A stretch of 64,000 nt of DNA, taken from Intestinibaculum porci. GTDB lineage: Bacteria; Bacillota_I; Bacilli_A; Erysipelotrichales; Coprobacillaceae. Both the position numbers and the translations under genes were made by a program. The notes under the pieces are model-generated. The model saw nothing but the letters and a program-made list of their open reading frames with translations. It was not told the DNA's origin and did not search any database. The number at the start of each line of letters is the position of its first letter. Position 1 is the stretch's first letter. Below are positions 1 to 64,000 of the stretch, piece after piece. The stretch is from contig NZ_AP019309.1 of NCBI RefSeq assembly GCF_003925875.1, positions 1,178,001-1,242,000 on the forward strand, given 5' to 3'.

Positions 1-561
1 TCGTCGAAAAAACGTATGCGCTTTGTTTATCAGATTCTCTTTAGAACCGCTTCCACTTATCAGCGTACTTTGCGGGTTATTGATAAAAAGCGCGTGGATA
101 TTGAATCACGTTTCGATGAAGATGATACTAAAGTCAATGATATGATTGCTCTGCATGAGTTAGAATCTACGCTGGTTTACTTTGAAACATCATTACGCGG
201 TAATGAAGTTGTTCTTAACCGTTTATCTCTTTATAAACGAATTGACCAGTATCCGGAAGATATGGAACTGCTAGATGATGTCATTATTGAAAATAAGCAG
301 GCGATTGAAATGGCCACTATTTATAAGGATGTCATCAGCGGGACAAGAGAATTATTAAGTACGATCGTGGATTCACGGTTAAATAACATGATGAAATTCT
401 TAACGTCTATTACTTTGGTTATGGCGATCCCGACCATTGTCTCTGGCTTTTATGGGATGAATGTGCCGCTGCCCAAATACTCTTTTGGGGAGTTAACTGT
501 TTTAACGATTGTTGTTTGTATCGTTTCATTAATCATTTTGAAGCGGAAAAAGATGCTCTAG
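1..561 (+). CDS. CorA family Mg2+/divalent cation channel, C-terminal part
   Basis: The frame is open from the first base, so this is the 3' part of a gene starting outside the window. The visible ~186 residues hold a helical cytoplasmic stalk (about residues 1-120) and two C-terminal membrane helices. The CorA signature YGMN lies at the start of the loop between the helices (GFYGMNVPLP), and the protein ends in a short basic tail, as in CorA. The family forms pentameric inner-membrane channels for Mg2+ and sometimes Co2+ or Ni2+. Substrate cannot be told from this part. A strong terminator follows, so it ends its transcript. Confidence 0.9.
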   Translation, partial: SSKKRMRFVYQILFRTASTYQRTLRVIDKKRVDIESRFDEDDTKVNDMIALHELESTLVYFETSLRGNEVVLNRLSLYKRIDQYPEDMELLDDVIIENKQAIEMATIYKDVISGTRELLSTIVDSRLNNMMKFLTSITLVMAIPTIVSGFYGMNVPLPKYSFGELTVLTIVVCIVSLIILKRKKML

Positions 562-670
562 AAAGTGTTCATCTTCGCTTCATATTAAACGAGTAAACTT
601 ACCGTTGTCAGGAAACTGATAGTGATTATTCACAGTTAATTTTCCCTCCCTTAGATGTTCCAGGACATCA

Positions 671-698
671 GGACATACCGCTTGGTGTGTCCTTTTTT
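671..698 (+). terminator. Rho-independent terminator after corA-like gene
   Basis: Stem GGACATACC (671-679), loop GCTT and arm GGTGTGTCC (684-692) with one G-U pair, followed by six T. It sits about 110 bases after the CorA stop codon. Confidence 0.85.
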
Positions 699-743
699 AT
701 AATTTGAAAATATTCTTTTAATACATTAGGTAATAATCAGAAA

Positions 744-767
744 AGTCCTTCAAGGGACTATTTTTTT
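744..767 (+). terminator. Second terminator-like hairpin before rpiR
   Basis: AGTCC...GGACT hairpin followed by seven T (761-767). It lies between the first terminator and the rpiR promoter region, and may act as a backup insulator. Confidence 0.55.
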
Positions 768-800
768 GCATTATCGCGATTTTCTAGGAATCAAAAATCG

Positions 801-813
801 GAAATGCTATAAT
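801..813 (+). promoter_or_regulatory. Probable extended -10 promoter of rpiR
   Basis: TGCTATAAT is an extended -10 (TATAAT at 808-813). No good -35 is visible at the usual distance. The leader to the rpiR start is about 100 bases and contains the operator-like box at 881-898. Confidence 0.5.
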
Positions 814-880
814 GAAATCAGTTACAAGACAAGTGGGAAATGTTTGTTTTAAAGATATATTCATGATAGAATTGATTATG

Positions 881-898
881 AAAATAATTTACATGAAA
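881..898 (+). promoter_or_regulatory. Operator-like box, copy 1 (rpiR leader)
   Basis: AAAATAATTTACATGAAA. It matches 17 of 18 bases with the box at 1781-1798 in front of fruK and overlaps the rpiR ribosome-site region. The pair suggests that the RpiR protein regulates itself and the fructose operon; no binding data can be read from sequence. Confidence 0.5.
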
Positions 899-915
899 GG
901 AGGCGCGATCTGTTC

Positions 916-1767
916 ATGGAACAAAATCAAACTGTCATGGACCGTATCTCTGTATTATATGATCAGCTCTTTGATGCAGAAAAAAAGATTGCGAAATTTA
1001 TCTTAAATCATCACAAAGAAGTGGTTGATATGACGGTCTCCGAACTGGCTGAGGCGAGTGATGTGAGCGTCGCTTCGGTCTCTCGTTTTTGCCGGAAGGT
1101 TGGTTTAAAAGGTTTTCATCAGTTAAAGATCGGCTTAGCGCAGGAAATGGTTGAGTCTTATGGGGAAGGTGCGACATCGAATGATATTCTCTTAGATGAT
1201 ATTCCTCAGTCCCTGCAAAATATTCTTGCTAATAAAATTGAAGAACTTAAGCAGACAGTGAATCAGATTGATCCAAAATCTTTTGAAACGATTCTTGGTT
1301 TATTAAAGAATGCGAAAAGAGTGCAGGTCATGGCGGTGGGAAATACAATTCCGGTAGCCATTGATGCGGCCTTTAAATTCAATGAATTGGGCATTCCAAC
1401 AACGGCTGGAACAATTTGGGAGACACAGCTTTCTTATGCTTACACCTTACGGGAAGGCGACGTCTTACTGGCGATCTCTAACTCTGGTGAATCAAACAAG
1501 GTGTTAGAAGCAGTAGAAATCGTTAATGCCAATGGCGGAACGACAATTGGCATTACCAATAGTCCCCAGTCAGCCATCGGTGAAGAGGTGCAGTATCATA
1601 TTACCACGGCAACGCGTGAAAAATTATTTCTGGATGAATTCTGCTTTTCGCGTGTCTCAGCGACCACAGTGATTGAAATCCTTTTCTTATTCTTAACGGT
1701 ATCAATTGAGAATTCGCATAATACAATGACAAAATGCGAAGAAATGTTTGCGGTAGATAAACGTTAG
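916..1767 (+). CDS. RpiR/MurR family transcriptional regulator of the fructose operon
   Basis: 283 residues. The N-terminal RpiR helix-turn-helix (about 1-77) has its recognition region around SELAEASDVSVASVSRFCRK. A C-terminal SIS sugar-phosphate isomerase fold (about 125-260) contains the ligand loop SNSGES. SIS domains of this family bind phosphosugars. The gene lies directly upstream of fruK and the fructose PTS, so fructose 1-phosphate or a related sugar phosphate is the likely effector; this is inference from position. AAAGGAGG stands 13 bases before the ATG. Fructose operons are more often controlled by DeoR-type FruR, so an RpiR regulator is somewhat unusual here. Confidence 0.88.
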   Translation: MEQNQTVMDRISVLYDQLFDAEKKIAKFILNHHKEVVDMTVSELAEASDVSVASVSRFCRKVGLKGFHQLKIGLAQEMVESYGEGATSNDILLDDIPQSLQNILANKIEELKQTVNQIDPKSFETILGLLKNAKRVQVMAVGNTIPVAIDAAFKFNELGIPTTAGTIWETQLSYAYTLREGDVLLAISNSGESNKVLEAVEIVNANGGTTIGITNSPQSAIGEEVQYHITTATREKLFLDEFCFSRVSATTVIEILFLFLTVSIENSHNTMTKCEEMFAVDKR

Positions 1768-1780
1768 GTTGAGCTTGAGT

Positions 1781-1798
1781 AAAATAATTTTCATGAAA
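1781..1798 (+). promoter_or_regulatory. Operator-like box, copy 2 (upstream of fruK promoter)
   Basis: AAAATAATTTTCATGAAA, one base different from copy 1 at 881-898. It ends six bases before the -35 of the fruK promoter, a place suited to an activator or to repression by contact with polymerase. Confidence 0.5.
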
Positions 1799-1804
1799 AT
1801 TGAG

Positions 1805-1833
1805 TTGACGTAAAAATATTTCTATACTATAAT
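1805..1833 (+). promoter_or_regulatory. Promoter of fruK-fruA
   Basis: TTGACG (1805-1810), 17-base spacer, TATAAT (1828-1833): a near-consensus housekeeping promoter 41 bases before the fruK ATG. Confidence 0.85.
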
Positions 1834-1874
1834 GGACTTGTAAAAAAAATTCAGGAATTGGAGGATGTGTGAAA

Positions 1875-2792
1875 ATGATTTACACAATCACATTTAATCC
1901 AGCCTTAGATTATGTTATTTCAGTCGATCACTTTGAAAAAGGTGTTGTCAACAGAGTAACTGAAGAACATATTTTCTGCGGCGGGAAGGGTATTAACGTT
2001 TCGGCAATTCTTAAAGAATTAGGTTATGAATCAAAAGCTTTAGGTTTTGTAGCTGGTTTTACTGGTGATGAAATTGTTCGTCGTGCACAGTCTGAATATG
2101 GCATCAATGCGGACTTTATTAAAGTTGCTGAGGGCATGTCACGTATTAATGTCAAACTGCGCAGTGATGAAGAAACTGAAATCAATGGGATTGGACCAAA
2201 GATTACGGATGCAGATTTAGACAAGTTATTTGCGAAACTTGATGAAATGCAGATGTCTGATGTCTTAGTATTATCAGGATCGATTCCTAAATCAATCAGT
2301 CCAACAATTTATGAAACAATCTTAAATCGTTTACAGGACAAGAAGATTTTCTCTGTTGTTGATGCAACAGGTGACTTATTAGTGAATGTCTTAAAATACA
2401 GACCATTCTTAATTAAGCCTAATAATCATGAAATCGAAGAAATCTTCAATGTGAAATTACAGGGTGAAGAAGATCTTGTAAAGTATGCACACAAACTTCA
2501 GGAAATGGGTGCACGTAACGTTTTAATCTCATTAGCTGGTGATGGCTCATTATTAGTTGATGAACATGGCGGACAGCATCGTTTAGGTGTCTGCAAAGGG
2601 AAGGTTAAGAACTCAGTTGGGGCTGGTGACTCAATGGTTGCAGGTTTCATCGCTGGTTACTTACGCAATGGTGATTACAAGGAAGCTTTAGAATTAGGAA
2701 CTGCCTGCGGCGGCGCGACAGCTTTCTCTGAATCATTAGCAAAAAAAGATTTTATCTATGAAAATTTAAGACAATTAAGGGGAGAAAACTAA
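1875..2792 (+). CDS. fruK: 1-phosphofructokinase (PfkB family)
   Basis: 305 residues. It phosphorylates fructose 1-phosphate, the product of the PTS, to fructose 1,6-bisphosphate in the cytoplasm. The start MIYTITFNPALDYV is typical of FruK/LacC. The PfkB signature and catalytic Asp are in NSVGAGDSMVAGF near the C-terminus, with the sugar-binding GGKGIN motif near residue 38. A GTG six bases upstream is in frame, but it stands only four bases from GGAGG (1860-1864); the ATG at 1875 has better spacing and matches the family start. fruA follows after two bases, so the genes are surely co-transcribed. Confidence 0.93.
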   Translation: MIYTITFNPALDYVISVDHFEKGVVNRVTEEHIFCGGKGINVSAILKELGYESKALGFVAGFTGDEIVRRAQSEYGINADFIKVAEGMSRINVKLRSDEETEINGIGPKITDADLDKLFAKLDEMQMSDVLVLSGSIPKSISPTIYETILNRLQDKKIFSVVDATGDLLVNVLKYRPFLIKPNNHEIEEIFNVKLQGEEDLVKYAHKLQEMGARNVLISLAGDGSLLVDEHGGQHRLGVCKGKVKNSVGAGDSMVAGFIAGYLRNGDYKEALELGTACGGATAFSESLAKKDFIYENLRQLRGEN

Positions 2793-2794
2793 TC

Positions 2795-4705
2795 ATGAAG
2801 ATCACAGAATTATTGGATCTGAAAGGGATTGAACTTGGGGTAAAAGTCAATTCTAAAGCAGAAGCAATTGATAAGCTTGTGGACTTAATGGTCGCAACAG
2901 GCAAGATCTCTGATCGTGCGGCTTACAAAAAAGGTATTTTAGCGCGTGAAGCATTAACATCAACAGGGATTGGTGAAGGCATCGCTATTCCTCACGCTCA
3001 GGTAGAAGCAGTGAAAAAAGCTGGCTTAGCAGCCATGACTGTACCAGCTGGGGTTGACTATGAATCATTAGATGGTCAGCCAGCAAAATTATTCTTTATG
3101 ATTGCGGCACCAGCTGATGGCGGCAACACACATTTACAGGCTTTAGCCAAATTAAGTGCCTTATTAATGGATGAAGATTTCCGTGAAAAATTAATGAATG
3201 CCAGAACACCTGACGAATTCTTACACGAAATCGATTTAAAAGAAGCGCAGAAAGATGCTGAAGACGCAGCTGAAGCATCTAAACCAGCACAGGGCGGTTA
3301 CCGTATCTTAGCCGTTACGGCTTGTCCGACTGGGATCGCTCATACATACATGGCAGCGGAAAACTTAACCAAAGCCGGCGATGCTTTAGGCTTCCCATTA
3401 AAAGCTGAAACGAACGGTTCAGAAGGGATCAAGAATGCCTTAACGGCAGAAGAAATCAAAAACGCTGACGGGATCATCGTAGCGGCCGATAAAAAAGTTG
3501 AAATGGCTCGTTTCGATGGTAAACCTTTATTATCTGTTCCAGTAACAGAAGGGATCCGTCATCCAGAAGATTTAATTAAGAAAATTGAAAATGGTCAGGC
3601 TCCAATCTATCATGCTGATGCGAGCGAAAGCGATAGCGCATCAAGCAGTGAAGGCGTCGGCCGTGGCTTCTATAAACACTTAATGAATGGTGTTTCACAC
3701 ATGCTGCCATTCGTTGTAGCTGGCGGGATCTTAATCGCTATCTCGTTCTTAGTGGATACCCATGGTGCAGGTTCAACTTTTGGTACTGGGACCCCAGCAG
3801 CTGCTTGGTTCAATGCCGTTGGTAACGTTGCGTTCGGCATGATGTTACCAGTCTTATCTGGTTTCATCGCCATGTCAATTGCAGACCGTCCGGGTCTTGC
3901 CGTTGGTTTCGTTGGTGGTTTAATGGCTAAGTCAGGGATGACTTTCGCTGATCCTACTGCTGCTAAAGTAGCGGCTACACCTGGTTTCTTAGGTGCCTTA
4001 CTTTATGGTTTCGTTGCTGGCTGGATCGTCTTATTATTAAAGAAAGCATTCAAAGGCTTACCAAAATCATTAGAAGGTATTAAACCAATCTTACTTTATC
4101 CATTACTTGGTGTCTTCTTAATGGGTGTATTCGCTTCTGCAATTAACCCATTCATGGGGATTATCAATGGCGGCTTATCAACATTCTTAAAGAACTTAGG
4201 TAACTATGGTATCATCTTAGGCGTTGTTGCTGGTGGTATGATGTCCATCGATATGGGTGGTCCTTTCAACAAGGCAGCTTATGTTACAGCAACTGGTTTA
4301 TTAGCAGATGGTAACTATACATTAATGGCTGCCGTTATGGCCGGTGGTATGGTTCCTCCTCTAGCAATCGCATTATCAACTACATTCTTCAAGAATAAAT
4401 GGACTGAAGAAGAAAGAAATGCTGGTTTAGTCAACTATGTTATGGGCTTATCTTTCATTACTGAAGGAGCTATCCCATTTGCGGCTAATGACCCAGCTCA
4501 CGTTATTCCTTCATGTGTTGTTGGTTCAGCTTTAGCTGGTGGTTTATCAGTTGCTTTCCATTGTACATTACGTGCTCCTCATGGTGGGATCTTCGTTATC
4601 GCTACAATTGGTAACTGGCCAATGTACTTAATCTCTATTCTTTTAGGTGCGATTGTTGGCTGTCTGATCTTATCATTCTGGAAGAAAGCACCAGCTACAA
4701 AATAA
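2795..4705 (+). CDS. fruA: Fructose-specific PTS enzyme IIABC
   Basis: 636 residues with the usual A-B-C fusion. EIIA (about 1-145) has the phospho-acceptor His67 in GIAIPHAQ. A charged linker is followed by EIIB (about 168-265) with Cys177 in VTACPTGIAHT. EIIC (about 290-636) is the membrane channel, with many hydrophobic segments and a conserved GGPFNKAAY stretch. It takes up fructose and releases fructose 1-phosphate for FruK. The gene starts two bases after fruK, with AAGGGGAG as ribosome site. A perfect terminator follows, closing the fru operon. Confidence 0.95.
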   Translation: MKITELLDLKGIELGVKVNSKAEAIDKLVDLMVATGKISDRAAYKKGILAREALTSTGIGEGIAIPHAQVEAVKKAGLAAMTVPAGVDYESLDGQPAKLFFMIAAPADGGNTHLQALAKLSALLMDEDFREKLMNARTPDEFLHEIDLKEAQKDAEDAAEASKPAQGGYRILAVTACPTGIAHTYMAAENLTKAGDALGFPLKAETNGSEGIKNALTAEEIKNADGIIVAADKKVEMARFDGKPLLSVPVTEGIRHPEDLIKKIENGQAPIYHADASESDSASSSEGVGRGFYKHLMNGVSHMLPFVVAGGILIAISFLVDTHGAGSTFGTGTPAAAWFNAVGNVAFGMMLPVLSGFIAMSIADRPGLAVGFVGGLMAKSGMTFADPTAAKVAATPGFLGALLYGFVAGWIVLLLKKAFKGLPKSLEGIKPILLYPLLGVFLMGVFASAINPFMGIINGGLSTFLKNLGNYGIILGVVAGGMMSIDMGGPFNKAAYVTATGLLADGNYTLMAAVMAGGMVPPLAIALSTTFFKNKWTEEERNAGLVNYVMGLSFITEGAIPFAANDPAHVIPSCVVGSALAGGLSVAFHCTLRAPHGGIFVIATIGNWPMYLISILLGAIVGCLILSFWKKAPATK

Positions 4706-4713
4706 TTTTCAAT

Positions 4714-4740
4714 GAGGAAGTCACGTACTTCCTCTTTTTT
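4714..4740 (+). terminator. Terminator of the fru operon
   Basis: Perfect 8-base stem GAGGAAGT / ACTTCCTC with loop CACGT and six T. Confidence 0.92.
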
Positions 4741-4767
4741 GTGCTATCATGAAACAGAGGTGATCCT

Positions 4768-5316
4768 ATGAAACTATGTGTCTTATTTCCTGGTATTGGC
4801 TATACCATTGATAAACCATTACTCTATTACAGCCGTGAGATCGTTAGAAGCGATTATGAGATCAAAGCGATTGTCTATCACGGTGATGCGCAAAAAGCGA
4901 AAAGCCAGAAAGAACATCTGGAACAATTTTATCAGCATGCTTACAAAGATGTCTGCCAGCAGTGCGCGGCCATTGATTTTCAGGCCTATGAGGATATTCT
5001 TTTTATCTCTAAAAGTATCGGTACCGCTCTTGCTGAAAAATACGTGAGAGAGCATGCTCTAAAGGTAAGGAGTGTTCTTTTTACACCATTAGCGTATACC
5101 TTTGAAGGAGAAAACTCCCAGGCGATCGCATTTCACGGGACAAAGGATCCCTGGGTGGATCATGCGCAGCTTATGGCGCTTGCGAAAAGTCATCATGTCC
5201 CAATGACCTGTATAGAAGGAGCGGATCATTCCTTAAATACGGGTGATTTAGATACCGATTTGATGAATCTTAAAAAAGTAATGGATCAGGTCAAAGCTTT
5301 TATTGATGAAAAATAA
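4768..5316 (+). CDS. Small alpha/beta-hydrolase
   Basis: 182 residues with a compact alpha/beta-hydrolase core and no signal peptide. The likely triad is visible: nucleophile Ser83 in SKSIG (a GxSxG variant), an Asp in GTKDPWVD (127 or 131) and His154 in GADHSL. The substrate is unknown; esterase or thioesterase activity is possible. The gene lies between two terminators. A TGCTATCAT just upstream could be an extended -10. I cannot assign a pathway. Confidence 0.75.
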   Translation: MKLCVLFPGIGYTIDKPLLYYSREIVRSDYEIKAIVYHGDAQKAKSQKEHLEQFYQHAYKDVCQQCAAIDFQAYEDILFISKSIGTALAEKYVREHALKVRSVLFTPLAYTFEGENSQAIAFHGTKDPWVDHAQLMALAKSHHVPMTCIEGADHSLNTGDLDTDLMNLKKVMDQVKAFIDEK

Positions 5317-5320
5317 ACGA

Positions 5321-5348
5321 CCCCCTCATGAAAAGCATGAGGGGGTTT
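5321..5348 (+). terminator. Terminator after hydrolase gene
   Basis: Perfect 10-base stem CCCCCTCATG / CATGAGGGGG with loop AAAAG, but only three T. Very stable stem, short U-tract. Confidence 0.75.
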
Positions 5349-5361
5349 AAGATAAAATAAA

Positions 5362-5379
5362 AACAGGCTTTCGCCTGTT
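5362..5379 (-). terminator. Terminator of tRNA-Gly (minus strand)
   Basis: AACAGGC / GCCTGTT stem with loop TTTC. On the minus strand it is followed by a T-rich run (complement of 5351-5363), just after the tRNA 3' end. Confidence 0.75.
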
Positions 5380-5390
5380 GCACTTTCAAA

Positions 5391-5465
5391 TGGAGCCACA
5401 TGCCGGAATCGAACCGGCATCTTCTGCATGGCAAGCAGATGTAATAGCCGTTATACGAATGCGGC
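5391..5465 (-). tRNA. tRNA-Gly (anticodon GCC)
   Basis: 75-base cloverleaf on the minus strand with encoded CCA. The acceptor stem pairs GCCGCAT with ATGTGGC. The T arm is GCCGGTTCGATTCCGGC. The anticodon stem TCTGC/GCAGA encloses TTGCCAT, so the anticodon GCC is the complement of 5430-5432. It is very similar to the tRNA-Gly(CCC) at 15287-15361. Confidence 0.95.
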
Positions 5466-5483
5466 ATTTCTTAGTGCTCCTAG

Positions 5484-5512
5484 ATAATACCAAATCCTGT
5501 TATTTATGTCAA
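5484..5512 (-). promoter_or_regulatory. Promoter of tRNA-Gly(GCC)
   Basis: On the minus strand, TTGACA (complement of 5507-5512), 17-base spacer, TATTAT (complement of 5484-5489), about 20 bases before the tRNA. Confidence 0.85.
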
Positions 5513-5580
5513 TAGGTTTTGCAAGAATTTTAGCTGACCCTGAAATGCAAACTTAACTTACAGCCTGTAGTGAGTGATTT

Positions 5581-5638
5581 GGAAGTAAGTCTTTCACTTC
5601 TGAAGGGAGTAAAATGTATGGAAGTAAGTCCTTCACTT
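5581..5638. repeat. Two direct copies of a 19-base imperfect palindrome
   Basis: GGAAGTAAGTCTTTCACTT at 5581-5599 and the same with one change at 5620-5638, starts 39 bases apart. Each copy is an imperfect inverted repeat (GAAGT...ACTTC). They lie in the 350-base gene-free stretch between the tRNA promoter and the PrsW gene, and could be paired operator sites. Apart from these and the promoters I see nothing else in 5513-5759. Confidence 0.55.
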
Positions 5639-5759
5639 AACAATTATCTAAAAAAGTTCATTCATCATGTTTTAACGAACATACAATATAGATCTAAATG
5701 GGTTTTATTTTAACTCTTTTTATAATAAATATTCAATCTCTAAAATGTAGAAGTGTGAC

Positions 5760-5788
5760 TTGTCAAAAAGGTGCAGGGGCGATACACT
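5760..5788 (+). promoter_or_regulatory. Promoter of the PrsW-family gene
   Basis: TTGTCA (5760-5765), 17-base spacer, TACACT (5783-5788), 27 bases before the GTG start. Confidence 0.65.
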
Positions 5789-5814
5789 GAAAGGCATGAA
5801 GGAAGTGATCAACA

Positions 5815-6651
5815 GTGAATAAGATCAATCAAAATGGAGAGCGTAAAAGACTATTTATGTCAGGTGTGCTCATTTTGCTTTTGACTTTGGGTATGGTTAT
5901 TGATGAAGGTGATTATGTGACGCATAAGCAGATTAGCACAACAGTGTACTTACAAGTGTACAGTGCGTTTTTCGTGCTTCTGGTGTATATCGTCCCTTTT
6001 TTCTTTTTAATCAAACGCCTCTGCAAAAAATATCAGCTCGATGGCTTTGTGCTGATGATTGCAGTCGCCTGCGGAGCACTGATCCCGGCCGCCTTCGCAG
6101 GCGAAATCAACGACTCTTTTACAAGTTTGGTGCGTCACCTCATGGGGCGGGGCTATTCAGATGCATGGCTGGGGTCCATTGAGACTGGTGTGGTCGAAGA
6201 ACTCCTCAAGCTATTGACAGTGTCGGCTCTGGTCTATCTCTTTCACAGGCAAACACTTCAGGATTATGTGAGTATCGGTATGTGTGTGGGGATGGGCTTT
6301 CAGATCGAGGAAGATATTTCATACATAACTGAAAGCGGCTTTCAGCATGTCAGTAGTGCCTTTCCAGAGGCGTTGGATCGCATTGTCGGGTCGCTTGGCT
6401 CCCATTGGGCTTACACAGGACTAGCAGCGATCGGCCTCTATCTGATTGTCACGTCGATCAGTGCGCATCACGTGAGAAGAGGCATGTTCTGGATTGTCTA
6501 TGTGATGGTGAATCATTTTTTGTATGATTCGCCAATCGGTGATGTCAATCTCTTCTTTGCCTTGCTTAACGTAGCGCTCATCTTGCCGCTGATTGCCTTT
6601 TTAAGAGATGACGATAAGAAAAGACCTGATGAGACTTCTGAGAAAGGATGA
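5815..6651 (+). CDS. PrsW-family intramembrane metalloprotease-like protein
   Basis: 278 residues, polytopic. It carries the conserved PrsW/CAAX-like motifs in order: EE128-129 in VVEELLKLL, EED165-167 in GFQIEEDISY, His197 in GSHWAYTG and His234 in VNHFLYDSP, each in or near a hydrophobic helix. The Bacillus subtilis family member cleaves an anti-sigma factor at the membrane; the target here is unknown. The start is GTG, with GAAGGAAG about ten bases upstream. It is probably translationally linked with the next gene, whose start region overlaps its stop. Confidence 0.8.
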   Translation: MNKINQNGERKRLFMSGVLILLLTLGMVIDEGDYVTHKQISTTVYLQVYSAFFVLLVYIVPFFFLIKRLCKKYQLDGFVLMIAVACGALIPAAFAGEINDSFTSLVRHLMGRGYSDAWLGSIETGVVEELLKLLTVSALVYLFHRQTLQDYVSIGMCVGMGFQIEEDISYITESGFQHVSSAFPEALDRIVGSLGSHWAYTGLAAIGLYLIVTSISAHHVRRGMFWIVYVMVNHFLYDSPIGDVNLFFALLNVALILPLIAFLRDDDKKRPDETSEKG

Positions 6652-6656
6652 GTGAA

Positions 6657-7331
6657 ATGATGATCGAAGATGAAGTTTTTCAGAGAAAAAGATTTGTGCC
6701 GTTTAAGATGACGGCTTTTGGCTTTACAAAAAAAGAGGATCAGTATATTTATGAAACAGATCTGATGGATGGTGCTTTTCACGCCATCTTAACTGTTAGC
6801 AATAAAGGAGCTGTAAGTGGTCAAGTCATTGATGTGATGAATGATGAGGAATATCATCAGCTTCGTTCACATCAATTTCATGGAGCGTATGTCACTAGGG
6901 TACGTGACGCATATGAGCAATGGTTGCGCTATATTGCCGAGAATGTCTGTGATGAGGTCCTGTTTGCCTCAGATCAAGCCAATCGCATTGCGCAATTGAT
7001 TTTAAACCAGTACGATGTTAAGCCGGACTTCCCTTGGGATGAAAAGCAGTACCAGACCTATGGGACTTTCCGTCATGCGGATACCCGTAAATGGTTCGCT
7101 TTAATCATGAATATCCCCATGGATAAACTGTTAAAAAACAAGGATCAGACATTAGTGGATATTATTAATCTGAAATCGGATACCCTCGCAGAGGAGGTCA
7201 GCGCCCATCCTGGAGTCATCTTTCCTGGCTATCATATGAATCATAAAACCTGGCTTTCGATTGTGTTGAATGATGCCCTGAAAGATGAAGACATTATGGC
7301 TTTGGTTCAAAGAAGCTATGACTTAACATAA
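6657..7331 (+). CDS. MmcQ/YjbR-family protein with N-terminal extension
   Basis: About 224 residues. The C-terminal ~115 residues resemble the YjbR/MmcQ fold (CyaY-like): WFALIMNIP, then KSDTLAEE, then PGYHMNHKTWLSIVLND and a final SYDLT. The N-terminal half (residues 1-105) is less conserved and of unknown function. Starts at 6648, 6657 and 6660 are all in frame. The first touches the AGAAAGG ribosome site, so 6657 or 6660 is more likely. The gene directly follows the PrsW-like gene. YjbR proteins are thought to bind DNA non-specifically, but the role is not established. Confidence 0.75.
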   Translation: MMIEDEVFQRKRFVPFKMTAFGFTKKEDQYIYETDLMDGAFHAILTVSNKGAVSGQVIDVMNDEEYHQLRSHQFHGAYVTRVRDAYEQWLRYIAENVCDEVLFASDQANRIAQLILNQYDVKPDFPWDEKQYQTYGTFRHADTRKWFALIMNIPMDKLLKNKDQTLVDIINLKSDTLAEEVSAHPGVIFPGYHMNHKTWLSIVLNDALKDEDIMALVQRSYDLT

Positions 7332-7412
7332 CGGCAAGCATGGTCTGCTTTTGATCTTTATAAGAGATAAAATCTTATTGATATGATAAGATGATAGGCA
7401 AGGAGGAAAAAC

Positions 7413-8378
7413 ATGAAGAAAATTGCAATTGTCGCAACGGGGGGAACGATTGCGGGCAGCGGTCGCGCGGGAATGACGACTAATTATCAGGCTGGTACGA
7501 TTCCTGTCAAAGACATTTTAAGTTCGATTCCTGTTGTTTCTCATGAATTTGAGATTTCCCTTTTTCAGTTAATGTCTGTTGATTCGAATGAAATGGATAT
7601 TGAAAAATGGTGTCTGTTAAAAAAAACGGTGGAAGAATTAGCAGCGAGTGATGTTGATGGGATTGTCATTACCCATGGGACCGATACGATCGAGGAAACA
7701 GGGTATTTTCTCACATTAACGCTTAATACCGAGAAACCGGTGGTCTTAACGGGAGCGATGCGCCCGGCGACGGCAACGAGTGCGGATGGTCCATTTAATT
7801 TATATCAGGCGATCCATCTCGCGGGGTCACCCAAAGCTTATGGACAGGGCGTCTTAGCTTTGTTTTCGAGCACCATTTATTCGGGACGTGATATTCAGAA
7901 GATTTCTAACTATAAAATCGATGCCTTTGAAAAGGCCAATACCGCTTTAGGCTTTATGAAAGATGGCGATATTTATTTCAATTCTAAGCAGACCAAGAAA
8001 CATACGACGCAAAGTGTTTTTGCACAGATGGATCTGCATCATCTCCCAGAAGTGGATATTGTGCCCTATTTTGCGGGAGCGAGTGAAAAGCTTTTAGAGA
8101 CAGGCAGTGAAGGCTTGGTCATTATGGGTTCAGGCGGCGGGAACTTCTCAAAGAAATGGCAGGAGAAGCTTTCAAAGTTAGCAGCGCAGGGGATCGTGAT
8201 TGTACGCAGCTCACGCGTTTTAGATGGCATTGTTTTTGGTGATGATGTGTTTGATCCCCACCATACCATGATTGCCTCTTATACCTTAACACCTTTTAAA
8301 TCACGCATTTTATTAATGCTAGGCTTAGCGTATACGCATAATCATGACGAGCTTCAGCAGATATTTACAGAATATTGA
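7413..8378 (+). CDS. L-asparaginase
   Basis: 321 residues; hydrolyses L-asparagine to aspartate and ammonia. The N-terminal signature ATGGTIAGS contains the nucleophile Thr12. The second active-site motif is THGTDTIEET (about residues 86-95), followed by GAMRP and DGPFNL. There is no signal peptide, so it is probably a cytoplasmic enzyme, though the length is shared by both bacterial types. AAGGAGG lies just before the ATG, and a strong terminator follows, so it is likely a single-gene unit. An inverted repeat ATCTTAT / ATAAGAT (about 7372-7392) overlaps the promoter region and may be an operator. Confidence 0.92.
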   Translation: MKKIAIVATGGTIAGSGRAGMTTNYQAGTIPVKDILSSIPVVSHEFEISLFQLMSVDSNEMDIEKWCLLKKTVEELAASDVDGIVITHGTDTIEETGYFLTLTLNTEKPVVLTGAMRPATATSADGPFNLYQAIHLAGSPKAYGQGVLALFSSTIYSGRDIQKISNYKIDAFEKANTALGFMKDGDIYFNSKQTKKHTTQSVFAQMDLHHLPEVDIVPYFAGASEKLLETGSEGLVIMGSGGGNFSKKWQEKLSKLAAQGIVIVRSSRVLDGIVFGDDVFDPHHTMIASYTLTPFKSRILLMLGLAYTHNHDELQQIFTEY

Positions 8379-8403
8379 TCAGGTCTTGATCAATATTTTT
8401 TTT
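8371..8403 (+). terminator. Terminator of asparaginase gene
   Basis: Perfect 11-base stem AATATTGATCA / TGATCAATATT with loop GGTCT, then a T run. The stem overlaps the stop codon. Confidence 0.85.
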
Positions 8404-8579
8404 GAATAAAAAACATATAAATAAAAATGAGTGAGAGAGAAAGACTATACAATAGTGATTGCAAAATAGAGTGAAAAATTAAGATAAAAAGAAAATGAAT
8501 CACATAAAATATTGAAATTTCACAAAAGAAGTACAGTAAGATCATAAACGAGAAATATTATTATAGTGATAAATAATTA

Positions 8580-8608
8580 TTGACAGTGAATTTCTTGTGG
8601 AGTATATT
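8580..8608 (+). promoter_or_regulatory. Promoter of the amino acid ABC transporter operon
   Basis: TTGACA (8580-8585), 17-base spacer, TATATT (8603-8608), 29 bases before the permease start. The A-rich stretch 8404-8579 holds no gene that I can support. Confidence 0.85.
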
Positions 8609-8637
8609 GTATACATACATACGAAAGGGGGATTCAT

Positions 8638-9336
8638 ATGTTAGACTTTTTGGTCAATGTACAGAATTACGTGCCACAGTTCTGGGCGGCATTTCTGGTG
8701 ACCATCAGATTAGCTGTATTATCGCTGATCTTTGCGACAATCGTTGGTATTGTTGTTGGCTTAATTAATACATCAAAATCTAAAAATGTCATTATGGTTG
8801 TCTTACGGGCGATCGCCAAGATTTATATCGAAATTATTCGTGGGACACCAATGCTGGTGCAGATCCTGATTATTTATTTTGGGATTTCCCAGGCTTTAAG
8901 ACCGATGGGATTCAGCTGGAATCTGATTGGCGGGACGTTTAGTGCTGGGGTGGTTGTTTTAACGATCAATGCCGGTGCCTATATGTCAGAAATTATTCGT
9001 GCCGGGATTGAAGCGGTTGATCGCGGTCAGGTGGAAGCAGCGCGTTCCTTAGGGTTGAGGTATGGTCAGACGATGACGAAAATTGTTTTACCACAGGCCA
9101 TTCGCACAATGCTGCCAAGTATTGTCAATCAGTTCATTATTTCTATTAAGGATACCTCTTTGATGTCAACGGTTGGTTTAGCAGAGTTAACCAATACCGG
9201 TCGTACGATCGCTTCAGTGTGGACGAGTCAGACTTTAGCTTTGTATTGTTACATGGCGGTTTGGTATTTAGTCATCTGTCTTGTCTTATCAAGACTCTCT
9301 AAGTTACTAGAAAGGAAGTTATCCTATGCAAGATAA
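8638..9336 (+). CDS. Polar amino acid ABC transporter permease
   Basis: 232 residues, HisM/GlnP type. Several membrane helices and the EAA loop [24 protein letters not shown] (long motif around residues 140-163) contact the ATPase. The N-terminal region has the RGTPMLVQ stretch typical of this family. It imports polar amino acids such as glutamine, cystine or arginine; specificity cannot be read from sequence. AAAGGGGG precedes the ATG. It overlaps the ATPase gene by 11 bases, so translation is coupled. Confidence 0.92.
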
Positions 9337-10063
9337 GACAATTATTTCCGTGAAGAATTTAAAAAAGAATTATGGCAAGAATGAAGTCCTAAAGGATATC
9401 AATGTCGACATCCATGAAGGTGAAGTGGTCTGTGTCATTGGCCCTTCTGGTTCGGGAAAATCAACCTTCCTGCGATGCCTCAATAAACTTGAAGTGTCCA
9501 CTTCAGGATCAATTGTTGTCAATGAGACCGATATTAATGATCCCAAAACCGATATTGATCGCTTCCGTGAGAATATTGGAATGGTGTTCCAGCATTTTAA
9601 TTTATTTCCTCATAAAACGGTGGAAGAAAATATTATGCTCGCACCGGTCACACTCAAAAAGATGAATAAAAATGAGGCGAAAGAGAAAGCTCATACCTTA
9701 CTGCAACGGGTGGGGTTAGAAGATAAAGCGGATCAGTATCCTAATCAGTTATCGGGCGGGCAAAAGCAGCGTGTCGCGATCGCGCGAGCGCTCGCCATGA
9801 ATCCTGATATTATGCTTTTTGATGAACCAACCAGTGCCTTAGATCCGGAAATGGTTGGTGAGGTACTTAAAGTTATGAAAGAACTGGCTCAAGAAGGGAT
9901 GACGATGGTGGTTGTCACACATGAAATGGGTTTTGCGAGAGAAGTTTCAGATCGTGTGATCTTTATGGATGGTGGCTATATTGTGGAAGAGGGGACACCT
10001 GATGAAGTCATCAATCATCCCAAACAGCCAAGAACAATTAATTTCTTAAATCAAGTTTTATAA
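9326..10063 (+). CDS. Polar amino acid ABC transporter ATP-binding protein
   Basis: 245 residues, GlnQ/HisP type. Walker [11 protein letters not shown]-loop [11 protein letters not shown], signature LSGGQKQR, Walker [13 protein letters not shown] and H-loop [14 protein letters not shown] are all intact. It powers uptake through the permease encoded just upstream and overlaps that gene. The binding lipoprotein follows 13 bases later. Confidence 0.95.
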
Positions 10064-10076
10064 GGGGGAAACAGTT

Positions 10077-10829
10077 ATGAACAAATTTATGAAAGCAGCT
10101 TTAGCAAGTGTTATGGGTTTAAGTTTAGTAGGATGTGGTTCTTCATCCTCATCTACATCTTCAAAGACGTATATTATCGCAACCGATAAAACATACGCAC
10201 CATTTGAAATGACCGATAAAAAAGGAAAACTGATTGGGATCGATATGGATCTGATGCGCGCCATTGCGAAAAATCAGAATTTCAAGATTAAGATCAACTC
10301 TTTAGGTTTCGATGCTGCTTGTACAGCTTTGGAATCAGGAGAAGCTGATGGTGTTATTGCCGGGATGACAATCACTGATGCCCGTAAGAAGAAATATGAT
10401 TTCTCTGATCAGTATTATAAGACAGGCGTGTCCATGGCTGTCGCGAAGAAATCAAGTATCAAAGGCTATGCGGATTTAAAAGGAAAGACGGTTGTGGCAA
10501 AGACATCGACAGCCGGTTTAGCATTTGCCCAGTCGATCAAGTCTAAATATGGCTTTAAATTAAATGTCGTTGAAGAATCTTCGATGATGTATGAAACAGT
10601 GAAATCTGGTGAAGCGGTGGCTTGCTTCGAAGATACACCTGTCTTAAAATATATGATCGGTCAGGGTCAGTTAAATTTCAAACTGCCTACTAAGAGTGAA
10701 AACCCAAGTTATTATGGCTTTGCCGTATTAAAGGGTGAAAATGCAACGTTATTAAAGAAATTTAATAAAGGGTTAGCCAACTTAAAGAAGAACGGTCAGT
10801 ATGACAAGATTCTTGCCAAATATGAATAA
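10077..10829 (+). CDS. Amino acid ABC transporter substrate-binding lipoprotein
   Basis: 250 residues. The lipoprotein signal has lipobox LVGC with Cys20 as the lipidated residue and a Ser-rich linker after it. The mature part is a family 3 solute-binding protein (YAPFEM, GIDMDLMRAIA, GVIAGMTITDARKKKYDFS). It captures the amino acid outside the cell and hands it to the permease encoded upstream. The operon order is permease-ATPase-binding protein. Its terminator hairpin seems to have been split by the IS3-like element starting at 10847. Confidence 0.93.
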   Translation: MNKFMKAALASVMGLSLVGCGSSSSSTSSKTYIIATDKTYAPFEMTDKKGKLIGIDMDLMRAIAKNQNFKIKINSLGFDAACTALESGEADGVIAGMTITDARKKKYDFSDQYYKTGVSMAVAKKSSIKGYADLKGKTVVAKTSTAGLAFAQSIKSKYGFKLNVVEESSMMYETVKSGEAVACFEDTPVLKYMIGQGQLNFKLPTKSENPSYYGFAVLKGENATLLKKFNKGLANLKKNGQYDKILAKYE

Positions 10830-10857
10830 TCATATATAAAAAGGATTGCCTGTCTAA

Positions 10858-10922
10858 AATGGTACCATAGAAAGGAACATTACATTGACAGTAATGTCAC
10901 CTAACCTATGGTGCCATTTTTT
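10858..10922 (+). terminator. Insulating stem-loop at the left end of the IS3-like element
   Basis: AATGGTACCATAG (10858-10870) pairs with CTATGGTGCCATT (10906-10918). An inner hairpin ACATTAC/GTAATGT (10877-10897) and a T run (10917-10922) complete it. In RNA entering from outside it would fold as a terminator and keep external transcription away from the transposase. The left inverted repeat is part of the stem, which is a known IS trick. Confidence 0.65.
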
Positions 10923-10943
10923 GTAATGAAGGTAATAATTGTT

Positions 10944-12827
10944 ATGTCTAAAGGAACTGTAATATCTGATGAAGCCATTAAAATACTTTCAGCCAATAAA
11001 TTCGTCAAACTGGTGAGATCAAATCGTATTTCATTTACCTATGAATTCAGGATCATGATGTGGGAGAGATGGATTAAATATAAAAGCATTTCATCAATTA
11101 GAGAGGTCATGAAGGAAAATGGCATTGACTACTCTCTCTTTAACGCACAAATTATTAGTCGTATTCAAAGAAATTTTAAACGCGATGGGAAACCTACTAA
11201 CGGACGTATGGGTAACTCTGCCAAACGTAATAAAACAGATAAAAACTATGATCAGTTCCTCGTCTCGACCGGAAAATTCATTCGCGCACGTCGTGGCATT
11301 TCATTTTCAAAAGACTATACTGAAAAGCTCTATAGCTTATATCCTGATCAGGCAATCGAGGATGTCCTTAAATCAGATGGCTTTGATCCAGAACGAATTG
11401 GCTATCAGCGTATTCATGCGCTAAAAAGAGTATTTGACGGGGATATTGAGCCGCATGAAAAGCAAACGTTTGATCAGAATATAATCGAAGAATATACAGA
11501 CCACCCAATGGTTGAAAGGATAACTGCACATAGAATCAAACTGACGGATGTATTCTACAGCGAGGCATCAATTTTCTCTGATATGCACATTAATGATATT
11601 CTCAAAATCTTTGATATTGATTCTGCAATTCTTACTATCTCCACGAAACAGCGCATAAAAAAGCAAATTACTCAATCTGATCATACATGTTCCATTCATT
11701 TAGAGGCAGGCTCATCTGATCGATTCAAAGCCATTGCCCTAAATCTTTATGAGGCACTATACAATAAAATGGCTTGTTTTCTGAAGTCTATATCCCAATG
11801 CATATGGGATCTTAGCGCCAGCCTAAGAAGAGAAGCCTTCATAATGCTTGACTCGTTAGCGGACAGTCACATTATGCCTTTAAGCCAAATCATTAGTGAA
11901 GCAGGCCTGTCAAGATCCACCTTCTACTCTATTTTAAGAAACGATGCCTACGGCAGATATGAAGAGCTAAGGAATCAGAATGAAGAAGAAGAGGTCAGGG
12001 CCATTATTGATACAATGAATTACAAAGGCTATCCCAAAGGCAAGAGAACTATCCACATGATGATGCCTGAGATTACAGGCAAAAGCTTTTCAATTAAGAA
12101 AATAGCACGTCTGATGAGAAAGCATGGACTTAATTCAGGAGTTCGAGCTCCCCGTCAGTCCCTTAAGGCTGCTCGTGAGCATCTTGAAAAATACAAGTGC
12201 CCTAATCTTCTTAAACGAAAATTCAGACTGGCCATGCCTTTTACGCACATTCTCACTGATGTTTCCTATCTGTTTTTTGGAGCAAATGGCAGAGGCTATC
12301 TTTCAGCAGTCAAAGATGCGGTAACAGGGCGCATATTAGCTGCCGTGGTGAGCGAAAACAATGATTCGGCAATGACTATGGAGACGCTGAAGCAGCTTGA
12401 ACGCTACACCTTTCGCGATAATGCCATCTTCCATAGCGACCAGGGGGCACTGTATCTCAATGAAGCATTTCAGAAAAAGGTAAAGGAGCTGGGATTCAGA
12501 GAATCAATGTCCAGAAGAGGCATCTGTGAAGACAACAGTTCACAGGAAAGCTTTTTTGGCCATTTCAAGGATGAATGTGACTATACCAGCTGCAGTTCCA
12601 TTGAGGAGCTGAGGGAAATGGTGCTTTCCTATGTGGAATACTACAACAACGAGAGACCACAGTGGACAAGAAATAAAATGACACCCGTGAAATACGAATC
12701 GTATCTTGAAGCCATGCCGCCTGAGCAGTTTGATTTATACATGTCCAAGGAAACTGATAAGTATGAAAAAACGAAGGCTCTTGCAACAAAAAGAGCTAAA
12801 GCGCGTGCCAACCTGATACTGTCATGA
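10944..12827 (+). CDS. IS3-family-like transposase with long N-terminal extension
   Basis: About 627 residues from the ATG at 10944; in-frame ATGs at 10908 and 10926 lie in the terminal hairpin region and look less likely. The C-terminal rve/DDE core has Asp about 438 (LTDVSYL), Asp about 499 (FHSDQGALY) and Glu about 535 (QESFFGHFKDE). The last two are 36 apart, the D35E spacing of IS3 transposases. Before this lies an HTH_21-like region (YPKGKRTIHMMMP, residues ~365-400). The first ~290 residues are not recognisable to me and are longer than in standard OrfAB. It stands upstream of a second, different transposase in the same element. Confidence 0.85.
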   Translation: MSKGTVISDEAIKILSANKFVKLVRSNRISFTYEFRIMMWERWIKYKSISSIREVMKENGIDYSLFNAQIISRIQRNFKRDGKPTNGRMGNSAKRNKTDKNYDQFLVSTGKFIRARRGISFSKDYTEKLYSLYPDQAIEDVLKSDGFDPERIGYQRIHALKRVFDGDIEPHEKQTFDQNIIEEYTDHPMVERITAHRIKLTDVFYSEASIFSDMHINDILKIFDIDSAILTISTKQRIKKQITQSDHTCSIHLEAGSSDRFKAIALNLYEALYNKMACFLKSISQCIWDLSASLRREAFIMLDSLADSHIMPLSQIISEAGLSRSTFYSILRNDAYGRYEELRNQNEEEEVRAIIDTMNYKGYPKGKRTIHMMMPEITGKSFSIKKIARLMRKHGLNSGVRAPRQSLKAAREHLEKYKCPNLLKRKFRLAMPFTHILTDVSYLFFGANGRGYLSAVKDAVTGRILAAVVSENNDSAMTMETLKQLERYTFRDNAIFHSDQGALYLNEAFQKKVKELGFRESMSRRGICEDNSSQESFFGHFKDECDYTSCSSIEELREMVLSYVEYYNNERPQWTRNKMTPVKYESYLEAMPPEQFDLYMSKETDKYEKTKALATKRAKARANLILS

Positions 12828-12873
12828 TATACTACAGACACCAATAAATACATATCAGGCGGAGGAAAGCATT

Positions 12874-13299
12874 ATGGCAAAAAGAAATAAGCAGATTAAC
12901 CTGGAAAAAGCTTTAGAAGAGGCTTCTAAAAACCAATACACTGAGAAGGTAACAGATGGCAGAATCTATTACACAAGGGAATTCTATGCCCGCATGAAAC
13001 AGCTGATGGATGGCGGCATGTCACCAATTAAGGCATACAAGACACTCGGATACGATGTAAACACGTTAGGAGAAGATCGCGCCTACGCAGCTGCCGGTCG
13101 CGCTGCCAGCGGACAGGCACGCAAGCCCAAGAAGGTCAGCGGCATGGTTCCGCGTGATCAGGTTGGCAATCTTTCCGATCAGGAAATGGTTGACTATCTT
13201 AATTCACGCATTGACTATCTGGAAACAGTTGTTGGAGTCGTAAAAAAAAAGGGCTCAAAACTGCTGGTGAAGGTATCATCATCGAAGAACGAGAAATAG
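12874..13299 (+). CDS. OrfA of second IS3-family transposase
   Basis: 141 residues, basic, with a helix-turn-helix-like stretch (MKQLMDGGMSPIKAYKTLGY) and a C-terminal helical part. GGCGGAGGAAAG precedes the ATG. Near its end the codons read AAA-AAA-AAG over a run of nine A. At that place the -1 frame opens into OrfB, so this is the OrfA of an OrfA/OrfB pair. OrfA proteins bind the element ends and can regulate transposition. Confidence 0.8.
   Translation: MAKRNKQINLEKALEEASKNQYTEKVTDGRIYYTREFYARMKQLMDGGMSPIKAYKTLGYDVNTLGEDRAYAAAGRAASGQARKPKKVSGMVPRDQVGNLSDQEMVDYLNSRIDYLETVVGVVKKKGSKLLVKVSSSKNEK
13245..13251 (+). other. Programmed -1 frameshift site (A-AAA-AAG)
   Basis: The slippery heptamer A AAA AAG is in the zero frame of OrfA, inside a run of nine A (13242-13250) before GGG. 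A -1 shift enters the frame of OrfB, which is open from here to 14663. This is the classic signal used by IS3-family elements to make OrfAB. Confidence 0.75.
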
Positions 13300-14663
13300 C
13301 GGTAGATAAATGTCTTCTCGCAGATACGTATATAAGAGATCATCCTGATGTCAAAATCAGTGAGGCCTGCAAGATATTTGAAATCACTTCAAGAAAATAC
13401 AGGTGCTGGAAGAAAAAACGTGAAAATCCATCTGCCAGCCAGATTCAAAAGGCTACCGAAGATGAGATGATAAAGGATAAGATGATTGATATCGTCAAAA
13501 CCTTTGGCTTCGTGCCTGGGCGAAGAACATTCTGTGCTCTTTTTACTCGCATGCATTTTAATATCAATGGTCAGCCGGTTGGTGAAAAAAAAGTAACGCG
13601 TCTGATGCAGGAATTGAATTTGTTCCCCAACCTACGCCATAAGGATGCCTACAAGGGACAGGCAACATACAACCATCCTTATTATAACGTTAACGATTAC
13701 GTAAAAAGATACTTCAGACAAGACCCGCGCAAGGTTATTCTCACTGATATCACTTATATTTCCTATAACGGCAATAAAAACATCTCTTATCTATGCGTAT
13801 TTAAGGACGCATTTACCAATGAAATTCTTGGATGGCATATTTCTAAAAGAATGGACGTTACCCTCGTTGAAAGAGCTTATTGCATGATGATGGATCTTCA
13901 TGAAAAGGAAATTGAGAAGGCATGCAAATACATGAAGGAAAATGGAAAAAAGCCTTATGTCTATATTCATTCAGACAACGGCTCTCAATACCTTTCCACC
14001 GAATTCAGAGAAATTCTAGAAGATGACGGCTTCATTCAGTCAGTATCCAGACGCGGAAACAGCCTCGATAATGCGCCAATGGAAAGCTTTTTTGGAAGAA
14101 TGAAATCTATTCTAAATGAATTAGTTGAAAAATGTCCTAACTTTGATACGGTTGAAACCATGATCAAAAACTTTATGGAACAGTATAATACAGTAATACC
14201 TCAGTATGATCTGGCAGGACAGACTCCTGAAGAATACTATCGCTATATTACTGAAGGCATTTATCAGACTGATGTTTATTTCGGCGTCTCAGCCAAAGAA
14301 CTCATCACCCAGGAAGAACTGGAATCCAGACGCGAACAAGCGCGTGCTGAAAGAGCTCGACGCAGAAGCAAGCAAAACGAGTCTGGTGAATCATCTTATG
14401 AGTATAAGAGCGAACAGCATCCTTTCAAAGTGGTACAGAAGGATCAGAAGGTTATTCTAGCTCGAATCAATAAGCTACAGAGACTGATTGACGAAAATAC
14501 GAAAGAAGTAGAAAAACTGGATACGCTATTGGCTGATACGAATACAGCACTCAAGTTCCTAACCAAGGCATCCGATTCAGTGATCAAGTCACTGTACTAT
14601 CCTAGAAACTGGCAGAATTATCCAGAGCTATCGTATGTGAACAGAACAGGAGCAATCTATTAA
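13251..14663 (+). CDS. OrfB of second IS3-family transposase (made as OrfAB by -1 frameshift)
   Basis: The frame has no ATG before 13467, so full-length product most likely comes from the frameshift at 13245-13251, giving about 596 residues from 12874. An HTH_21-like part (FGFVPGRRTFCALF) comes first. The DDE core has Asp in VILTDITYIS, Asp in YIHSDNGSQY and Glu in NAPMESFFGR, the last two 36 residues apart. A charged C-terminal tail of about 130 residues (from TQEELESRREQARAERARRR on) is longer than in normal OrfB. It clearly differs from the first transposase of the element. Confidence 0.82.
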   Translation, partial: GLKTAGEGIIIEEREIAVDKCLLADTYIRDHPDVKISEACKIFEITSRKYRCWKKKRENPSASQIQKATEDEMIKDKMIDIVKTFGFVPGRRTFCALFTRMHFNINGQPVGEKKVTRLMQELNLFPNLRHKDAYKGQATYNHPYYNVNDYVKRYFRQDPRKVILTDITYISYNGNKNISYLCVFKDAFTNEILGWHISKRMDVTLVERAYCMMMDLHEKEIEKACKYMKENGKKPYVYIHSDNGSQYLSTEFREILEDDGFIQSVSRRGNSLDNAPMESFFGRMKSILNELVEKCPNFDTVETMIKNFMEQYNTVIPQYDLAGQTPEEYYRYITEGIYQTDVYFGVSAKELITQEELESRREQARAERARRRSKQNESGESSYEYKSEQHPFKVVQKDQKVILARINKLQRLIDENTKEVEKLDTLLADTNTALKFLTKASDSVIKSLYYPRNWQNYPELSYVNRTGAIY

Positions 14664-14763
14664 TAATACATCAAGTCATCCACTTCTTGTTTAAAAAATC
14701 ACGTAAAGTGGTTCTTTTTGTCGTACAATAAAACTCCTGATATGGATGAATAGAAGCGAAAAA

Positions 14764-14797
14764 ATGAGGGCAAGATTCAATTGAATCTTGCCCTCAT
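14764..14797. terminator. Perfect 34-base palindrome near the right end of the IS3-like element
   Basis: ATGAGGGCAAGATTCAA (14764-14780) is followed directly by its exact inverse complement (14781-14797). On the minus strand it is followed by six T, so it should terminate transcription coming from the right. The stretch 14664-14870 holds no other feature except the right terminal repeat. Confidence 0.75.
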
Positions 14798-14887
14798 CCT
14801 TTGTGAGCTGAAAACAAGTCGTCACTGTCAATAAATAGTCCTTGACAATGGTACCAGTTTAGTCTAGACAATCCTTTTTTACGCTGA

Positions 14888-15217
14888 TTATTTTCTGATA
14901 AAAGACTGATCATATTCAGGAATCTCATCATCAGAAATAAAACGTTCAACATCCATGGTCAGATCATACTTTTCTCTTAAGGTCATGATTTTTGCCATCC
15001 ATGGCGATTGATGGTGATGATCAATCGCTTCCTGGGATGTCCAGCTATCAATTAAAAGAATCGTATCAGGATCATCAAAGGGAATGAAGTAATCGTAACG
15101 TAAGTTGCCTTTTTCTTTGCGAATCCCTTCAACGATTCCTCTGCTGATCATTTCCTTGGCAAATGCCTGGGCCTGACCTGATTGGCCATGATAATAGATA
15201 TTTACTGTAATAGCCAT
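14888..15217 (-). CDS. Antibiotic biosynthesis monooxygenase (ABM) domain protein
   Basis: 109 residues with the dimeric ferredoxin-like ABM fold: an N-terminal strand (ITVNIYYH), GNLRYDYFIP, ILLIDSWTSQEAIDHHHQS and a C-terminal strand. Family members include putative quinol monooxygenases and haem-degrading enzymes; many have no known substrate. AGGAGG precedes the ATG on the minus strand. The stop lies 18 bases from the IS3-like element. The element split what looks like a bidirectional terminator shared with the amino acid transporter operon. Confidence 0.82.
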   Translation of the reverse strand: MAITVNIYYHGQSGQAQAFAKEMISRGIVEGIRKEKGNLRYDYFIPFDDPDTILLIDSWTSQEAIDHHHQSPWMAKIMTLREKYDLTMDVERFISDDEIPEYDQSFIRK

Positions 15218-15251
15218 AAAAAAATCCTCCTGTTTTTATTCTATCAAAAAT

Positions 15252-15274
15252 AAAAAAAACGAACCATAGGTTCG
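15252..15274 (-). terminator. Terminator of tRNA-Gly(CCC) (minus strand)
   Basis: CGAACC (15260-15265) / GGTTCG (15269-15274) stem. On the minus strand it is followed by eight T (complement of 15252-15259). Confidence 0.8.
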
Positions 15275-15286
15275 CGATCTTTTTTA

Positions 15287-15361
15287 TGGAGCCACATGCC
15301 GGAATCGAACCGGCATCTTCTGCTTGGGAAGCAGAAGTAATAACCATTATACGAATGCGGC
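15287..15361 (-). tRNA. tRNA-Gly (anticodon CCC)
   Basis: 75-base cloverleaf with encoded CCA on the minus strand. The acceptor and T arms are the same as in the tRNA-Gly at 5391-5465. The anticodon loop TTCCCAA lies in stem TCTGC/GCAGA, anticodon CCC (complement of 15326-15328). Confidence 0.95.
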
Positions 15362-15382
15362 ACTTCTTTGAAGTACATACTT

Positions 15383-15411
15383 AGATTAAACCTATTTCAA
15401 AAAAGTGTCAA
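15383..15411 (-). promoter_or_regulatory. Promoter of tRNA-Gly(CCC)
   Basis: On the minus strand TTGACA (complement of 15406-15411), 17-base spacer, TAATCT (complement of 15383-15388). Confidence 0.8.
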
Positions 15412-15485
15412 TAGAGAAAATTAAGAAAATGTACCGTAAAAAGAAGTTTTACCGAATAAAAGCAAGAAAATTCATTTCTAAAAAA

Positions 15486-16001
15486 TTAGTTATGAATGAG
15501 TCTTTTGATTTTAGCGTTTAGTAAAATGCCATATAAGCCATAGAATAAGACAATCCCCACTAAGCCTTCAATACTTAAGCCCGGAATCTGGGCTACGCCA
15601 GCTGGGATTGACTGCTCTAAGATTGCGCCAGCAATGGTATAACCGGCAATCATTTCGATGATGCCAACGATACTCGCCAAGAAGACATATTTTGACTTCA
15701 GGGATTTATTGGTATCTTGCGAGGCAATTTTACCAATCAAATAACCCATTAAGGATTTGATAATGAGAGTAGGAATGACCCAAAGGGTATAACCGGTTAA
15801 TAGATCAGCTAAAGCGGAGCCGATACCAGCGGTAATGAGTCCGGTACTTGGATCAAAGAAAATGGCAAAAAGTAAGATAAAACAGTTACCTAAGTGGGCA
15901 TAGCCTAAAGGAATCGGAAACTGTAGGAACATAGTCGCAATGGCAACCATGGCGATGCCTAAGGCATTGATCGTGAGTTTATAAGTGAGATGATTTTTCA
16001 T
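15486..16001 (-). CDS. ECF transporter S component (substrate unknown)
   Basis: 171 residues, about five to six membrane helices, with the layout of energy-coupling-factor S components (LTYKLTINALGIAMVAIATM start, GYAHLGNCFILLFAIFFDPSTGLITAGIGSALADLL). Such proteins bind a vitamin or similar small molecule and join a shared EcfA-EcfT module encoded elsewhere. No riboswitch is visible upstream to name the substrate; FolT-like or HmpT-like are possible. GAGGAGGGT precedes the ATG. It is divergent from the flavin oxidoreductase gene. Confidence 0.82.
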   Translation of the reverse strand: MKNHLTYKLTINALGIAMVAIATMFLQFPIPLGYAHLGNCFILLFAIFFDPSTGLITAGIGSALADLLTGYTLWVIPTLIIKSLMGYLIGKIASQDTNKSLKSKYVFLASIVGIIEMIAGYTIAGAILEQSIPAGVAQIPGLSIEGLVGIVLFYGLYGILLNAKIKRLIHN

Positions 16002-16132
16002 AATGACCCTCCTCGTATACTTGCATTATAGTCTTATCTGAGTATATAGAAATGGTCAAAATGATATAAAATAATATGGTCAGTAAATGAGAATGAAATA
16101 GTGTACAATAAGAGAAGAAAGGTTTGGTTTAT

Positions 16133-18252
<2,120 letters not shown>

Positions 18253-18322
18253 TATAATACTATTTCATGAAAGGAAGAATCTTCGTTTTTAAGCGTCACG
18301 TGAAAAAAATGATAAAAAGGCA

Positions 18323-18351
18323 TTGAGAGCGCTTAATATTTGATATAGAAT
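18323..18351 (+). promoter_or_regulatory. Probable promoter of the DUF349 gene
   Basis: TTGAGA (18323-18328), 17-base spacer, TAGAAT (18346-18351), 34 bases before the chosen start. A weak hairpin GAAG/CTTC followed by GTTTTT (18274-18290) upstream may end the glpK transcript. Confidence 0.5.
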
Positions 18352-18385
18352 ATATTTGTATCTTTGTGAAACGAAGGGAACGAGT

Positions 18386-19552
18386 ATGAGAAAATCTAAC
18401 GAAATAAACACATTTAGAGATCAGTTTGCGAAAGTAGAAGAAAGTACTGATGAAAAGACAGGGTTACCTCTCGTCACTGTTTTATACGGGGCGAGAGATG
18501 ACAAAAATATGCCTATTGCCCCTGATGAAAATGATGCGACCCATGGGACATGGATGGCCATTCAAGAAGGCAAGACATATAATGTCGTTTACTGGAAACG
18601 CGCTGCTTACGAAGGTGCTGATCTGGAAATTAATGATTTAGAACGTATTCAAAAGACGTATGTAGAAAAGAAAGCAATCGTTGATGAAGCGGTTGCCCAT
18701 CAGGATGAAACGGACTGGAACAAGTATGTTGGTTTCTATAAAGAACTGATGGAACAGTGGCGTAAACTGCCACATTGGCATTTAGCATTTGAAGATGAAT
18801 TCTGGGATCAGTTCCATGCAGCCCAGAGTCATTTCTATGATGCTTACCGTGAAGAACAGAATAAACGTAAAGTCGCGAAGGAAGACATCGTTCGCCGCGC
18901 TCAGGAAATTGCGGAAAGTGAAGACTATCATACCGGCTTCAAGAGATTCCAGGAATTAATGAAAGAATGGAAAGCTGTTGGTCCTGCTTATCATCGTGAT
19001 GATGAAGCATTATGGAAACAGTTCAGAGCTTATAATGATCAGTATCATGATAAGGTTGTGAAACATCAGGAAGATATGCAGCCAGTATATGAAGCTTCCG
19101 CTGCTAAGAAACGTGAACTTATTGAAAAGACCAAAGAAATCGTGGCGAAAGTGCCTGATCTGGAATGGAAAGTCACTTCTGATGAAATGAACGCAATAAT
19201 GGATGAATGGCGCGCAGCTGGGAATTCAGGAAAAGTCAATGATGACTTATGGAAAGAATTCCAGGATGTTCGTAAAGTCTTCTATGATGCCCGTAAAGAA
19301 TTCTATGCTTCGATGAATGAAAAACATGCTGCAAATGCGAAAGCTAAGAAAGCCTTAATTCAGGAAGCCAAACAGATTGCCTCAACAACAATCGACTTTA
19401 CGAAAGAAACCACAGATCGTATGAAAGAACTTCAGCAGGAATGGAAAGCTATTGGTTCATGTGGTCATAAAAAAGAAAACGAATTGTGGAAACAATTCCG
19501 TGAAGCGATGGATGCTTATTTTGAAAACCGTCGTCAGTTTAAAGGTTATTAA
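18386..19552 (+). CDS. DUF349 repeat protein
   Basis: 388 residues from the ATG at 18386. An in-frame TTG at 18356 lacks a ribosome site, while GAAGGG stands at good distance before 18386. After an N-terminal part of about 100 residues come several DUF349 helical repeats of about 70 residues. They are recognisable by WK..G and LW..F pairs: EWKAVGPAYHRDDEALWKQF, EWRAAGNSGKVNDDLWKEF, EWKAIGSCGHKKENELWKQF. It is highly charged, helical and probably cytoplasmic. Function is not established for the family. Confidence 0.85.
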   Translation: MRKSNEINTFRDQFAKVEESTDEKTGLPLVTVLYGARDDKNMPIAPDENDATHGTWMAIQEGKTYNVVYWKRAAYEGADLEINDLERIQKTYVEKKAIVDEAVAHQDETDWNKYVGFYKELMEQWRKLPHWHLAFEDEFWDQFHAAQSHFYDAYREEQNKRKVAKEDIVRRAQEIAESEDYHTGFKRFQELMKEWKAVGPAYHRDDEALWKQFRAYNDQYHDKVVKHQEDMQPVYEASAAKKRELIEKTKEIVAKVPDLEWKVTSDEMNAIMDEWRAAGNSGKVNDDLWKEFQDVRKVFYDARKEFYASMNEKHAANAKAKKALIQEAKQIASTTIDFTKETTDRMKELQQEWKAIGSCGHKKENELWKQFREAMDAYFENRRQFKGY

Positions 19553-19577
19553 AGGATACTTCGCGTATCCTTTTTTT
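19551..19577 (+). terminator. Terminator of the DUF349 gene
   Basis: GGATAC / GTATCC stem (19554-19559, 19565-19570), loop TTCGC, seven T. Confidence 0.85.
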
Positions 19578-19591
19578 ATAAGGAGATTATT

Positions 19592-20527
19592 ATGGCTATA
19601 CCAACATATAATGAATTTTATCGGGCTGTTCTTGACTGTTTAAATGATGGTGAGGTGCATCGCTCAAGGGAGATTAATAATTACTGTGCTGATGTTTTCC
19701 ATTTGACGCCAGAAGAGCGCAGTGCTTTATTACCTATTAACAGACAAACTGTGTTGTCAAATCGTGTCGGCTGGGCACGTACTTATTTAAAAAAGGCACA
19801 TTTGATTGAATCACCAGCAAGAGGGAAGTTTAAAATTACCGAAGCAGGGGTTAAGGCTGTTTCGGATCCTTCATTAGTGATTGATAATGATTATTTAGAA
19901 ACATTCCAGTCATTTAGAGAATTCTTTAACTCTTCAAAAGAAGAAAAAGAAGAGGTCGATTCTCCAGAAGTTCAAACGGAAACCGTGATGGAAAGCACAC
20001 CGATTGAGACAATGGATGAAGCTTATAAAAAGTTAACCTCACAATTGGCTGATCAATTATTAGCGAATATTTTAGCGCAGGATCCATATTTCTTTGAACA
20101 GTTAGTGATGGATTTGTTAGAAAAGATGGGGTATGGCGGTGAGTTAAGTGAACCATCAGAAGTAACATCCAAATCAGGTGATGAAGGCATTGATGGAATT
20201 ATTCGTCAGGATGCCTTAGGTTTTGATAAAATCTATGTTCAGGCTAAGAAATGGGCGCCTGAGCGTAGTGTCGGTTCGCCAGATATCCAGCAGTTTGCTG
20301 GCGCTTTGATGGGAAAAGGTGCTAATAAAGGTTTATATATTACAACTTCTCATTTTAGTGATAAAGCGAAAGACTTTGTCGATAAGCATATGACTGCTAA
20401 GATTGTTTTGGTAGATGGAGAAATGTTAACATCGTTAATGATCAAATATAATTTAGGCGTCAGCTTAGTGCACAGTTATGAAATCAAGAGAGTAGATACG
20501 GATTACTTCAATAACGATAATGAATAG
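19592..20527 (+). CDS. mrr: Mrr-type restriction endonuclease
   Basis: 311 residues. The N-terminal Mrr_N winged-helix domain (about 1-95: NRQTVLSNRVGWARTYLKKAHLIESPARGKF, given here by positions 50-80) is followed by a linker and a C-terminal Mrr_cat nuclease (about 165-290). The catalytic PD-(D/E)xK variant is visible as DEGIDG followed by YVQAKKW (Gln in place of Glu/Asp, usual in Mrr). Type IV enzymes of this kind cut methylated foreign DNA. It lies directly upstream of a type I restriction-modification operon, with a palindrome between them. Confidence 0.9.
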   Translation: MAIPTYNEFYRAVLDCLNDGEVHRSREINNYCADVFHLTPEERSALLPINRQTVLSNRVGWARTYLKKAHLIESPARGKFKITEAGVKAVSDPSLVIDNDYLETFQSFREFFNSSKEEKEEVDSPEVQTETVMESTPIETMDEAYKKLTSQLADQLLANILAQDPYFFEQLVMDLLEKMGYGGELSEPSEVTSKSGDEGIDGIIRQDALGFDKIYVQAKKWAPERSVGSPDIQQFAGALMGKGANKGLYITTSHFSDKAKDFVDKHMTAKIVLVDGEMLTSLMIKYNLGVSLVHSYEIKRVDTDYFNNDNE

Positions 20528-20553
20528 CTTATGTCCAAAATATTGAACATAAG
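20528..20553. promoter_or_regulatory. Palindromic operator-like site upstream of hsdM
   Basis: Arms CTTATGTCCAA (20528-20538) and TTGAACATAAG (20543-20553) with four bases between, one mismatch. A perfect relative with the same four-base spacing stands at 29821-29842 at the other end of the locus. A regulator binding both would link hsdM and the SprT-like gene. Confidence 0.6.
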
Positions 20554-20590
20554 TTATGTTAAAATGGGAGTATAAAGGAGAAATGAAATA

Positions 20591-23140
20591 ATGAATAAAA
20601 ATCAATTAGCAGCGAAGATATGGGAATCCGCTAATAAGATGCGATCAAATATCGAAGCTAATGAATATAAAGATTATATTTTAGGGTTTATCTTTTATAA
20701 ATACCTATCAGAAAAAGAAGAGAACTGGCTCTTAAAAAGAGATTATACACCGGAAGATATTAAGGAATATGTGAATGAAGATGATCCGGAAACTGTGCAG
20801 AGTGCTCAGCAAAGCTTAGGGTATTTTATTGCTTATGAACACATGTTCTCAACATGGGTAAAGAGCGGTTCGGATTTTTCTGTAGATAATGTCAGAGTCG
20901 CTTTATCATCTTTTTCAAGATTAATTTCACCATCTCATAAAAGAGTCTTTGAAGGAATCTTTAATACTTTAGAGACTGGGTTAAGTAAGCTTGGGAAAGA
21001 TACGAAATCACAGACCAAAGCTGTTCGTGATTTGATCCATTTAATTAATGAAATTCCCATGGGATCGCGTAAACAGGATTATGATATGTTAGGGTTCATC
21101 TATGAATTCCTGATTGAAAAGTTTGCGTCAAATGCTGGCAAAAAAGCAGGTGAGTTCTATACTCCACATGAAGTATCCCTATTGATGTCTGAAATTGTGG
21201 CAGATCATTTAAAGGATCGTAATGAAATTAAGATCTATGACCCAACTTCGGGTTCTGGTTCATTATTAATTAACATCGGGGCTTCGGCGGCTAAATATAT
21301 GCCTGATGCCAATCGTATTCGCTATTATGCGCAGGAGTTGAAATCTAATACGTATAACTTAACAAGAATGAATTTGGTTATGAGAGGGATTATTCCTGAT
21401 AACATTGTGACAAGAAATGCGGATACGTTAGAAGAAGACTGGCCTTATTTTGATGAGTCAGATCCAGCAGCTACATACGAACCATTATATGTTGATGCAG
21501 TCGTTTCAAATCCCCCATATTCCCTGCAATGGGATCCTAAAGGCAAAGAAAATGATCCACGATATGCCAGATATGGTGTAGCACCTAAATCAAAGGCTGA
21601 TTATGCTTTTTTACTGCATGAGTTATACCATTTAAAGCCTGATGGAATTATGACTATCGTATTACCTCATGGAGTCTTATTTAGAGGTGGTGAAGAAGGT
21701 AAGATCAGAACAAATCTAATTGAAAATGATAATATTGAAGCCATTATTGGCTTACCAGCTAATATCTTTTATGGAACAGGTATTCCCACAATCATTATGG
21801 TTTTACGTCAGAAAAGAGAAGACAATAATGTATTAATTATTGATGCTTCCAAAGGTTTTGAAAAGGTTGGTAAGAGTAATAAGCTACGTGCCTGTGATAT
21901 TAGAAAGATTGTAGATACGGTGACACATAAGTTGACCATTGATAAATATTCAAGATTAGTATCTAAAGATGAAATTCGTCAAAATGATTATAACTTGAAT
22001 ATTCCTAGATATGTTGATTCATCTGAAGAAACAGAAACATGGGATCTCTATGCTTCTATGTTTGGTGGTGTACCTGAATATGAGTTAAATCGGTTAGCGG
22101 ACTATTGGAAAGTATTTCCTAGCTTAAAGGATGCATTGTTTACAATGAATCATGGGTATGGAAAATTAAAGGTTTCTGATATTAAAGGTACAATCTTTGA
22201 TAATGTAGATGTTCAAAAATTCATTGAAGATTACAAGAATAAATTTTCTCACTTTGATGAAACATTAGAACATGAACTTATTGATCAAGCTGAAACTGTT
22301 TCAACGGTAAAAGAAAAGGATGAAATTTCAAGTGATCTTTTATCACGTTTTGAAGATATTTCGTTAATTGATAAATACAAGGCATATGAAGCCTTTGACA
22401 AGGGATATGAAGAAATATCAGGAGATTTAGAGATTATTCAGTCGGAAGGAATGGACTGTGTAAAAGCTGTTGATCCTAACATGGTTCTTAAGAAAAATAA
22501 AGAAGTACAGGAAGGCTGGAAAGGACATATTTTACCGTTTGACTTGGTACAAAATAATTTATTGAAAGATGAATTAGATACAATATCTAAACAGGAAGAA
22601 CGTCTTCAGGAGATTCCATCTGAGTATTCAACTTTGTTAGATGAATTATCAGAAGATGATAAAGAAACGATCTCTGAAGCTTTAAATGAAGAAAACGATG
22701 CATTTGTATTTAAGAATTTTAAGAAAGTCATCAAGGTGATTGATGATCAAAATCTTAAAGATGTTTTGAAGAAAGCTGATCAGTTTAATAAAGAAGAAAA
22801 GGAATTAAAATCATCTATAAAAAAAGCTAATCAGGAATTACATTTAAAGACAAGAGATACCATTATGTCTTTATCAAATGAAGAAGTGAAACAGCTATTA
22901 TTCATAAAATGGATTCAGCCTATTACCAATGCAATTAACGAATTACCAAATGAATTGTTAAAAGATTTTGCGTCTCAAATCAAGAATCTTTCTGATAAGT
23001 ATAAGGATACTTATGAAGATATTGATCAAGAGATAAAGAATACTGAAAAAGAACTTGTGAAAATGTTAGGAGATCTTACTGGTGATGAAGCTGATATGGC
23101 TGGAATAAGACAATTACAAAAGATGTTAGGTGGTGATTAA
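20591..23140 (+). CDS. hsdM: Type I restriction-modification system, methyltransferase subunit HsdM
   Basis: 849 residues, longer than the usual 500-550. The HsdM_N helical domain (1-140) is followed by an N6-adenine methyltransferase core. Its S-adenosylmethionine motif DPTSGSGSLL lies near residue 217 and the catalytic NPPY (VSNPPYSLQW) near 306. Residues about 500-849 form a long charged, coiled-coil-like tail not found in short HsdM proteins, as in the larger HsdM subfamily. AAAGGAG lies ten bases before the ATG. It works with HsdS for modification and with HsdR for cutting. Confidence 0.95.
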   Translation: MNKNQLAAKIWESANKMRSNIEANEYKDYILGFIFYKYLSEKEENWLLKRDYTPEDIKEYVNEDDPETVQSAQQSLGYFIAYEHMFSTWVKSGSDFSVDNVRVALSSFSRLISPSHKRVFEGIFNTLETGLSKLGKDTKSQTKAVRDLIHLINEIPMGSRKQDYDMLGFIYEFLIEKFASNAGKKAGEFYTPHEVSLLMSEIVADHLKDRNEIKIYDPTSGSGSLLINIGASAAKYMPDANRIRYYAQELKSNTYNLTRMNLVMRGIIPDNIVTRNADTLEEDWPYFDESDPAATYEPLYVDAVVSNPPYSLQWDPKGKENDPRYARYGVAPKSKADYAFLLHELYHLKPDGIMTIVLPHGVLFRGGEEGKIRTNLIENDNIEAIIGLPANIFYGTGIPTIIMVLRQKREDNNVLIIDASKGFEKVGKSNKLRACDIRKIVDTVTHKLTIDKYSRLVSKDEIRQNDYNLNIPRYVDSSEETETWDLYASMFGGVPEYELNRLADYWKVFPSLKDALFTMNHGYGKLKVSDIKGTIFDNVDVQKFIEDYKNKFSHFDETLEHELIDQAETVSTVKEKDEISSDLLSRFEDISLIDKYKAYEAFDKGYEEISGDLEIIQSEGMDCVKAVDPNMVLKKNKEVQEGWKGHILPFDLVQNNLLKDELDTISKQEERLQEIPSEYSTLLDELSEDDKETISEALNEENDAFVFKNFKKVIKVIDDQNLKDVLKKADQFNKEEKELKSSIKKANQELHLKTRDTIMSLSNEEVKQLLFIKWIQPITNAINELPNELLKDFASQIKNLSDKYKDTYEDIDQEIKNTEKELVKMLGDLTGDEADMAGIRQLQKMLGGD

Positions 23141-23141
23141 T

Positions 23142-24401
23142 ATGTCTAAAAAACCTAAGATTCGCTTTAAAGGTTTCACTGATGATTGGGAACAGCGTAA
23201 GTTGGGTGATTTAGTATATTTCCTGCAAAATAATACTATTTCTAGAGCCGAACTATCATTAGATGATGGTGAGATTTTTGATATACATTATGGTGATATT
23301 TTGATTAAATTTAATGAATGTTTAGATGCAAGTATGCACACATTACCAGCTATTAAAAATGTAAAATATTTATATAAATTTACTGAGTCATTTCTCAAGG
23401 CTGGAGACGTTGTTATGGCGGATACGGCGGAAGATGAAACCGTTGGAAAATGCATTGAATTATGCAATATAGAGAATAGGAATATTGTTGCAGGATTACA
23501 TACAATACCTATGAGACCATATTCAAAATTTGCCAGAGGATATTTAGGATTTTATATGAATACAAATATTTATCACGATCAATTATTGCCTCTAATGCAG
23601 GGATCAAAGGTCACTTCAATTTCTCGAGCAACAATTTTGGAAACATATATAAAATTTCCTGCTGATATTAAAGAACAAAAATATATTGCGGATTATTTTT
23701 TACGCATTGACCATCTTATTACCCTTCATCAACGTAAGTATGAAAAGTTGCTAAAAATCAAAAAATCTATGCTAGAAAATATGTTTCCAAAAAATGGGGA
23801 AATGAAACCTAAAATCCGGTTTAAAGGTTTTACTGATGATTGGGAACAGTGTAAGCTCGCGGATATTGTAGGTGCGACTTATGGCGGAGGCACACCAGCA
23901 ACGACTAATGAAGCTTTTTGGAATGGTAATATTCCCTGGATTCAGTCGTCAAATACTATTGAAGGGCAATTGTTCGATATGGATGTGAAAAAGCATATTT
24001 CGAGAGATGGACTAACTCATTCTGCAACTCAAATGATACCGGGAAATTCTATAGCTGTAGTAACTCATGTTGGCGTTGGAAAGCTTGTTTTTATGCCTTA
24101 TTCCTATACTACAAGTCAAGATTTCATTTCGCTGTCATATTTGAAATGTGATCCTCAATTTCTGTGCTATGCGTTATATAGAAAATTGCAAGAAGATTTA
24201 CATATTGTGCAAGGATCTGCAATAAAGGGAATCACAAAGGAAGACTTGATGATAAAGCAACTTGTTATACCAAAGATTGGGGAGCAGGAGCAAATTGCAA
24301 ATACATTAGAGTCACTAGATCACCTTATTACCCTTCATCAGCGAAAACTAGAAAAATTAAAAAAACTAAAGAAATCGATGCTAGAAAATATGTTTGCTTG
24401 A
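23142..24401 (+). CDS. hsdS: Type I restriction-modification system, specificity subunit HsdS (two target domains)
   Basis: 419 residues from the ATG one base after the hsdM stop; an in-frame upstream ATG at 23130 lies inside hsdM. Two target-recognition domains (TRD1 about 1-205, TRD2 about 215-419). Each begins with KIRFKGFTDDWEQ and ends with the central conserved helix DHLITLHQRK followed by K(S)MLENMF. This repeated framing DNA (WEQRKLG at 23186-23206, LHQR at 23715-23736) recurs in two further cassettes downstream. HsdS chooses the bipartite DNA target and bridges two HsdM. Confidence 0.93.
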   Translation: MSKKPKIRFKGFTDDWEQRKLGDLVYFLQNNTISRAELSLDDGEIFDIHYGDILIKFNECLDASMHTLPAIKNVKYLYKFTESFLKAGDVVMADTAEDETVGKCIELCNIENRNIVAGLHTIPMRPYSKFARGYLGFYMNTNIYHDQLLPLMQGSKVTSISRATILETYIKFPADIKEQKYIADYFLRIDHLITLHQRKYEKLLKIKKSMLENMFPKNGEMKPKIRFKGFTDDWEQCKLADIVGATYGGGTPATTNEAFWNGNIPWIQSSNTIEGQLFDMDVKKHISRDGLTHSATQMIPGNSIAVVTHVGVGKLVFMPYSYTTSQDFISLSYLKCDPQFLCYALYRKLQEDLHIVQGSAIKGITKEDLMIKQLVIPKIGEQEQIANTLESLDHLITLHQRKLEKLKKLKKSMLENMFA

Positions 24402-24543
24402 TCTAATAAATTTTTAATCTAGATAGTTGTTAAATTATTATGGGGATTTGCTGAATAATACAATTACTGGGTTTAAGTAGTTGTATTATTTGTGATCAAT
24501 ATAAGATTTTAGCCGGCTTTTAATTAAGAATTTTTAATAGATT

Positions 24544-25050
24544 ATGACAATATCTTGGGAACAGCGTAAGTTGGGAGATTTATTGAATGAGACCAGAGAA
24601 AAGACCAGTGTAGAAGACGAAGATACATTACTTTCTTGTGCCATTGATGGAATGTTTCTTAACTCGGAGTTGTTTAGTCACTTTAGAGGTTCATCTAATA
24701 TTGGCTATTTGAAAGTAAAAAAGAATGATTTAATTTTATCAGCACAGAATTTACATTTAGGAAATTGTAATGTCAATTTACGCTTCGAACATGGCATAAT
24801 ATCGCCTGCTTACAAGGTTTATGAATTGATAAACTGTGATCCATTATTTATGCAAGCATGGGTTAAACAAGACAAGACAAAAGATTTCTTCTTAAAGGCA
24901 TCGACTGAAGGTGCAAGTGCTTGTAGAAAAAATATAGTTTGGGAAGAATTATATAAGCTGGAATTACCTGTTCCTATAATAAACGAACAGGTAAAAATTG
25001 GAGCGTTTTTTCAAAACCTCGACAACCTTATCACCCTTCATCAACGTATG
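24544..25050 (+). pseudogene. Promoterless HsdS target-recognition cassette (TRD3)
   Basis: About 169 residues of a single HsdS half, from SWEQRKLGDL to NLITLHQR. No ribosome site or HsdS N-terminus precedes it (142 bases of AT-rich spacer after hsdS). After LHQR the frame runs out of homology into the next cassette and stops at 25182. The ends are the same short conserved stretches as in hsdS (24555-24575 and 25027-25048), so it looks like a silent cassette available for recombination rather than a gene on its own. Confidence 0.75.
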
Positions 25051-25073
25051 TGTGTTTATAAATATAATATAAT

Positions 25074-25643
25074 ATGCAATACACTTGGGAACAGCGTAAG
25101 TTGGGAAATCTTGTTACAATTGAGCGTGGTGGATCGCCACGCCCAATTGATGCCTATATTACTGAAGCATCGGATGGCTTGAACTGGGTAAAGATTGGAG
25201 ATGCGCCTGAACAGGGAAGATACATTACACATACTAAAGAAAAAATTAAACTTTCCGGACTTTCAAAAACTAGACAGGTTTTTCCTGGAGATTTAATTCT
25301 ATCTAACTCGATGAGCTTTGGAAAACCTTATATCATGGGAATTTATGGATGTATTCATGATGGTTGGTTATTAATTCGTAACAACCAAAATGCGTTTGAT
25401 TTAAAATTTCTTTGCCATATGCTTGGCACTGAACAGATGCTTATACAATATCGACGACTTGCAGCAGGAAGTACTGTGAATAATCTCAATAAGGAGCTTG
25501 TTTCAAATGCTCGTATAAATGTTCCTAATAAGGTGGAACAAGAAAAAATAGGAGTTTTTTTAGAGCTCGTTGATAATGCTATTACCCTTCATCAACGTGA
25601 GATAAAAGAATTAAAAAAGATAGAAAGAGAGGAGAATTATATA
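25074..25643 (+). pseudogene. Promoterless HsdS target-recognition cassette (TRD4), in frame with hsdR
   Basis: About 190 residues of another HsdS half, from YTWEQRKLGNL to ITLHQREIKELKK. It has no ribosome site at its start and uses the same framing repeats (25085-25105 and 25579-25598). Its frame continues without a stop into hsdR, so the open frame spans 25074-28760. HsdR has its own ribosome site and ATG at 25644, so TRD4 is read as a silent cassette and not as a fixed fusion. Confidence 0.72.
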
Positions 25644-28600
25644 ATGAAATTTGATAAAGAAGCTGATTTTGAAGAAGCTGTTATTACTGCATTACAGAAA
25701 AATGGCTGGGAAGATGAAGTTATTCGTTATCCTACTGAAAAAGATCTTATTCAAAATTGGGCTAATATTCTATTTGAGAATAATAGAGGTATTGATCGAT
25801 TAAATGGTCAGCCATTAATCGAAGATGAAATGCAGGAATTATTAGATCAAATTAGAGATTTACGTTCTCCTATGGCTTTAAATTCTTTTATTAATGGGAA
25901 ATCAGTCTCTATTACAAGAAAGAATCCTAATGATACATTACATTTTGGAAAAGAAGTGAGTCTAAAGATCTATGATCGTAATGAAATTGCAGCCGGACAA
26001 AGTCGTTATCAGATTGTCCAACAGCCTTTGTTTCCTAGACATGAAAAAGTATTACGGGATAGAAGAGGAGATTTGATGTTACTAATTAATGGGATGCCAT
26101 TATTTCATATCGAATTAAAGAATAGCGGTATTCCTGTTTCTGAAGCTACAAATCAGATTACAAAATATGCGCATGAAAAAGTGTTTACTGGCTTATTCTC
26201 TTTAGTTCAGGTCTTTGTAGCGATGAATCCAGAGGAAACAGTTTATTTCGCAAATCCTGGACCTGATGGTAAGTTTAATTCTGATTTCTATTTCCATTGG
26301 GCGGATTTTAATAATGAACCAATGAATGATTGGAAACTGATTACTTCTAGATTGTTATCTATTCCTATGGCACATCAGTTAATTGGCTTCTATACGGTAG
26401 CTGATAGTACTGACGGTATTTTAAAAGTCTTACGTAGTTATCAGTATTATGCTGCGAGTGCGATCTCTGATCGTGTTGCAAAAAAGGATTGGGAAGATCA
26501 TAAACAGTTAGGCGGTTATGTATGGCATACAACAGGGTCTGGTAAAACAATGACATCCTTTAAATCAGCCCAGCTGATTGCGGAATCTCATGATGCTGAT
26601 AAAGTTGTGTTTTTAATGGATCGTATTGAATTAGGGGTACAGTCATTAAGCGAATATCAGAACTTTGCAGATCATAAAGAAGATGTACAAGGTACTGAAG
26701 ACACATATGCTTTGATTACGAAATTAAAGTCTGATGATCCTAAAGACACGCTGATTGTCTCTTCTATTCAAAAGATGAGTAATATTAAAGAAGATGCAAA
26801 AGAAAAGTTATGTTACGATGATTTGCAGACAATTCAGGATAAACGATTAGTGTTTATTATTGATGAATGTCATCGATCAACTTTTGGAGAGATGTTACTG
26901 ACAATTAAGAATACATTTCCGAGAGCTTTATTCTTTGGTTTTACTGGAACGCCAGTCTTTAAAGAAAATGAAAAGATTTTATCCACAACATCTGATATCT
27001 TTGGTGATGAATTGCATCGCTATAGTATAGCAGATGGGATTAGAGATGGTAATGTATTAGGCTTTGATCCAACGATGGTCATGGTTTATAAAGATCGAGA
27101 TGTCAGAAGGGCAGTCGCTCTTGAAAAAGCGAAAGCTAGCAGTGAAAAAGAAGCTATTAAGGATCCTAAAAAGAATAAAGTTTATTATCATTATATGAAT
27201 GATGTACCAATGGCTGGTGATGCGGATACTGCAGGCATAGAAGATTTCTTTCCTAAAGTGAATTTTGAAACCGATGAATATCAGCGAATGGTTGTTGAAG
27301 ACATTTTGGATAACTGGGGTCGTTTAAGTCAGTATGGTCAGTTCCATGCAATCTTTGCAACTTCAAGTATTCCAGAAGCAATTCGTTATTATCGTAAGTT
27401 TAAGGATATGTGTCCACAGCTTCATGTGACTTGTCTTTTTGATGCCTCTATTGATAATAAAGGTGGTCAAAAGAGTATTGATAAAGAAGATGGCTTAGCT
27501 GAGTTAATTCAAGATTATAATGATACTTTTGGCCAAACTTTCAGTATTGGTACTTATGGATTATTCAAAAAAGATGTATCGAGTCGTTTAGCCCATAAAG
27601 GGACTTATGTTCATTTGAAAGAAAAGGACCAGCTTGATCTCCTGATTGTAGTGAATCAGATGCTTACAGGTTTTGACTCTAAGTATGTGAATACCCTTTA
27701 TTTAGACAAGGTTTTAACCTATGAACATCTTATTCAGGCGTTTTCTCGTACGAACAGATTATATGATCGTCATATGAAACCATTTGGCTCTATTCGGTAC
27801 TATCGTTATCCGCATACGATGAAGAGAAATGTAGAAAATGCCATGAAACTTTATTCAGGTGATCGACCAAGAGGGTTATTTGCTTATCATCTTTATGATA
27901 ATATTAATCAAATGAATAGATATTTTAGTGATATTAAGAGCTTATTTGAAGCGGACCATATAGAGAACTTTGAGTGTTTACCGGATGATGTTGAAAGCAA
28001 AAAGAAGTTTTCTAGCCTCTTTAAACGGTTCTCGATGTATTTTGAAGCCGCAAAAATTCAAGGAATGAAGTGGGAACAAAAGATTTATGAAACGGAAGGA
28101 AAATCAATAACTTTAGTGCCTACGGAAAAGGATTACGATATTCTTTTACAGCGTTATAAGGAATTAGGAAAAGCGGATCCGGGGGATGGCGGTGAAGATA
28201 TCCCATATGATATTGATCCATATTTAACTGAACTGGATACAGGAAAAATAGACAATGATTATATGAACATGCGCTTTAAGAAATGGCTTAAAATGTTGAG
28301 TCAGGCTAATGTTTCTGAACAGGAGCGTATTCATACCTTAGAAGAATTACATAAATCATTTGCCTTTCTGTCTCAGGAAGATCAGGGCTTTGCCACGTTA
28401 TTCCTGCACGATGTCCAAAATGGTGATGTTCAGCTTATTCCTGGTAAAACTTTTAGAGAGTATATTGCTGAATATGGTTCAAGAGCATTAAATGATGAAG
28501 TCCATTATGTAGCAGAGGCTTTTGGCTGCTCTGAAGAAATGCTTAGAAAGATGTTGAATGAGAACATTACAAAAGAAAATATTAATGAATATGGTCGTTT

Positions 28601-28760
28601 AGATGCTTTGAAGCAAACAGTTGATAAAAAGAAAGCACAAGTGTTTATTGAGGAAGTAAGAGGCACTAAATTGCCATTATTTAGGGTCAACAATGCGGTT
28701 GATCAGATGCTGACAAACTTTATTACTTCGGGAGGAAAAGAATTCCCGCATGTAGCATAA
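25644..28760 (+). CDS. hsdR: Type I restriction-modification system, restriction subunit HsdR
   Basis: 1038 residues from the ATG at 25644 (AGAGAGGAG nine bases upstream), the usual HsdR length. The N-terminal nuclease domain has the ExK end of its PD-(D/E)xK site in FHIELKNSG (about residue 155). Two RecA-like motor domains follow, with Walker A TTGSGKTMT (about 295) and Walker B IIDECHRS (about 405), then FGFTGTP (motif III) and AFSRTNRLYD (motif VI). The C-terminal helical domain contacts the M2S core. It translocates DNA and cuts it when sites are unmethylated. Confidence 0.95.
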   Translation: MKFDKEADFEEAVITALQKNGWEDEVIRYPTEKDLIQNWANILFENNRGIDRLNGQPLIEDEMQELLDQIRDLRSPMALNSFINGKSVSITRKNPNDTLHFGKEVSLKIYDRNEIAAGQSRYQIVQQPLFPRHEKVLRDRRGDLMLLINGMPLFHIELKNSGIPVSEATNQITKYAHEKVFTGLFSLVQVFVAMNPEETVYFANPGPDGKFNSDFYFHWADFNNEPMNDWKLITSRLLSIPMAHQLIGFYTVADSTDGILKVLRSYQYYAASAISDRVAKKDWEDHKQLGGYVWHTTGSGKTMTSFKSAQLIAESHDADKVVFLMDRIELGVQSLSEYQNFADHKEDVQGTEDTYALITKLKSDDPKDTLIVSSIQKMSNIKEDAKEKLCYDDLQTIQDKRLVFIIDECHRSTFGEMLLTIKNTFPRALFFGFTGTPVFKENEKILSTTSDIFGDELHRYSIADGIRDGNVLGFDPTMVMVYKDRDVRRAVALEKAKASSEKEAIKDPKKNKVYYHYMNDVPMAGDADTAGIEDFFPKVNFETDEYQRMVVEDILDNWGRLSQYGQFHAIFATSSIPEAIRYYRKFKDMCPQLHVTCLFDASIDNKGGQKSIDKEDGLAELIQDYNDTFGQTFSIGTYGLFKKDVSSRLAHKGTYVHLKEKDQLDLLIVVNQMLTGFDSKYVNTLYLDKVLTYEHLIQAFSRTNRLYDRHMKPFGSIRYYRYPHTMKRNVENAMKLYSGDRPRGLFAYHLYDNINQMNRYFSDIKSLFEADHIENFECLPDDVESKKKFSSLFKRFSMYFEAAKIQGMKWEQKIYETEGKSITLVPTEKDYDILLQRYKELGKADPGDGGEDIPYDIDPYLTELDTGKIDNDYMNMRFKKWLKMLSQANVSEQERIHTLEELHKSFAFLSQEDQGFATLFLHDVQNGDVQLIPGKTFREYIAEYGSRALNDEVHYVAEAFGCSEEMLRKMLNENITKENINEYGRLDALKQTVDKKKAQVFIEEVRGTKLPLFRVNNAVDQMLTNFITSGGKEFPHVA

Positions 28761-28814
28761 CCTTCCAGTTGCTTATTACTCATTATGGTAAGTCTGATAT
28801 ATTGGAGGACAACT

Positions 28815-29738
28815 ATGGAAGATAAAACTACACAATTGTTCTGTGATTATTATGAACAATGGGTCAAAGTTTATAAAGAAGGAGCAATTCGCTCAGTAAC
28901 ATTACAAAAATACGAAATGACATTAGGATGGCTGAGAAAGCTGGTACCAGATGTCCGCATGTGCGATATGAATCGTATTACTTATCAGAAACTGATTAAT
29001 GACTATGCTTTATCTCATGAACGACAGACGACAATGGATTTCCATCATCAGATCAAAGGGGCTATTTTAGATGCTGTTGACGATGGCTACATTGAACGTG
29101 ATCCCACAAGAAAAGTTATTATTAAAGGGAAACCGCCACGAGATAAGAAAGTCAAATACTTAAACCAATTTGAATTACACACTTTGTTAAAAAGCTTAAC
29201 GCTTGGGGCAGAGATTAACTGGGATTGGTTTATTCTGTTAGTGGCGAAAACTGGTATGCGTTTTTCAGAAGCTTTAGCGATTACCCCAGAAGATTTTGAC
29301 TTTTCTCATCAGCTCCTCGTGATCAATAAGACATGGGATTATAAAGAAGGCACAGGATTTATGCCGACTAAAAATAAATCATCAGTTAGAAAAATTCAAA
29401 TTGACTGGCAGATTGTTGTTCAGTTTTCGGAACTGATTAAAGATTTACCAAGGAATGATCCTATTTTTGTCAAAGATAAACCTATTTATAACTCAACGGT
29501 TAATGATATTCTTGAACGTTATTGCAAAAAGTTAAATATTCCCGTTATTTCTATTCATGGATTGCGCCATACGCATGCATCTTTACTTTTATTTGCTGGT
29601 GTATCAATTGCTTCAGTAGCGAGAAGATTAGGGCATGCCAGTATGACAACAACGCAAAAAACATACTTACATATTATTCATGAATTAGAGAATCAGGATG
29701 TCGATATTGTCATGAGAGCAATGTCTAATTTAAATTAA
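28815..29738 (+). CDS. Tyrosine recombinase linked to the type I RM locus
   Basis: 307 residues from the ATG at 28815, which follows GGAGGA; the longer frame start at 28785 has no such site. The N-terminal core-binding domain (SAM-like, 1-105) is followed by a catalytic domain with Arg in TGMRFSEAL, HGLRHTHAS, GHASMTTT and Tyr in TYLHII. It resembles phage-type integrases often found beside hsdS genes, where they invert or exchange target domains. Here cassettes lie in direct orientation, so its substrate is not certain. It ends in a terminator at 29778. Confidence 0.88.
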   Translation: MEDKTTQLFCDYYEQWVKVYKEGAIRSVTLQKYEMTLGWLRKLVPDVRMCDMNRITYQKLINDYALSHERQTTMDFHHQIKGAILDAVDDGYIERDPTRKVIIKGKPPRDKKVKYLNQFELHTLLKSLTLGAEINWDWFILLVAKTGMRFSEALAITPEDFDFSHQLLVINKTWDYKEGTGFMPTKNKSSVRKIQIDWQIVVQFSELIKDLPRNDPIFVKDKPIYNSTVNDILERYCKKLNIPVISIHGLRHTHASLLLFAGVSIASVARRLGHASMTTTQKTYLHIIHELENQDVDIVMRAMSNLN

Positions 29739-29777
29739 TGACTGTTAATGACTTACCAGATGAGTTTAAGATTTATG

Positions 29778-29806
29778 AGAGAGCGGACACGCTCTCTTGT
29801 ACTTTT
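29778..29806 (+). terminator. Terminator of the RM operon
   Basis: AGAGAGCG / CGCTCTCT stem (29778-29785, 29790-29797), loop GACA, then a T-rich tail. It separates the recombinase gene from the SprT-like gene. Confidence 0.7.
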
Positions 29807-29820
29807 AGTGAAATATTTCG

Positions 29821-29861
29821 TATGTTCAATTTATTGAACATACGATGTGTTATCCTAATAT
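29821..29861 (+). promoter_or_regulatory. Palindromic operator and promoter of the SprT-like gene
   Basis: Perfect palindrome with arms TATGTTCAAT (29821-29830) and ATTGAACATA (29833-29842). TTGAAC inside it (29834-29839) can serve as a -35 with TAATAT (29856-29861) 16 bases on. A bound regulator would cover the -35. It is related to the site at 20528-20553. Confidence 0.65.
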
Positions 29862-29878
29862 GTGAAAGAAGGAATTAC

Positions 29879-30445
29879 ATGGAACATACAAATAATTTTG
29901 ATCATATTAGTGATAAGTATATTGATGAACTGAAATATTATGTGAAAGAAGCGGATCAAATCTGTGATGAGTTAAAGATGCCTGTAATGAAAGATATTAC
30001 CTGGTATACTTATCGGAAAAGAAGTGAATATGGCTGTTGTCATAGAATTGATGATAAGAAAGCGAATATTACGATTAATACAGTGTACTTTAAATATCAT
30101 GATCAAAGGACAAAAGAATATCTTTTAAGTACTATTATTCATGAGCTTATTCATACCATCAAAGGCTGTAATAATCATGGGGATCAATTTATGAAGTATG
30201 TAAACTTAGTGAATGATCATTATAAAAATCTTCATCTTGCGAAGAAAAACGGTTCTAAAATCTTACAAAAGGATGCAAAGTATATCTTTAAATGTCAGAA
30301 TTGTGGGCAGCTATTCTACTATGATCGTAAATGTCAGTTTGTCATTGATGTCCTAGAGAATAATGGGGATAATGTCCATATTTGTAGTGATGCAGCTCGT
30401 TATGGACAGCCATGGGGATTAGTGTTGGTGGAAAGGTTTCGCTAA
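29879..30445 (+). CDS. SprT-like zinc metallopeptidase-domain protein
   Basis: 188 residues from the ATG at 29879 (AGAAGGA upstream). Frames extending upstream to 29738 lack a ribosome site and cross the promoter. The SprT-like domain has the zinc-binding HELIHT and the third ligand region in NNHGDQF. A C-terminal zinc ribbon follows with FKCQNCGQLFYYDRK and a later Cys-His stretch. Eukaryotic Spartan proteins of this fold cut DNA-protein crosslinks; the bacterial role is not established. Its palindromic operator resembles that of hsdM, so it may belong to the defence locus. Confidence 0.85.
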   Translation: MEHTNNFDHISDKYIDELKYYVKEADQICDELKMPVMKDITWYTYRKRSEYGCCHRIDDKKANITINTVYFKYHDQRTKEYLLSTIIHELIHTIKGCNNHGDQFMKYVNLVNDHYKNLHLAKKNGSKILQKDAKYIFKCQNCGQLFYYDRKCQFVIDVLENNGDNVHICSDAARYGQPWGLVLVERFR

Positions 30446-30575
30446 TGCAAAAGGTCCACTAAGAGCCTTTTTATTATTAACCAAATGATGAGATTCTTCG
30501 TTTGATATAGGATGTAACTATAATGCATTGTAGTATTTACGTATTATACAAATAATGATTCTGGTAGTATACTCG

Positions 30576-30595
30576 TCCTTGTCAACAAGGAGGAC
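30576..30595 (+). promoter_or_regulatory. Hairpin that can cover the ribosome site of the methyltransferase gene
   Basis: TCCTTG / CAAGGA stem (30576-30581, 30586-30591) includes most of the AAGGAGG ribosome site (30587-30593). It could lower translation until melted or bound. The gene-free stretch 30446-30575 shows only a weak terminator-like AAAGG/CCTTTTT element near 30454-30475. Confidence 0.35.
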
Positions 30596-30601
30596 TTAAA
30601 G

Positions 30602-31713
30602 ATGAGTACAAATACACCATTTCGTTATGATTACGTAGGCAGTTTCCTACGTCCAGCAGAAATTAAGAAAGCCAGAGCAGACTATCAGGAAGGAAAGATT
30701 GATGCTAAGGCGTTAAGAGACATTGAAAATAAACATATTGAAACATTGATTCAAAAGCAGAAGGAAGCCGGTTATCATGTGATTACTGATGGCGAATATC
30801 GCCGTGCTTACTGGCATTTGGATTTCATGTGGGGATTCAATGGCATTGAACATATTGAATTAGAACATGGCTATTTCTTCCATGGGGAAGAAACGACCAA
30901 AGGCTCTATTGCCATTACCGGTAAGATTTCTGGAGAACATCATCCTTTTGTGGAAGATTATAAGTTTGTGAAACAGTTTGAAGATGATCAGGTGATTGCG
31001 AAACAGACCATTCCTGCTCCAGCCCAGATGTTAGCGGAATTATATCGTGGGGATAATACAAAGAATACAAAGAAATACTATCCTGATGAAGACGTATTGA
31101 TTGCCGATATTGCGCATGCCTATCATACCGTTTTGTTAGATTTATATAAAGCCGGCTGTCGTAATGTGCAGTTAGATGACTGTACATGGGGGATGATTGT
31201 CGATGATCGTTACTGGAATGCGAAAATGGGAGAAGGTGTCAGCATTGATGATGAAGCCAATAAGTATCTGAAGATTAATAACCTGGCTTTAGAAGATTTA
31301 CCGGATGATCTTATTGTCAATACCCATATCTGTCGTGGGAACTATCATTCCACTTATGCCTGCTCGGGGCTTATGATCGCGTTGCCCCGTATGTTTTTGC
31401 AAAAGAAAATGTACAGGCCTTCTATTTGGAATTTGATGATGAACGTTCAGGCAGCTTTGAAGCCTTAAAATATGTGCCTGAAGGGAAAAAAGTTGTGTTA
31501 GGCTTAGTGACAACGAAGAAATCATTGTTAGAAAGAAAAGAACATATTATTGCTCGTATTAAAGAAGCGTCACAGTATGTGCCATTAGAAAACTTATATT
31601 TATCACCACAGTGCGGTTTTGCCTCATGTGAGATTGGAAATAAGCTAACGGATCATGATCAGTGGGCGAAACTGGCATTAGTGAAGGAGATTGCTGAAGA
31701 AGTATGGGCTTAG
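30602..31713 (+). pseudogene. YxjG/YxjH-type cobalamin-independent methionine synthase-like protein, frameshifted
   Basis: Reading 30602-31369 and then shifting frame gives one continuous ~370-residue protein, the family's usual length. Zinc-binding residues of this MetE C-domain-like family are visible: His in NTHICRGNY, Cys in LSPQCGFASC. One G appears to be missing in the run at 31366-31369 (TCGGGGCTT where ACSG-AYDRV needs one more base). Unshifted, it stops at 31468 and loses the catalytic Cys. It may be a real mutation or an assembly error. Family members methylate homocysteine or related thiols. Confidence 0.82.
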
Positions 31714-31739
31714 ATCACCTTTTACAGGTGGTCTTTTTT
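31713..31739 (+). terminator. Terminator of the methyltransferase gene
   Basis: GATCACC / GGTGGTC stem (31713-31719, 31727-31733), loop TTTTACA, six T. Confidence 0.85.
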
Positions 31740-31778
31740 GCATGTGAGGACGTATTTTATGTAAGAAATGCCAAAAGA

Positions 31779-31806
31779 TTGAGACACTTTGCTCATTCAT
31801 TATAAT
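31779..31806 (+). promoter_or_regulatory. Promoter of the LytTR operon
   Basis: TTGAGA (31779-31784), 16-base spacer, TATAAT (31801-31806), 24 bases before the start codon. Confidence 0.75.
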
Positions 31807-31830
31807 AATAAGTGAAGGGAGGGATGAGAG

Positions 31831-32250
31831 ATGCGTATTCATATCATGTGTGAAGAAAGTGATCAGATCAAAGAAGAATTAAAGCAAGGTCATGTGACTT
31901 TTGATGAAGAAGCTGAATATCTGCTCATTAAGAAAGAAAATAATTATCTGGTGTTAAAAAATGAAATGATTGCTTTGACTGATATTGTTTATCTTGAATC
32001 TCTAGGTCATGAGATGATTATCCATATGCAAAATAATGATCTTCACCTCCGGATGCCGTTATATGAAATCAGTCGTTTATTAAATGATGATTTTTTAAAG
32101 ATCAGCAAGTCAGTGATTATCCGGAAAGATCAGATTATCCATGCCAAAGCCTATTTCTCATCCAAGTTTCAGTTAACGATGAGTAATGGGGACAAAGTTG
32201 ATGTGACAAGAACATATTACTACAAATTTAGAGAAGTCTTTGGATTGTGA
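31831..32250 (+). CDS. LytTR-domain DNA-binding protein
   Basis: 139 residues with no receiver domain. A short N-terminal part (1-40) is followed by a LytTR domain (about 45-139): IVYLESLGHEMIIHM, LYEISRLLNDDFLKISKSVIIRKDQI and a final RTYYYKFREVFG. Stand-alone LytTR proteins usually control neighbouring membrane-protein genes and are often held inactive by a membrane partner. The next gene, 10 bases downstream, encodes a membrane protein that could be that partner; this is inference. AGGGAGGG precedes the ATG. Confidence 0.9.
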   Translation: MRIHIMCEESDQIKEELKQGHVTFDEEAEYLLIKKENNYLVLKNEMIALTDIVYLESLGHEMIIHMQNNDLHLRMPLYEISRLLNDDFLKISKSVIIRKDQIIHAKAYFSSKFQLTMSNGDKVDVTRTYYYKFREVFGL

Positions 32251-32260
32251 GGTGAGCATC

Positions 32261-32974
32261 ATGTTAGAGACATTAACCAGAGAGTATATCATGACGATGG
32301 TCATCGTCGCTTTGGTGGTGGTAGCAGGGATTATTCTTTACTATCTCGGCTACAATCGGACCATTAATAAACGTATTACCACAATGCAAAAAGGAAAACA
32401 CTTGGTATCACCATTACGTCTCACCGAGATCTTAGTCGTGATGGGCTTACTGATCAGCGGTGTCTGCACGTATCGTTACGATAAAGCTTATAATAAGGCT
32501 TATGCCCAGATGGTTTATAACAGCAAAGGGATCTTTGATATGAATAAGATTGATGCCATTAATGCGCAGCATCAGTATGATGTCTATCATAAGGAGACAA
32601 AGTATGAAAAGATTACTTACTATGTCTTAAAATCTCATCAGTTTACATTAAACAGTTATCGTCCTAAAGTGTATATCACCTTTACCCCTAAAGATGATTA
32701 CAGTTATAGCTATATGACTTATCAGGTCAGGGAATTTAAAGAACGTCAGTACATCTTCTTTACCAATAGTTATAAAGAAGATCAGTATATGAGTTTTAGT
32801 ACCCGTTTAACAGGAACGACAGTACATTTAGAGATTGAACGTACATTATGGCGCAGAGGCGTGATGGAACGTCATGTCACAAAAGATAAAGATGGAGAAT
32901 CATTGTCTATGAAAGATGCATATTTTAAAGAAGCAGCGGGGAAAGAAATGATCACCCTCGCGGTTGCAGTGTGA
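32261..32974 (+). CDS. Membrane-anchored protein of unknown function (LytTR operon)
   Basis: 237 residues from the ATG at 32261, after GAGGTGAG. Two membrane helices (about 10-32, MTMVIVALVVVAGIILYYLG, and about 58-76, LTEILVVMGLLISGVCTY) are followed by a ~160-residue extracytoplasmic or cytoplasmic domain rich in Tyr and beta-like segments (SYRPKVYITFTPKDDYSYSYM). I do not recognise the family. Its place directly after a LytTR regulator fits an inhibitor or sensor partner, which is inference only. Confidence 0.65.
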   Translation: MLETLTREYIMTMVIVALVVVAGIILYYLGYNRTINKRITTMQKGKHLVSPLRLTEILVVMGLLISGVCTYRYDKAYNKAYAQMVYNSKGIFDMNKIDAINAQHQYDVYHKETKYEKITYYVLKSHQFTLNSYRPKVYITFTPKDDYSYSYMTYQVREFKERQYIFFTNSYKEDQYMSFSTRLTGTTVHLEIERTLWRRGVMERHVTKDKDGESLSMKDAYFKEAAGKEMITLAVAV

Positions 32975-32984
32975 GGTGAGTACG

Positions 32985-33563
32985 ATGAAGAAAAAGATTT
33001 TAGGTTTAACAGTCTTGTTTATTGTCATTATCGGTTTAGTCGCTGGTTATATGACTAAGACCAATATTAAGAAAACCGAAGATCCAACGATTACGGCTAA
33101 GGAAATGGAATTCCGTTTTAAATTACAGCACGCTACTGTAAAGGAATGGAAGAGCTTTGATGCTCATCATCCTAACTATCGCGCTCAGGTCAGCAAGAAA
33201 GGCAACTTTACTTGTTACAGCTATGTGAGTCGTGTTTATCATGAACCGCCTCACGATCCTTGGGTTATTACTTATATCATGACAAACAGTAAAGAAACCC
33301 CTTATTCATACTATGGCGTAAGCGCCCAAGGCGGCGCAGAATCGACGTTACTGGAAGGCTATAATAAGGTTTATAAAATCACTGTTGATAGTGATCGCTT
33401 GTCTCAAGGCGATTATCCTATCACATTTACCGCCGTTTCCCCAACGAAAAAAGAATATAAGAAAGCCTATGATGCAAATGAAGATGGTTATGATGAAGAT
33501 GGCAGTGAAGAACCGCATTTTAAAAATGCTCAGCACTTTACTGTCACATTAACAAGGAAGTAG
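32985..33563 (+). CDS. Exported protein of unknown function (LytTR operon)
   Basis: 192 residues from the ATG at 32985; the same GAGGTGAGTA-type ribosome site as the previous gene. One N-terminal membrane or signal segment (ILGLTVLFIVIIGLVAGYM), then a soluble domain. Its motif VKEWKSFDAHHPNY, then FTCYSYVS and DPWVITYIMTN, recurs in the broken gene at 33669-34293, so the two are paralogues. No known domain recognised. A terminator follows. Confidence 0.68.
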   Translation: MKKKILGLTVLFIVIIGLVAGYMTKTNIKKTEDPTITAKEMEFRFKLQHATVKEWKSFDAHHPNYRAQVSKKGNFTCYSYVSRVYHEPPHDPWVITYIMTNSKETPYSYYGVSAQGGAESTLLEGYNKVYKITVDSDRLSQGDYPITFTAVSPTKKEYKKAYDANEDGYDEDGSEEPHFKNAQHFTVTLTRK

Positions 33564-33570
33564 GATGGAA

Positions 33571-33597
33571 AGATCACCAGTTGGTGGTCTTTTTTTT
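33571..33597 (+). terminator. Terminator of the LytTR operon
   Basis: AGATCACC / GGTGGTCT stem with loop AGTT and eight T. Confidence 0.9.
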
Positions 33598-33668
33598 GCA
33601 CGAAAGTCGATTTAATTGTGATAGGAAATGGAAATATTTATAATGAGAGTAAGAAAGATGGTGATTTT

Positions 33669-34293
33669 ATGAAGAGAAAAGTAAGTTTGGCTATTGTCAT
33701 TATTTTGATCGTTGTGCTGGTTTTTACGCTTTCAATGAAAAAGACGCATAAAAGTGAACGAAAACCGACACCGCAAGGTTTGAACTTTACCATTGCCTCA
33801 GCAGGCGTGAAACAGGATGAGGAAAAGATCACGCATTTGCAGGGAGAACTCATTGGGAATAGTGATGCGTCAAGTATTAAGGAGTGGCAGAAATGGGATG
33901 CCTCGCATCCCCCATTATCAAAAGCGTAGGGTCACAAAAGGCGCTTTTACGTATTATATTTATGTTTTAACGCATGATGCGAAAAATCATCAGCCATGGC
34001 TTTATGTTTATATCATGAGCAAAGTTCAAAATAATGAAGTTTCTTCAGGGGTGGAAACGTATTGTGAAAGTTATCCATTAAAAAGTGCCCAAAGCAATAC
34101 AGTGGCTACAAAAAAGGTTGAACCCGTGATGAAGATGACTGCCAATAGTGTAAAGCTCAAGAAGGGAACATATGAGATCAAGCTGATGAGCGCTTTATTA
34201 ACAGCAGAAGAATATGATCATTATCAGGACGCAAGAACGTTTGGAAATGTACATAATAGTCAAAAAATTAAAATTGTCATTAACAAAGCTTAA
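33669..34293 (+). pseudogene. Frameshifted paralogue of the exported LytTR-operon protein
   Basis: Starts at ATG 33669 with a signal segment (VSLAIVIILIVVLVFTLSM). The frame breaks in the C run at 33909-33913, where one C is extra. Correcting it joins KEWQKWDASHP to HYQKRRVTKGAFTYYIYV, which aligns with KEWKSFDAHHPNYRAQVSKKGNF of the neighbour, and gives about 207 residues. Uncorrected, it stops at 33929. It may be a decayed duplicate or a sequencing error. Confidence 0.75.
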
Positions 34294-34308
34294 GGTATAG
34301 CGAGGGAA

Positions 34309-34322
34309 TGAAAACGCTTTAA
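34309..34322. promoter_or_regulatory. cre-like site upstream of the ZTP riboswitch
   Basis: TGAAAACGCTTTAA differs from the catabolite-responsive consensus TGWAANCGNTNWCA at one position. It lies just downstream of a weak promoter-like pair TTGTCA (34274-34279) / TATAGC (34296-34301), where CcpA could block the start of the purine transcript. Confidence 0.45.
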
Positions 34323-34417
34323 TGATGAAACGATCATAACCATGTGAAAAAAACAAAAAAAGATATATGGAATATAGCCAAATCGCCTTGTCAGATGCGC
34401 AAATCAATGATAAACTG

Positions 34418-34521
34418 ACTGTGTTATACAACTGGCGGAACGTGGAACTAACCACATGGAAGTATAATCTGAGAGAGTCGACCGTCTGGGCCATTGACCT
34501 GGATGAGTGGGCTCTTTTTTT
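34418..34521 (+). promoter_or_regulatory. ZTP (pfl) riboswitch
   Basis: The conserved pfl elements are in order: ACTGGCGGAACGTGGAAC (34430-34447), CCACATGG (34452-34459) and the 3' core ACCGTCTGGGCC (34481-34492). GGGCTC and a T run (34514-34521) follow as expression platform. ZTP/ZMP riboswitches sense a purine precursor that accumulates when 10-formyl-tetrahydrofolate is short and turn on folate one-carbon and purine genes. Here it precedes fhs and the purine operon, the typical setting. The exact terminator fold was not computed. Confidence 0.9.
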
Positions 34522-34538
34522 GATGATAGAGTTTTCAT

Positions 34539-34566
34539 TTGTTTAGGGCAATAAATAGGTTATAAT
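34539..34566 (+). promoter_or_regulatory. Promoter between riboswitch and fhs
   Basis: TTGTTT (34539-34544), 16-base spacer, TATAAT (34561-34566). It lies after the riboswitch T run, so transcripts from here would escape ZTP control. Confidence 0.55.
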
Positions 34567-34588
34567 GTGTTCAAGGAGGATCATAACC

Positions 34589-36259
34589 ATGTTAACAGAT
34601 GTAGAAATTGCACAAAGTACAGAAATGGAACCTATTAAAAAAGTCGCTGAGCGATTAGGGTTAAATGAAGATGATCTGGAATTATATGGCAAATATAAAG
34701 CAAAGATCTCTTTAGACACCATTTCGAAAGTGAAAGACCATGAAAATGGTAAACTGATTCTTGTGACGGCCATCAATCCAACACCAGCTGGTGAAGGAAA
34801 AACAACTACTATGATTGGCTTATCCCAGGCTTTAAATAAGATGGGAAAGAAATCAGTGGTCGCGATGCGTGAACCAAGCTTAGGACCTTGCTTTGGGATC
34901 AAAGGCGGCGCAGCCGGAGGGGGCTATGCCCAGGTTGTCCCAATGGAAGACATTAACTTACACTTTACTGGTGATATTCATGCGATCACAACAGCCAATA
35001 ACTTAATTGCGGCGATGTTAGATAACTCTATCCAGCAAGGTAATCCCCTTGACATTGATACCAGACAGATTGTCTGGAAACGCTGCGTGGACTTAAATGA
35101 CCGTGCTTTACGTCATATCGTTGTGGGTTTAGGCGGGAAAGCGAACGGTGTTCCTCGTGAAGATGGTTTCGACATTTCCGTTGCTTCAGAAGTTATGGCC
35201 ATCTTATGCTTAGCCACTTCTTTAACGGATTTAAAACAAAGAGCTGCCCGCATGATTGTGGCTTATAACCATGCTGGTGAACCAGTCACAGTTGATGACA
35301 TTCATGCGACGGGAGCGGTCACTCTCTTATTAAAAGACGCGATCAAACCAAACTTAGTTCAGACGTTAGACCATACGCCAGTATTTGTTCATGGCGGTCC
35401 ATTTGCCAATATCGCGCATGGCTGTAACTCTGTTATGGCTACAACCTTAGCAATGAAGCTGGGTGATTATGCGATTACTGAAGCTGGTTTCGGCGCTGAC
35501 TTAGGAGCTGAAAAATTCTTAGACATCAAATGTCGTCAGGCCAATTTAAATCCTGATGCTGTTGTCATCGTAGCCACGATTCGTGCCTTAAAGATGCATG
35601 GCGGGTTAAACAAAAAAGAATTAGACCATGAAGATTTAGAGGCTTTAAGCAAAGGCGTTGAAAACTTAAAGAAACATATTGAAAACATTCAGAAATATGG
35701 TTTACCATCAGTTGTAGCGATCAATGCGTTCCCAACAGATACTGACGCGGAATTACAGTTATTAAAGAAGACCTGTGAAGAAATGGGCGTCGATGTCGCG
35801 ATTTCTCAGGTTTGGGCGAAAGGCGCTGATGGCGGTCTTGAATTAGCAGAAAAATTATTAGACATCTTAGATACGAAAGAATCTCATTATCATCCGATTT
35901 ATGATCTTGATGCCCCAATCGATCAGAAGATTGAAACGATCGTCAAAGAGATTTATGGCGGTGACGGTGTGATCTTTACGAAGAAAGCGAAAAACAAATT
36001 AAAGAAACTGACGGCGCAGGGGTTAGGAAACTTACCAGTCTGCATCGCCAAGACGCAGTACTCCTTATCCGATGATCCAACCTTATTAGGTCGTCCAAGC
36101 GGATTTGAAGTGACGGTGAATGATTTAATTCCAAATACAGGTGCAGGCTTTATCGTTGCCATTGCCGGCTCAATTATGAGAATGCCAGGCTTACCTAAAG
36201 TTCCTGCTGCTGATAAAATGGATATCGATGAAGATGGAAAAATTGTAGGTTTATTCTAG
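34589..36259 (+). CDS. fhs: Formate-tetrahydrofolate ligase
   Basis: 556 residues from the ATG at 34589 (AAGGAGG ten bases upstream). It makes 10-formyl-tetrahydrofolate from formate, ATP and tetrahydrofolate. Visible are the ATP loop [35 protein letters not shown] (positions ~92-112) and [16 protein letters not shown]. The product is the formyl donor for PurN and the AICAR transformylase. It is first in the purine cluster, directly behind the ZTP riboswitch and 11 bases before purE. Confidence 0.96.
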
Positions 36260-36270
36260 AGGAGGAAAAA

Positions 36271-36756
36271 ATGAAAGTTGCGGTTATTATGGGATCAGCT
36301 TCCGATGCTGACAAAATGGAAGCTTGTATCTCAATTCTGAAAGACTATGGCGTTGACGTCAAAGTGCGGGCGTTATCCGCTCATCGTGCGCATGCTGCTT
36401 TAGCGGCGTTCGTCGATGAATGCAATAACGATGGCACGGATGTCATTATTACCGCTGCCGGGATGGCGGCTGCTTTGCCAGGGGTCGTTGCCAGCATGAC
36501 GGTTTTACCAGTCATTGGCGTACCGCTTAAAGCGGTCGCAACCGATGGCATGGATGCACTTTTAAGCATCGTCATGATGCCTAGCGGTGTACCGGTAGCG
36601 ACTGTTGCTATTAATGGCGGCAAGAATGCGGCTTACTTAGCTTTACAGATGATGGGGATCAAGTATCCGGAATTATCTGAAAAACTGAAAGCTTTCAGAA
36701 AGTCTCAGGAAGAGGCATGTCTGAAAACAAATGAAGAAATCAAGAATAAATATTAA
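36271..36756 (+). CDS. purE: PurE, N5-CAIR mutase / AIR carboxylase
   Basis: 161 residues, full length. Motifs are GSASDADKM at the N-terminus, SAHRAH with the catalytic His (about residue 41) and IGVPLKA. The usual second His of GAAHLPG is Ala (GMAAALPG). No purK lies in the cluster, so substrate (N5-CAIR or AIR plus CO2) is open. The start follows GAGGAGG. Confidence 0.93.
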   Translation: MKVAVIMGSASDADKMEACISILKDYGVDVKVRALSAHRAHAALAAFVDECNNDGTDVIITAAGMAAALPGVVASMTVLPVIGVPLKAVATDGMDALLSIVMMPSGVPVATVAINGGKNAAYLALQMMGIKYPELSEKLKAFRKSQEEACLKTNEEIKNKY

Positions 36757-36775
36757 TTTAAAGGGGTCAAAGAAA

Positions 36776-37486
36776 ATGGAAAAAGGTAAATTATTATACG
36801 ACGGAAAAGCAAAACAGGTTTATGCAACTGATAAAGAAGACGAAATTATCATGCATTATAAAGATGACGCAACTGCTGGTAATGGTGTAAAGCATGATCA
36901 GTTTGCTGGTAAAGGGGTATTAAACCATACCATTTCAGGGATTATCTTCGATATGTTAACCGAAGCAGGTATTAAGACGCATTTAATCAAGAAGTTAGAC
37001 GATCGTGACGATTTAGTGAAGAAAGTAAAAATCTTCCCATTAGAAGTTATTATCAGAAATATTACTACAGGTTCATTCTGTAAACGTACAGGCTGCCCAG
37101 AAGGCTTAGTTTTAGATGAACCAATCTTCGAAATCTCTTATAAGAATGATGAATACGGTGATCCATTAATCAATGAAGATCATGCCGTTGCGATGAAATT
37201 ATGTACGAGAGAAGAATATGCAAAGATCAAAGAAGAAACCTTAAAGATCAATGCATTATTAAAAGAATTTTTCTTATCATTAAACTTAAAATTAGTTGAC
37301 TTCAAAATTGAATTCGGTAAAACCGCTGATGGTGAAATCTTATTAGCTGATGAAATCTCTCCAGACTCTTGCCGTTTATGGGATGTCAATACAAACCAGA
37401 AATATGATAAAGATGTCTTCAGACAGGATATCGGTGACTTAATTGAAACTTACAAAGCAGTTTTAGCAAGAATGGAAAAGAAATAA
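36776..37486 (+). CDS. purC: SAICAR synthetase
   Basis: 236 residues from the ATG at 36776, after AAGGGG; the longer frame start at 36731 lies inside purE. It joins CAIR and aspartate with ATP to give SAICAR. The N-terminal LLYDGKAKQVYAT loop, LEVIIRNITTGSF and the C-terminal LADEISPDSCRLWD are hallmark motifs. Next in the operon is purM, nine bases on. Confidence 0.96.
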   Translation: MEKGKLLYDGKAKQVYATDKEDEIIMHYKDDATAGNGVKHDQFAGKGVLNHTISGIIFDMLTEAGIKTHLIKKLDDRDDLVKKVKIFPLEVIIRNITTGSFCKRTGCPEGLVLDEPIFEISYKNDEYGDPLINEDHAVAMKLCTREEYAKIKEETLKINALLKEFFLSLNLKLVDFKIEFGKTADGEILLADEISPDSCRLWDVNTNQKYDKDVFRQDIGDLIETYKAVLARMEKK

Positions 37487-37495
37487 GGAGTGCCT

Positions 37496-38521
37496 ATGGA
37501 TTACAAAAAAGCTGGCGTAGACATTGAAGCAGGTTACAAATCTGTGGAATTAATGAAAAAATATGTCAAAGAAACGATGCGAGAAGAAGTCTTAGGCGGC
37601 CTGGGCGGCTTCGCTGGGGCCTTCGACTTAAAGAAGATCAAAAACTATGAAGATCCAGTGTTATTAAGCGGGACAGATGGCTGCGGGACAAAGGTGAAAT
37701 TAGCCTTTGTTCTCGACAAACATGATACGATCGGGATCGACGCGGTCGCGATGTGTGTCAATGATATTGCCTGTGCTGGCGGTGAACCATTATTCTTCTT
37801 AGACTATATTGCCTGCGGGAAAAACTATCCGGAAAAGATCGCGACGATCGTGAAAGGCGTTGCTGAAGGCTGCAAGCAGTCTGAATGTGCTTTAATCGGT
37901 GGGGAAACAGCTGAACATCCTGGTTTAATGCCAGAAAATGATTACGACTTAGCCGGCTTTGCGGTGGGCGTTGTCGAACGGAAAGAAATCATTGATGGCT
38001 CAACCATTAAAGATGGCGATGTTTTAGTCGGCATCGCTTCTAGCGGCGTGCATTCCAATGGGTTCTCATTAGTCCGTAAAGTCTTTGAAATCACCCCTGA
38101 ATCATTAAATACTTACTATGATGAATTAGGCAAAACTTTAGGGGAAGCCTTAATTGCGCCTACTCGCATTTATGTCAAAGCCTTAAAGAATGTGAAAAAT
38201 GCCGGTGTGAAAGTGAAAGGCTGTTCTCATATCACTGGCGGCGGATTCTATGAAAATGTGCCAAGAATGCTGCCAGAAGGTATTAAAGCGGTGATTAAAA
38301 AGGATAGCTACAGCGTTCCGCCAATCTTTGGCTTAATTGCTAAAAATGGTGAGATCGCCGAAGAAATGATGTACAACACATTTAACATGGGCTTAGGCAT
38401 GGTCATTGCCTTAGATCCTAAAGATGTGGATACAGCGATGGAAGCGATCAAAGCGGCAGGGGATACCCCATATGTCGTTGGCCACTGTGTTGCTGGCGAT
38501 AAAGGAGTCGAATTATGTTAA
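37496..38521 (+). CDS. purM: AIR synthetase (phosphoribosylformylglycinamidine cyclo-ligase)
   Basis: 341 residues from the ATG at 37496. A GTG at 37490 overlaps the AAGGAG ribosome site and is rejected. It closes the imidazole ring of AIR from FGAM with ATP. Visible are GGFAGAFDL, GTDGCGTKVKLA, AMCVNDIACAGGEPLFFLDY (residues ~84-103), GGETAEHPG and HITGGGFYENVPRML. It overlaps purN by seven bases. Confidence 0.96.
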   Translation: MDYKKAGVDIEAGYKSVELMKKYVKETMREEVLGGLGGFAGAFDLKKIKNYEDPVLLSGTDGCGTKVKLAFVLDKHDTIGIDAVAMCVNDIACAGGEPLFFLDYIACGKNYPEKIATIVKGVAEGCKQSECALIGGETAEHPGLMPENDYDLAGFAVGVVERKEIIDGSTIKDGDVLVGIASSGVHSNGFSLVRKVFEITPESLNTYYDELGKTLGEALIAPTRIYVKALKNVKNAGVKVKGCSHITGGGFYENVPRMLPEGIKAVIKKDSYSVPPIFGLIAKNGEIAEEMMYNTFNMGLGMVIALDPKDVDTAMEAIKAAGDTPYVVGHCVAGDKGVELC

Positions 38522-39108
38522 ATATTGCGGTCTGCGTCTCAGGGGGAGGCACAGACCTGCAATCCGTCATTGACGCGGTAGAAGCAGGCTCTATTAATGG
38601 GACGATCAAACTCGTTATTTCCAATCGTAAAAAAGCTTATGCTTTAGAACGTGCGAAAAAGCATGGCATTAAAGCAGAAGTCATTAAAGATCAAAAAGAC
38701 GTCTTAAGACGGTTAGAAGAAGAACACATTGACTTAGTTGTTTTAGCTGGTTATTTAGCGATTGTCAGTGATGAAATTATTGAGAAGTATCACAATAAAA
38801 TCATCAATATTCATCCATCACTGATTCCTTCTTTCTGCGGCCCTGGCTTCTATGGTATGCATGTCCATGAAGCGGTCTATAAAAGAGGGGTACGCGTATC
38901 GGGCTGCACAGTGCACTTCGTTTCGAGCGAAGTGGATGGCGGGCCTATCATTTTACAGAAAGCTGTTGATATTACGGACGTGAAATCACCTGAAGAAATT
39001 CAGGAACGCGTCTTAGTCGAAGAACATAAAATTTTACCACAGGCGGTCGCATTATTCTGCGATGGTAAATTAGCAGTCGTCAATGAAAGGGTGGAGATTA
39101 AAAAGTGA
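38515..39108 (+). CDS. purN: GAR transformylase (folate-dependent)
   Basis: 197 residues. It transfers the formyl group of 10-formyl-tetrahydrofolate to GAR. The N-terminal VCVSGGGTDLQSVIDAV is a slight variant of VLISGNGSNLQ. The catalytic Asn-His-Asp set is in INIHPSLIPSFCG and DGGPII. The start overlaps the purM end and the stop overlaps the purH' GTG start (GTGA), so all three are translationally linked. Confidence 0.93.
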   Translation: MLNIAVCVSGGGTDLQSVIDAVEAGSINGTIKLVISNRKKAYALERAKKHGIKAEVIKDQKDVLRRLEEEHIDLVVLAGYLAIVSDEIIEKYHNKIINIHPSLIPSFCGPGFYGMHVHEAVYKRGVRVSGCTVHFVSSEVDGGPIILQKAVDITDVKSPEEIQERVLVEEHKILPQAVALFCDGKLAVVNERVEIKK

Positions 39109-39686
39109 GAAGAGCATTAGTATCCGTTACTGATAAAACAGGTGTTGTTGATTTTGCTAAGGGATTAGAAAAATTAGGTTTTGAAGTGGTCTCAACAGGC
39201 GGCACTTTAAAAGCTTTACAGGAAGGCGGCGTCAAAGCCATTGGCATCGAACAGGTGACTGGTTTCCCAGAAATCTTAGACGGTCGTGTCAAGACCCTTC
39301 ATCCAAAGGTTCATGGCGGTTTATTATATCGTCGTGATGATCCGAAACATGTCGAAACGATCAAAGAAATGGGGATTACTCCAATTGATTTGGTTTGCTG
39401 CAACTTATATGCATTCGATAAAGCTTTAGAAAAACATGCTGATTTACCAGAAATGGTGGAAAACATTGATATTGGTGGTCCATCAATGATTCGTTCCGCC
39501 GCGAAAAACTTTAAAGATGTTTTAATCGTAACGGAACCAGGTGACTACAATGATGTCTTAAAGGCTTTAGAAAATCATACCGATGATTTCAAGTTCCGGA
39601 TGAACTTAGCTTATAAAGCTTACTCTAAAACAGCGGCTTACGATACGATGATTTCAAAATACTTCGCATCACAGTTAGACAAATAG
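39105..39686 (+). CDS. purH: IMP cyclohydrolase, stand-alone N-terminal half of PurH
   Basis: 193 residues, only the MGS-like IMP cyclohydrolase domain: ALVSVTDKTGVVDFAKGL, STGGT, VTGFPEILDGRVKTLHPK, GGLLYRR and NIDIGGPSMIRSAAKN are all present. Normal bifunctional PurH is about 510 residues, with the AICAR transformylase domain C-terminal. Here the protein ends at LDK and purD starts 11 bases later, so nothing of the second domain remains. The AICAR transformylase must be encoded elsewhere or replaced. GTG start, overlapping purN. Confidence 0.92.
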   Translation: MRRALVSVTDKTGVVDFAKGLEKLGFEVVSTGGTLKALQEGGVKAIGIEQVTGFPEILDGRVKTLHPKVHGGLLYRRDDPKHVETIKEMGITPIDLVCCNLYAFDKALEKHADLPEMVENIDIGGPSMIRSAAKNFKDVLIVTEPGDYNDVLKALENHTDDFKFRMNLAYKAYSKTAAYDTMISKYFASQLDK

Positions 39687-39696
39687 GAGGGCGCTT

Positions 39697-40950
39697 ATGA
39701 AAGTTTTAGTTATTGGCTCAGGCGGACGTGAACACGCCATTGCCTGGTCTTTAAAGAAAAGTCCTCAGGTTACTGAGTTATATGCTCTGCCGGGAAATCC
39801 TGGCATGGCGGCCCTTGGTACTTGTGTCCCTGGCTCAGTGGAAGATTTAGATGGCATCTTGGCTTTTGTGGAAGAAAAAGATATTGATTTAACAGTCATT
39901 GGCCCAGAAGTCCCATTATGCATGGGCTTAGCGGATTTATTAGAAGATCATGGGCATCGTGTCTTTGGCCCACGCAAAGCGGCCGCGCAGTTAGAAGGCT
40001 CGAAAGCATTCTCAAAAGACTTCATGGTGCGCCATGGGATCCCTACGGCTAAGTATAAAGAAGTGACCAACTTAGAAGATGCTTACGCCGCTTTAAAAGA
40101 CTTCTCTTATCCGGTTGTTGTCAAAGCTGATGGCTTAGCAGCCGGAAAAGGCGTTGTTATTGCCGAAGATGAAAAAACGGCTAAGGAAACTCTGAAAGAA
40201 ATGTTATCAGGAGAAATCTTAGGCGGGGCTGGCAGTAAGGTTGTCTTAGAAGAATTCTTAACAGGCTTTGAATGCTCATTATTATGTTTTACTGATGGTA
40301 AAACGATTGTCCCAATGGTTTCGGCTAAGGATCATAAACAGATCTATGATAATAATAAAGGTCCTAATACAGGCGGGATGGGGACTGTTTCACCAAACCC
40401 ATTTTTACCAACGGGAATGGAAGAAACGTTCCAGAAGGATATCTTAGATCCTTTTGTGAAAGGATTACAGGAAGATGGCTTAGATTTTAGAGGGGTCATT
40501 TTCATCGGTCTGATGATTGAAAACGGCAAGGCGAAAGTCTTAGAATTCAATGTCCGTTTCGGTGATCCAGAAACGCAGGTTATCTTAATGCGTTTAGATT
40601 CCGATCTTTATGACATTATGAATGCTGTTGCAACCTCTACCTTAGATCAGGTCGAAGTGAAATGGAAAGATGAACAGGTGACTTGCGTTGTTTTAGCTTC
40701 AGGCGGATATCCTGGCAGCTATGAAAAAGGCAAAGTCATTACTGGTTTAGATGACTTACCAGATGATATTGTTGTCTTCCATGCGGGGACAGCAATGAAA
40801 GATGGTCAGTTAGTGACCAATGGCGGTCGTGTTTTAAATGTCTGCGCGGCTGGCAAAAACTTAGAAGAAACAAGAGACAAAGTCTATAAAGCCATTGAAA
40901 AGATTCATTTTGATGGTATGTATTGTCGAAAAGATATTGGTTTACATTAA
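39697..40950 (+). CDS. purD: GAR synthetase (phosphoribosylamine-glycine ligase)
   Basis: 417 residues with an ATP-grasp fold. It ligates glycine to phosphoribosylamine. Motifs are VIGSGGREHAIAW at the N-terminus, GPEVPLCMGL, VKADGLAAGKGV, GPNTGGMGTVSP and FNVRFGDPETQV. The ribosome site is AGGAGGG before the ATG, and purL follows after 14 bases. Confidence 0.97.
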   Translation: MKVLVIGSGGREHAIAWSLKKSPQVTELYALPGNPGMAALGTCVPGSVEDLDGILAFVEEKDIDLTVIGPEVPLCMGLADLLEDHGHRVFGPRKAAAQLEGSKAFSKDFMVRHGIPTAKYKEVTNLEDAYAALKDFSYPVVVKADGLAAGKGVVIAEDEKTAKETLKEMLSGEILGGAGSKVVLEEFLTGFECSLLCFTDGKTIVPMVSAKDHKQIYDNNKGPNTGGMGTVSPNPFLPTGMEETFQKDILDPFVKGLQEDGLDFRGVIFIGLMIENGKAKVLEFNVRFGDPETQVILMRLDSDLYDIMNAVATSTLDQVEVKWKDEQVTCVVLASGGYPGSYEKGKVITGLDDLPDDIVVFHAGTAMKDGQLVTNGGRVLNVCAAGKNLEETRDKVYKAIEKIHFDGMYCRKDIGLH

Positions 40951-40964
40951 AAAAGGAGGCAAAC

Positions 40965-43900
40965 ATGAGTCAAGTTTATCGTGTTTATGTAGTAAAAAGA
41001 AAAGAGAATGCGGTAGAAGCGAAAGAAATCCGACATAATATTCGTCATCAGTTAGACATGATGCAGTTAGAAGATGTGACGGTTGTCAATCGCTATGATT
41101 TACAGGGCATTTCAGAAGATGTTTTAAATAAAGGGATTCCTACCATTTTAAGTGAACCAATGGTTGATGATGTTTATTTAGAACATTATGACATTCCTGA
41201 AGGGGCGAAAGTATTCGCCATCGAATACTTGCCTGGTCAGTATGATGTACGTGCGGACTTCGCCGCTCAGTGCTTCCAGTTATTAACTGGCTCAAAAGAC
41301 ATTAAAGTCAGATGTGCCCGGTTATATATCATGCAGGGTATTAGCGATGAAGATGTCGCACCAATTGAACATTTCTTAATCAACCCAGTTGATTCAAGAA
41401 TTGCCTCATTAGATAAACCGGCATCACTTGATGACGCGAAAGTAGAAATCAAACCGGTACCGGTGATCGAAGGCTTTAGAGACTATGATCAACAGGCCTT
41501 AGAAGACTATATCGTTCATAACGGTATGGCGATGAACTATGATGACTTAAAAGTGACGCAGGATTACTTCAAAAACGAAGAACATCGCGATCCAACCGAA
41601 ACGGAATTAAAAGTCTTAGATACTTACTGGTCTGATCACTGCCGTCATACGACATTCGGAACTGTTTTAACAGATATCAATATTGAAGATGGCGCTTTTA
41701 AAGAAATCTTAGAAAAAGATATCGATAAATACAAAGCAAGCCGTCATTTGGTTTATGGTGTTCATACGGATCGTCCTTTAACCTTAATGGATTTAGGAAC
41801 GATTGGCATGAAGGAACTGCGTAAGAGAGGTTATCTTGATGACATGGAAGTGTCAGAAGAAATCAATGCCTGCTCGGTAGAATTAAAAGTCCATACCACT
41901 GATGGGGATGAAGACTGGTTATTAATGTTCAAAAATGAAACACATAACCATCCAACCGAAATTGAACCATTTGGTGGCGCTGCAACTTGTTTAGGCGGCT
42001 GTATCCGTGATCCGCTTTCTGGTCGTGCTTATGTTTATCAGTCGATGCGTATTACCGGTGCTGGGGATCCCCGTCAGTCTTTAAAAGATACTTTACCTGG
42101 TAAATTACCACAGCGTAAAATTTGCCGTGAAGCAGCGCAGGGCTTCTCTAGTTATGGGAACCAGATTGGTTTAACAACTGGTTATGTTCATGAAATTTAT
42201 GATCAGGGCTACGTCGCAAAACGTATGGAATTAGGTGCCGTGGTGGCCGCAGCGCCAAAAGCGCAGGTCAAACGTTTAGAACCTGAAGCTGGGCAGATTG
42301 TCTTATTAATTGGCGGTCGTACCGGTCGTGATGGAATCGGCGGCGCAACCGGCTCTTCAAAGAAACATGAATTAAAGACGACTGAAACAGCTGGGGCAGA
42401 AGTCCAGAAAGGGAACCCTGTCGAAGAACGTAAGATTCAGCGTTTATTTAGAAATGCAGCCTTCTCAGAAAAGATCGTTCGTTGTAACGACTTTGGTGCG
42501 GGCGGTGTTTCCGTTGCCATCGGGGAATTAGCGGATGGCTTAGACATTAACTTAGATGCTGTACCTAAGAAATACGAAGGTTTAAATGGTTCAGAAATTG
42601 CCATTTCTGAATCACAGGAACGTATGGCCATCGTGATCAATAAAGAAGATTTAGACTTCATGAAGCAGTGCTGCGCCGATGAAAACTTAGAGGTTTCCTA
42701 CGTTGCTGATGTCACTGACAAGGGCCGTTTAACAATGCATTACATGGGTGATACGATCGTTGATTTATCTCGTGCTTTCTTAAATAAGAATGGCGCAAAA
42801 CGTTATCAGGATGTCAGTGTTCCATTACCAGATTTCAATCAAGATCCATTTGCTGGAAAAGATAGCGGCAGCTTTAAAGAAACAACTAAAGAAGTATTGT
42901 CACGCTTATCAGTTGCCAGTCAGAAAGGTTTAGTCGAACGTTTTGACTCATCGATCGGTAACGGTACGGTATTATCACCATATGGCGGTTATACTTTAAG
43001 AACCGAAACTGAAGGGATGGCAGCTTTAATTCCTGTCTTAGGCAAAGAAACGACAACCTGCTCATTAATGGCTTATGGTTATAATCCTAAGATTACGGAA
43101 TGGTCACCATATCATGGTGCGATCAATGCGGTTGTTGAATCAGTGGCAAAAATCGTTGCGATGGGTGGAAACTACCATACGATCCGTTTCTCATTCCAGG
43201 AATTCTTCGAACGTTTAAATAAAGATCCAAAACGCTGGGGTCAGCCATTTGCGGCTTTACTTGGCGCTTATCGTGCGCAGGAAGAATTATTATTACCTTC
43301 AATCGGCGGGAAAGATTCCATGTCTGGTTCGTTTGAAAACTTAGATGTACCGCCAACATTTGTCTCTTTCGCAATTACCGGTGCGGATGTGAAAGATGTG
43401 GTCACCCCAGAATTCAAAGGTCCACATCATGCGATTGTGGAATTTATGATGCCAAAAGATGAATATCGTGTCTTTGACTTTGAGGCGTTAAAGAAACAGT
43501 ATGATATCATTATGCAGATGATCAAAGATGGCAAAGTGCGCTCTGCTTATACGGTCAAAGACGGCGGGGTCTTAGAAGCTGTTTACAAAGCAGCCTTCGG
43601 AAATGCTATTGGGGTGGAATTCAATAGTGATCTCTCATTAGCAGAATTAACCGCTAAAAACTATGGCAATATCCTCTTAGAAGTTCATGATGACGATGTT
43701 GTCAAAGGCTTAGATCATGTCCGTATTGTCGCTCATACCAATGAATCCCATGATGTCACTTATAAAGATGAAGTGATCTCATTAGATGAAGCTTATAGCT
43801 TCAATACGGCACCATTAGAAGATGTTTATCCAACATCCGCTGTTGCCCCAACCGATGAGATTCGTGTGCGTGACTGTCATGTTCGCGGCAAAGCGCATGC

Positions 43901-44711
43901 GGATAAGACTTATGATGAAGTCAAGGTTGTTATTCCAACCTTCCCAGGGACAAACTGTGAATACGATTCAGCCCGCGCATTTAGAAAAGCGGGTGGGACA
44001 CCTCGCATTGTCCTGATTAGAAATACGAGTGAATCAGATATCAAGAATTCCATTGAAGAATTCGCATCAGCCATCAAAGAATCACAGATCTTAATGATTC
44101 CGGGCGGCTTTAGTGCTTCTGACGAACCAGAAGGATCAGGTAAATTCATCGCAACGGTTTTACGTAACCCAGCTATTACAGAAGCCATTAATGATTTATT
44201 AAGCCGTGAAGGTTTAATTATCGGAATCTGTAATGGATTCCAGGCATTAGTCAAAGTGGGCTTATTACCTGATGGTAAGATCAAGACGATGACGGATCAT
44301 GATGCCACTTTAACATTCAATACCATTCACCGTCATGTTTCACAGATGGTGAAGACAAGAATTGCCAGTGTCAAATCACCTTGGTTAGCGAATGTCAAAG
44401 TCGGGGATACTCATATTATCCCAGTTTCTCATGGTGAAGGTCGTTTCGTTGCCCCGAAAGATGTCTTAGATCGTTTAATTGATAATGGTCAGGTCTTCAC
44501 ACAGTACGTTGATGACGCTGGCGATGTCACAATGCAGTCACCATTCAATCCAAACGGCTCAATGTATGGTATTGAAGGGATCTTATCAGAAGATGGTCGT
44601 ATCTTAGGTAAGATGGGTCATAGTGAACGTCAGGGTGAAAACCGTAACTTAAATATTTATGGCGAAATGGATCAGAAGTTATTCGAATCCGGTGTCGCTT
44701 ACTTTAAATAA
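40965..44711 (+). CDS. purL: FGAM synthase, single-chain form
   Basis: 1248 residues from the ATG at 40965 (AAAAAAGGAGG upstream); the earlier frame start at 40923 lies in purD. It converts FGAR to FGAM using glutamine and ATP. An N-terminal PurS-like region precedes the large ATP-binding synthase part (KNETHNHPTEIEPFGGAATC, GIGGATGSSKKH). The C-terminal glutaminase domain has GTNCEYDSARAF, nucleophile Cys in GICNGFQAL and His in SHGEGRF. This single-chain form differs from the three-gene purSLQ of Bacillus. Confidence 0.96.
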   Translation: MSQVYRVYVVKRKENAVEAKEIRHNIRHQLDMMQLEDVTVVNRYDLQGISEDVLNKGIPTILSEPMVDDVYLEHYDIPEGAKVFAIEYLPGQYDVRADFAAQCFQLLTGSKDIKVRCARLYIMQGISDEDVAPIEHFLINPVDSRIASLDKPASLDDAKVEIKPVPVIEGFRDYDQQALEDYIVHNGMAMNYDDLKVTQDYFKNEEHRDPTETELKVLDTYWSDHCRHTTFGTVLTDINIEDGAFKEILEKDIDKYKASRHLVYGVHTDRPLTLMDLGTIGMKELRKRGYLDDMEVSEEINACSVELKVHTTDGDEDWLLMFKNETHNHPTEIEPFGGAATCLGGCIRDPLSGRAYVYQSMRITGAGDPRQSLKDTLPGKLPQRKICREAAQGFSSYGNQIGLTTGYVHEIYDQGYVAKRMELGAVVAAAPKAQVKRLEPEAGQIVLLIGGRTGRDGIGGATGSSKKHELKTTETAGAEVQKGNPVEERKIQRLFRNAAFSEKIVRCNDFGAGGVSVAIGELADGLDINLDAVPKKYEGLNGSEIAISESQERMAIVINKEDLDFMKQCCADENLEVSYVADVTDKGRLTMHYMGDTIVDLSRAFLNKNGAKRYQDVSVPLPDFNQDPFAGKDSGSFKETTKEVLSRLSVASQKGLVERFDSSIGNGTVLSPYGGYTLRTETEGMAALIPVLGKETTTCSLMAYGYNPKITEWSPYHGAINAVVESVAKIVAMGGNYHTIRFSFQEFFERLNKDPKRWGQPFAALLGAYRAQEELLLPSIGGKDSMSGSFENLDVPPTFVSFAITGADVKDVVTPEFKGPHHAIVEFMMPKDEYRVFDFEALKKQYDIIMQMIKDGKVRSAYTVKDGGVLEAVYKAAFGNAIGVEFNSDLSLAELTAKNYGNILLEVHDDDVVKGLDHVRIVAHTNESHDVTYKDEVISLDEAYSFNTAPLEDVYPTSAVAPTDEIRVRDCHVRGKAHADKTYDEVKVVIPTFPGTNCEYDSARAFRKAGGTPRIVLIRNTSESDIKNSIEEFASAIKESQILMIPGGFSASDEPEGSGKFIATVLRNPAITEAINDLLSREGLIIGICNGFQALVKVGLLPDGKIKTMTDHDATLTFNTIHRHVSQMVKTRIASVKSPWLANVKVGDTHIIPVSHGEGRFVAPKDVLDRLIDNGQVFTQYVDDAGDVTMQSPFNPNGSMYGIEGILSEDGRILGKMGHSERQGENRNLNIYGEMDQKLFESGVAYFK

Positions 44712-44722
44712 GGAGTTTCTTA

Positions 44723-46105
44723 ATGGAAAAATTAGAATTTGAATGTAAAACATTATCCCCATTAGATGGACGATATGGCAAAATCAAAGATGCCTTAGGC
44801 GATTATTTCTCAGAATATGCGTTAGTAAAATATCGTGTATTTGTGGAAATCCAGTGGCTTAAATACCTCATTGAACATGTTGATACTCCTGTCTTAAATG
44901 ATGCCAAAGCAAGAGATTTAAGCGGTGTCGCAAAAATCTCTTCTGAGTTCAATTACGACTCATACAAGCGCATCAAAGAAATTGAAGCAACTACGCGTCA
45001 CGATGTGAAAGCCGTGGAATACTTCATTGATGAAAAATTAAAAGAATTAGGCTTTGAACACTTAGAATCATTCGTTCATATCGGCTGTACTTCAGAAGAT
45101 ATTAATAATACTTCTTATGGCTGTATGATTCGTGATGGTTTAAAGAATGTCTGGCTGCCAGCAGCCACTGAATTTGCGAAGACAATTGATGGTTTAGCCA
45201 TCAAAGATGCGCATTTACCAATGTTAGCACATACGCATGGTCAGCCAGCTACGCCAACAACTGTTGGTAAAGAATTCAAAGTGTATGCTTATCGTTTAAA
45301 ATCTTCGATTGAAAACATTGAAAGCATCAAGATCAAAGCGAAATTCAATGGTGCGACTGGTAACTATAGTGCCATTGGTGTACCATTCCCTAATATTAAC
45401 TGGGAAGAAGCCAATAAAGACTACGTAGAAAACTATTTAGGTTTAACATTCAATCCATTTACCACCCAGATTGAATCTCATGACTATACCTGCCATATCT
45501 TAGATGGTATTCGTCATTTCAATAACATTTTAATGGATTTAGATGTTGATATGTGGTTATACATTTCAATGGAATACTTCAAACAGATCCCTGTAAAGGG
45601 TGAAGTAGGCTCTTCTACGATGCCTCATAAAGTCAATCCAATTCGCTTTGAAAACTCTGAAGCCAACGCTGATTTCTCAAATAACATCTGTGTTGCTTTA
45701 TCAAATAAGTTACCTAAATCAAGAATGCAGCGTGACTTATCTGACTCTTCGACGCAGCGTAACTTAGGTTTAGCTTTCGGTTATTCCCTTCAGGCGATCT
45801 CTGAAACTACTGGCGGTTTAGCAAAGTGCGTTGTTAATGAAGCTAAGTTAGCAGAAGACTTAAATGAAAAATGGGAAGTCTTAGCTGAACCAATTCAGAC
45901 GATGTTAAGAAAATATGGTATCGCTGATGCTTATGATCAGTTAAAAGCTTTAACCAGAGGTAAGAATATCTCTAAAGAAGCGATCCTGGAATTCGCTCAG
46001 GGATTAGACGTCTTATCAGAAGAAGATCGTCAGACACTTGTCAATATGACCCCAGCATCATACATCGGCCGGGCCGCTGATATCGCTGAAAAACCATTAT
46101 TCTAA
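44723..46105 (+). CDS. purB: Adenylosuccinate lyase
   Basis: 460 residues, of the longer PurB subgroup. It cleaves SAICAR to AICAR and adenylosuccinate to AMP, both with release of fumarate. The signature loop GEVGSSTMPHKVNPIRFE holds the catalytic Ser. HTHGQPATPTT and TSEDINNTSYG are the other active-site segments. AAGGAG precedes the start. It is the last gene of the purine operon, closed by a perfect terminator. Confidence 0.96.
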   Translation: MEKLEFECKTLSPLDGRYGKIKDALGDYFSEYALVKYRVFVEIQWLKYLIEHVDTPVLNDAKARDLSGVAKISSEFNYDSYKRIKEIEATTRHDVKAVEYFIDEKLKELGFEHLESFVHIGCTSEDINNTSYGCMIRDGLKNVWLPAATEFAKTIDGLAIKDAHLPMLAHTHGQPATPTTVGKEFKVYAYRLKSSIENIESIKIKAKFNGATGNYSAIGVPFPNINWEEANKDYVENYLGLTFNPFTTQIESHDYTCHILDGIRHFNNILMDLDVDMWLYISMEYFKQIPVKGEVGSSTMPHKVNPIRFENSEANADFSNNICVALSNKLPKSRMQRDLSDSSTQRNLGLAFGYSLQAISETTGGLAKCVVNEAKLAEDLNEKWEVLAEPIQTMLRKYGIADAYDQLKALTRGKNISKEAILEFAQGLDVLSEEDRQTLVNMTPASYIGRAADIAEKPLF

Positions 46106-46110
46106 TGATA

Positions 46111-46138
46111 CAGGATCCTTTACCGGATCCTGTTTTTT
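46111..46138 (+). terminator. Terminator of the purine operon
   Basis: CAGGATCC / GGATCCTG perfect stem, loop TTTACC, six T. Confidence 0.92.
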
Positions 46139-46181
46139 GGTGAAATCAATTGTTTGAGATATTTTAATGTAAGATGACCTT

Positions 46182-46373
46182 ATGAAACATTTTCTAGAAG
46201 AGAAAATCTGTCAAAATCCTGATATCCAAGAGAAAGAAGCAATACGTGATGGAAATCCATACAAGATCCTTTGCACGTAGCTTAACATTCACCACTCAGG
46301 AGAAGCAGGCTTAAATATTCATCGCTTTGATCGATATGTGAAAGATGGGAAGAGGCACTTTCTCATGAAATAA
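46182..46373 (+). pseudogene. Degenerate gene remnant
   Basis: From ATG 46182 the frame reads KHFLEEKICQNPDIQEKE and stops at 46280, then continues in the same frame as coherent protein (NIHHSGEAGLNIHRFDRYVK) to 46373. Further protein-like pieces with stops follow to about 46620 (for example APAHQIVDEAGDVWPIPVS). It looks like an old, decaying gene; I do not recognise the family. Confidence 0.4.
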
Positions 46374-46702
46374 TAAGAGGATAAAACGCTGTTCCATGGA
46401 TGAGTGATCAGCGTGCAGACTTTGCAGTTAAAAAAACGTAAAATTGGAATCAGAAGCGGTGCATGGTTTAAGAAGTTTCAATCTTTTCAGTATTAGCTCC
46501 CGCTCACCAAATTGTCGATGAAGCAGGAGATGTTTGGCCCATTCCCGTCTCACTTTGACATGATGATTATATTATTGAACGTTGTTAATTCACTCGTGAT
46601 GATGTCTTATTTTTAGTGGATTTCTTATAGCTAGATACTATGGTAAATGCATAAGCAGGCTATCTGGTATGGTGAACATAGTCAGATTGCATAAAATAAG
46701 AC

Positions 46703-46730
46703 TTGTTATTTCTCGGAAATCGTTTATACT
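46703..46730 (+). promoter_or_regulatory. Promoter-like pair in front of 133-bp repeat, copy A
   Basis: TTGTTA (46703-46708), 16-base spacer, TATACT (46725-46730). The repeat begins eight bases after the end of the -10, about where transcription would start. Copy B has the same geometry with different flanking DNA. Confidence 0.5.
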
Positions 46731-46737
46731 AATAACC

Positions 46738-46809
46738 GAGGATCGTATTGACGGCATGTTAAGATGCCTGAAATGCAGATAGGAGAAGTTTGTGGCTTCT
46801 CCTATTTTT
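46738..46809 (+). ncRNA. Candidate small RNA, copy A
   Basis: About 72 bases starting just after a promoter-like pair. It holds a hairpin GGCAT/ATGCC, a small CTG/CAG hairpin and a final terminator AGGAGAAG / CTTCTCCT (46781-46788, 46796-46803) with ATTTTT. There is no open frame or ribosome-site/start pair of note. A nearly identical copy stands at 56751-56822. It matches no RNA class that I know. Confidence 0.45.
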
Positions 46810-46870
46810 ACGTCCCAAGGCTTCAAATTTCTAAATTAAGATTTTAATTCTCTGATGATCATTAAAATCA
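46738..46870. repeat. 133-bp direct repeat, copy A
   Basis: Agrees with 56751-56883 at all but three positions. It contains the candidate small RNA and a further inverted repeat GATTTTAAT / ATTAAAATC (about 46841-46869). Flanking DNA differs on both sides. Confidence 0.85.
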
Positions 46871-46947
46871 AAATTAAGTAAAGGATCGTCTCAACGTACA
46901 CGTTGATTCTACCTCCAAATTCACCTTGATGACGTCTGCATATTTGG

Positions 46948-47024
46948 GATGACACAAGATCACCCTTTCTCCCCTTGCGGGGCAATTCTTATTTTAGATG
47001 CATTTTTTGAAATGTTGTGTCATC
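46948..47024. repeat. Inverted repeat enclosing a small hairpin
   Basis: GATGACACAA (46948-46957) and TTGTGTCATC (47015-47024) are perfect inverse copies 57 bases apart. They enclose a CCCC/GGGG hairpin near 46971-46982. It may be a small structured RNA or a MITE-like remnant. The rest of 46871-47067 shows nothing else. Confidence 0.4.
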
Positions 47025-47093
47025 TTATGTAACGAAATGATTGCAATTTACTATTTTGTGCTAAATATTATGTTAAACTTAACATAATTTTAT

Positions 47094-47175
47094 TTATGTT
47101 AAGTTTCTAGTTATGTTAAGTATTAGTGATAATTCCTTTATTTTAAAGGGGTTGTCGCTTTTTTTCTTAACATAA
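47094..47175 (+). repeat. RIT1 left terminal repeat with built-in terminator
   Basis: The outer 28 bases (47094-47121) hold two direct copies of TTATGTTAAG separated by TTTCTAG. A 34-base hairpin with many G-U pairs (AGTGATAATTCCTTTA / TAAAGGGGTTGTCGCT) and a T run follow. The inner end is an inverted copy CTTAACATAA (47166-47175). The right repeat has the same length and plan. Just outside, 47068-47087 is a further TTATGTTAA/TTAACATAA palindrome. The hairpin plus T run should block transcription entering the element. Confidence 0.75.
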
Positions 47176-47233
47176 TATTTTTACTGTTATCATGATAAGT
47201 GTATTCATAAAAATTAAAAAGGAGGTATACAAA

Positions 47234-48225
47234 ATGGATACACAAATCAATATTAAGGGTAAATATGCTCTTGCATCAAAGATTATTAGAGGGGAGGATT
47301 TTAGGAATAATCTTAATTATTATGATCTTTTATGTTTGTTTGACAGCTATTTGAAAAATTGTGATTTAAAAGATGTCACAAGAATTAAGTATCTTTTTAC
47401 TGCATGCTGGTTCTTCGATTTTCTGGATGCAGAAGGTAAAGTTCTTTCTCAATGTGATATTCATCTATGTATTAGATTTTGCGTACTGATTGATAACATG
47501 AAAAGCTGGAGTGCATTTTACAAAGCAAGATCTAAACAACAATTTAAAAGACTTCTTAAATGGCTTCATGACAATGAAATGATTCCTTTTTCAGAGAATA
47601 CTGTTTTACCAAAGATAATTTGGCACAGGGAAGAAAGTCTGCCGTCATTTTATACAGCTCAGGAAGTTTCAGCGATGCTTGATGCAGTTGACATTTCAAC
47701 TGCTAAGGGAAAAGAACATTATCTTATTCTTACTCTGATTGTTTATTACTCACTAAGAATAAGTGACGTTGTCTATTTGAAGCTATCCAGCATACATTGG
47801 AAAGACAATGAAATCAGGCTAACTGCTTTTAAGAATGGTGCAAATATTACTCTTCCATTAATTGAGCCTGTAAAGCTGAGCTGCTAGATTATCTGATGAA
47901 TGTCAGACCATCAGATTGCACGCTTGACTATGTGTTTGTAACGTCAGATCCGCCTTACAGAGTCAAAGAGGAATTAAGAACACATAATTATATTATAAAA
48001 GGATACTTGGAACAGGCAGGAGTTGACTGCTCTAATAGACATCATGGTTTTCACGCTCTTAGACATTCGGGTGCAACGCGACTTCTGGAATGCGACACTG
48101 ATGTAGAAACCATCACTGCCATTCTTGGTCACAGCAGTCCTAATATTACTATGGCATATCTCACTGCTGACATTTCAGTGCTTAAGGATCTTGCCCTGGA
48201 GGTGCCTTATGTCAAAAAAGTTTAA
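47234..48225 (+). pseudogene. RIT1 first tyrosine recombinase, frameshifted
   Basis: Starts at ATG 47234 after AAGGAGG. The frame stops at 47887. Adding one base to the A run at 47872-47874 joins LIEPVK to AELLDYLMNVRPSD and gives one ~331-residue recombinase. The catalytic Arg (SLRISDVVYL) lies before the break, and FHALRHSGATR, GHSSPNITMAY (His and Tyr) after it. As written, the two halves are separate, so the protein is probably inactive unless the base is a sequencing error or a frameshift is programmed. Confidence 0.8.
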
Positions 48226-49165
48226 CAGCATCTTTGCAGATGATCTTGAGAATTTCGTTAGTTTTAAAAAATCACTTGGCTTAAAGTATGAGAAGGAACA
48301 GCCCAGATTAATACGTTTAGATAAGCTTTTAGATAGCCTTGAACTTAAGGAAAAAAAGATTACAAAAGATACATTTGAATATATTACTAAACGCTCAGGC
48401 ATGAAAGAAGCTAATTACGCAAGGCAGTTTGCGGTGACAAGGGATTTCTGCAAGTATCTGATAACAATAGGATATAAAGATATCTACTGGGAAGATCGGG
48501 AATTCCACATTCAAAACAATCACACCCCGGTTATTTACAGTGATGAGGAAATAAGGATGATCTTTTCAGCCATCGATGATCATATTGTGAAATCTCTTGG
48601 AACTAATGGTTATCGGCTATGGTATGGGATGGCTATTATTATCAGACTCCTTTGGTCATGTGGACTGAGAATCAGTGAGGTTCTAAGTCTAAAAAAGCAG
48701 GATATTAATCTTGATCAGTCTTATTTGCGCATATGGAAATCAAAGGGAAACCGATCCCGCATCGTTGTTATGTCCGAATCAATGACAGTCTGCTTAAGAG
48801 AATACCTTGAAATGTTCTGCAGCGATGATTCCGCTCTGTTTTTAAACACAAAAGGAAGAGAGATCGATGCAGATTCAGTAAGGGATTACTACCATAAAAT
48901 CCAAAAAGAGTGTTATCTTTCTTTATCAAGACTCCATGATCTTCGCCACTGCTTTGCCAGCAAGGCTATTAGACAAATGATTGATAAAGGGTATAGCGAG
49001 TATGCATCATCAGTTTATCTCTACAAATACATGGGACACAGCAACTTCAGTGAAACCGAATACTATCTTCATTTTACTGACATCGATATGGAGAGAATAA
49101 GAAAAATTGCGGATCAGTTTAGTCAGGAAATTTATAAAGGGGTGATTAACAATGAAGAGAAATAA
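48209..49165 (+). CDS. RIT1 second tyrosine recombinase
   Basis: 318 residues from the ATG at 48209, with GGAGG six bases upstream and the start overlapping the first gene by 17 bases. It has an N-terminal SAM-like core-binding domain (KSLGLKYEKEQPRLIRLDKLLDS region). Catalytic residues: Arg in SCGLRISEVL, Lys region in WKSKGNRSRIVV, HDLRHCFAS, GHSNFSETEYYLHF. RIT recombinases act together; the role of each is not settled. It overlaps the third gene by 14 bases. Confidence 0.88.
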   Translation: MSKKFNSIFADDLENFVSFKKSLGLKYEKEQPRLIRLDKLLDSLELKEKKITKDTFEYITKRSGMKEANYARQFAVTRDFCKYLITIGYKDIYWEDREFHIQNNHTPVIYSDEEIRMIFSAIDDHIVKSLGTNGYRLWYGMAIIIRLLWSCGLRISEVLSLKKQDINLDQSYLRIWKSKGNRSRIVVMSESMTVCLREYLEMFCSDDSALFLNTKGREIDADSVRDYYHKIQKECYLSLSRLHDLRHCFASKAIRQMIDKGYSEYASSVYLYKYMGHSNFSETEYYLHFTDIDMERIRKIADQFSQEIYKGVINNEEK

Positions 49166-50147
49166 ACCAACCGAATTTGCGAAATATCTTCATAGCTTTC
49201 TGGTCCAGTATTTGGTAAATGAAAAAAATGTGTCTCATAATACCGTAAAGTCTTATGCAACGGCATTTAAACTCTTATTAGATTTTCTATATGAGGAAAT
49301 GGGAATGAATCCAGATCGGATTGAATTCGATGATATTAATTCAGAAGTTATAATAGAATATCTTGAATGGATGGAAAAGACCAGAAATATAAGTATATCT
49401 ACAAGGAACCAGCGTCTAGCCGCAATAAAGTCTTTCTATAAGTATGTTTCAAAAAAGTCACCATCAATGATTTATACATGCTCAAGCATTATCGGATTAG
49501 ACGCTAAGAAAGGTTCCAACAGAATGATACCATATTTAGATATGGATCAAATAACGATTTTGATTGAATATTTAAAAGAATACAGAAGTATGAAGGAACT
49601 TCTCCTATTTTCTGTTCTTTATGAGACAGGCGCCCGAGTGAGTGAATTGATTTCCATCCATGTTTCTGATCTTAGATTAGACAAAGAGCACTCAATTATT
49701 GTACTCCATGGCAAAGGAAACAAAGTGCGCAGACTGCCGATCTCTAAAGATCTTAGCACGCTGATAACATGTTATTTAAAAGGTGATGATTATGTGGACT
49801 GGGATGGCCTTGGCTATCTATTCTATTCACAGCAGCACGCACCTTATACAAGATTTGCAATCAATTATATGATAAACAGCTGGAAAAAAGGTGTGAATGA
49901 AATCTATCCTAATGTTCTTCCTGAACATATTCATCCACATATGATCAGACATTCAAAGGCAACGCATCTTCTCGATGAAGGTGTAGATCTCTATGAGATC
50001 AAAATGTTTTTAGGTCATGCCAGCATTGAAACCACTCAAATCTATGCAACCCCAGATTTAGGAAAAATCAAAGAAGATATTGAGAAAGCTGCAGCAAATA
50101 TTCAGGTAAATAATAAATATGATGAACTTAAAACAGGAGAGCTGTAA
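49152..50147 (+). CDS. RIT1 third tyrosine recombinase, C-terminus replaced by IS66 insertion
   Basis: 331 residues. The phage-integrase fold includes the N-terminal SAM-like domain and catalytic Arg in TGARVSELISI, GKGNKVRRLP, HPHMIRHSKATHLL, GHASIETTQIYA. The stop codon TAA (50145-50147) belongs to the left end of IS66 (GTAAGCG). Across the insertion the frame continues from 56533 as INFLENLINK and then TAA. The protein has therefore lost nine or ten residues, after the catalytic Tyr, and may still work. Confidence 0.88.
   Translation: MKRNKPTEFAKYLHSFLVQYLVNEKNVSHNTVKSYATAFKLLLDFLYEEMGMNPDRIEFDDINSEVIIEYLEWMEKTRNISISTRNQRLAAIKSFYKYVSKKSPSMIYTCSSIIGLDAKKGSNRMIPYLDMDQITILIEYLKEYRSMKELLLFSVLYETGARVSELISIHVSDLRLDKEHSIIVLHGKGNKVRRLPISKDLSTLITCYLKGDDYVDWDGLGYLFYSQQHAPYTRFAINYMINSWKKGVNEIYPNVLPEHIHPHMIRHSKATHLLDEGVDLYEIKMFLGHASIETTQIYATPDLGKIKEDIEKAAANIQVNNKYDELKTGEL
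50136..50143 (+). repeat. IS66 target duplication, left copy
   Basis: GGAGAGCT, identical to 56525-56532. Eight bases is the usual duplication length of IS66 elements. Confidence 0.9.
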
Positions 50148-50224
50148 GCGTATAATATACACGTCTTTCAAACTCCTTTTGATTTTGGGATAATTACCCT
50201 GAAGTCAAAAGGAGGTTTTATTTT

Positions 50225-50689
50225 ATGAGACAAGCAACGATTGATAAATGGATCGATATTTTCAAACATTATAATCCTGGAATGAGAGTTAGATATTACT
50301 GCAAGCAAATTGGTGTTAGCACCAGCTCTTTCTATAAAAAGAGAAAGTACTTTTTGTCACAGCCTGATCTGGCGGCATATATTCAGCTTGATTATGATGA
50401 AGTTATTAGCGAAGGCACAGAAATGGATCATAGCGAATCATTAGGCACCGATCAGGAAAGCTTATATGATAACGGAAAGGCTTTAGATGTCATTGTGCCT
50501 CTAATGGTTGTTCCTGATGGTTCGGACCCTGACAGTTGCGAAAGTATGACTAATAACACAGAACTTTTTACCAGCGTATGCAGCGGCTCTGTTCTTGAAA
50601 TTAATGTTGGTACGATTAGGTTAAGGTGCAGCACCGCCATAGCGGAGGCGGATCTTATAAAACTGGTAAAGGTGTGTGTGGCGATATGA
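50225..50689 (+). CDS. IS66 TnpA-like accessory protein
   Basis: 154 residues. The N-terminal helix-turn-helix (WIDIFKHYNPGMRVRYYCKQ, then IGVSTSSFYKKRKYF) is typical of IS66 OrfA. The C-terminal part has the usual strand EINVGTIRLRCS. It lies just inside the left end, after AAAGGAGG. Its TGA overlaps the tnpB start (ATGA), so the two are coupled. Needed for transposition in studied IS66 elements, exact role unclear. Confidence 0.85.
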   Translation: MRQATIDKWIDIFKHYNPGMRVRYYCKQIGVSTSSFYKKRKYFLSQPDLAAYIQLDYDEVISEGTEMDHSESLGTDQESLYDNGKALDVIVPLMVVPDGSDPDSCESMTNNTELFTSVCSGSVLEINVGTIRLRCSTAIAEADLIKLVKVCVAI

Positions 50690-51048
50690 ATTTCTTAGGA
50701 GACGATATTAAGCAGATTTTTGTATGCACGGAACCGGTTGACCTGAGAAAAGGCATTGACGGCTATGCAGCCATCGTTCAGTCTATCTTCCACAGAAGTC
50801 CGATGGATCATTGCCTATACATCTTCTGCAACAGATCGCACAATAAAATTAAGGCGCTCTACTATGACAACGCCAGCACAGGCTTTTGGCTGCTTTACAA
50901 AAGACTGGAAAAAGGAACGTTCAAATGGAAGATATCATCTGATGGCAGCTATGCGGAGATCAGCGAGCGGCAGTTCAGATGGCTGATGGAAGGACTCAAA
51001 ATAAACCAGCCAACGGCATTCAAAAAAATAGAAAGGCAGTATGTATAA
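50686..51048 (+). CDS. tnpB: IS66 TnpB (Orf2) accessory protein
   Basis: 120 residues from the ATG at 50686. The hallmark IS66 Orf2 motif VDLRKGIDGYAAIVQ is followed by LYIFCNRSHNKIKALYYDNASTGFWLLYKRLEKG (positions ~42-75). It overlaps tnpA by four bases. Family PF05717; required with TnpA and TnpC for IS66 transposition. Confidence 0.93.
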   Translation: MNFLGDDIKQIFVCTEPVDLRKGIDGYAAIVQSIFHRSPMDHCLYIFCNRSHNKIKALYYDNASTGFWLLYKRLEKGTFKWKISSDGSYAEISERQFRWLMEGLKINQPTAFKKIERQYV

Positions 51049-51116
51049 ATTAAAATTATTACGATTATCACATCATATTTCTTTACTCTAATAGATATTT
51101 ATGATATAATATTATT

Positions 51117-52178
51117 ATGAATAAGATATTAAAAATGATAGATAAAATCTGCACAGGTATGCAGAAAGGAAATGCAGACAATATAATAAAATCTATGACG
51201 CACGAAGATCTTGAGACTATCACTATGCTTTTGGCGTCCAAAGTTAATAATCTTACAGAAATTATTCTCTCAATGAAAAGACAGTCATTTGGACGAAAGA
51301 GCGAGAAGTTCAATCCTGATCAGCTCAATATCTTTGAGCTCCTTGGATTAGAGGATAATACCGTTGCGATCGTAGACAGCGATGATATTCCTGATGGTGC
51401 TAAACAGGCAAAAAAGAATCCAAGAAAGCCAAAAGGAAAGGCTCTTTCTGGTTTGCCGGTAAAAGAAGTGCATTATAACCCTGACAGCACTGTTTGTCCA
51501 ATATGCGGCAAGGAGATGCATGAAATCGCTCCTACCGTTATTAATGAGTTAGTGTATATACCTGCGCAAATCTACATCAAGAAAAGTATTTTCCATAATT
51601 TTGCATGCTTTAACCAGCACAAGGATTGCGATGAGTCTAATAATGATCATCTGAAGATATATCACAGCAGTCAGCCTGTACCGGTGACTCTTTTTGAAAA
51701 ATCGGCAGCCAGTCCAGCTTTTGTGGCCCATACCGCTTATGATCTTCTTAAGAAGTGTGTGCCTCTTTATCGCCAGGAGAAGGCCTATAAGGATATGGGC
51801 TACAATATCTCCAGAACGCTTCTTAGCAACTGGCTATGGCGAAGCATGAATGAGTATCTGCGTTTTATCGTCGATAAAATGCGCCACGATTTCCTGAGAC
51901 TTAGTTTTATCCACCTCGATGAAACAGAGCTAAAAGTCCTTGAGGAAGTCAAGCGTGGGACTAGAAATTCAGATAGTTATGTCTGGATCGGCATGTCCGG
52001 AGAAATAGAAGACAAGCAGATGGCCATCTATTCCTACGGACCTGGACGAAGCATCAACGAACTTAAAAAAATGCTCATTATTGACGGCGAGCATTTTTCA
52101 GGAACGGCAGTGACCGATGGATATACCGTTTACGATAACTATACCGATTTTTCAGGTCACGCAGGGTGCTGGGCTCAT
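51117..52178 (+). pseudogene. IS66 transposase TnpC, N-terminal part (split by RIT2)
   Basis: 354 codons before the break. The helical N-terminus has MKRQSFGRKSEKFNPDQLNI, then the zinc-finger CPICGKEMHE. The catalytic core begins with Asp in IHLDETELKVLEE and the second Asp region in VTDGYTVYDNYTD. At CWAH the frame enters RIT2 and stops at 52229. The remaining third of the protein resumes at 55629. A promoter-like TATAAT lies about 15 bases before the start. Confidence 0.9.
52172..52178 (+). repeat. 7-bp repeat at RIT2 left junction
   Basis: GGCTCAT, identical to 55622-55628 at the other junction. Removing 52179-55628 restores the transposase frame exactly (CWAH joined to ARRYIEDA). Confidence 0.85.
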
Positions 52179-52257
52179 TATTCAAGTAGAATTATTATTC
52201 TAGACAAACTGACAAGCGCTTTTATTTAATACTGCTTTCAAGTTTTTTCTTGGATAA

Positions 52258-53271
52258 TCATTTAAGAAAATCAAGATCATCTTTAATTTCTTTTGGATTC
52301 GCTTCAGGCTCTATCGCAAAATGTTCTTCATTCCATTCCTTTACCTTTTTATCAACCATTGCTTGATTTACCCTTGCATAGATCATTGTCGTTTCTATTG
52401 ATGAATGACCAAGAATGCTTCTAATAACAGGAATTGAAACACCGCTTTCAAGCATATGGGTAGCAGCTGTATGACGCATCGTATGAGGTGTGTAATTACC
52501 GTTAAACATATCAGAATATTTATCTTTTGCCATCTTCTGATATTTTTTAAATATCTCTTCAATTGCAGAAACAGACATTTGTTCATTTGTCTGCGAATTA
52601 AAGACATATTTTGAATTTCTGTACTGTCTAGGCTTCGTTTCAATATGCTGAAGCAGAAGTTTGTACATCTTTTTATTGATTGGAACAATCCTTGCTTTTC
52701 CTCCCTTTCCGTGAAGAGTGACATAATATTTTCCATTACGAATGGATATATCAGTAGTCGTTAGATCACATACTTCCTGTGCACGTGCCGCAGTGGAATA
52801 CATAAAAGAAAGCAGGACCTTATTTCGTCTTTCGGTTGGCTTATTAACATCAGGCAGTGATAAAAATATTTTGACTTCTTCTCTTGTCATAACCTGTCTC
52901 ATTTTAACTGGTGCCTTTTTTACAGGCAATGATAGAACAGCATTTCTGAATATAACGGCCGCATCAAAGTTACGTGACTGAGCATATTTAGAAAATGACG
53001 ACAGTGCCGAAAGTCGCTGGTTTCTAGTTGAAGCGCTGTCATTTCTACTGCTTTCAAGCCAGAGTAGAAAGGCATTTAGATGATCATAGTCAAGACTGCT
53101 GAAACTGATCTGATCGGGTTCTAATTTATAAACTACTTTAAAGAATTCAAATAACAGTCTGAAAGTTGCCTTATATGATTTGATGGTATTATTGGATAGT
53201 CCTTTTGTATCTGGAAGATAAGTTTCAATATAGTTTCTCAATGCGTTAAGCAGTTTATTAGTCCTCATCAT
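52258..53271 (-). CDS. RIT2 third tyrosine recombinase
   Basis: 337 residues; start ATG 53271 after GGAGGTGG, overlapping the second gene by 14 bases. Catalytic set complete: Arg in TAARAQEVCDL, GKGGKARIVP, YTPHTMRHTAATHML, GHSSIETTMIYARV. The N-terminal SAM-like domain contains LSNNTIKSYKATFRLLFEF. It resembles the third recombinase of RIT1 in order and layout (SASTRNQRL.AL..F is shared). Confidence 0.9.
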   Translation of the reverse strand: MMRTNKLLNALRNYIETYLPDTKGLSNNTIKSYKATFRLLFEFFKVVYKLEPDQISFSSLDYDHLNAFLLWLESSRNDSASTRNQRLSALSSFSKYAQSRNFDAAVIFRNAVLSLPVKKAPVKMRQVMTREEVKIFLSLPDVNKPTERRNKVLLSFMYSTAARAQEVCDLTTTDISIRNGKYYVTLHGKGGKARIVPINKKMYKLLLQHIETKPRQYRNSKYVFNSQTNEQMSVSAIEEIFKKYQKMAKDKYSDMFNGNYTPHTMRHTAATHMLESGVSIPVIRSILGHSSIETTMIYARVNQAMVDKKVKEWNEEHFAIEPEANPKEIKDDLDFLK

Positions 53272-54238
53272 TTTCCACCTCCGGCAGAATATCTAATATT
53301 GATTCTGAAAACAATTCAACTTCATCAGTAAATATATCAGGACTGAACTTAAGATATTTTTCGGTTTCATCTAAGCTATCATGACCAAGATAGATTGAGA
53401 GATACGGAATATAATTATCAATTGGTATTCCTTCAGCTATCAATTTTCTTAAAGAATTAATTACGAAGTAGTGTCTCAGACAGTGAAGGCATGGACCTCG
53501 TGTTTTATATCCAGAGTGATCATAAATATTAAGCTTCAGCAGTACATTATGAAATTTATTTGCAACACTCTTATACTTCATTGGCTCATTATCATTCAGT
53601 GCATTTGGAAAAATATAGGATTCAGGATTGGATATATTCATAGCGTCGATATATTTTATAAGCATTTTAGATACGGAAAAATTTAACGGAACAATACGCT
53701 CCTTATAATTCTTACCCTTTCTAATGATGATAGTGTGCATCTGAGGATCAAAGTCTCCCAGCTTGATATGTAGCGTTGCAGAAATACGTGTGCCGCTGCT
53801 TATCATTATTCTGATAATCATAGGCATTTCGTACTGCAACAATGGATTCATTCCTTTTTCCAAGGGTAGATTATCAAGATATTCAAGGATTTCAGATATC
53901 TCATCATCACTGAAAATATATGGAACATAATCATCATGATTTTCTGGGAGTTCTGGCACAAAGATCTTGTATCCGATGCTGTTAAGATAGTTGATGAATT
54001 TGCGAAGAGCTATCAGTTTATTTATTACCGTTGATGTTTTTCCAGTAATTGTCCTGATAAATGATGTAATTTCCATTTCGTTAATTGCAGAAACATCCTT
54101 CAATGTACTCTTAGAGAAATATTCATTAAATTCTCTGATTATTTGCTTGTAATGATAGAAGCTATAGGTACTCAGCACTTTTTTGCGTATATCAAGATAA
54201 TTTTTTGAATCAGTTAATAAATCATTGCATGTTTTCAT
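53258..54238 (-). CDS. RIT2 second tyrosine recombinase
   Basis: 326 residues from the ATG at 54238; a GTG at 54253 lies in the AGGTGG ribosome site and is less likely. It has an N-terminal core-binding domain and a catalytic domain with Arg in SSGTRISATLHI, RKGKNYKERIVPLN, CLHCLRHYFVIN (His-x-x-x-Arg region: LRHYF) and GHDSLDETEKYLKF. It overlaps the first gene's end and the third gene's start. Confidence 0.87.
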   Translation of the reverse strand: MKTCNDLLTDSKNYLDIRKKVLSTYSFYHYKQIIREFNEYFSKSTLKDVSAINEMEITSFIRTITGKTSTVINKLIALRKFINYLNSIGYKIFVPELPENHDDYVPYIFSDDEISEILEYLDNLPLEKGMNPLLQYEMPMIIRIMISSGTRISATLHIKLGDFDPQMHTIIIRKGKNYKERIVPLNFSVSKMLIKYIDAMNISNPESYIFPNALNDNEPMKYKSVANKFHNVLLKLNIYDHSGYKTRGPCLHCLRHYFVINSLRKLIAEGIPIDNYIPYLSIYLGHDSLDETEKYLKFSPDIFTDEVELFSESILDILPEVENDED

Positions 54239-55355
54239 TTTTATCGTCGCCACCTAGGAATTCAAGAAAGGAGCCACTTGGATTCTTAACTTCGATTGCA
54301 CATTTTCTAAGAGTTTCAATATCAAGGGCTGCATAGTGTTTTACCGCATTACGGTCTTCGTGACCGAGTATCTTACGAACAGTCTCATAGGAAACTCCAT
54401 CATTTACCATTGATGAAGTCATTGATGATCTGATGGAATGAGGTCCATGTTTCTTGTTTTTAATATCAATTCCAGCCTTCACAAAATAGTAGTCAAGTCT
54501 ATGACGTAAAATTGCGGTAGTAACTTTTCTCTTTGGAGAATCAATAGATTCAAATATATACTCAGCCCCACTGTTCCCAGATGCTTCGAGATAGTCATTA
54601 ACTGAGTCCTTAATTACTGGTAGAAGAACAAATTCCTGTAAGTTTCCACCTTTATTAAGATTGATACATATCTTATTATGTTTAAAGTCAAAGTCCGCTA
54701 TTTTTAAATTAACGATATCACCGGCTCGCATGCCAAGTCGGGTGTCTAAAAGTATCATCGCATAATCACGCTTTCCGGTAAGTGTATTGCGGTCAATGAC
54801 AGCTTCAATCTTTTTGATTTCTTCGATAGTATAAACAGTTGGATAAGGTACTTTATTTTTTGCATATGGAATGAGATTGGCATAATCTTCAGAAACTGAA
54901 CCTGCATCATGAAGATAAATAAGAAACAGCCTGATATTATTCCACTGATCATTATTTTTAACATGAAGAAGTGCTGCTGTGGTATCACGAGCATCAAATG
55001 ACATATCGAATATTCCGCTTTCTTCGATAAGCCTTAGAAAGAATATAGCAGCAGCTCTCTTACTTGAAATCGTCCAATCCGAATTATTTTTTTTACGGCA
55101 GTACTTTTGATAGCCATTAATTATTATTCTATGCAAAGCGCTTAATACTTCTATAGGATCATCCTTGGGTTCATATAAGTGATATTCACCCTGGAGGAAT
55201 TCATTAAATCTTCGCATATAGAGTTTAAGATACAGCATATCTTTATATGAGAGAGGCTTGGAATGTTTGTAAATATATCGCTGAATTATCTTATCAGCGT
55301 CAGCTAAATGGTAGTAGATGGATTCATTATGTTTTAAATCGAAAAGCCTTATCAA
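54222..55355 (-). CDS. RIT2 first tyrosine recombinase, start probably frameshifted
   Basis: 377 residues from a TTG at 55355. The frame is open further upstream and encodes a fitting N-terminus (TISLIDEFIDFLQIKGYNKS, then STLNEYRRG), up to a stop at about 55467. An ATG at 55470 with AAGGAG eight bases upstream is one base out of frame with it. The likely original start is 55470 with an indel right after it. Catalytic residues: Arg in TRLGMRAGDIV, HGPHSIRSSMTS, GHEDRNAVKHYAAL. Without the N-terminus it may be weakly made or inactive. Confidence 0.78.
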   Translation of the reverse strand: MIRLFDLKHNESIYYHLADADKIIQRYIYKHSKPLSYKDMLYLKLYMRRFNEFLQGEYHLYEPKDDPIEVLSALHRIIINGYQKYCRKKNNSDWTISSKRAAAIFFLRLIEESGIFDMSFDARDTTAALLHVKNNDQWNNIRLFLIYLHDAGSVSEDYANLIPYAKNKVPYPTVYTIEEIKKIEAVIDRNTLTGKRDYAMILLDTRLGMRAGDIVNLKIADFDFKHNKICINLNKGGNLQEFVLLPVIKDSVNDYLEASGNSGAEYIFESIDSPKRKVTTAILRHRLDYYFVKAGIDIKNKKHGPHSIRSSMTSSMVNDGVSYETVRKILGHEDRNAVKHYAALDIETLRKCAIEVKNPSGSFLEFLGGDDKNENMQ

Positions 55356-55596
55356 ACCGCGTCTATATTCGTTAAGTGTTGATGATTTGTTATAGCCTTT
55401 AATTTGGAGAAAATCAATAAATTCGTCAATTAGAGAAATCGTAACAGTAACTTTAACAGAATCGTTTCATATAATCAGCTCCTTAGATTTTATACTCTTC
55501 AATCTCAGTATAATTATTATCTGAGATACCTTCAATAAATATCAATAATATCTTAATATTTTTAATTTCCTTGAATAAAAAAAGAGCATGAATAAT

Positions 55597-55626
55597 GGGC
55601 CTTATTCTAGATCTAGAATAAGGCTC
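55597..55626. repeat. 30-base near-perfect palindrome at RIT2 right end
   Basis: GGGCCTTATTCTAGA (55597-55611) and TCTAGAATAAGGCTC (55612-55626) pair with one mismatch. The inner 20 bases are perfect. On the minus strand, longer pairing (GCATGA...TCATGC) and a T run (complement of about 55577-55583) make a terminator-like fold in front of the trio. Confidence 0.7.
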
Positions 55627-55628
55627 AT

Positions 55629-56285
55629 GCCAGACGGTACATCGAGGATGCGATGAAAATCCAGACTAATATCTATAAAGAATTTCATAATAAGTCTACG
55701 AGTGACGATCGCAGGCATGAAATTCTAAAAGATAATCCAGCTTTCGGCCATCAGCTTTGGCTACTGCAGATGATTGGCAAAGTGTTCGGTTATGAACGCA
55801 AGCTGAAGGGAAAGAACGCTGGGCTAGATGAAATTCTAAAAGTGCGTGAAGAACTGGAATTACCTATTCTAAAAGACATTCACGTTAAGATACTGGAAAT
55901 TCAAGAAAAATTTCTGCCTTCCGGTAAGTTTTCGGCTGCAATGAATTATATTGTCAAGCAATGGAAAAAACTGCTGTATTATATCAGTCATCCAGAAGTC
56001 TCAATCAGCAATAATCTTATTGAACGTGAAGGCGTAAAGCCGTTTGTCATGACACGCAAGAACGTACTCTTTGCAAATTCAGTAGAAGGCGCTGAAACCA
56101 TGATGAACTGGTTCACTCTCTTCACTTCAGCAAAGATGAACAATCTTGATTTTGAAAAATATATTACATATGCGCTATCTGAGCTTTCCATTCACAAAAT
56201 GACGCAAGAGACAATCGAACGTCTTCTGCCATATTCAAAGTCATTGCCAGACGACATAAAGATATCTAATAACAGCCAGGAATAA
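55629..56285 (+). pseudogene. IS66 transposase TnpC, C-terminal part
   Basis: Continues exactly after the CWAH of the N-terminal part: ARRYIEDAMKIQTNIYKEFH onward, 218 codons. It includes the IS66 motif around SNNLIEREGVKPFVMTRKN with the catalytic Glu (NNLIERE) and SVEGAETMMNWFTLFTSAK. Together with 51117-52178 it gives 572 residues, a complete IS66 transposase. Alone, it has only internal start codons. A weak hairpin CCAGG/CCTGG with TTTTATT follows at about 56276-56301. The stretch 56302-56502 holds no gene. Confidence 0.9.
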
Positions 56286-56524
56286 CTCCCTGGTTTTATT
56301 GTACCGCTAACCAATTTATCTAGCCACAGCATAATGAGAATCGCATATCCCCGATTAATCTTTATAACCGATCCTAGGTAGAAATAACTTTAGCGGTTTA
56401 CTCAGATTATCTGACTAACAGCCGCCAAGTATTTCTTAGAGTATTATATCCTTTGTTTGGTTGTATGTCTATGAGCTAAGGCCAGGAGTTGGCTGGAAAG
56501 ATGACGTGTTTATAATACGCTTAC

Positions 56525-56532
56525 GGAGAGCT
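56525..56532 (+). repeat. IS66 target duplication, right copy
   Basis: GGAGAGCT, the same as 50136-50143. Coding sequence of the RIT1 third recombinase resumes here and ends in TAA about 40 bases on. Confidence 0.9.
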
Positions 56533-56566
56533 GATAAATTTCTTAGAGAACCTAATTAACAAATAA

Positions 56567-56648
56567 TTATGTTAAGTATTATGGCGAAAATTCACTTTAA
56601 AATGGGAATTTACCGCCAAAACTTAACATAACTAGAAACTTAACATAA
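56567..56648 (-). repeat. RIT1 right terminal repeat
   Basis: Inverse of the left repeat: inner TTATGTTAAG (56567-56576), a hairpin GGCG.../...CCGCC in the middle, and the outer 28 bases (56621-56648) identical in inverse to 47094-47121. Same total length of 82. Confidence 0.8.
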
Positions 56649-56665
56649 TAAATAAAAGCATTCAT

Positions 56666-56716
56666 GCTATTGGCAGTAAATTAGTTCTGTCAAGCTATTG
56701 GCAGTAAATTAGTTCT
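56666..56716. repeat. Two tandem 23-base repeats
   Basis: GCTATTGGCAGTAAATTAG plus TTCT occurs at 56666-56688 and again at 56694-56716, period 28, between RIT1 and the second 133-bp repeat. The second copy leads into the TTGCAA -35-like box. Confidence 0.7.
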
Positions 56717-56743
56717 TGCAAAATCTTTAAAATTTGGTATCCT
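56716..56743 (+). promoter_or_regulatory. Promoter-like pair in front of 133-bp repeat, copy B
   Basis: TTGCAA (56716-56721), 16-base spacer, TATCCT (56738-56743). It ends at the same distance from the repeat as the pair in front of copy A. Confidence 0.45.
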
Positions 56744-56750
56744 CATAGCT

Positions 56751-56822
56751 GAGGATCGTATTGACGGCATGTTAAGATGCCTGAAATGCAGATAGGAGAA
56801 GTTTGCGGCTTCTCCTATTTTT
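56751..56822 (+). ncRNA. Candidate small RNA, copy B
   Basis: Same as copy A at 46738-46809 with one change in the loop of the terminator hairpin (AGGAGAAG / CTTCTCCT at 56794-56801, 56809-56816). The change keeps the pairing. Confidence 0.45.
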
Positions 56823-56883
56823 ACGTCCCAAGGCTTCAAATTTCTAAATTAAGATTTTAATTCTCTGACGATCATCAAAATCA
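56751..56883. repeat. 133-bp direct repeat, copy B
   Basis: Differs from copy A at three positions. Its last 57 bases are part of the 104-bp duplication made by the IS1634-like element. Confidence 0.85.
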
Positions 56884-56930
56884 TGGTCTCGTAGTATATC
56901 TTTTGACAAATACGAAAAATCTTGTATAAT
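56827..56930. repeat. 104-bp target duplication, left copy
   Basis: Identical over all 104 bases to 59050-59153. It contains a full promoter (TTGACA ... TATAAT) that here points into the IS1634-like element. Confidence 0.93.
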
Positions 56931-56956
56931 CCCACAATTGACAGAAAAAATTGAGC

Positions 56957-57000
56957 AAAAGCCAGGATTCCCTTTATTTATCGGTGTTTCCTGGCTTTTT
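56957..57000. terminator. Terminator at the left end of the IS1634-like element
   Basis: AAAAGCCAGG (56957-56966) pairs with CCTGGCTTTTT (56990-57000). The A run on one side and T run on the other let it work in both directions. It ends the transposase transcript and blocks the duplicated promoter on the plus strand. Confidence 0.8.
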
Positions 57001-57006
57001 GTTTAA

Positions 57007-58899
57007 TCAATTTTTTGTTGTATGTGATTGCCTCTTTAAAAATTTTTTTGAAATTTTTCTTAAAATTTTATTCAGGTCCTTTGGCTTGTAGTACTGAAAG
57101 TCAAGCCCCAGCTCTGTTAGCTGCTCGAGAGCCTTTAGCGTATAGCTTGAAGTGTATGTTGCACTATAATAAACATCATGCTCATTCACCACATTCATGT
57201 TTTTTAATGTTTCTATCAACTCTTCTACTGTTACATGTGTTCCCTGATCATCAAGCATGCATTCTAACAGTCTGTATACTAGCAGGGCGGTGAAGCACGT
57301 TAAAAAATGCGCTCTAATTCTGTTGGGATTATATACATAGACAGGACGAGCTTTGAAGGTAGTCTTCATTATTCTAAAGCAGTCCTCAATCTGGTATCTC
57401 TTATGTGATATGTCAAGAATATCCTTGACCGGATCAAGAACAAGATTTGTCGCTACTGCATAATAGCCGTCATACTGCTCTTCTTTTCGAATCTGCTCCT
57501 CATCTATAATATAAGCTGACTTTGTCTTATTTTTATTTTTGATAAACCTTCTTACGTCATTGGGTCCCTTCTTGATCTTCTCCGGATCACCTGAAGAGAT
57601 GAGCTTTTTAGCTCTGTCAATCTGTCTCTGACGAACTTTTCTCTGATAGTCCATCATTTTTCTCGAGAACGTAACAATGACGATCTGCTTTAAAGTGCCT
57701 TTTGCTTTTACTTTCCTGATCTTACCATTTTTGCATTTTTTCATCTCATAATAACCAAGAAAGATGTCCTCCTTGTCAGCATTTAAAACTTTATAGGCTG
57801 TAGATTCATAGCGTGCTCTGTTCAGTTCGCTGTTTTTGTCATATTTAAAGGTTTTTAGCTCCTCAATTGACACTGGATTGTCATCACTGAGATTTCTGTA
57901 GTCACAGTCGTTGAATACAGCAGTCTGAAGAGCATCAGACAGCTTCTTGACTGACTGCGTGACAATAAAAGCTCGGCCGCCCATTGAATTAAATTTGCGG
58001 ATATTGTATGAACCCAGACCGGCATCGGCACAGTATATGAATTTACTGTTACCCATGGTCTTAATGACCTGCTCCTCCAGCGGGGTGGCCGTTTCCTGCT
58101 CGCTGGTATTGCCAGGATCCAGGCACATAGAAATAGGAATTCCTCTCTTGTCCATTAAAAGTCCCATTTCAACGATAGGATTAGGCCTGTTTTCCTTGCT
58201 GACGCCGTAGCGTCTTAGCCCCTTTGTAACTTCGCCCGTTTCCGGATCAATCTCATCATCGTCAGCCTGTTCGCATTCAAAAAAGTAATTTGTGCAGTCA
58301 TAGTAGACGACAGACATGTCTCTCTTTATGAGATTCTGTGATTTTTTATAAAGATGCGCAAGGTAGTCCTCCTGGTTTTCTGCAATTAAATCGAGAAAGC
58401 GGAGAAAATGATGGTACTCAATCTGAGGATTCTCATAGTAGGCATTAAGGCGGTCATAGGTGCCATACTTGCTGTGAGGATCAAGGATTCTGCCAAAGGT
58501 AAGAAATCTGTTAACAGAATTAAAGTCATATTTCGCCTTGGACTTTTCCTGAAGATTTCTAAAAAAGCCGTCCAGTTCAAGCATATTATAAATGTACTGA
58601 AGGTAGAAGTATCCGATGTTGGATGACAGTGAGCGGCTTATCCGGCTATCATCGGGTCCTGTCACTCGCTGATTGAAGTCGACCGTCAGTGTGTATTCCC
58701 GCTTTCCGGATCTCGCATCCTCATTCATTTTTTGTATTACATTTCTGCAGTAGGATACCGGATCATCGGTGACCATCAGAAGTTCTGAATGTTTGCCGAG
58801 CTTTTTTACATTGCGGGTGGTCGTCTTTTTGCCGTTTCTGATTCCCTCCTGGACATAGTATGTGGGATCCTTAAGACGCTTGTCGTAGTAGAGCTTCAT
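57007..58899 (-). CDS. IS1634-family transposase
   Basis: 630 residues. The DDE catalytic core: first Asp in VVYYDCTNYFFE, second Asp in YCADAGLGSYN, Glu in RYQIEDCFRIMKTTFKARPV, then a family-typical RIRAHFLTCFTALLVYRLLE region. The N-terminal part (YYDKRLKDPTYYVQEGIRNG) is the usual IS1634 start. It reads against the duplicated promoter. Full length, no breaks, so the element may be active. Confidence 0.92.
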   Translation of the reverse strand: MKLYYDKRLKDPTYYVQEGIRNGKKTTTRNVKKLGKHSELLMVTDDPVSYCRNVIQKMNEDARSGKREYTLTVDFNQRVTGPDDSRISRSLSSNIGYFYLQYIYNMLELDGFFRNLQEKSKAKYDFNSVNRFLTFGRILDPHSKYGTYDRLNAYYENPQIEYHHFLRFLDLIAENQEDYLAHLYKKSQNLIKRDMSVVYYDCTNYFFECEQADDDEIDPETGEVTKGLRRYGVSKENRPNPIVEMGLLMDKRGIPISMCLDPGNTSEQETATPLEEQVIKTMGNSKFIYCADAGLGSYNIRKFNSMGGRAFIVTQSVKKLSDALQTAVFNDCDYRNLSDDNPVSIEELKTFKYDKNSELNRARYESTAYKVLNADKEDIFLGYYEMKKCKNGKIRKVKAKGTLKQIVIVTFSRKMMDYQRKVRQRQIDRAKKLISSGDPEKIKKGPNDVRRFIKNKNKTKSAYIIDEEQIRKEEQYDGYYAVATNLVLDPVKDILDISHKRYQIEDCFRIMKTTFKARPVYVYNPNRIRAHFLTCFTALLVYRLLECMLDDQGTHVTVEELIETLKNMNVVNEHDVYYSATYTSSYTLKALEQLTELGLDFQYYKPKDLNKILRKISKKFLKRQSHTTKN

Positions 58900-58990
58900 A
58901 TAAAAAAGTCCCTCATATCTAATATTTTACCATGAAAGGGAAATACATACAACACATACAACATAATAGTTTATAAAATTTGACAGCTAA

Positions 58991-59014
58991 AAGCCCCTGA
59001 TAACAGGGGTTTTG
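58991..59014 (+). terminator. Hairpin near the right end of the IS1634-like element
   Basis: AGCCCCTG / CAGGGGTTTT-type stem (CCCCTG 58993-58998, CAGGGG 59003-59008) followed by TTTTG. Confidence 0.6.
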
Positions 59015-59049
59015 TAGATATGGCTAGTAGAGATTCTGTCAATCGCCCG

Positions 59050-59153
59050 CCCAAGGCTTCAAATTTCTAAATTAAGATTTTAATTCTCTGACGATCATCA
59101 AAATCATGGTCTCGTAGTATATCTTTTGACAAATACGAAAAATCTTGTATAAT
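59050..59153. repeat. 104-bp target duplication, right copy
   Basis: Exact copy of 56827-56930; brings a complete promoter to the front of the dehydrogenase gene. Confidence 0.93.
59126..59153 (+). promoter_or_regulatory. Promoter of the dehydrogenase gene, kept by duplication
   Basis: TTGACA (59126-59131), 16-base spacer, TATAAT (59148-59153), 24 bases before the start codon. The same promoter is at 56906-56930. Confidence 0.85.
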
Positions 59154-59177
59154 AGTCAGTAAAGGAATGATAAAAAA

Positions 59178-60041
59178 ATGCGCATTGGATTTATTGGCTT
59201 AGGAGTCATGGGATCTGGCATGGTAAAAAATTTGATGAAACATGGCTATGAGGTCTATGGCTTTACACGGACAAAAGCGAAGGCAGAGCCCTTAATCAAA
59301 GATGGCATGCATTATGATGAAGATCGTCAACATCTCGCACAAAATAGTGATGTGGTGATCACCATGGTGGGTTTCCCACAGGATGTGGAAGATGTTTATT
59401 TAAGTGAGGATGGCCTTTTAAATAATATGAAAGAGGGCACTTATGTTATTGATATGACGACCTCATCACCCGATTTAGCCATGAAAATTTATGAAGCTGC
59501 CAAGAAGAAAGGTATTCATGCTTTAGATGCGCCGGTTTCCGGCGGCGACAGCGGTGCTCAGGCTGGCACTTTATCGATTATGGTCGGCGGTGATCAGGCG
59601 GATTTTGAAGCGATGCATCCGCTTTTTGAAGCGATGGGCAGCACGATTATTCATGAAGGAGCAGCTGGCTTTGGCCAGCATACAAAGATGGCTAATCAGA
59701 TTGCCATTGCCGGCACATTAGCCGGGACAGCGGAAGCGATCAGCTATGCGAAGGCTGCTGGTTTAGATTTAAATTTGATGATGGATACTATCACCAAAGG
59801 GGCTGCTGGCAGCTGGCAGTTAGAAAACTTAGGACGCAAGATGTTAGCGGATGATTATAATCCTGGCTTCTATATCAAACACTTTATTAAAGATATGAAG
59901 ATTGCTGATCAGGAAGCATTATCTCGGCATCTGACTTTAAAAGTCTTAGAAACCGTTTTATCAATGGATGAGTCATTAAAAGAGCGTTATGGGGACTTAG
60001 GAACTCAGGCGTTAATTAAATATTACGAGGACAAACAATGA
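59178..60041 (+). CDS. Beta-hydroxyacid dehydrogenase (3-hydroxyisobutyrate / tartronate semialdehyde reductase family)
   Basis: 287 residues. The N-terminal Rossmann NAD(P) motif is [12 protein letters not shown], with TRT at the end of strand 2 hinting at NADP. The substrate motif [22 protein letters not shown] lies near residue 115. The catalytic Lys is in [11 protein letters not shown] (about 171). It oxidises a small beta-hydroxy acid or reduces the semialdehyde; which one is unknown. AAAGGA precedes the ATG. The next gene overlaps its stop by four bases. Confidence 0.9.
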
Positions 60042-60316
60042 GAGGACCATTTCAGCCGGGCGACATTGTCGCTCATTTTAAAAGAGAAACTGTAACGGAT
60101 GGCAGTGATACTTATCTTTACCGAATTATCGGTGTGGCCACCCACAGTGAAACAAGAGAAAAAATGATGGTCTATCAGGCTCTTTATGGCGATTTTGGAG
60201 CTTATGTTAGACCTTATGATATGTTCATGAGTGAAGTGGATCATGAAAAATATCCCGATATTAAACAAAAATACCGCTTCGAAAAATTAACTCAAGACGA
60301 GGAAGATCACCACTAA
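60038..60316 (+). CDS. DUF1653 protein
   Basis: 92 residues. A small beta-rich domain: [38 protein letters not shown] (positions ~25-50), [21 protein letters not shown]1653 proteins are widespread and of unknown function. Its ATG overlaps the dehydrogenase stop (ATGA), so it is translated with that gene. Its stop lies in a terminator hairpin. Confidence 0.85.
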
Positions 60317-60328
60317 GGTGATCTTTTT
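60305..60328 (+). terminator. Terminator overlapping the end of the DUF1653 gene
   Basis: GATCACC / GGTGATC perfect stem (60305-60311, 60317-60323), loop ACTAA, five T. Only 13 bases before the ABC exporter start, so the exporter depends on read-through or an unseen promoter. Confidence 0.75.
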
Positions 60329-60341
60329 AAAGGAGGAAGCT

Positions 60342-62138
60342 ATGGAAAAAGAAAAATTTCCTACCAAACTTAAACTGGTACTCTATTTTCTGCAGGGCAG
60401 TAAGAAATATTTCTTCTTAAGTATTATCTTTGCAATTTTGTCATCATTATTTGATCTCATCAATCCAAAGATTATCGGCTTTACCGTCGATGCGATCATC
60501 GGTGATGCTCCCAAGAAACTGCCAGCCTTTTTATCTTCATTTCTATCTATTGATATGTTGAAGGGGAACTTATTATTAGTTGCTGCTTTAGTCATGCTGG
60601 TCGCTTTGATTGGCGCTATCTGCCGTTACTTATTCTCATTAATGAACAGTACTGGCGCCGAGACATTAGTCATGACGATGCGTAATCGCTTGTTTGAACA
60701 TATTGAACATTTGCCTTTTGCCTGGTATGTCAAGAATCCAACCGGTGATCTGATCCAGCGCTGTACCAATGATGTGGAAATGGTCAAAAACTTCTTATCA
60801 GAACAGTTAACCGGCATGTTTAGAATTATTGTCATGCTCGTGATCGGTCTCACCTTTATGTCAAGTATCTCAGTAAAACTCATGCTTGTAGCCTTAGTGT
60901 TCTTACCAATTATTGTGCTTTATTCATTATTTTTCCACAATAAGTTAGCGGCTACCTTTGCGGTAGCGGATGAAGAAGAAGGGAACCTTTCTTCGATCGC
61001 TCAGGAAAACTTAACCGGTGTGCGTGTGGTCCGGGCTTTTGGCCGCGAGCGTTATGAAAAAGCCCGTTTTGAAAAACAAAATGATATTTATACGGCTGCC
61101 TATATGAAGTTATCAGCGTTAATGAGTGCTTTCAGGTCAATTGGTGAGGGCATCTCTGGATTGCAGGTTTTTGTCATTGTGGTTTTAGGCACTTTAGCTG
61201 TTTATCATGGCGAAATGACACCAGGTAACTTTATTGCCTTTATATCATATAATGCGATGTTAGTTTGGCCAATTCGTCGATTAGGGCGTGTGATTTCAGA
61301 AATGTCGCGCGCCGGAGTTTCCATTGATCGTATTCGTTATATTATGAATGCCCAGGAAGAAGTCAATATTGCGCAGCCATTAAAACCGGATATGCATCAG
61401 GATATTATCTTTGATCATGTGACCTTCCGTTATGATGAGCAAGGACCAGATATTATTAAAGATGTCTCATTTGCCATTGAAAAAGGCTCGACCATCGGTA
61501 TCTTAGGTGGTACGGGTTCAGGAAAGTCAACATTGATGTATTTGCTGGATCGTCTTTATCCGGTTACGAAGGGTAAGATTACCATTGGCGGCGTCGATAT
61601 CAGAGATATAGACTCTGATTATTTACGTTCCAATATTGGTTTAGTCTTACAGGAACCTTATCTCTTCTCACGCAGTCTGAAAGACAATATTGCGATTGCG
61701 AATGACAAAGCGCAGTTTGCCGACATTGAAGAAGCTTCAAGAATTGCCTCTTTAGATCATGCCATTAATCATTTCAAACATGGTTATGATACCTTTGTTG
61801 GGGAACGCGGGGTCACTTTATCTGGCGGGCAAAAGCAGAGAACAGCGATTGCCCAAATGGTGATCCAGCATGCCCCAGTAATGATTTTTGATGATTCCTT
61901 ATCCGCTTTAGATGCAGAAACGGACGCAAAGATTCGTCATGCTTTAAAAACCGCGACGGGGCAAGCCACTGTCATTCTTATTAGTCATCGTATTACAACC
62001 TTAATGAATGCGGATCAGATCTTAGTCCTTAATCATGGCAAGATTGCGGAAGTAGGCACGCATGAAGAGCTGTATAAACAAAATGGGATCTATAAAAAGA
62101 TCTGTGATATTCAGAATATAGGAGGTCGCCATGCATAA
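60342..62138 (+). CDS. Heterodimeric ABC exporter subunit, degenerate ATP site
   Basis: 598 residues from the ATG at 60342 (AAAGGAGG upstream). The membrane domain has six helices (about 20-310). The nucleotide-binding domain (about 350-598) has Walker A GGTGSGKST, signature LSGGQKQR and Walker B MIFDDSLSALD, where the catalytic Glu is Asp, then SHRITT. This is the pattern of the non-catalytic-site subunit of BmrC/TM287-type exporters. Works with the next gene product, overlapping by eight bases. Exports drugs, lipids or peptides; substrate unknown. Confidence 0.93.
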   Translation: MEKEKFPTKLKLVLYFLQGSKKYFFLSIIFAILSSLFDLINPKIIGFTVDAIIGDAPKKLPAFLSSFLSIDMLKGNLLLVAALVMLVALIGAICRYLFSLMNSTGAETLVMTMRNRLFEHIEHLPFAWYVKNPTGDLIQRCTNDVEMVKNFLSEQLTGMFRIIVMLVIGLTFMSSISVKLMLVALVFLPIIVLYSLFFHNKLAATFAVADEEEGNLSSIAQENLTGVRVVRAFGRERYEKARFEKQNDIYTAAYMKLSALMSAFRSIGEGISGLQVFVIVVLGTLAVYHGEMTPGNFIAFISYNAMLVWPIRRLGRVISEMSRAGVSIDRIRYIMNAQEEVNIAQPLKPDMHQDIIFDHVTFRYDEQGPDIIKDVSFAIEKGSTIGILGGTGSGKSTLMYLLDRLYPVTKGKITIGGVDIRDIDSDYLRSNIGLVLQEPYLFSRSLKDNIAIANDKAQFADIEEASRIASLDHAINHFKHGYDTFVGERGVTLSGGQKQRTAIAQMVIQHAPVMIFDDSLSALDAETDAKIRHALKTATGQATVILISHRITTLMNADQILVLNHGKIAEVGTHEELYKQNGIYKKICDIQNIGGRHA

Positions 62139-63930
62139 GAAAAGAAAATTCTTTGGTTTAGTGGATCTTTATCCTTATATCAGAAAATATACCAAGCTTA
62201 TTATCATCATGGTGATCCTCGGTATTGGTTCATCCATCTTTGATAGTATTTATCCTTTGTTTAACCGTTATGCATTAAACCATTATATTGGGAAACATAC
62301 CTTAGATACTTTGCCATACTTTATGGCGCTTTATATCATCATCTTAGTGATTCAGGTCATTGATAACTTTATCTCTACTTATATCTGTGCCAAAGTGGAA
62401 TTAGGTATTGGCCGTGATTTAAAGAATGCCTCTTTTAATCATTTACAGACCTTATCATTCTCTTATTTCAATACCAACAATGTGGGTTATATCCATGCCA
62501 GAGTGATGAGTGATACCGATCGTATCGGGACTTTTATGACCTGGCGAATTATGGACTTTGTCTGGAATGCCTCTTACATTGTGGCGGTCTTTATTGTCAT
62601 GATGATGATCAATTGGAAGTTAGCCTGTCTGTTACTTATCTTATTGCCGATTGCTACTGTATTAATCAGTTTCTTTCAGCGTCGTCTGATTCACTTAAAC
62701 AGACAAATACGAGAAATTAACTCTACAATTACGGGTGATTTTAATGAAGGCATTACTGGCGCGAAAACGATTAAAACCTTAGTCGTTGAAGATAAGATAG
62801 CGCATGACTTTAGAAAAGATACCAAAGAGATGCGTCAGACCAGTATTCATGCCACCCATTATTCTGCATTATTTACTGCCTCTATTACCATTATGTCAGC
62901 CATCGCTTTGGCTATTGTCTTAGATCGCGGCGGAATGCTCACAAAGCAGGGGTTAATGGCGATTGGGACCTTATCTGTCTTTATGACATATGCCCTTAAT
63001 ATGATTGAACCAATTCAGTATATCGTAGAAGTTTTTAGTGCTTTAATTCAGGTGCAAGCCAATATTGAACGTTTTATGACCTTAATGGAAACTGAAAGTG
63101 ATGTCAAAGATACGCCAGCTGTTATTGAAAAATATGGTGATACATTCCATCCTCACTATGAAAATTGGGAAGATCTTCATGGTGATGTCGAATTCAAAGA
63201 TGTCTCATTCAAATATCCCGATGGTGAGGAAATGGTTTTAGAACATTTCAATTTGAAAGTGCCGCAAGGGACGAATGTGGCGATTGTTGGAGAAACAGGG
63301 GCAGGCAAATCGACATTGGTCAACTTAGTCTGTCGTTTCTTTGAACCAATATCCGGGCAAATTCTTATTGACGGCAGAGATGCGAAAGAACGTTCACAGT
63401 TATGGCTGCATAGTCATTTAGGCTATGTCTTACAGACGCCGCATTTATTTTCCGGCAGTGTGCGTGATAACTTACGCTATGCTAAACCTGATGCCACGGA
63501 TGAAGACATCTGGAAAGCTATTGATTTAGTTTCTGCTCGTAGTGTTGTTGATCATATGGGACACGGTTTAGATAGTGAAGTGGGAGAAGGGGGAGATTTA
63601 CTCTCCACTGGTGAAAAACAGTTATTATCCTTTGCTCGTGCCATTCTGGCCAATCCAGCCATCTTAGTCTTAGATGAAGCCACTTCATCGATTGATACGG
63701 TTACCGAAAAAGCCATTCAGGATGCGATTCAAACCGTCATCAAAGGTCGTACATCCTTTATGATCGCCCATCGTTTATCAACGGTTGTTGATGCCGATGT
63801 CATTTTAGTCGTGCGTGATGGCAAGATTGTCGAACAAGGCAATCATCAAGGCTTAATGGCTCAAAAGGGTTACTATTATAAGCTTTATACCCGTCAGTAT
63901 GAAGACGATGCTACTATAAAGGCCTTATAA
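62131..63930 (+). CDS. Heterodimeric ABC exporter subunit, catalytic ATP site
   Basis: 599 residues with six membrane helices and a C-terminal ATPase. Walker A GETGAGKST, Walker B ILVLDEATSSID with the catalytic Glu, H-loop IAHRLST. The signature is degenerate, LSTGEKQ in place of LSGGQ. In a heterodimer its signature faces the Asp-bearing site of the partner, so one ATP site is weak and one is active, as in BmrCD and TM287/288. GGAGG lies in the end of the first gene. Confidence 0.93.
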   Translation: MHKKRKFFGLVDLYPYIRKYTKLIIIMVILGIGSSIFDSIYPLFNRYALNHYIGKHTLDTLPYFMALYIIILVIQVIDNFISTYICAKVELGIGRDLKNASFNHLQTLSFSYFNTNNVGYIHARVMSDTDRIGTFMTWRIMDFVWNASYIVAVFIVMMMINWKLACLLLILLPIATVLISFFQRRLIHLNRQIREINSTITGDFNEGITGAKTIKTLVVEDKIAHDFRKDTKEMRQTSIHATHYSALFTASITIMSAIALAIVLDRGGMLTKQGLMAIGTLSVFMTYALNMIEPIQYIVEVFSALIQVQANIERFMTLMETESDVKDTPAVIEKYGDTFHPHYENWEDLHGDVEFKDVSFKYPDGEEMVLEHFNLKVPQGTNVAIVGETGAGKSTLVNLVCRFFEPISGQILIDGRDAKERSQLWLHSHLGYVLQTPHLFSGSVRDNLRYAKPDATDEDIWKAIDLVSARSVVDHMGHGLDSEVGEGGDLLSTGEKQLLSFARAILANPAILVLDEATSSIDTVTEKAIQDAIQTVIKGRTSFMIAHRLSTVVDADVILVVRDGKIVEQGNHQGLMAQKGYYYKLYTRQYEDDATIKAL

Positions 63931-63958
63931 TGTGCTATACTAGGAGCGGTGATTAAAA

Positions 63959-64000
63959 ATGGATACAAGATATATATTTGCCGAAAGTATAAAAGACCTG
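63959..64000 (+). CDS. 5' end of a further gene (possibly a TetR-type regulator)
   Basis: ATG 63959 with AGGAG about 12 bases before it and an extended -10 TGCTATACT at 63932-63940. Only 14 residues are visible (MDTRYIFAESIKDL), which resemble the first helix of TetR-family regulators; too short to be sure. Confidence 0.4.
   Translation, partial: MDTRYIFAESIKDL

Follow-up and report, generated by a model that had tools for sequence, protein, structure and literature searches.

The closest known counterparts of the locus described here are the pneumococcal tvr/SpnIV system and DOMO of Helicobacter pylori. tvr/SpnIV is a published direct-repeat shuffling system, and direct MPR and TER repeats with a common core, circles and recombinase-dependent shuffling have been described for it (PMC6265443). 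Inversion is another known route to new specificities. For instance, agcttgggaacagcgt and ctatcgctcttcatcagcgtaagttagat are the sites of the hsdS inversions that set L. monocytogenes ST8 strains apart (PMC4783014). The window analysed here, a stretch of 64,000 nucleotides from the gut bacterium Intestinibaculum porci to which all positions refer, contains a locus that we take, with a probability of roughly 0.7, to be a Type I RM system that diversifies its specificity by exchanging target recognition domain (TRD) cassettes at paired short recombinase sites. A literature search, in which the organism name was not among the terms, found no paper on this locus.

Locus layout and recombination sites

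From 5' to 3', the locus consists of hsdM, a two-TRD hsdS, the silent cassettes c3 and c4, hsdR and a tyrosine recombinase gene, all on the + strand. Pfam and PADLOC matches place the Type I RM subunits HsdM, HsdS and HsdR in one locus. hsdM (20591..23140) encodes a methyltransferase of 849 aa (Pfam N6_Mtase, 2.4e-100, and HsdM_N; PADLOC MTase_I). The expressed specificity gene hsdS (23142..24401, 419 aa) starts one base past the hsdM stop, and its Methylase_S matches in two stretches, TRD1 in slot 1 and TRD2 in slot 2, bear out the two target domains assigned to it by an earlier sequence-only reading. It is followed by a 142-nt spacer (24402..24543) with one nested RNA hairpin (z -5.4), which was rejected as a repeated element, the genome having a single copy. 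Cassette c3 lies at 24565..25044 and c4 at 25095..25595. The latter adjoins hsdR (25644..28760; Pfam EcoR124_C domain) with no gene in between, and the hsdR ATG at 25644 is preceded by a clear, strong Shine-Dalgarno sequence of its own (GAGAGGAG). The recombinase gene (28815..29738; PF00589, 2.8e-22, positions 2-168 of 172) starts at the ATG at 28815, which has a clear Shine-Dalgarno sequence (GGAGG), and not at 28785, where the longest open reading frame begins. It follows hsdR on the same strand and, as that reading held, is the last gene of the operon. A terminator-like hairpin (29774..29801, + strand), based on a consensus match only, and a SprT-like gene are found 3' of it.

Each of the four TRDs begins at TTGGGAACAGYGTAAG and finishes at ACCCTTCATCARCG. 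The 20-nt repeat TTGGGAACAGCGTAAGTTGG has exact copies starting at 23186, 24555 and 25085, which are 5' sites 1 (23186..23205), 3 (24555..24574) and 4 (25085..25104). The copy at 23840 (5' site 2, 23840..23859) is a variant, with CAGTGTAAGCTCG inside the repeat and one mismatch in the 15-mer (CAGTG). The 3' site, ACCCTTCATCA[A/G]CG, starts at 23721, 24330, 25033 and 25584, the four copies being ACCCTTCATCAACGTAAG (23721..23738), ACCCTTCATCAGCGAAAA (24330..24347), ACCCTTCATCAACGTATG (25033..25050) and ACCCTTCATCAACGTGAG (25584..25601). Measured between the site cores, TRD1 is an in-frame cassette of 537 bp (23196..23732) and TRD2 one of 492 bp (23850..24341), and the same pair of x/y-type flanking repeats surrounds both. 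In the family consensus, the 5' and 3' sites have CA[A/G]CGTAAG in common; the 3' cores of the present locus vary beyond CA[A/G]CG. TRD2 may move poorly, since 5' site 2 and 3' sites 2-4 are off consensus.

Across the 3,212,924-bp genome, TGGGAACAGCGTAAG with at most one mismatch has four matches, all forward and only at the four TRD edges, and control matches numbered 0. No 5' site was found on the reverse strand of the genome and no inverted TRD in the locus. The common short repeats framing the hsdS TRDs and the half-genes, their 5' starts and the direct order of the cassettes had thus been read correctly before, all cassettes being on the + strand and all sites forward. The 3' positions given at that time (23715 and so on) mark the CTTATTACCC run, a few bases ahead of the site starts.

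Site conservation and related loci

The repeats appear to exceed mere protein homology, as their synonymous positions are fixed across phyla. Among other bacteria, loci with a linked recombinase carry the exact GAACAGCGTAAG at 106 of their 137 WEQRK edges, where local codon use predicts 4.5, and the Leu of the 3' site is CTT in 124 of 126 cases, against 23.7 expected on the same basis; this codon test dropped edges without the full protein motif (89/258 at the 5' side, 111/258 at the 3' side) and takes edges as independent of shared ancestry, while TRD flanks are homologous protein and cassettes spread horizontally. Moreover, the site is linked to the recombinase. Among 395 genomes of the class, the exact site occurs in 7 of the 20 that bear the recombinase, the exact 15-mer being absent in the other 13, and in 6 of the 375 without it (p = 4e-7). 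The inversion sites of L. monocytogenes ST8 (PMC4783014) equal both site types of the present locus, and the present recombinase is 60-82% identical to recombinases of inverting and mixed loci.

Direct order is no oddity of the present genome, because 13 of the 51 recombinase loci with decidable orientation are direct-only. The orientation survey covered 84 loci (79 from a set of 80, 4 of 6 further regions and the present locus) and left out short duplicates and fragments (L001-L010, L015, L092, L096-L103); 33 loci, mostly on short contigs, lacked an identifiable active hsdS, and 2 lacked an extra TRD. The recombinase tree, also of 84 rows, omits L027 (split recombinase) and takes in L015. All 12 direct-only loci present on it fall in the half-gene clade.

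In two direct-only pairs, a cassette occupies different slots in different species, with its edges at the sites. A 515-bp Veillonella cassette, 94% identical between the two loci, is found in slot 1 in L028 and in slot 2 in L029, and a 464-bp Paenibacillus cassette is likewise in slot 1 in one member of the pair L038/L044 but in slot 2 in its counterpart. Within single loci, identical cassette copies have ends that coincide precisely with the sites (L050, 500 bp; L043, 515 bp; L040, 491 bp), though such copies could stem from the assembly of a mixed population. No slot memory of TRDs was seen among pairs with at least 60% identity (56 S1-S2, 26 S1-S1 and 35 S2-S2; 251 pairs), nor within either recombinase clade. 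One TRD in both slots was seen among relatives of the present locus, in other species.

As for strain variants, a search of IMG/VR found no HsdM relative; three recombinase loci are present in that collection. The recombinase family occurs in 64 records of a plasmid collection, mostly from L. salivarius. On the badger-isolate plasmids examined, the recombinase lies beside adhesin genes and not hsdS, so these provide no strain series for such hsdS loci.

Relocation of this kind might also result from homologous recombination (RecA-dependent or -independent) or gene conversion between the TRD flanks, as in DOMO, with the recombinase not the driver. The available portion of the H. pylori report describes domain movement at flanking repeats (PMC3077401), copies are seen as well as swaps, and, according to excerpts of two pneumococcal studies, long repeats still shuffle without the recombinase (PMC6620402, PMC6265443). 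However, the shortest pneumococcal repeat is strictly recombinase-dependent in the excerpt of the former (PMC6620402), the repeats of the present locus are just ~20 nt long with strong synonymous conservation, and the site co-occurs with the recombinase. We consider this explanation unlikely and prefer exchange by the recombinase.

Silent cassettes and their probable exchange

Both c3 (480 bp; ORF from the ATG at 24544) and c4 (501 bp; ORF from 25074) match Methylase_S above the Pfam cut-off of 22 bits, with 27.7 and 47.9 bits, respectively. No Shine-Dalgarno sequence is visible upstream of either, in agreement with their first description as two further half-genes in the same direction without ribosome sites, and a promoter scan found no + strand site from hsdS to c4. 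These features would suit dead relics of a past duplication or transfer, in which exchange has ended and the repeats reflect nothing but conservation at the protein level. The out-of-frame overlap of c3 with c4, the remoteness of the only relatives of c3 (~33%) and the sites off consensus point the same way. Nevertheless, neither silent frame is interrupted, and a comparison of c4 with a silent relative (L017:1395) gives a dN of 0.19 and a dN/dS of ~0.09 at a saturated dS (~2.2), which places c4 under purifying selection. Given also the fixed synonymous positions of the sites across phyla and the relocation of cassettes in other direct-only loci, a relic seems quite improbable. Expression of c4 as an HsdS-HsdR fusion or a half-HsdS, in which case it would not be silent, is very improbable: half HsdS proteins are able to dimerise and the c4 frame stays open through hsdR (ORF 25074-28760), but hsdR has its own strong Shine-Dalgarno sequence, and a fusion by design was rejected as chance, with a fusion frame in 1 of 19 single-TRD/hsdR neighbours. 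Single-TRD/recombinase fusion frames (5/36) were likewise put down to chance.

There is good support for reading the locus as a Type I RM system that shuffles TRDs, keeps silent cassettes and has a recombinase of its own: the site conservation, the recombinase family, the precedents with observed rearrangement and the purifying selection on c4 all favour it. In the proposed mechanism, a cassette would be the DNA from the 5' site (boundary between GGGAACAG and CGTAAG) to the 3' site (boundary between CTTCATCA[A/G] and CGTAAG), the two site types sharing the core CA[A/G]CGTAAG in one reading frame (Gln-Arg-Lys). The expressed hsdS offers two slots, with c3 and c4 as silent spares downstream in direct orientation, and the adjoining tyrosine recombinase probably recombines the 5' and 3' sites. 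Since all sites have the same orientation, the products would be excision or insertion, not inversion. A single direct deletion was rejected as the switch, as none of the 28 possible single crossovers produces an HsdS that has two TRDs, one of them new, together with the native C-terminal tail. The phase-variable RM outline drawn in the sequence-only reading is therefore supported for a TRD-shuffling locus with silent cassettes and a recombinase, but not for its exchange by deletion, which is unproductive in one step.

The likeliest productive route would be for one slot to receive an excised cassette (or to be converted from a sister copy) and to lose its resident, which would keep the frame, the linker and the C-terminal tail. 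When enumerated, cassette exchange at both the 5' and 3' sites left frame and tail intact in all 16 slot combinations. Any of the four TRDs would in principle fit either slot, yielding up to 16 HsdS proteins. We infer that the present recombinase acts on the present sites, that circles and not conversion carry the exchange, and that the exchange is going on now in this strain. The locus is thus probably able to swap the DNA sequence that is marked and cut. A broader generalisation is offered tentatively, and we rate it as somewhat doubtful: a recombinase clade (62 of 84 tree rows; Firmicutes, Bifidobacterium, Pasteurellaceae and others) may constitute an integron-like TRD cassette system that moves single TRDs in frame between common-core 5' and 3' sites, builds compact head-to-tail silent arrays (~35-45 bp spacers) and fills either hsdS slot via excised circles or copying.

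A survey of phase-variable Type I systems sought, as stated in its available portion, inverted repeats alone (PMC7394358), and direct-only loci would therefore escape such a survey. If these loci switch, TRD shuffling would be commoner than counted, one site pair would be used in several phyla and any TRD would be possible in either slot. Furthermore, the common core is a simple sequence handle for finding such loci and testing for cassette circles.

Comparison with known systems

Tandem, 5'-truncated hsdS copies in the same orientation with 28-bp repeats are reported for Mycoplasma faucium (hsdS', hsdS''), whereas the excerpt available describes no linked recombinase and places the repeats at overlapping gene ends (PMC11062135). 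In cod/ivr (SpnIII) and the Listeria ST8 hsd inverton (PMC4948785, PMC7096588, PMC4783014), a locus-encoded tyrosine recombinase shuffles hsdS TRDs, and the repeats of the Listeria inverton are both site types of the present locus. These systems switch by inversion between inverted hsdS copies, and the present locus has no inverted copy. DOMO of Type I S genes shares the x-(TRD1)-y-x-(TRD2)-y anatomy and the movement of TRDs from slot to slot, but it takes place between alleles within a species, and the portion of the paper available speaks of no dedicated recombinase and of no array of silent cassettes (PMC3077401).

tvr/SpnIV of S. pneumoniae (PMC6265443) is likewise a Type I RM system with TRD segments in one orientation, a locus-encoded tyrosine recombinase, two kinds of direct repeats with a common core bounding the TRDs, and silent TRDs between hsdM and hsdR. 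In contrast to the present recombinase gene, which comes after hsdR, tvrATR sits within the TRD array and travels on the excised circle (PMC6265443). In tvr, tvrR is regulated through a phd-doc-like pair and an attenuator (PMC6265443), whereas the present locus has no toxin-antitoxin pair. N- and C-type TRDs hold their position in tvr (PMC6265443), while relatives of the present locus carry TRDs in either slot. The head-to-tail silent TRD array with a recombinase is a little-described variant of a kind of switch that is already known.

Locus anatomy and probable recombination sites

The locus is part of a complete genome of 3.21 Mb. An Mrr-type restriction gene (19592-20527) is the upstream neighbour of hsdM (20591-23140), followed by hsdS (23142-24401), the silent cassettes c3 and c4, hsdR (25644-28760) and the tyrosine recombinase gene (28815-29738), after which lies a terminator-like hairpin (29774-29801). 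Both silent cassettes encode a single target-recognition domain (TRD) with one Methylase_S domain, starting with WEQRKLG and ending with LITLHQR, and have neither the head nor the tail of HsdS. No SD sequence is visible before c3 or c4, and the promoter scan gave no promoter-like site on the + strand between hsdS and c4.

Short repeats border all four cassettes, namely TTGGGAACAG[C/T]GTAAG at the four 5' edges and ACCCTTCATCA[A/G]CG at the four 3' edges. With at most one mismatch, the 5' site occurs in the whole genome only at these TRD edges, always forward. Both site types have in common the family consensus CA[A/G]CGTAAG, read in a Gln-Arg-Lys frame. The 3' cores of the window are CAACGTAAG, CAGCGAAAA, CAACGTATG and CAACGTGAG; therefore, three of the four depart from this consensus.

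Between hsdS and the silent array lies a spacer of 142 nt (24402-24543), single-copy in the genome. Its fold is one nested hairpin (z -5.4), which makes it a candidate attenuator or boundary element. The Mrr-type gene, for methyl-dependent restriction, sits beside a system whose methylation pattern would change. A second specificity-type ORF of this genome (G000:C1:1649250-1650947; 614 aa, three Methylase_S matches) is devoid of the recombination sites.

Conservation of sites and cassette order

Relatives of the recombinase were sought in one genome per species, and 80 of the 100 loci found were kept (60-82% identity to the window's protein). Their hosts include Firmicutes, Bifidobacterium, Atopobium, Pasteurellaceae and Moraxella. 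In nearly all of the 80 loci with enough flank, hsdS TRDs adjoin the recombinase. Where the protein motif of a TRD 5' edge could be recognised (169 of the 258 edges analysed), TGGGAACAGCGTAAG is almost fixed. Given local codon usage, exact GAACAGCGTAAG was expected at 4.5 of 137 WEQRK edges and was found at 106. At the 3' site, Leu is written as CTT in 124 of 126 cases (23.7 expected) and Arg as CGT in 100 of 121 (38.1 expected), shared ancestry being uncorrected in these tests. Judged by codon choice, the repeats exceed what protein homology explains. In a set of 395 genomes from the class, 13 had the exact 15-mer, 20 the recombinase and seven both (Fisher p 4e-7). Six genomes thus carry the site alone and 13 the recombinase alone, and the second group includes several small genomes whose recombinase is broken by TGA codons, as in Mycoplasma-like codes.

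The expressed hsdS could be named in 51 of 84 parsed loci, the other 33 being undecidable. Extra TRDs were inverted only in 21, in both orientations in 15, direct only in 13, including the window, and absent in two. Direct order is thus a recurrent state among loci with the recombinase. The tree built from 84 recombinases has one clade of 19, marked by inverted twin hsdS genes (SH-aLRT 95), and a second clade of 62 rows (SH-aLRT 98), which includes all 12 direct-only rows in the tree. The inverted-twin clade and three basal rows hold 39 ORFs with two TRDs and six with one; the remaining rows hold 34 two-TRD ORFs, 101 one-TRD ORFs and one with three. Silent cassettes packed compactly head to tail, with about 35-45 bp (counted by eye) between a 3' site and the next 5' site, occur in the window and in loci L095, L036 and L068; the array of L024 is more widely spaced. 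L095, from a complete genome of the window's family, has three silent cassettes, which share one open frame of 666 aa (6471-8135) between hsdS and hsdR.

Probable route of cassette exchange, and relocation in other loci

Enumeration of every single direct crossover among the eight sites (28 in all) gave one-TRD proteins, proteins lacking the usual tail, HsdR fusions, a shortened linker or unchanged HsdS. No crossover led to a two-TRD HsdS that combines a new TRD with its tail, and the single crossover was rejected as the switch. When the cassette of a slot is replaced at both sites, the ORF stays intact in each of the 16 combinations (396-434 aa); the length of every one of the four cassettes is a multiple of three. 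Cassette exchange is therefore the likeliest route. An excised cassette circle would insert at a site and the resident cassette would then be lost, as in the pneumococcal tvr locus; alternatively, exchange could proceed by conversion from a sister copy. We infer that the window's recombinase carries out the cassette exchange.

Relocated cassettes were found in two pairs of direct-only loci from related species, in Veillonella (L028 5190-5704 and L029 5934-6448; 94% over 515 bp) and in Paenibacillus (L038 and L044; 94% over 464 bp). In each pair, the cassette fills hsdS slot 1 in one locus and slot 2 in its partner, with edges at the sites and linkers and tails unmoved. Moreover, 100% identical copies of 491-515 bp ending exactly at sites lie within L050 and L043 (same orientation) and L040 (opposite), and a 535-bp copy in L051 is 99.4% identical. 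They may be genuine copies or may result from assembling a mixed population; under either origin, cassettes have changed place. Related TRDs of different loci (at least 60% identity) differ in slot about as often as they agree (56 S1-S2 pairs vs 26 S1-S1 and 35 S2-S2). In L020 (4444-5607), the two TRDs of a single hsdS are 97% identical, and its product should recognise a symmetric sequence.

The nearest relative of c4 is a single TRD before the recombinase of Lachnospiraceae hRUG869 (dN 0.19, dS about 2.2, saturated); no close relative of c3 was found. In five of six silent-silent pairs, dN/dS is 0.03-0.11, the sixth having no value as dS is saturated. Selection therefore reads the silent cassettes at times.

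Comparison with known systems

A member of the recombinase family (55%) lies beside two facing GbpC/Spa adhesin-type genes on L. salivarius plasmids (NZ_CP114511.1, NZ_CP114516.1; 9805-11919). Strains S35 and S40 differ in the orientation of a 2,115-bp segment, 100% identical between them, which has 29-bp inverted ends and no hsdS core site. A relative of the window's recombinase thus drives, or marks, this adhesin inverton.

Strains of L. monocytogenes ST8 differ by inversions of hsdS at agcttgggaacagcgt and ctatcgctcttcatcagcgtaagttagat, between which a tyrosine integrase is encoded (PMC4783014); both sequences are sites of the window. The core recognised by CreX/PsrA of pneumococcus is another one, ATTATGGGAA (PMC6620402). 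The REBASE survey, in its consulted part, counts inverted repeats only (PMC7394358), and the M. faucium account describes, in the part consulted, a tandem direct array and no linked recombinase (PMC11062135). In tvr, direct MPR and TER repeats share an 11-bp core, circular intermediates occur, and the shuffling depends on TvrR (PMC6265443). The window locus is not classed as tvr because its recombinase is outside the array and a TA pair is missing, nor as an inverton because it has no inverted copy. It uses the sites and recombinase family of inverting hsdS loci, its hsdS has the anatomy of the H. pylori S genes with domain movement, DOMO (PMC3077401), and it would work in the same mode as tvr/SpnIV.
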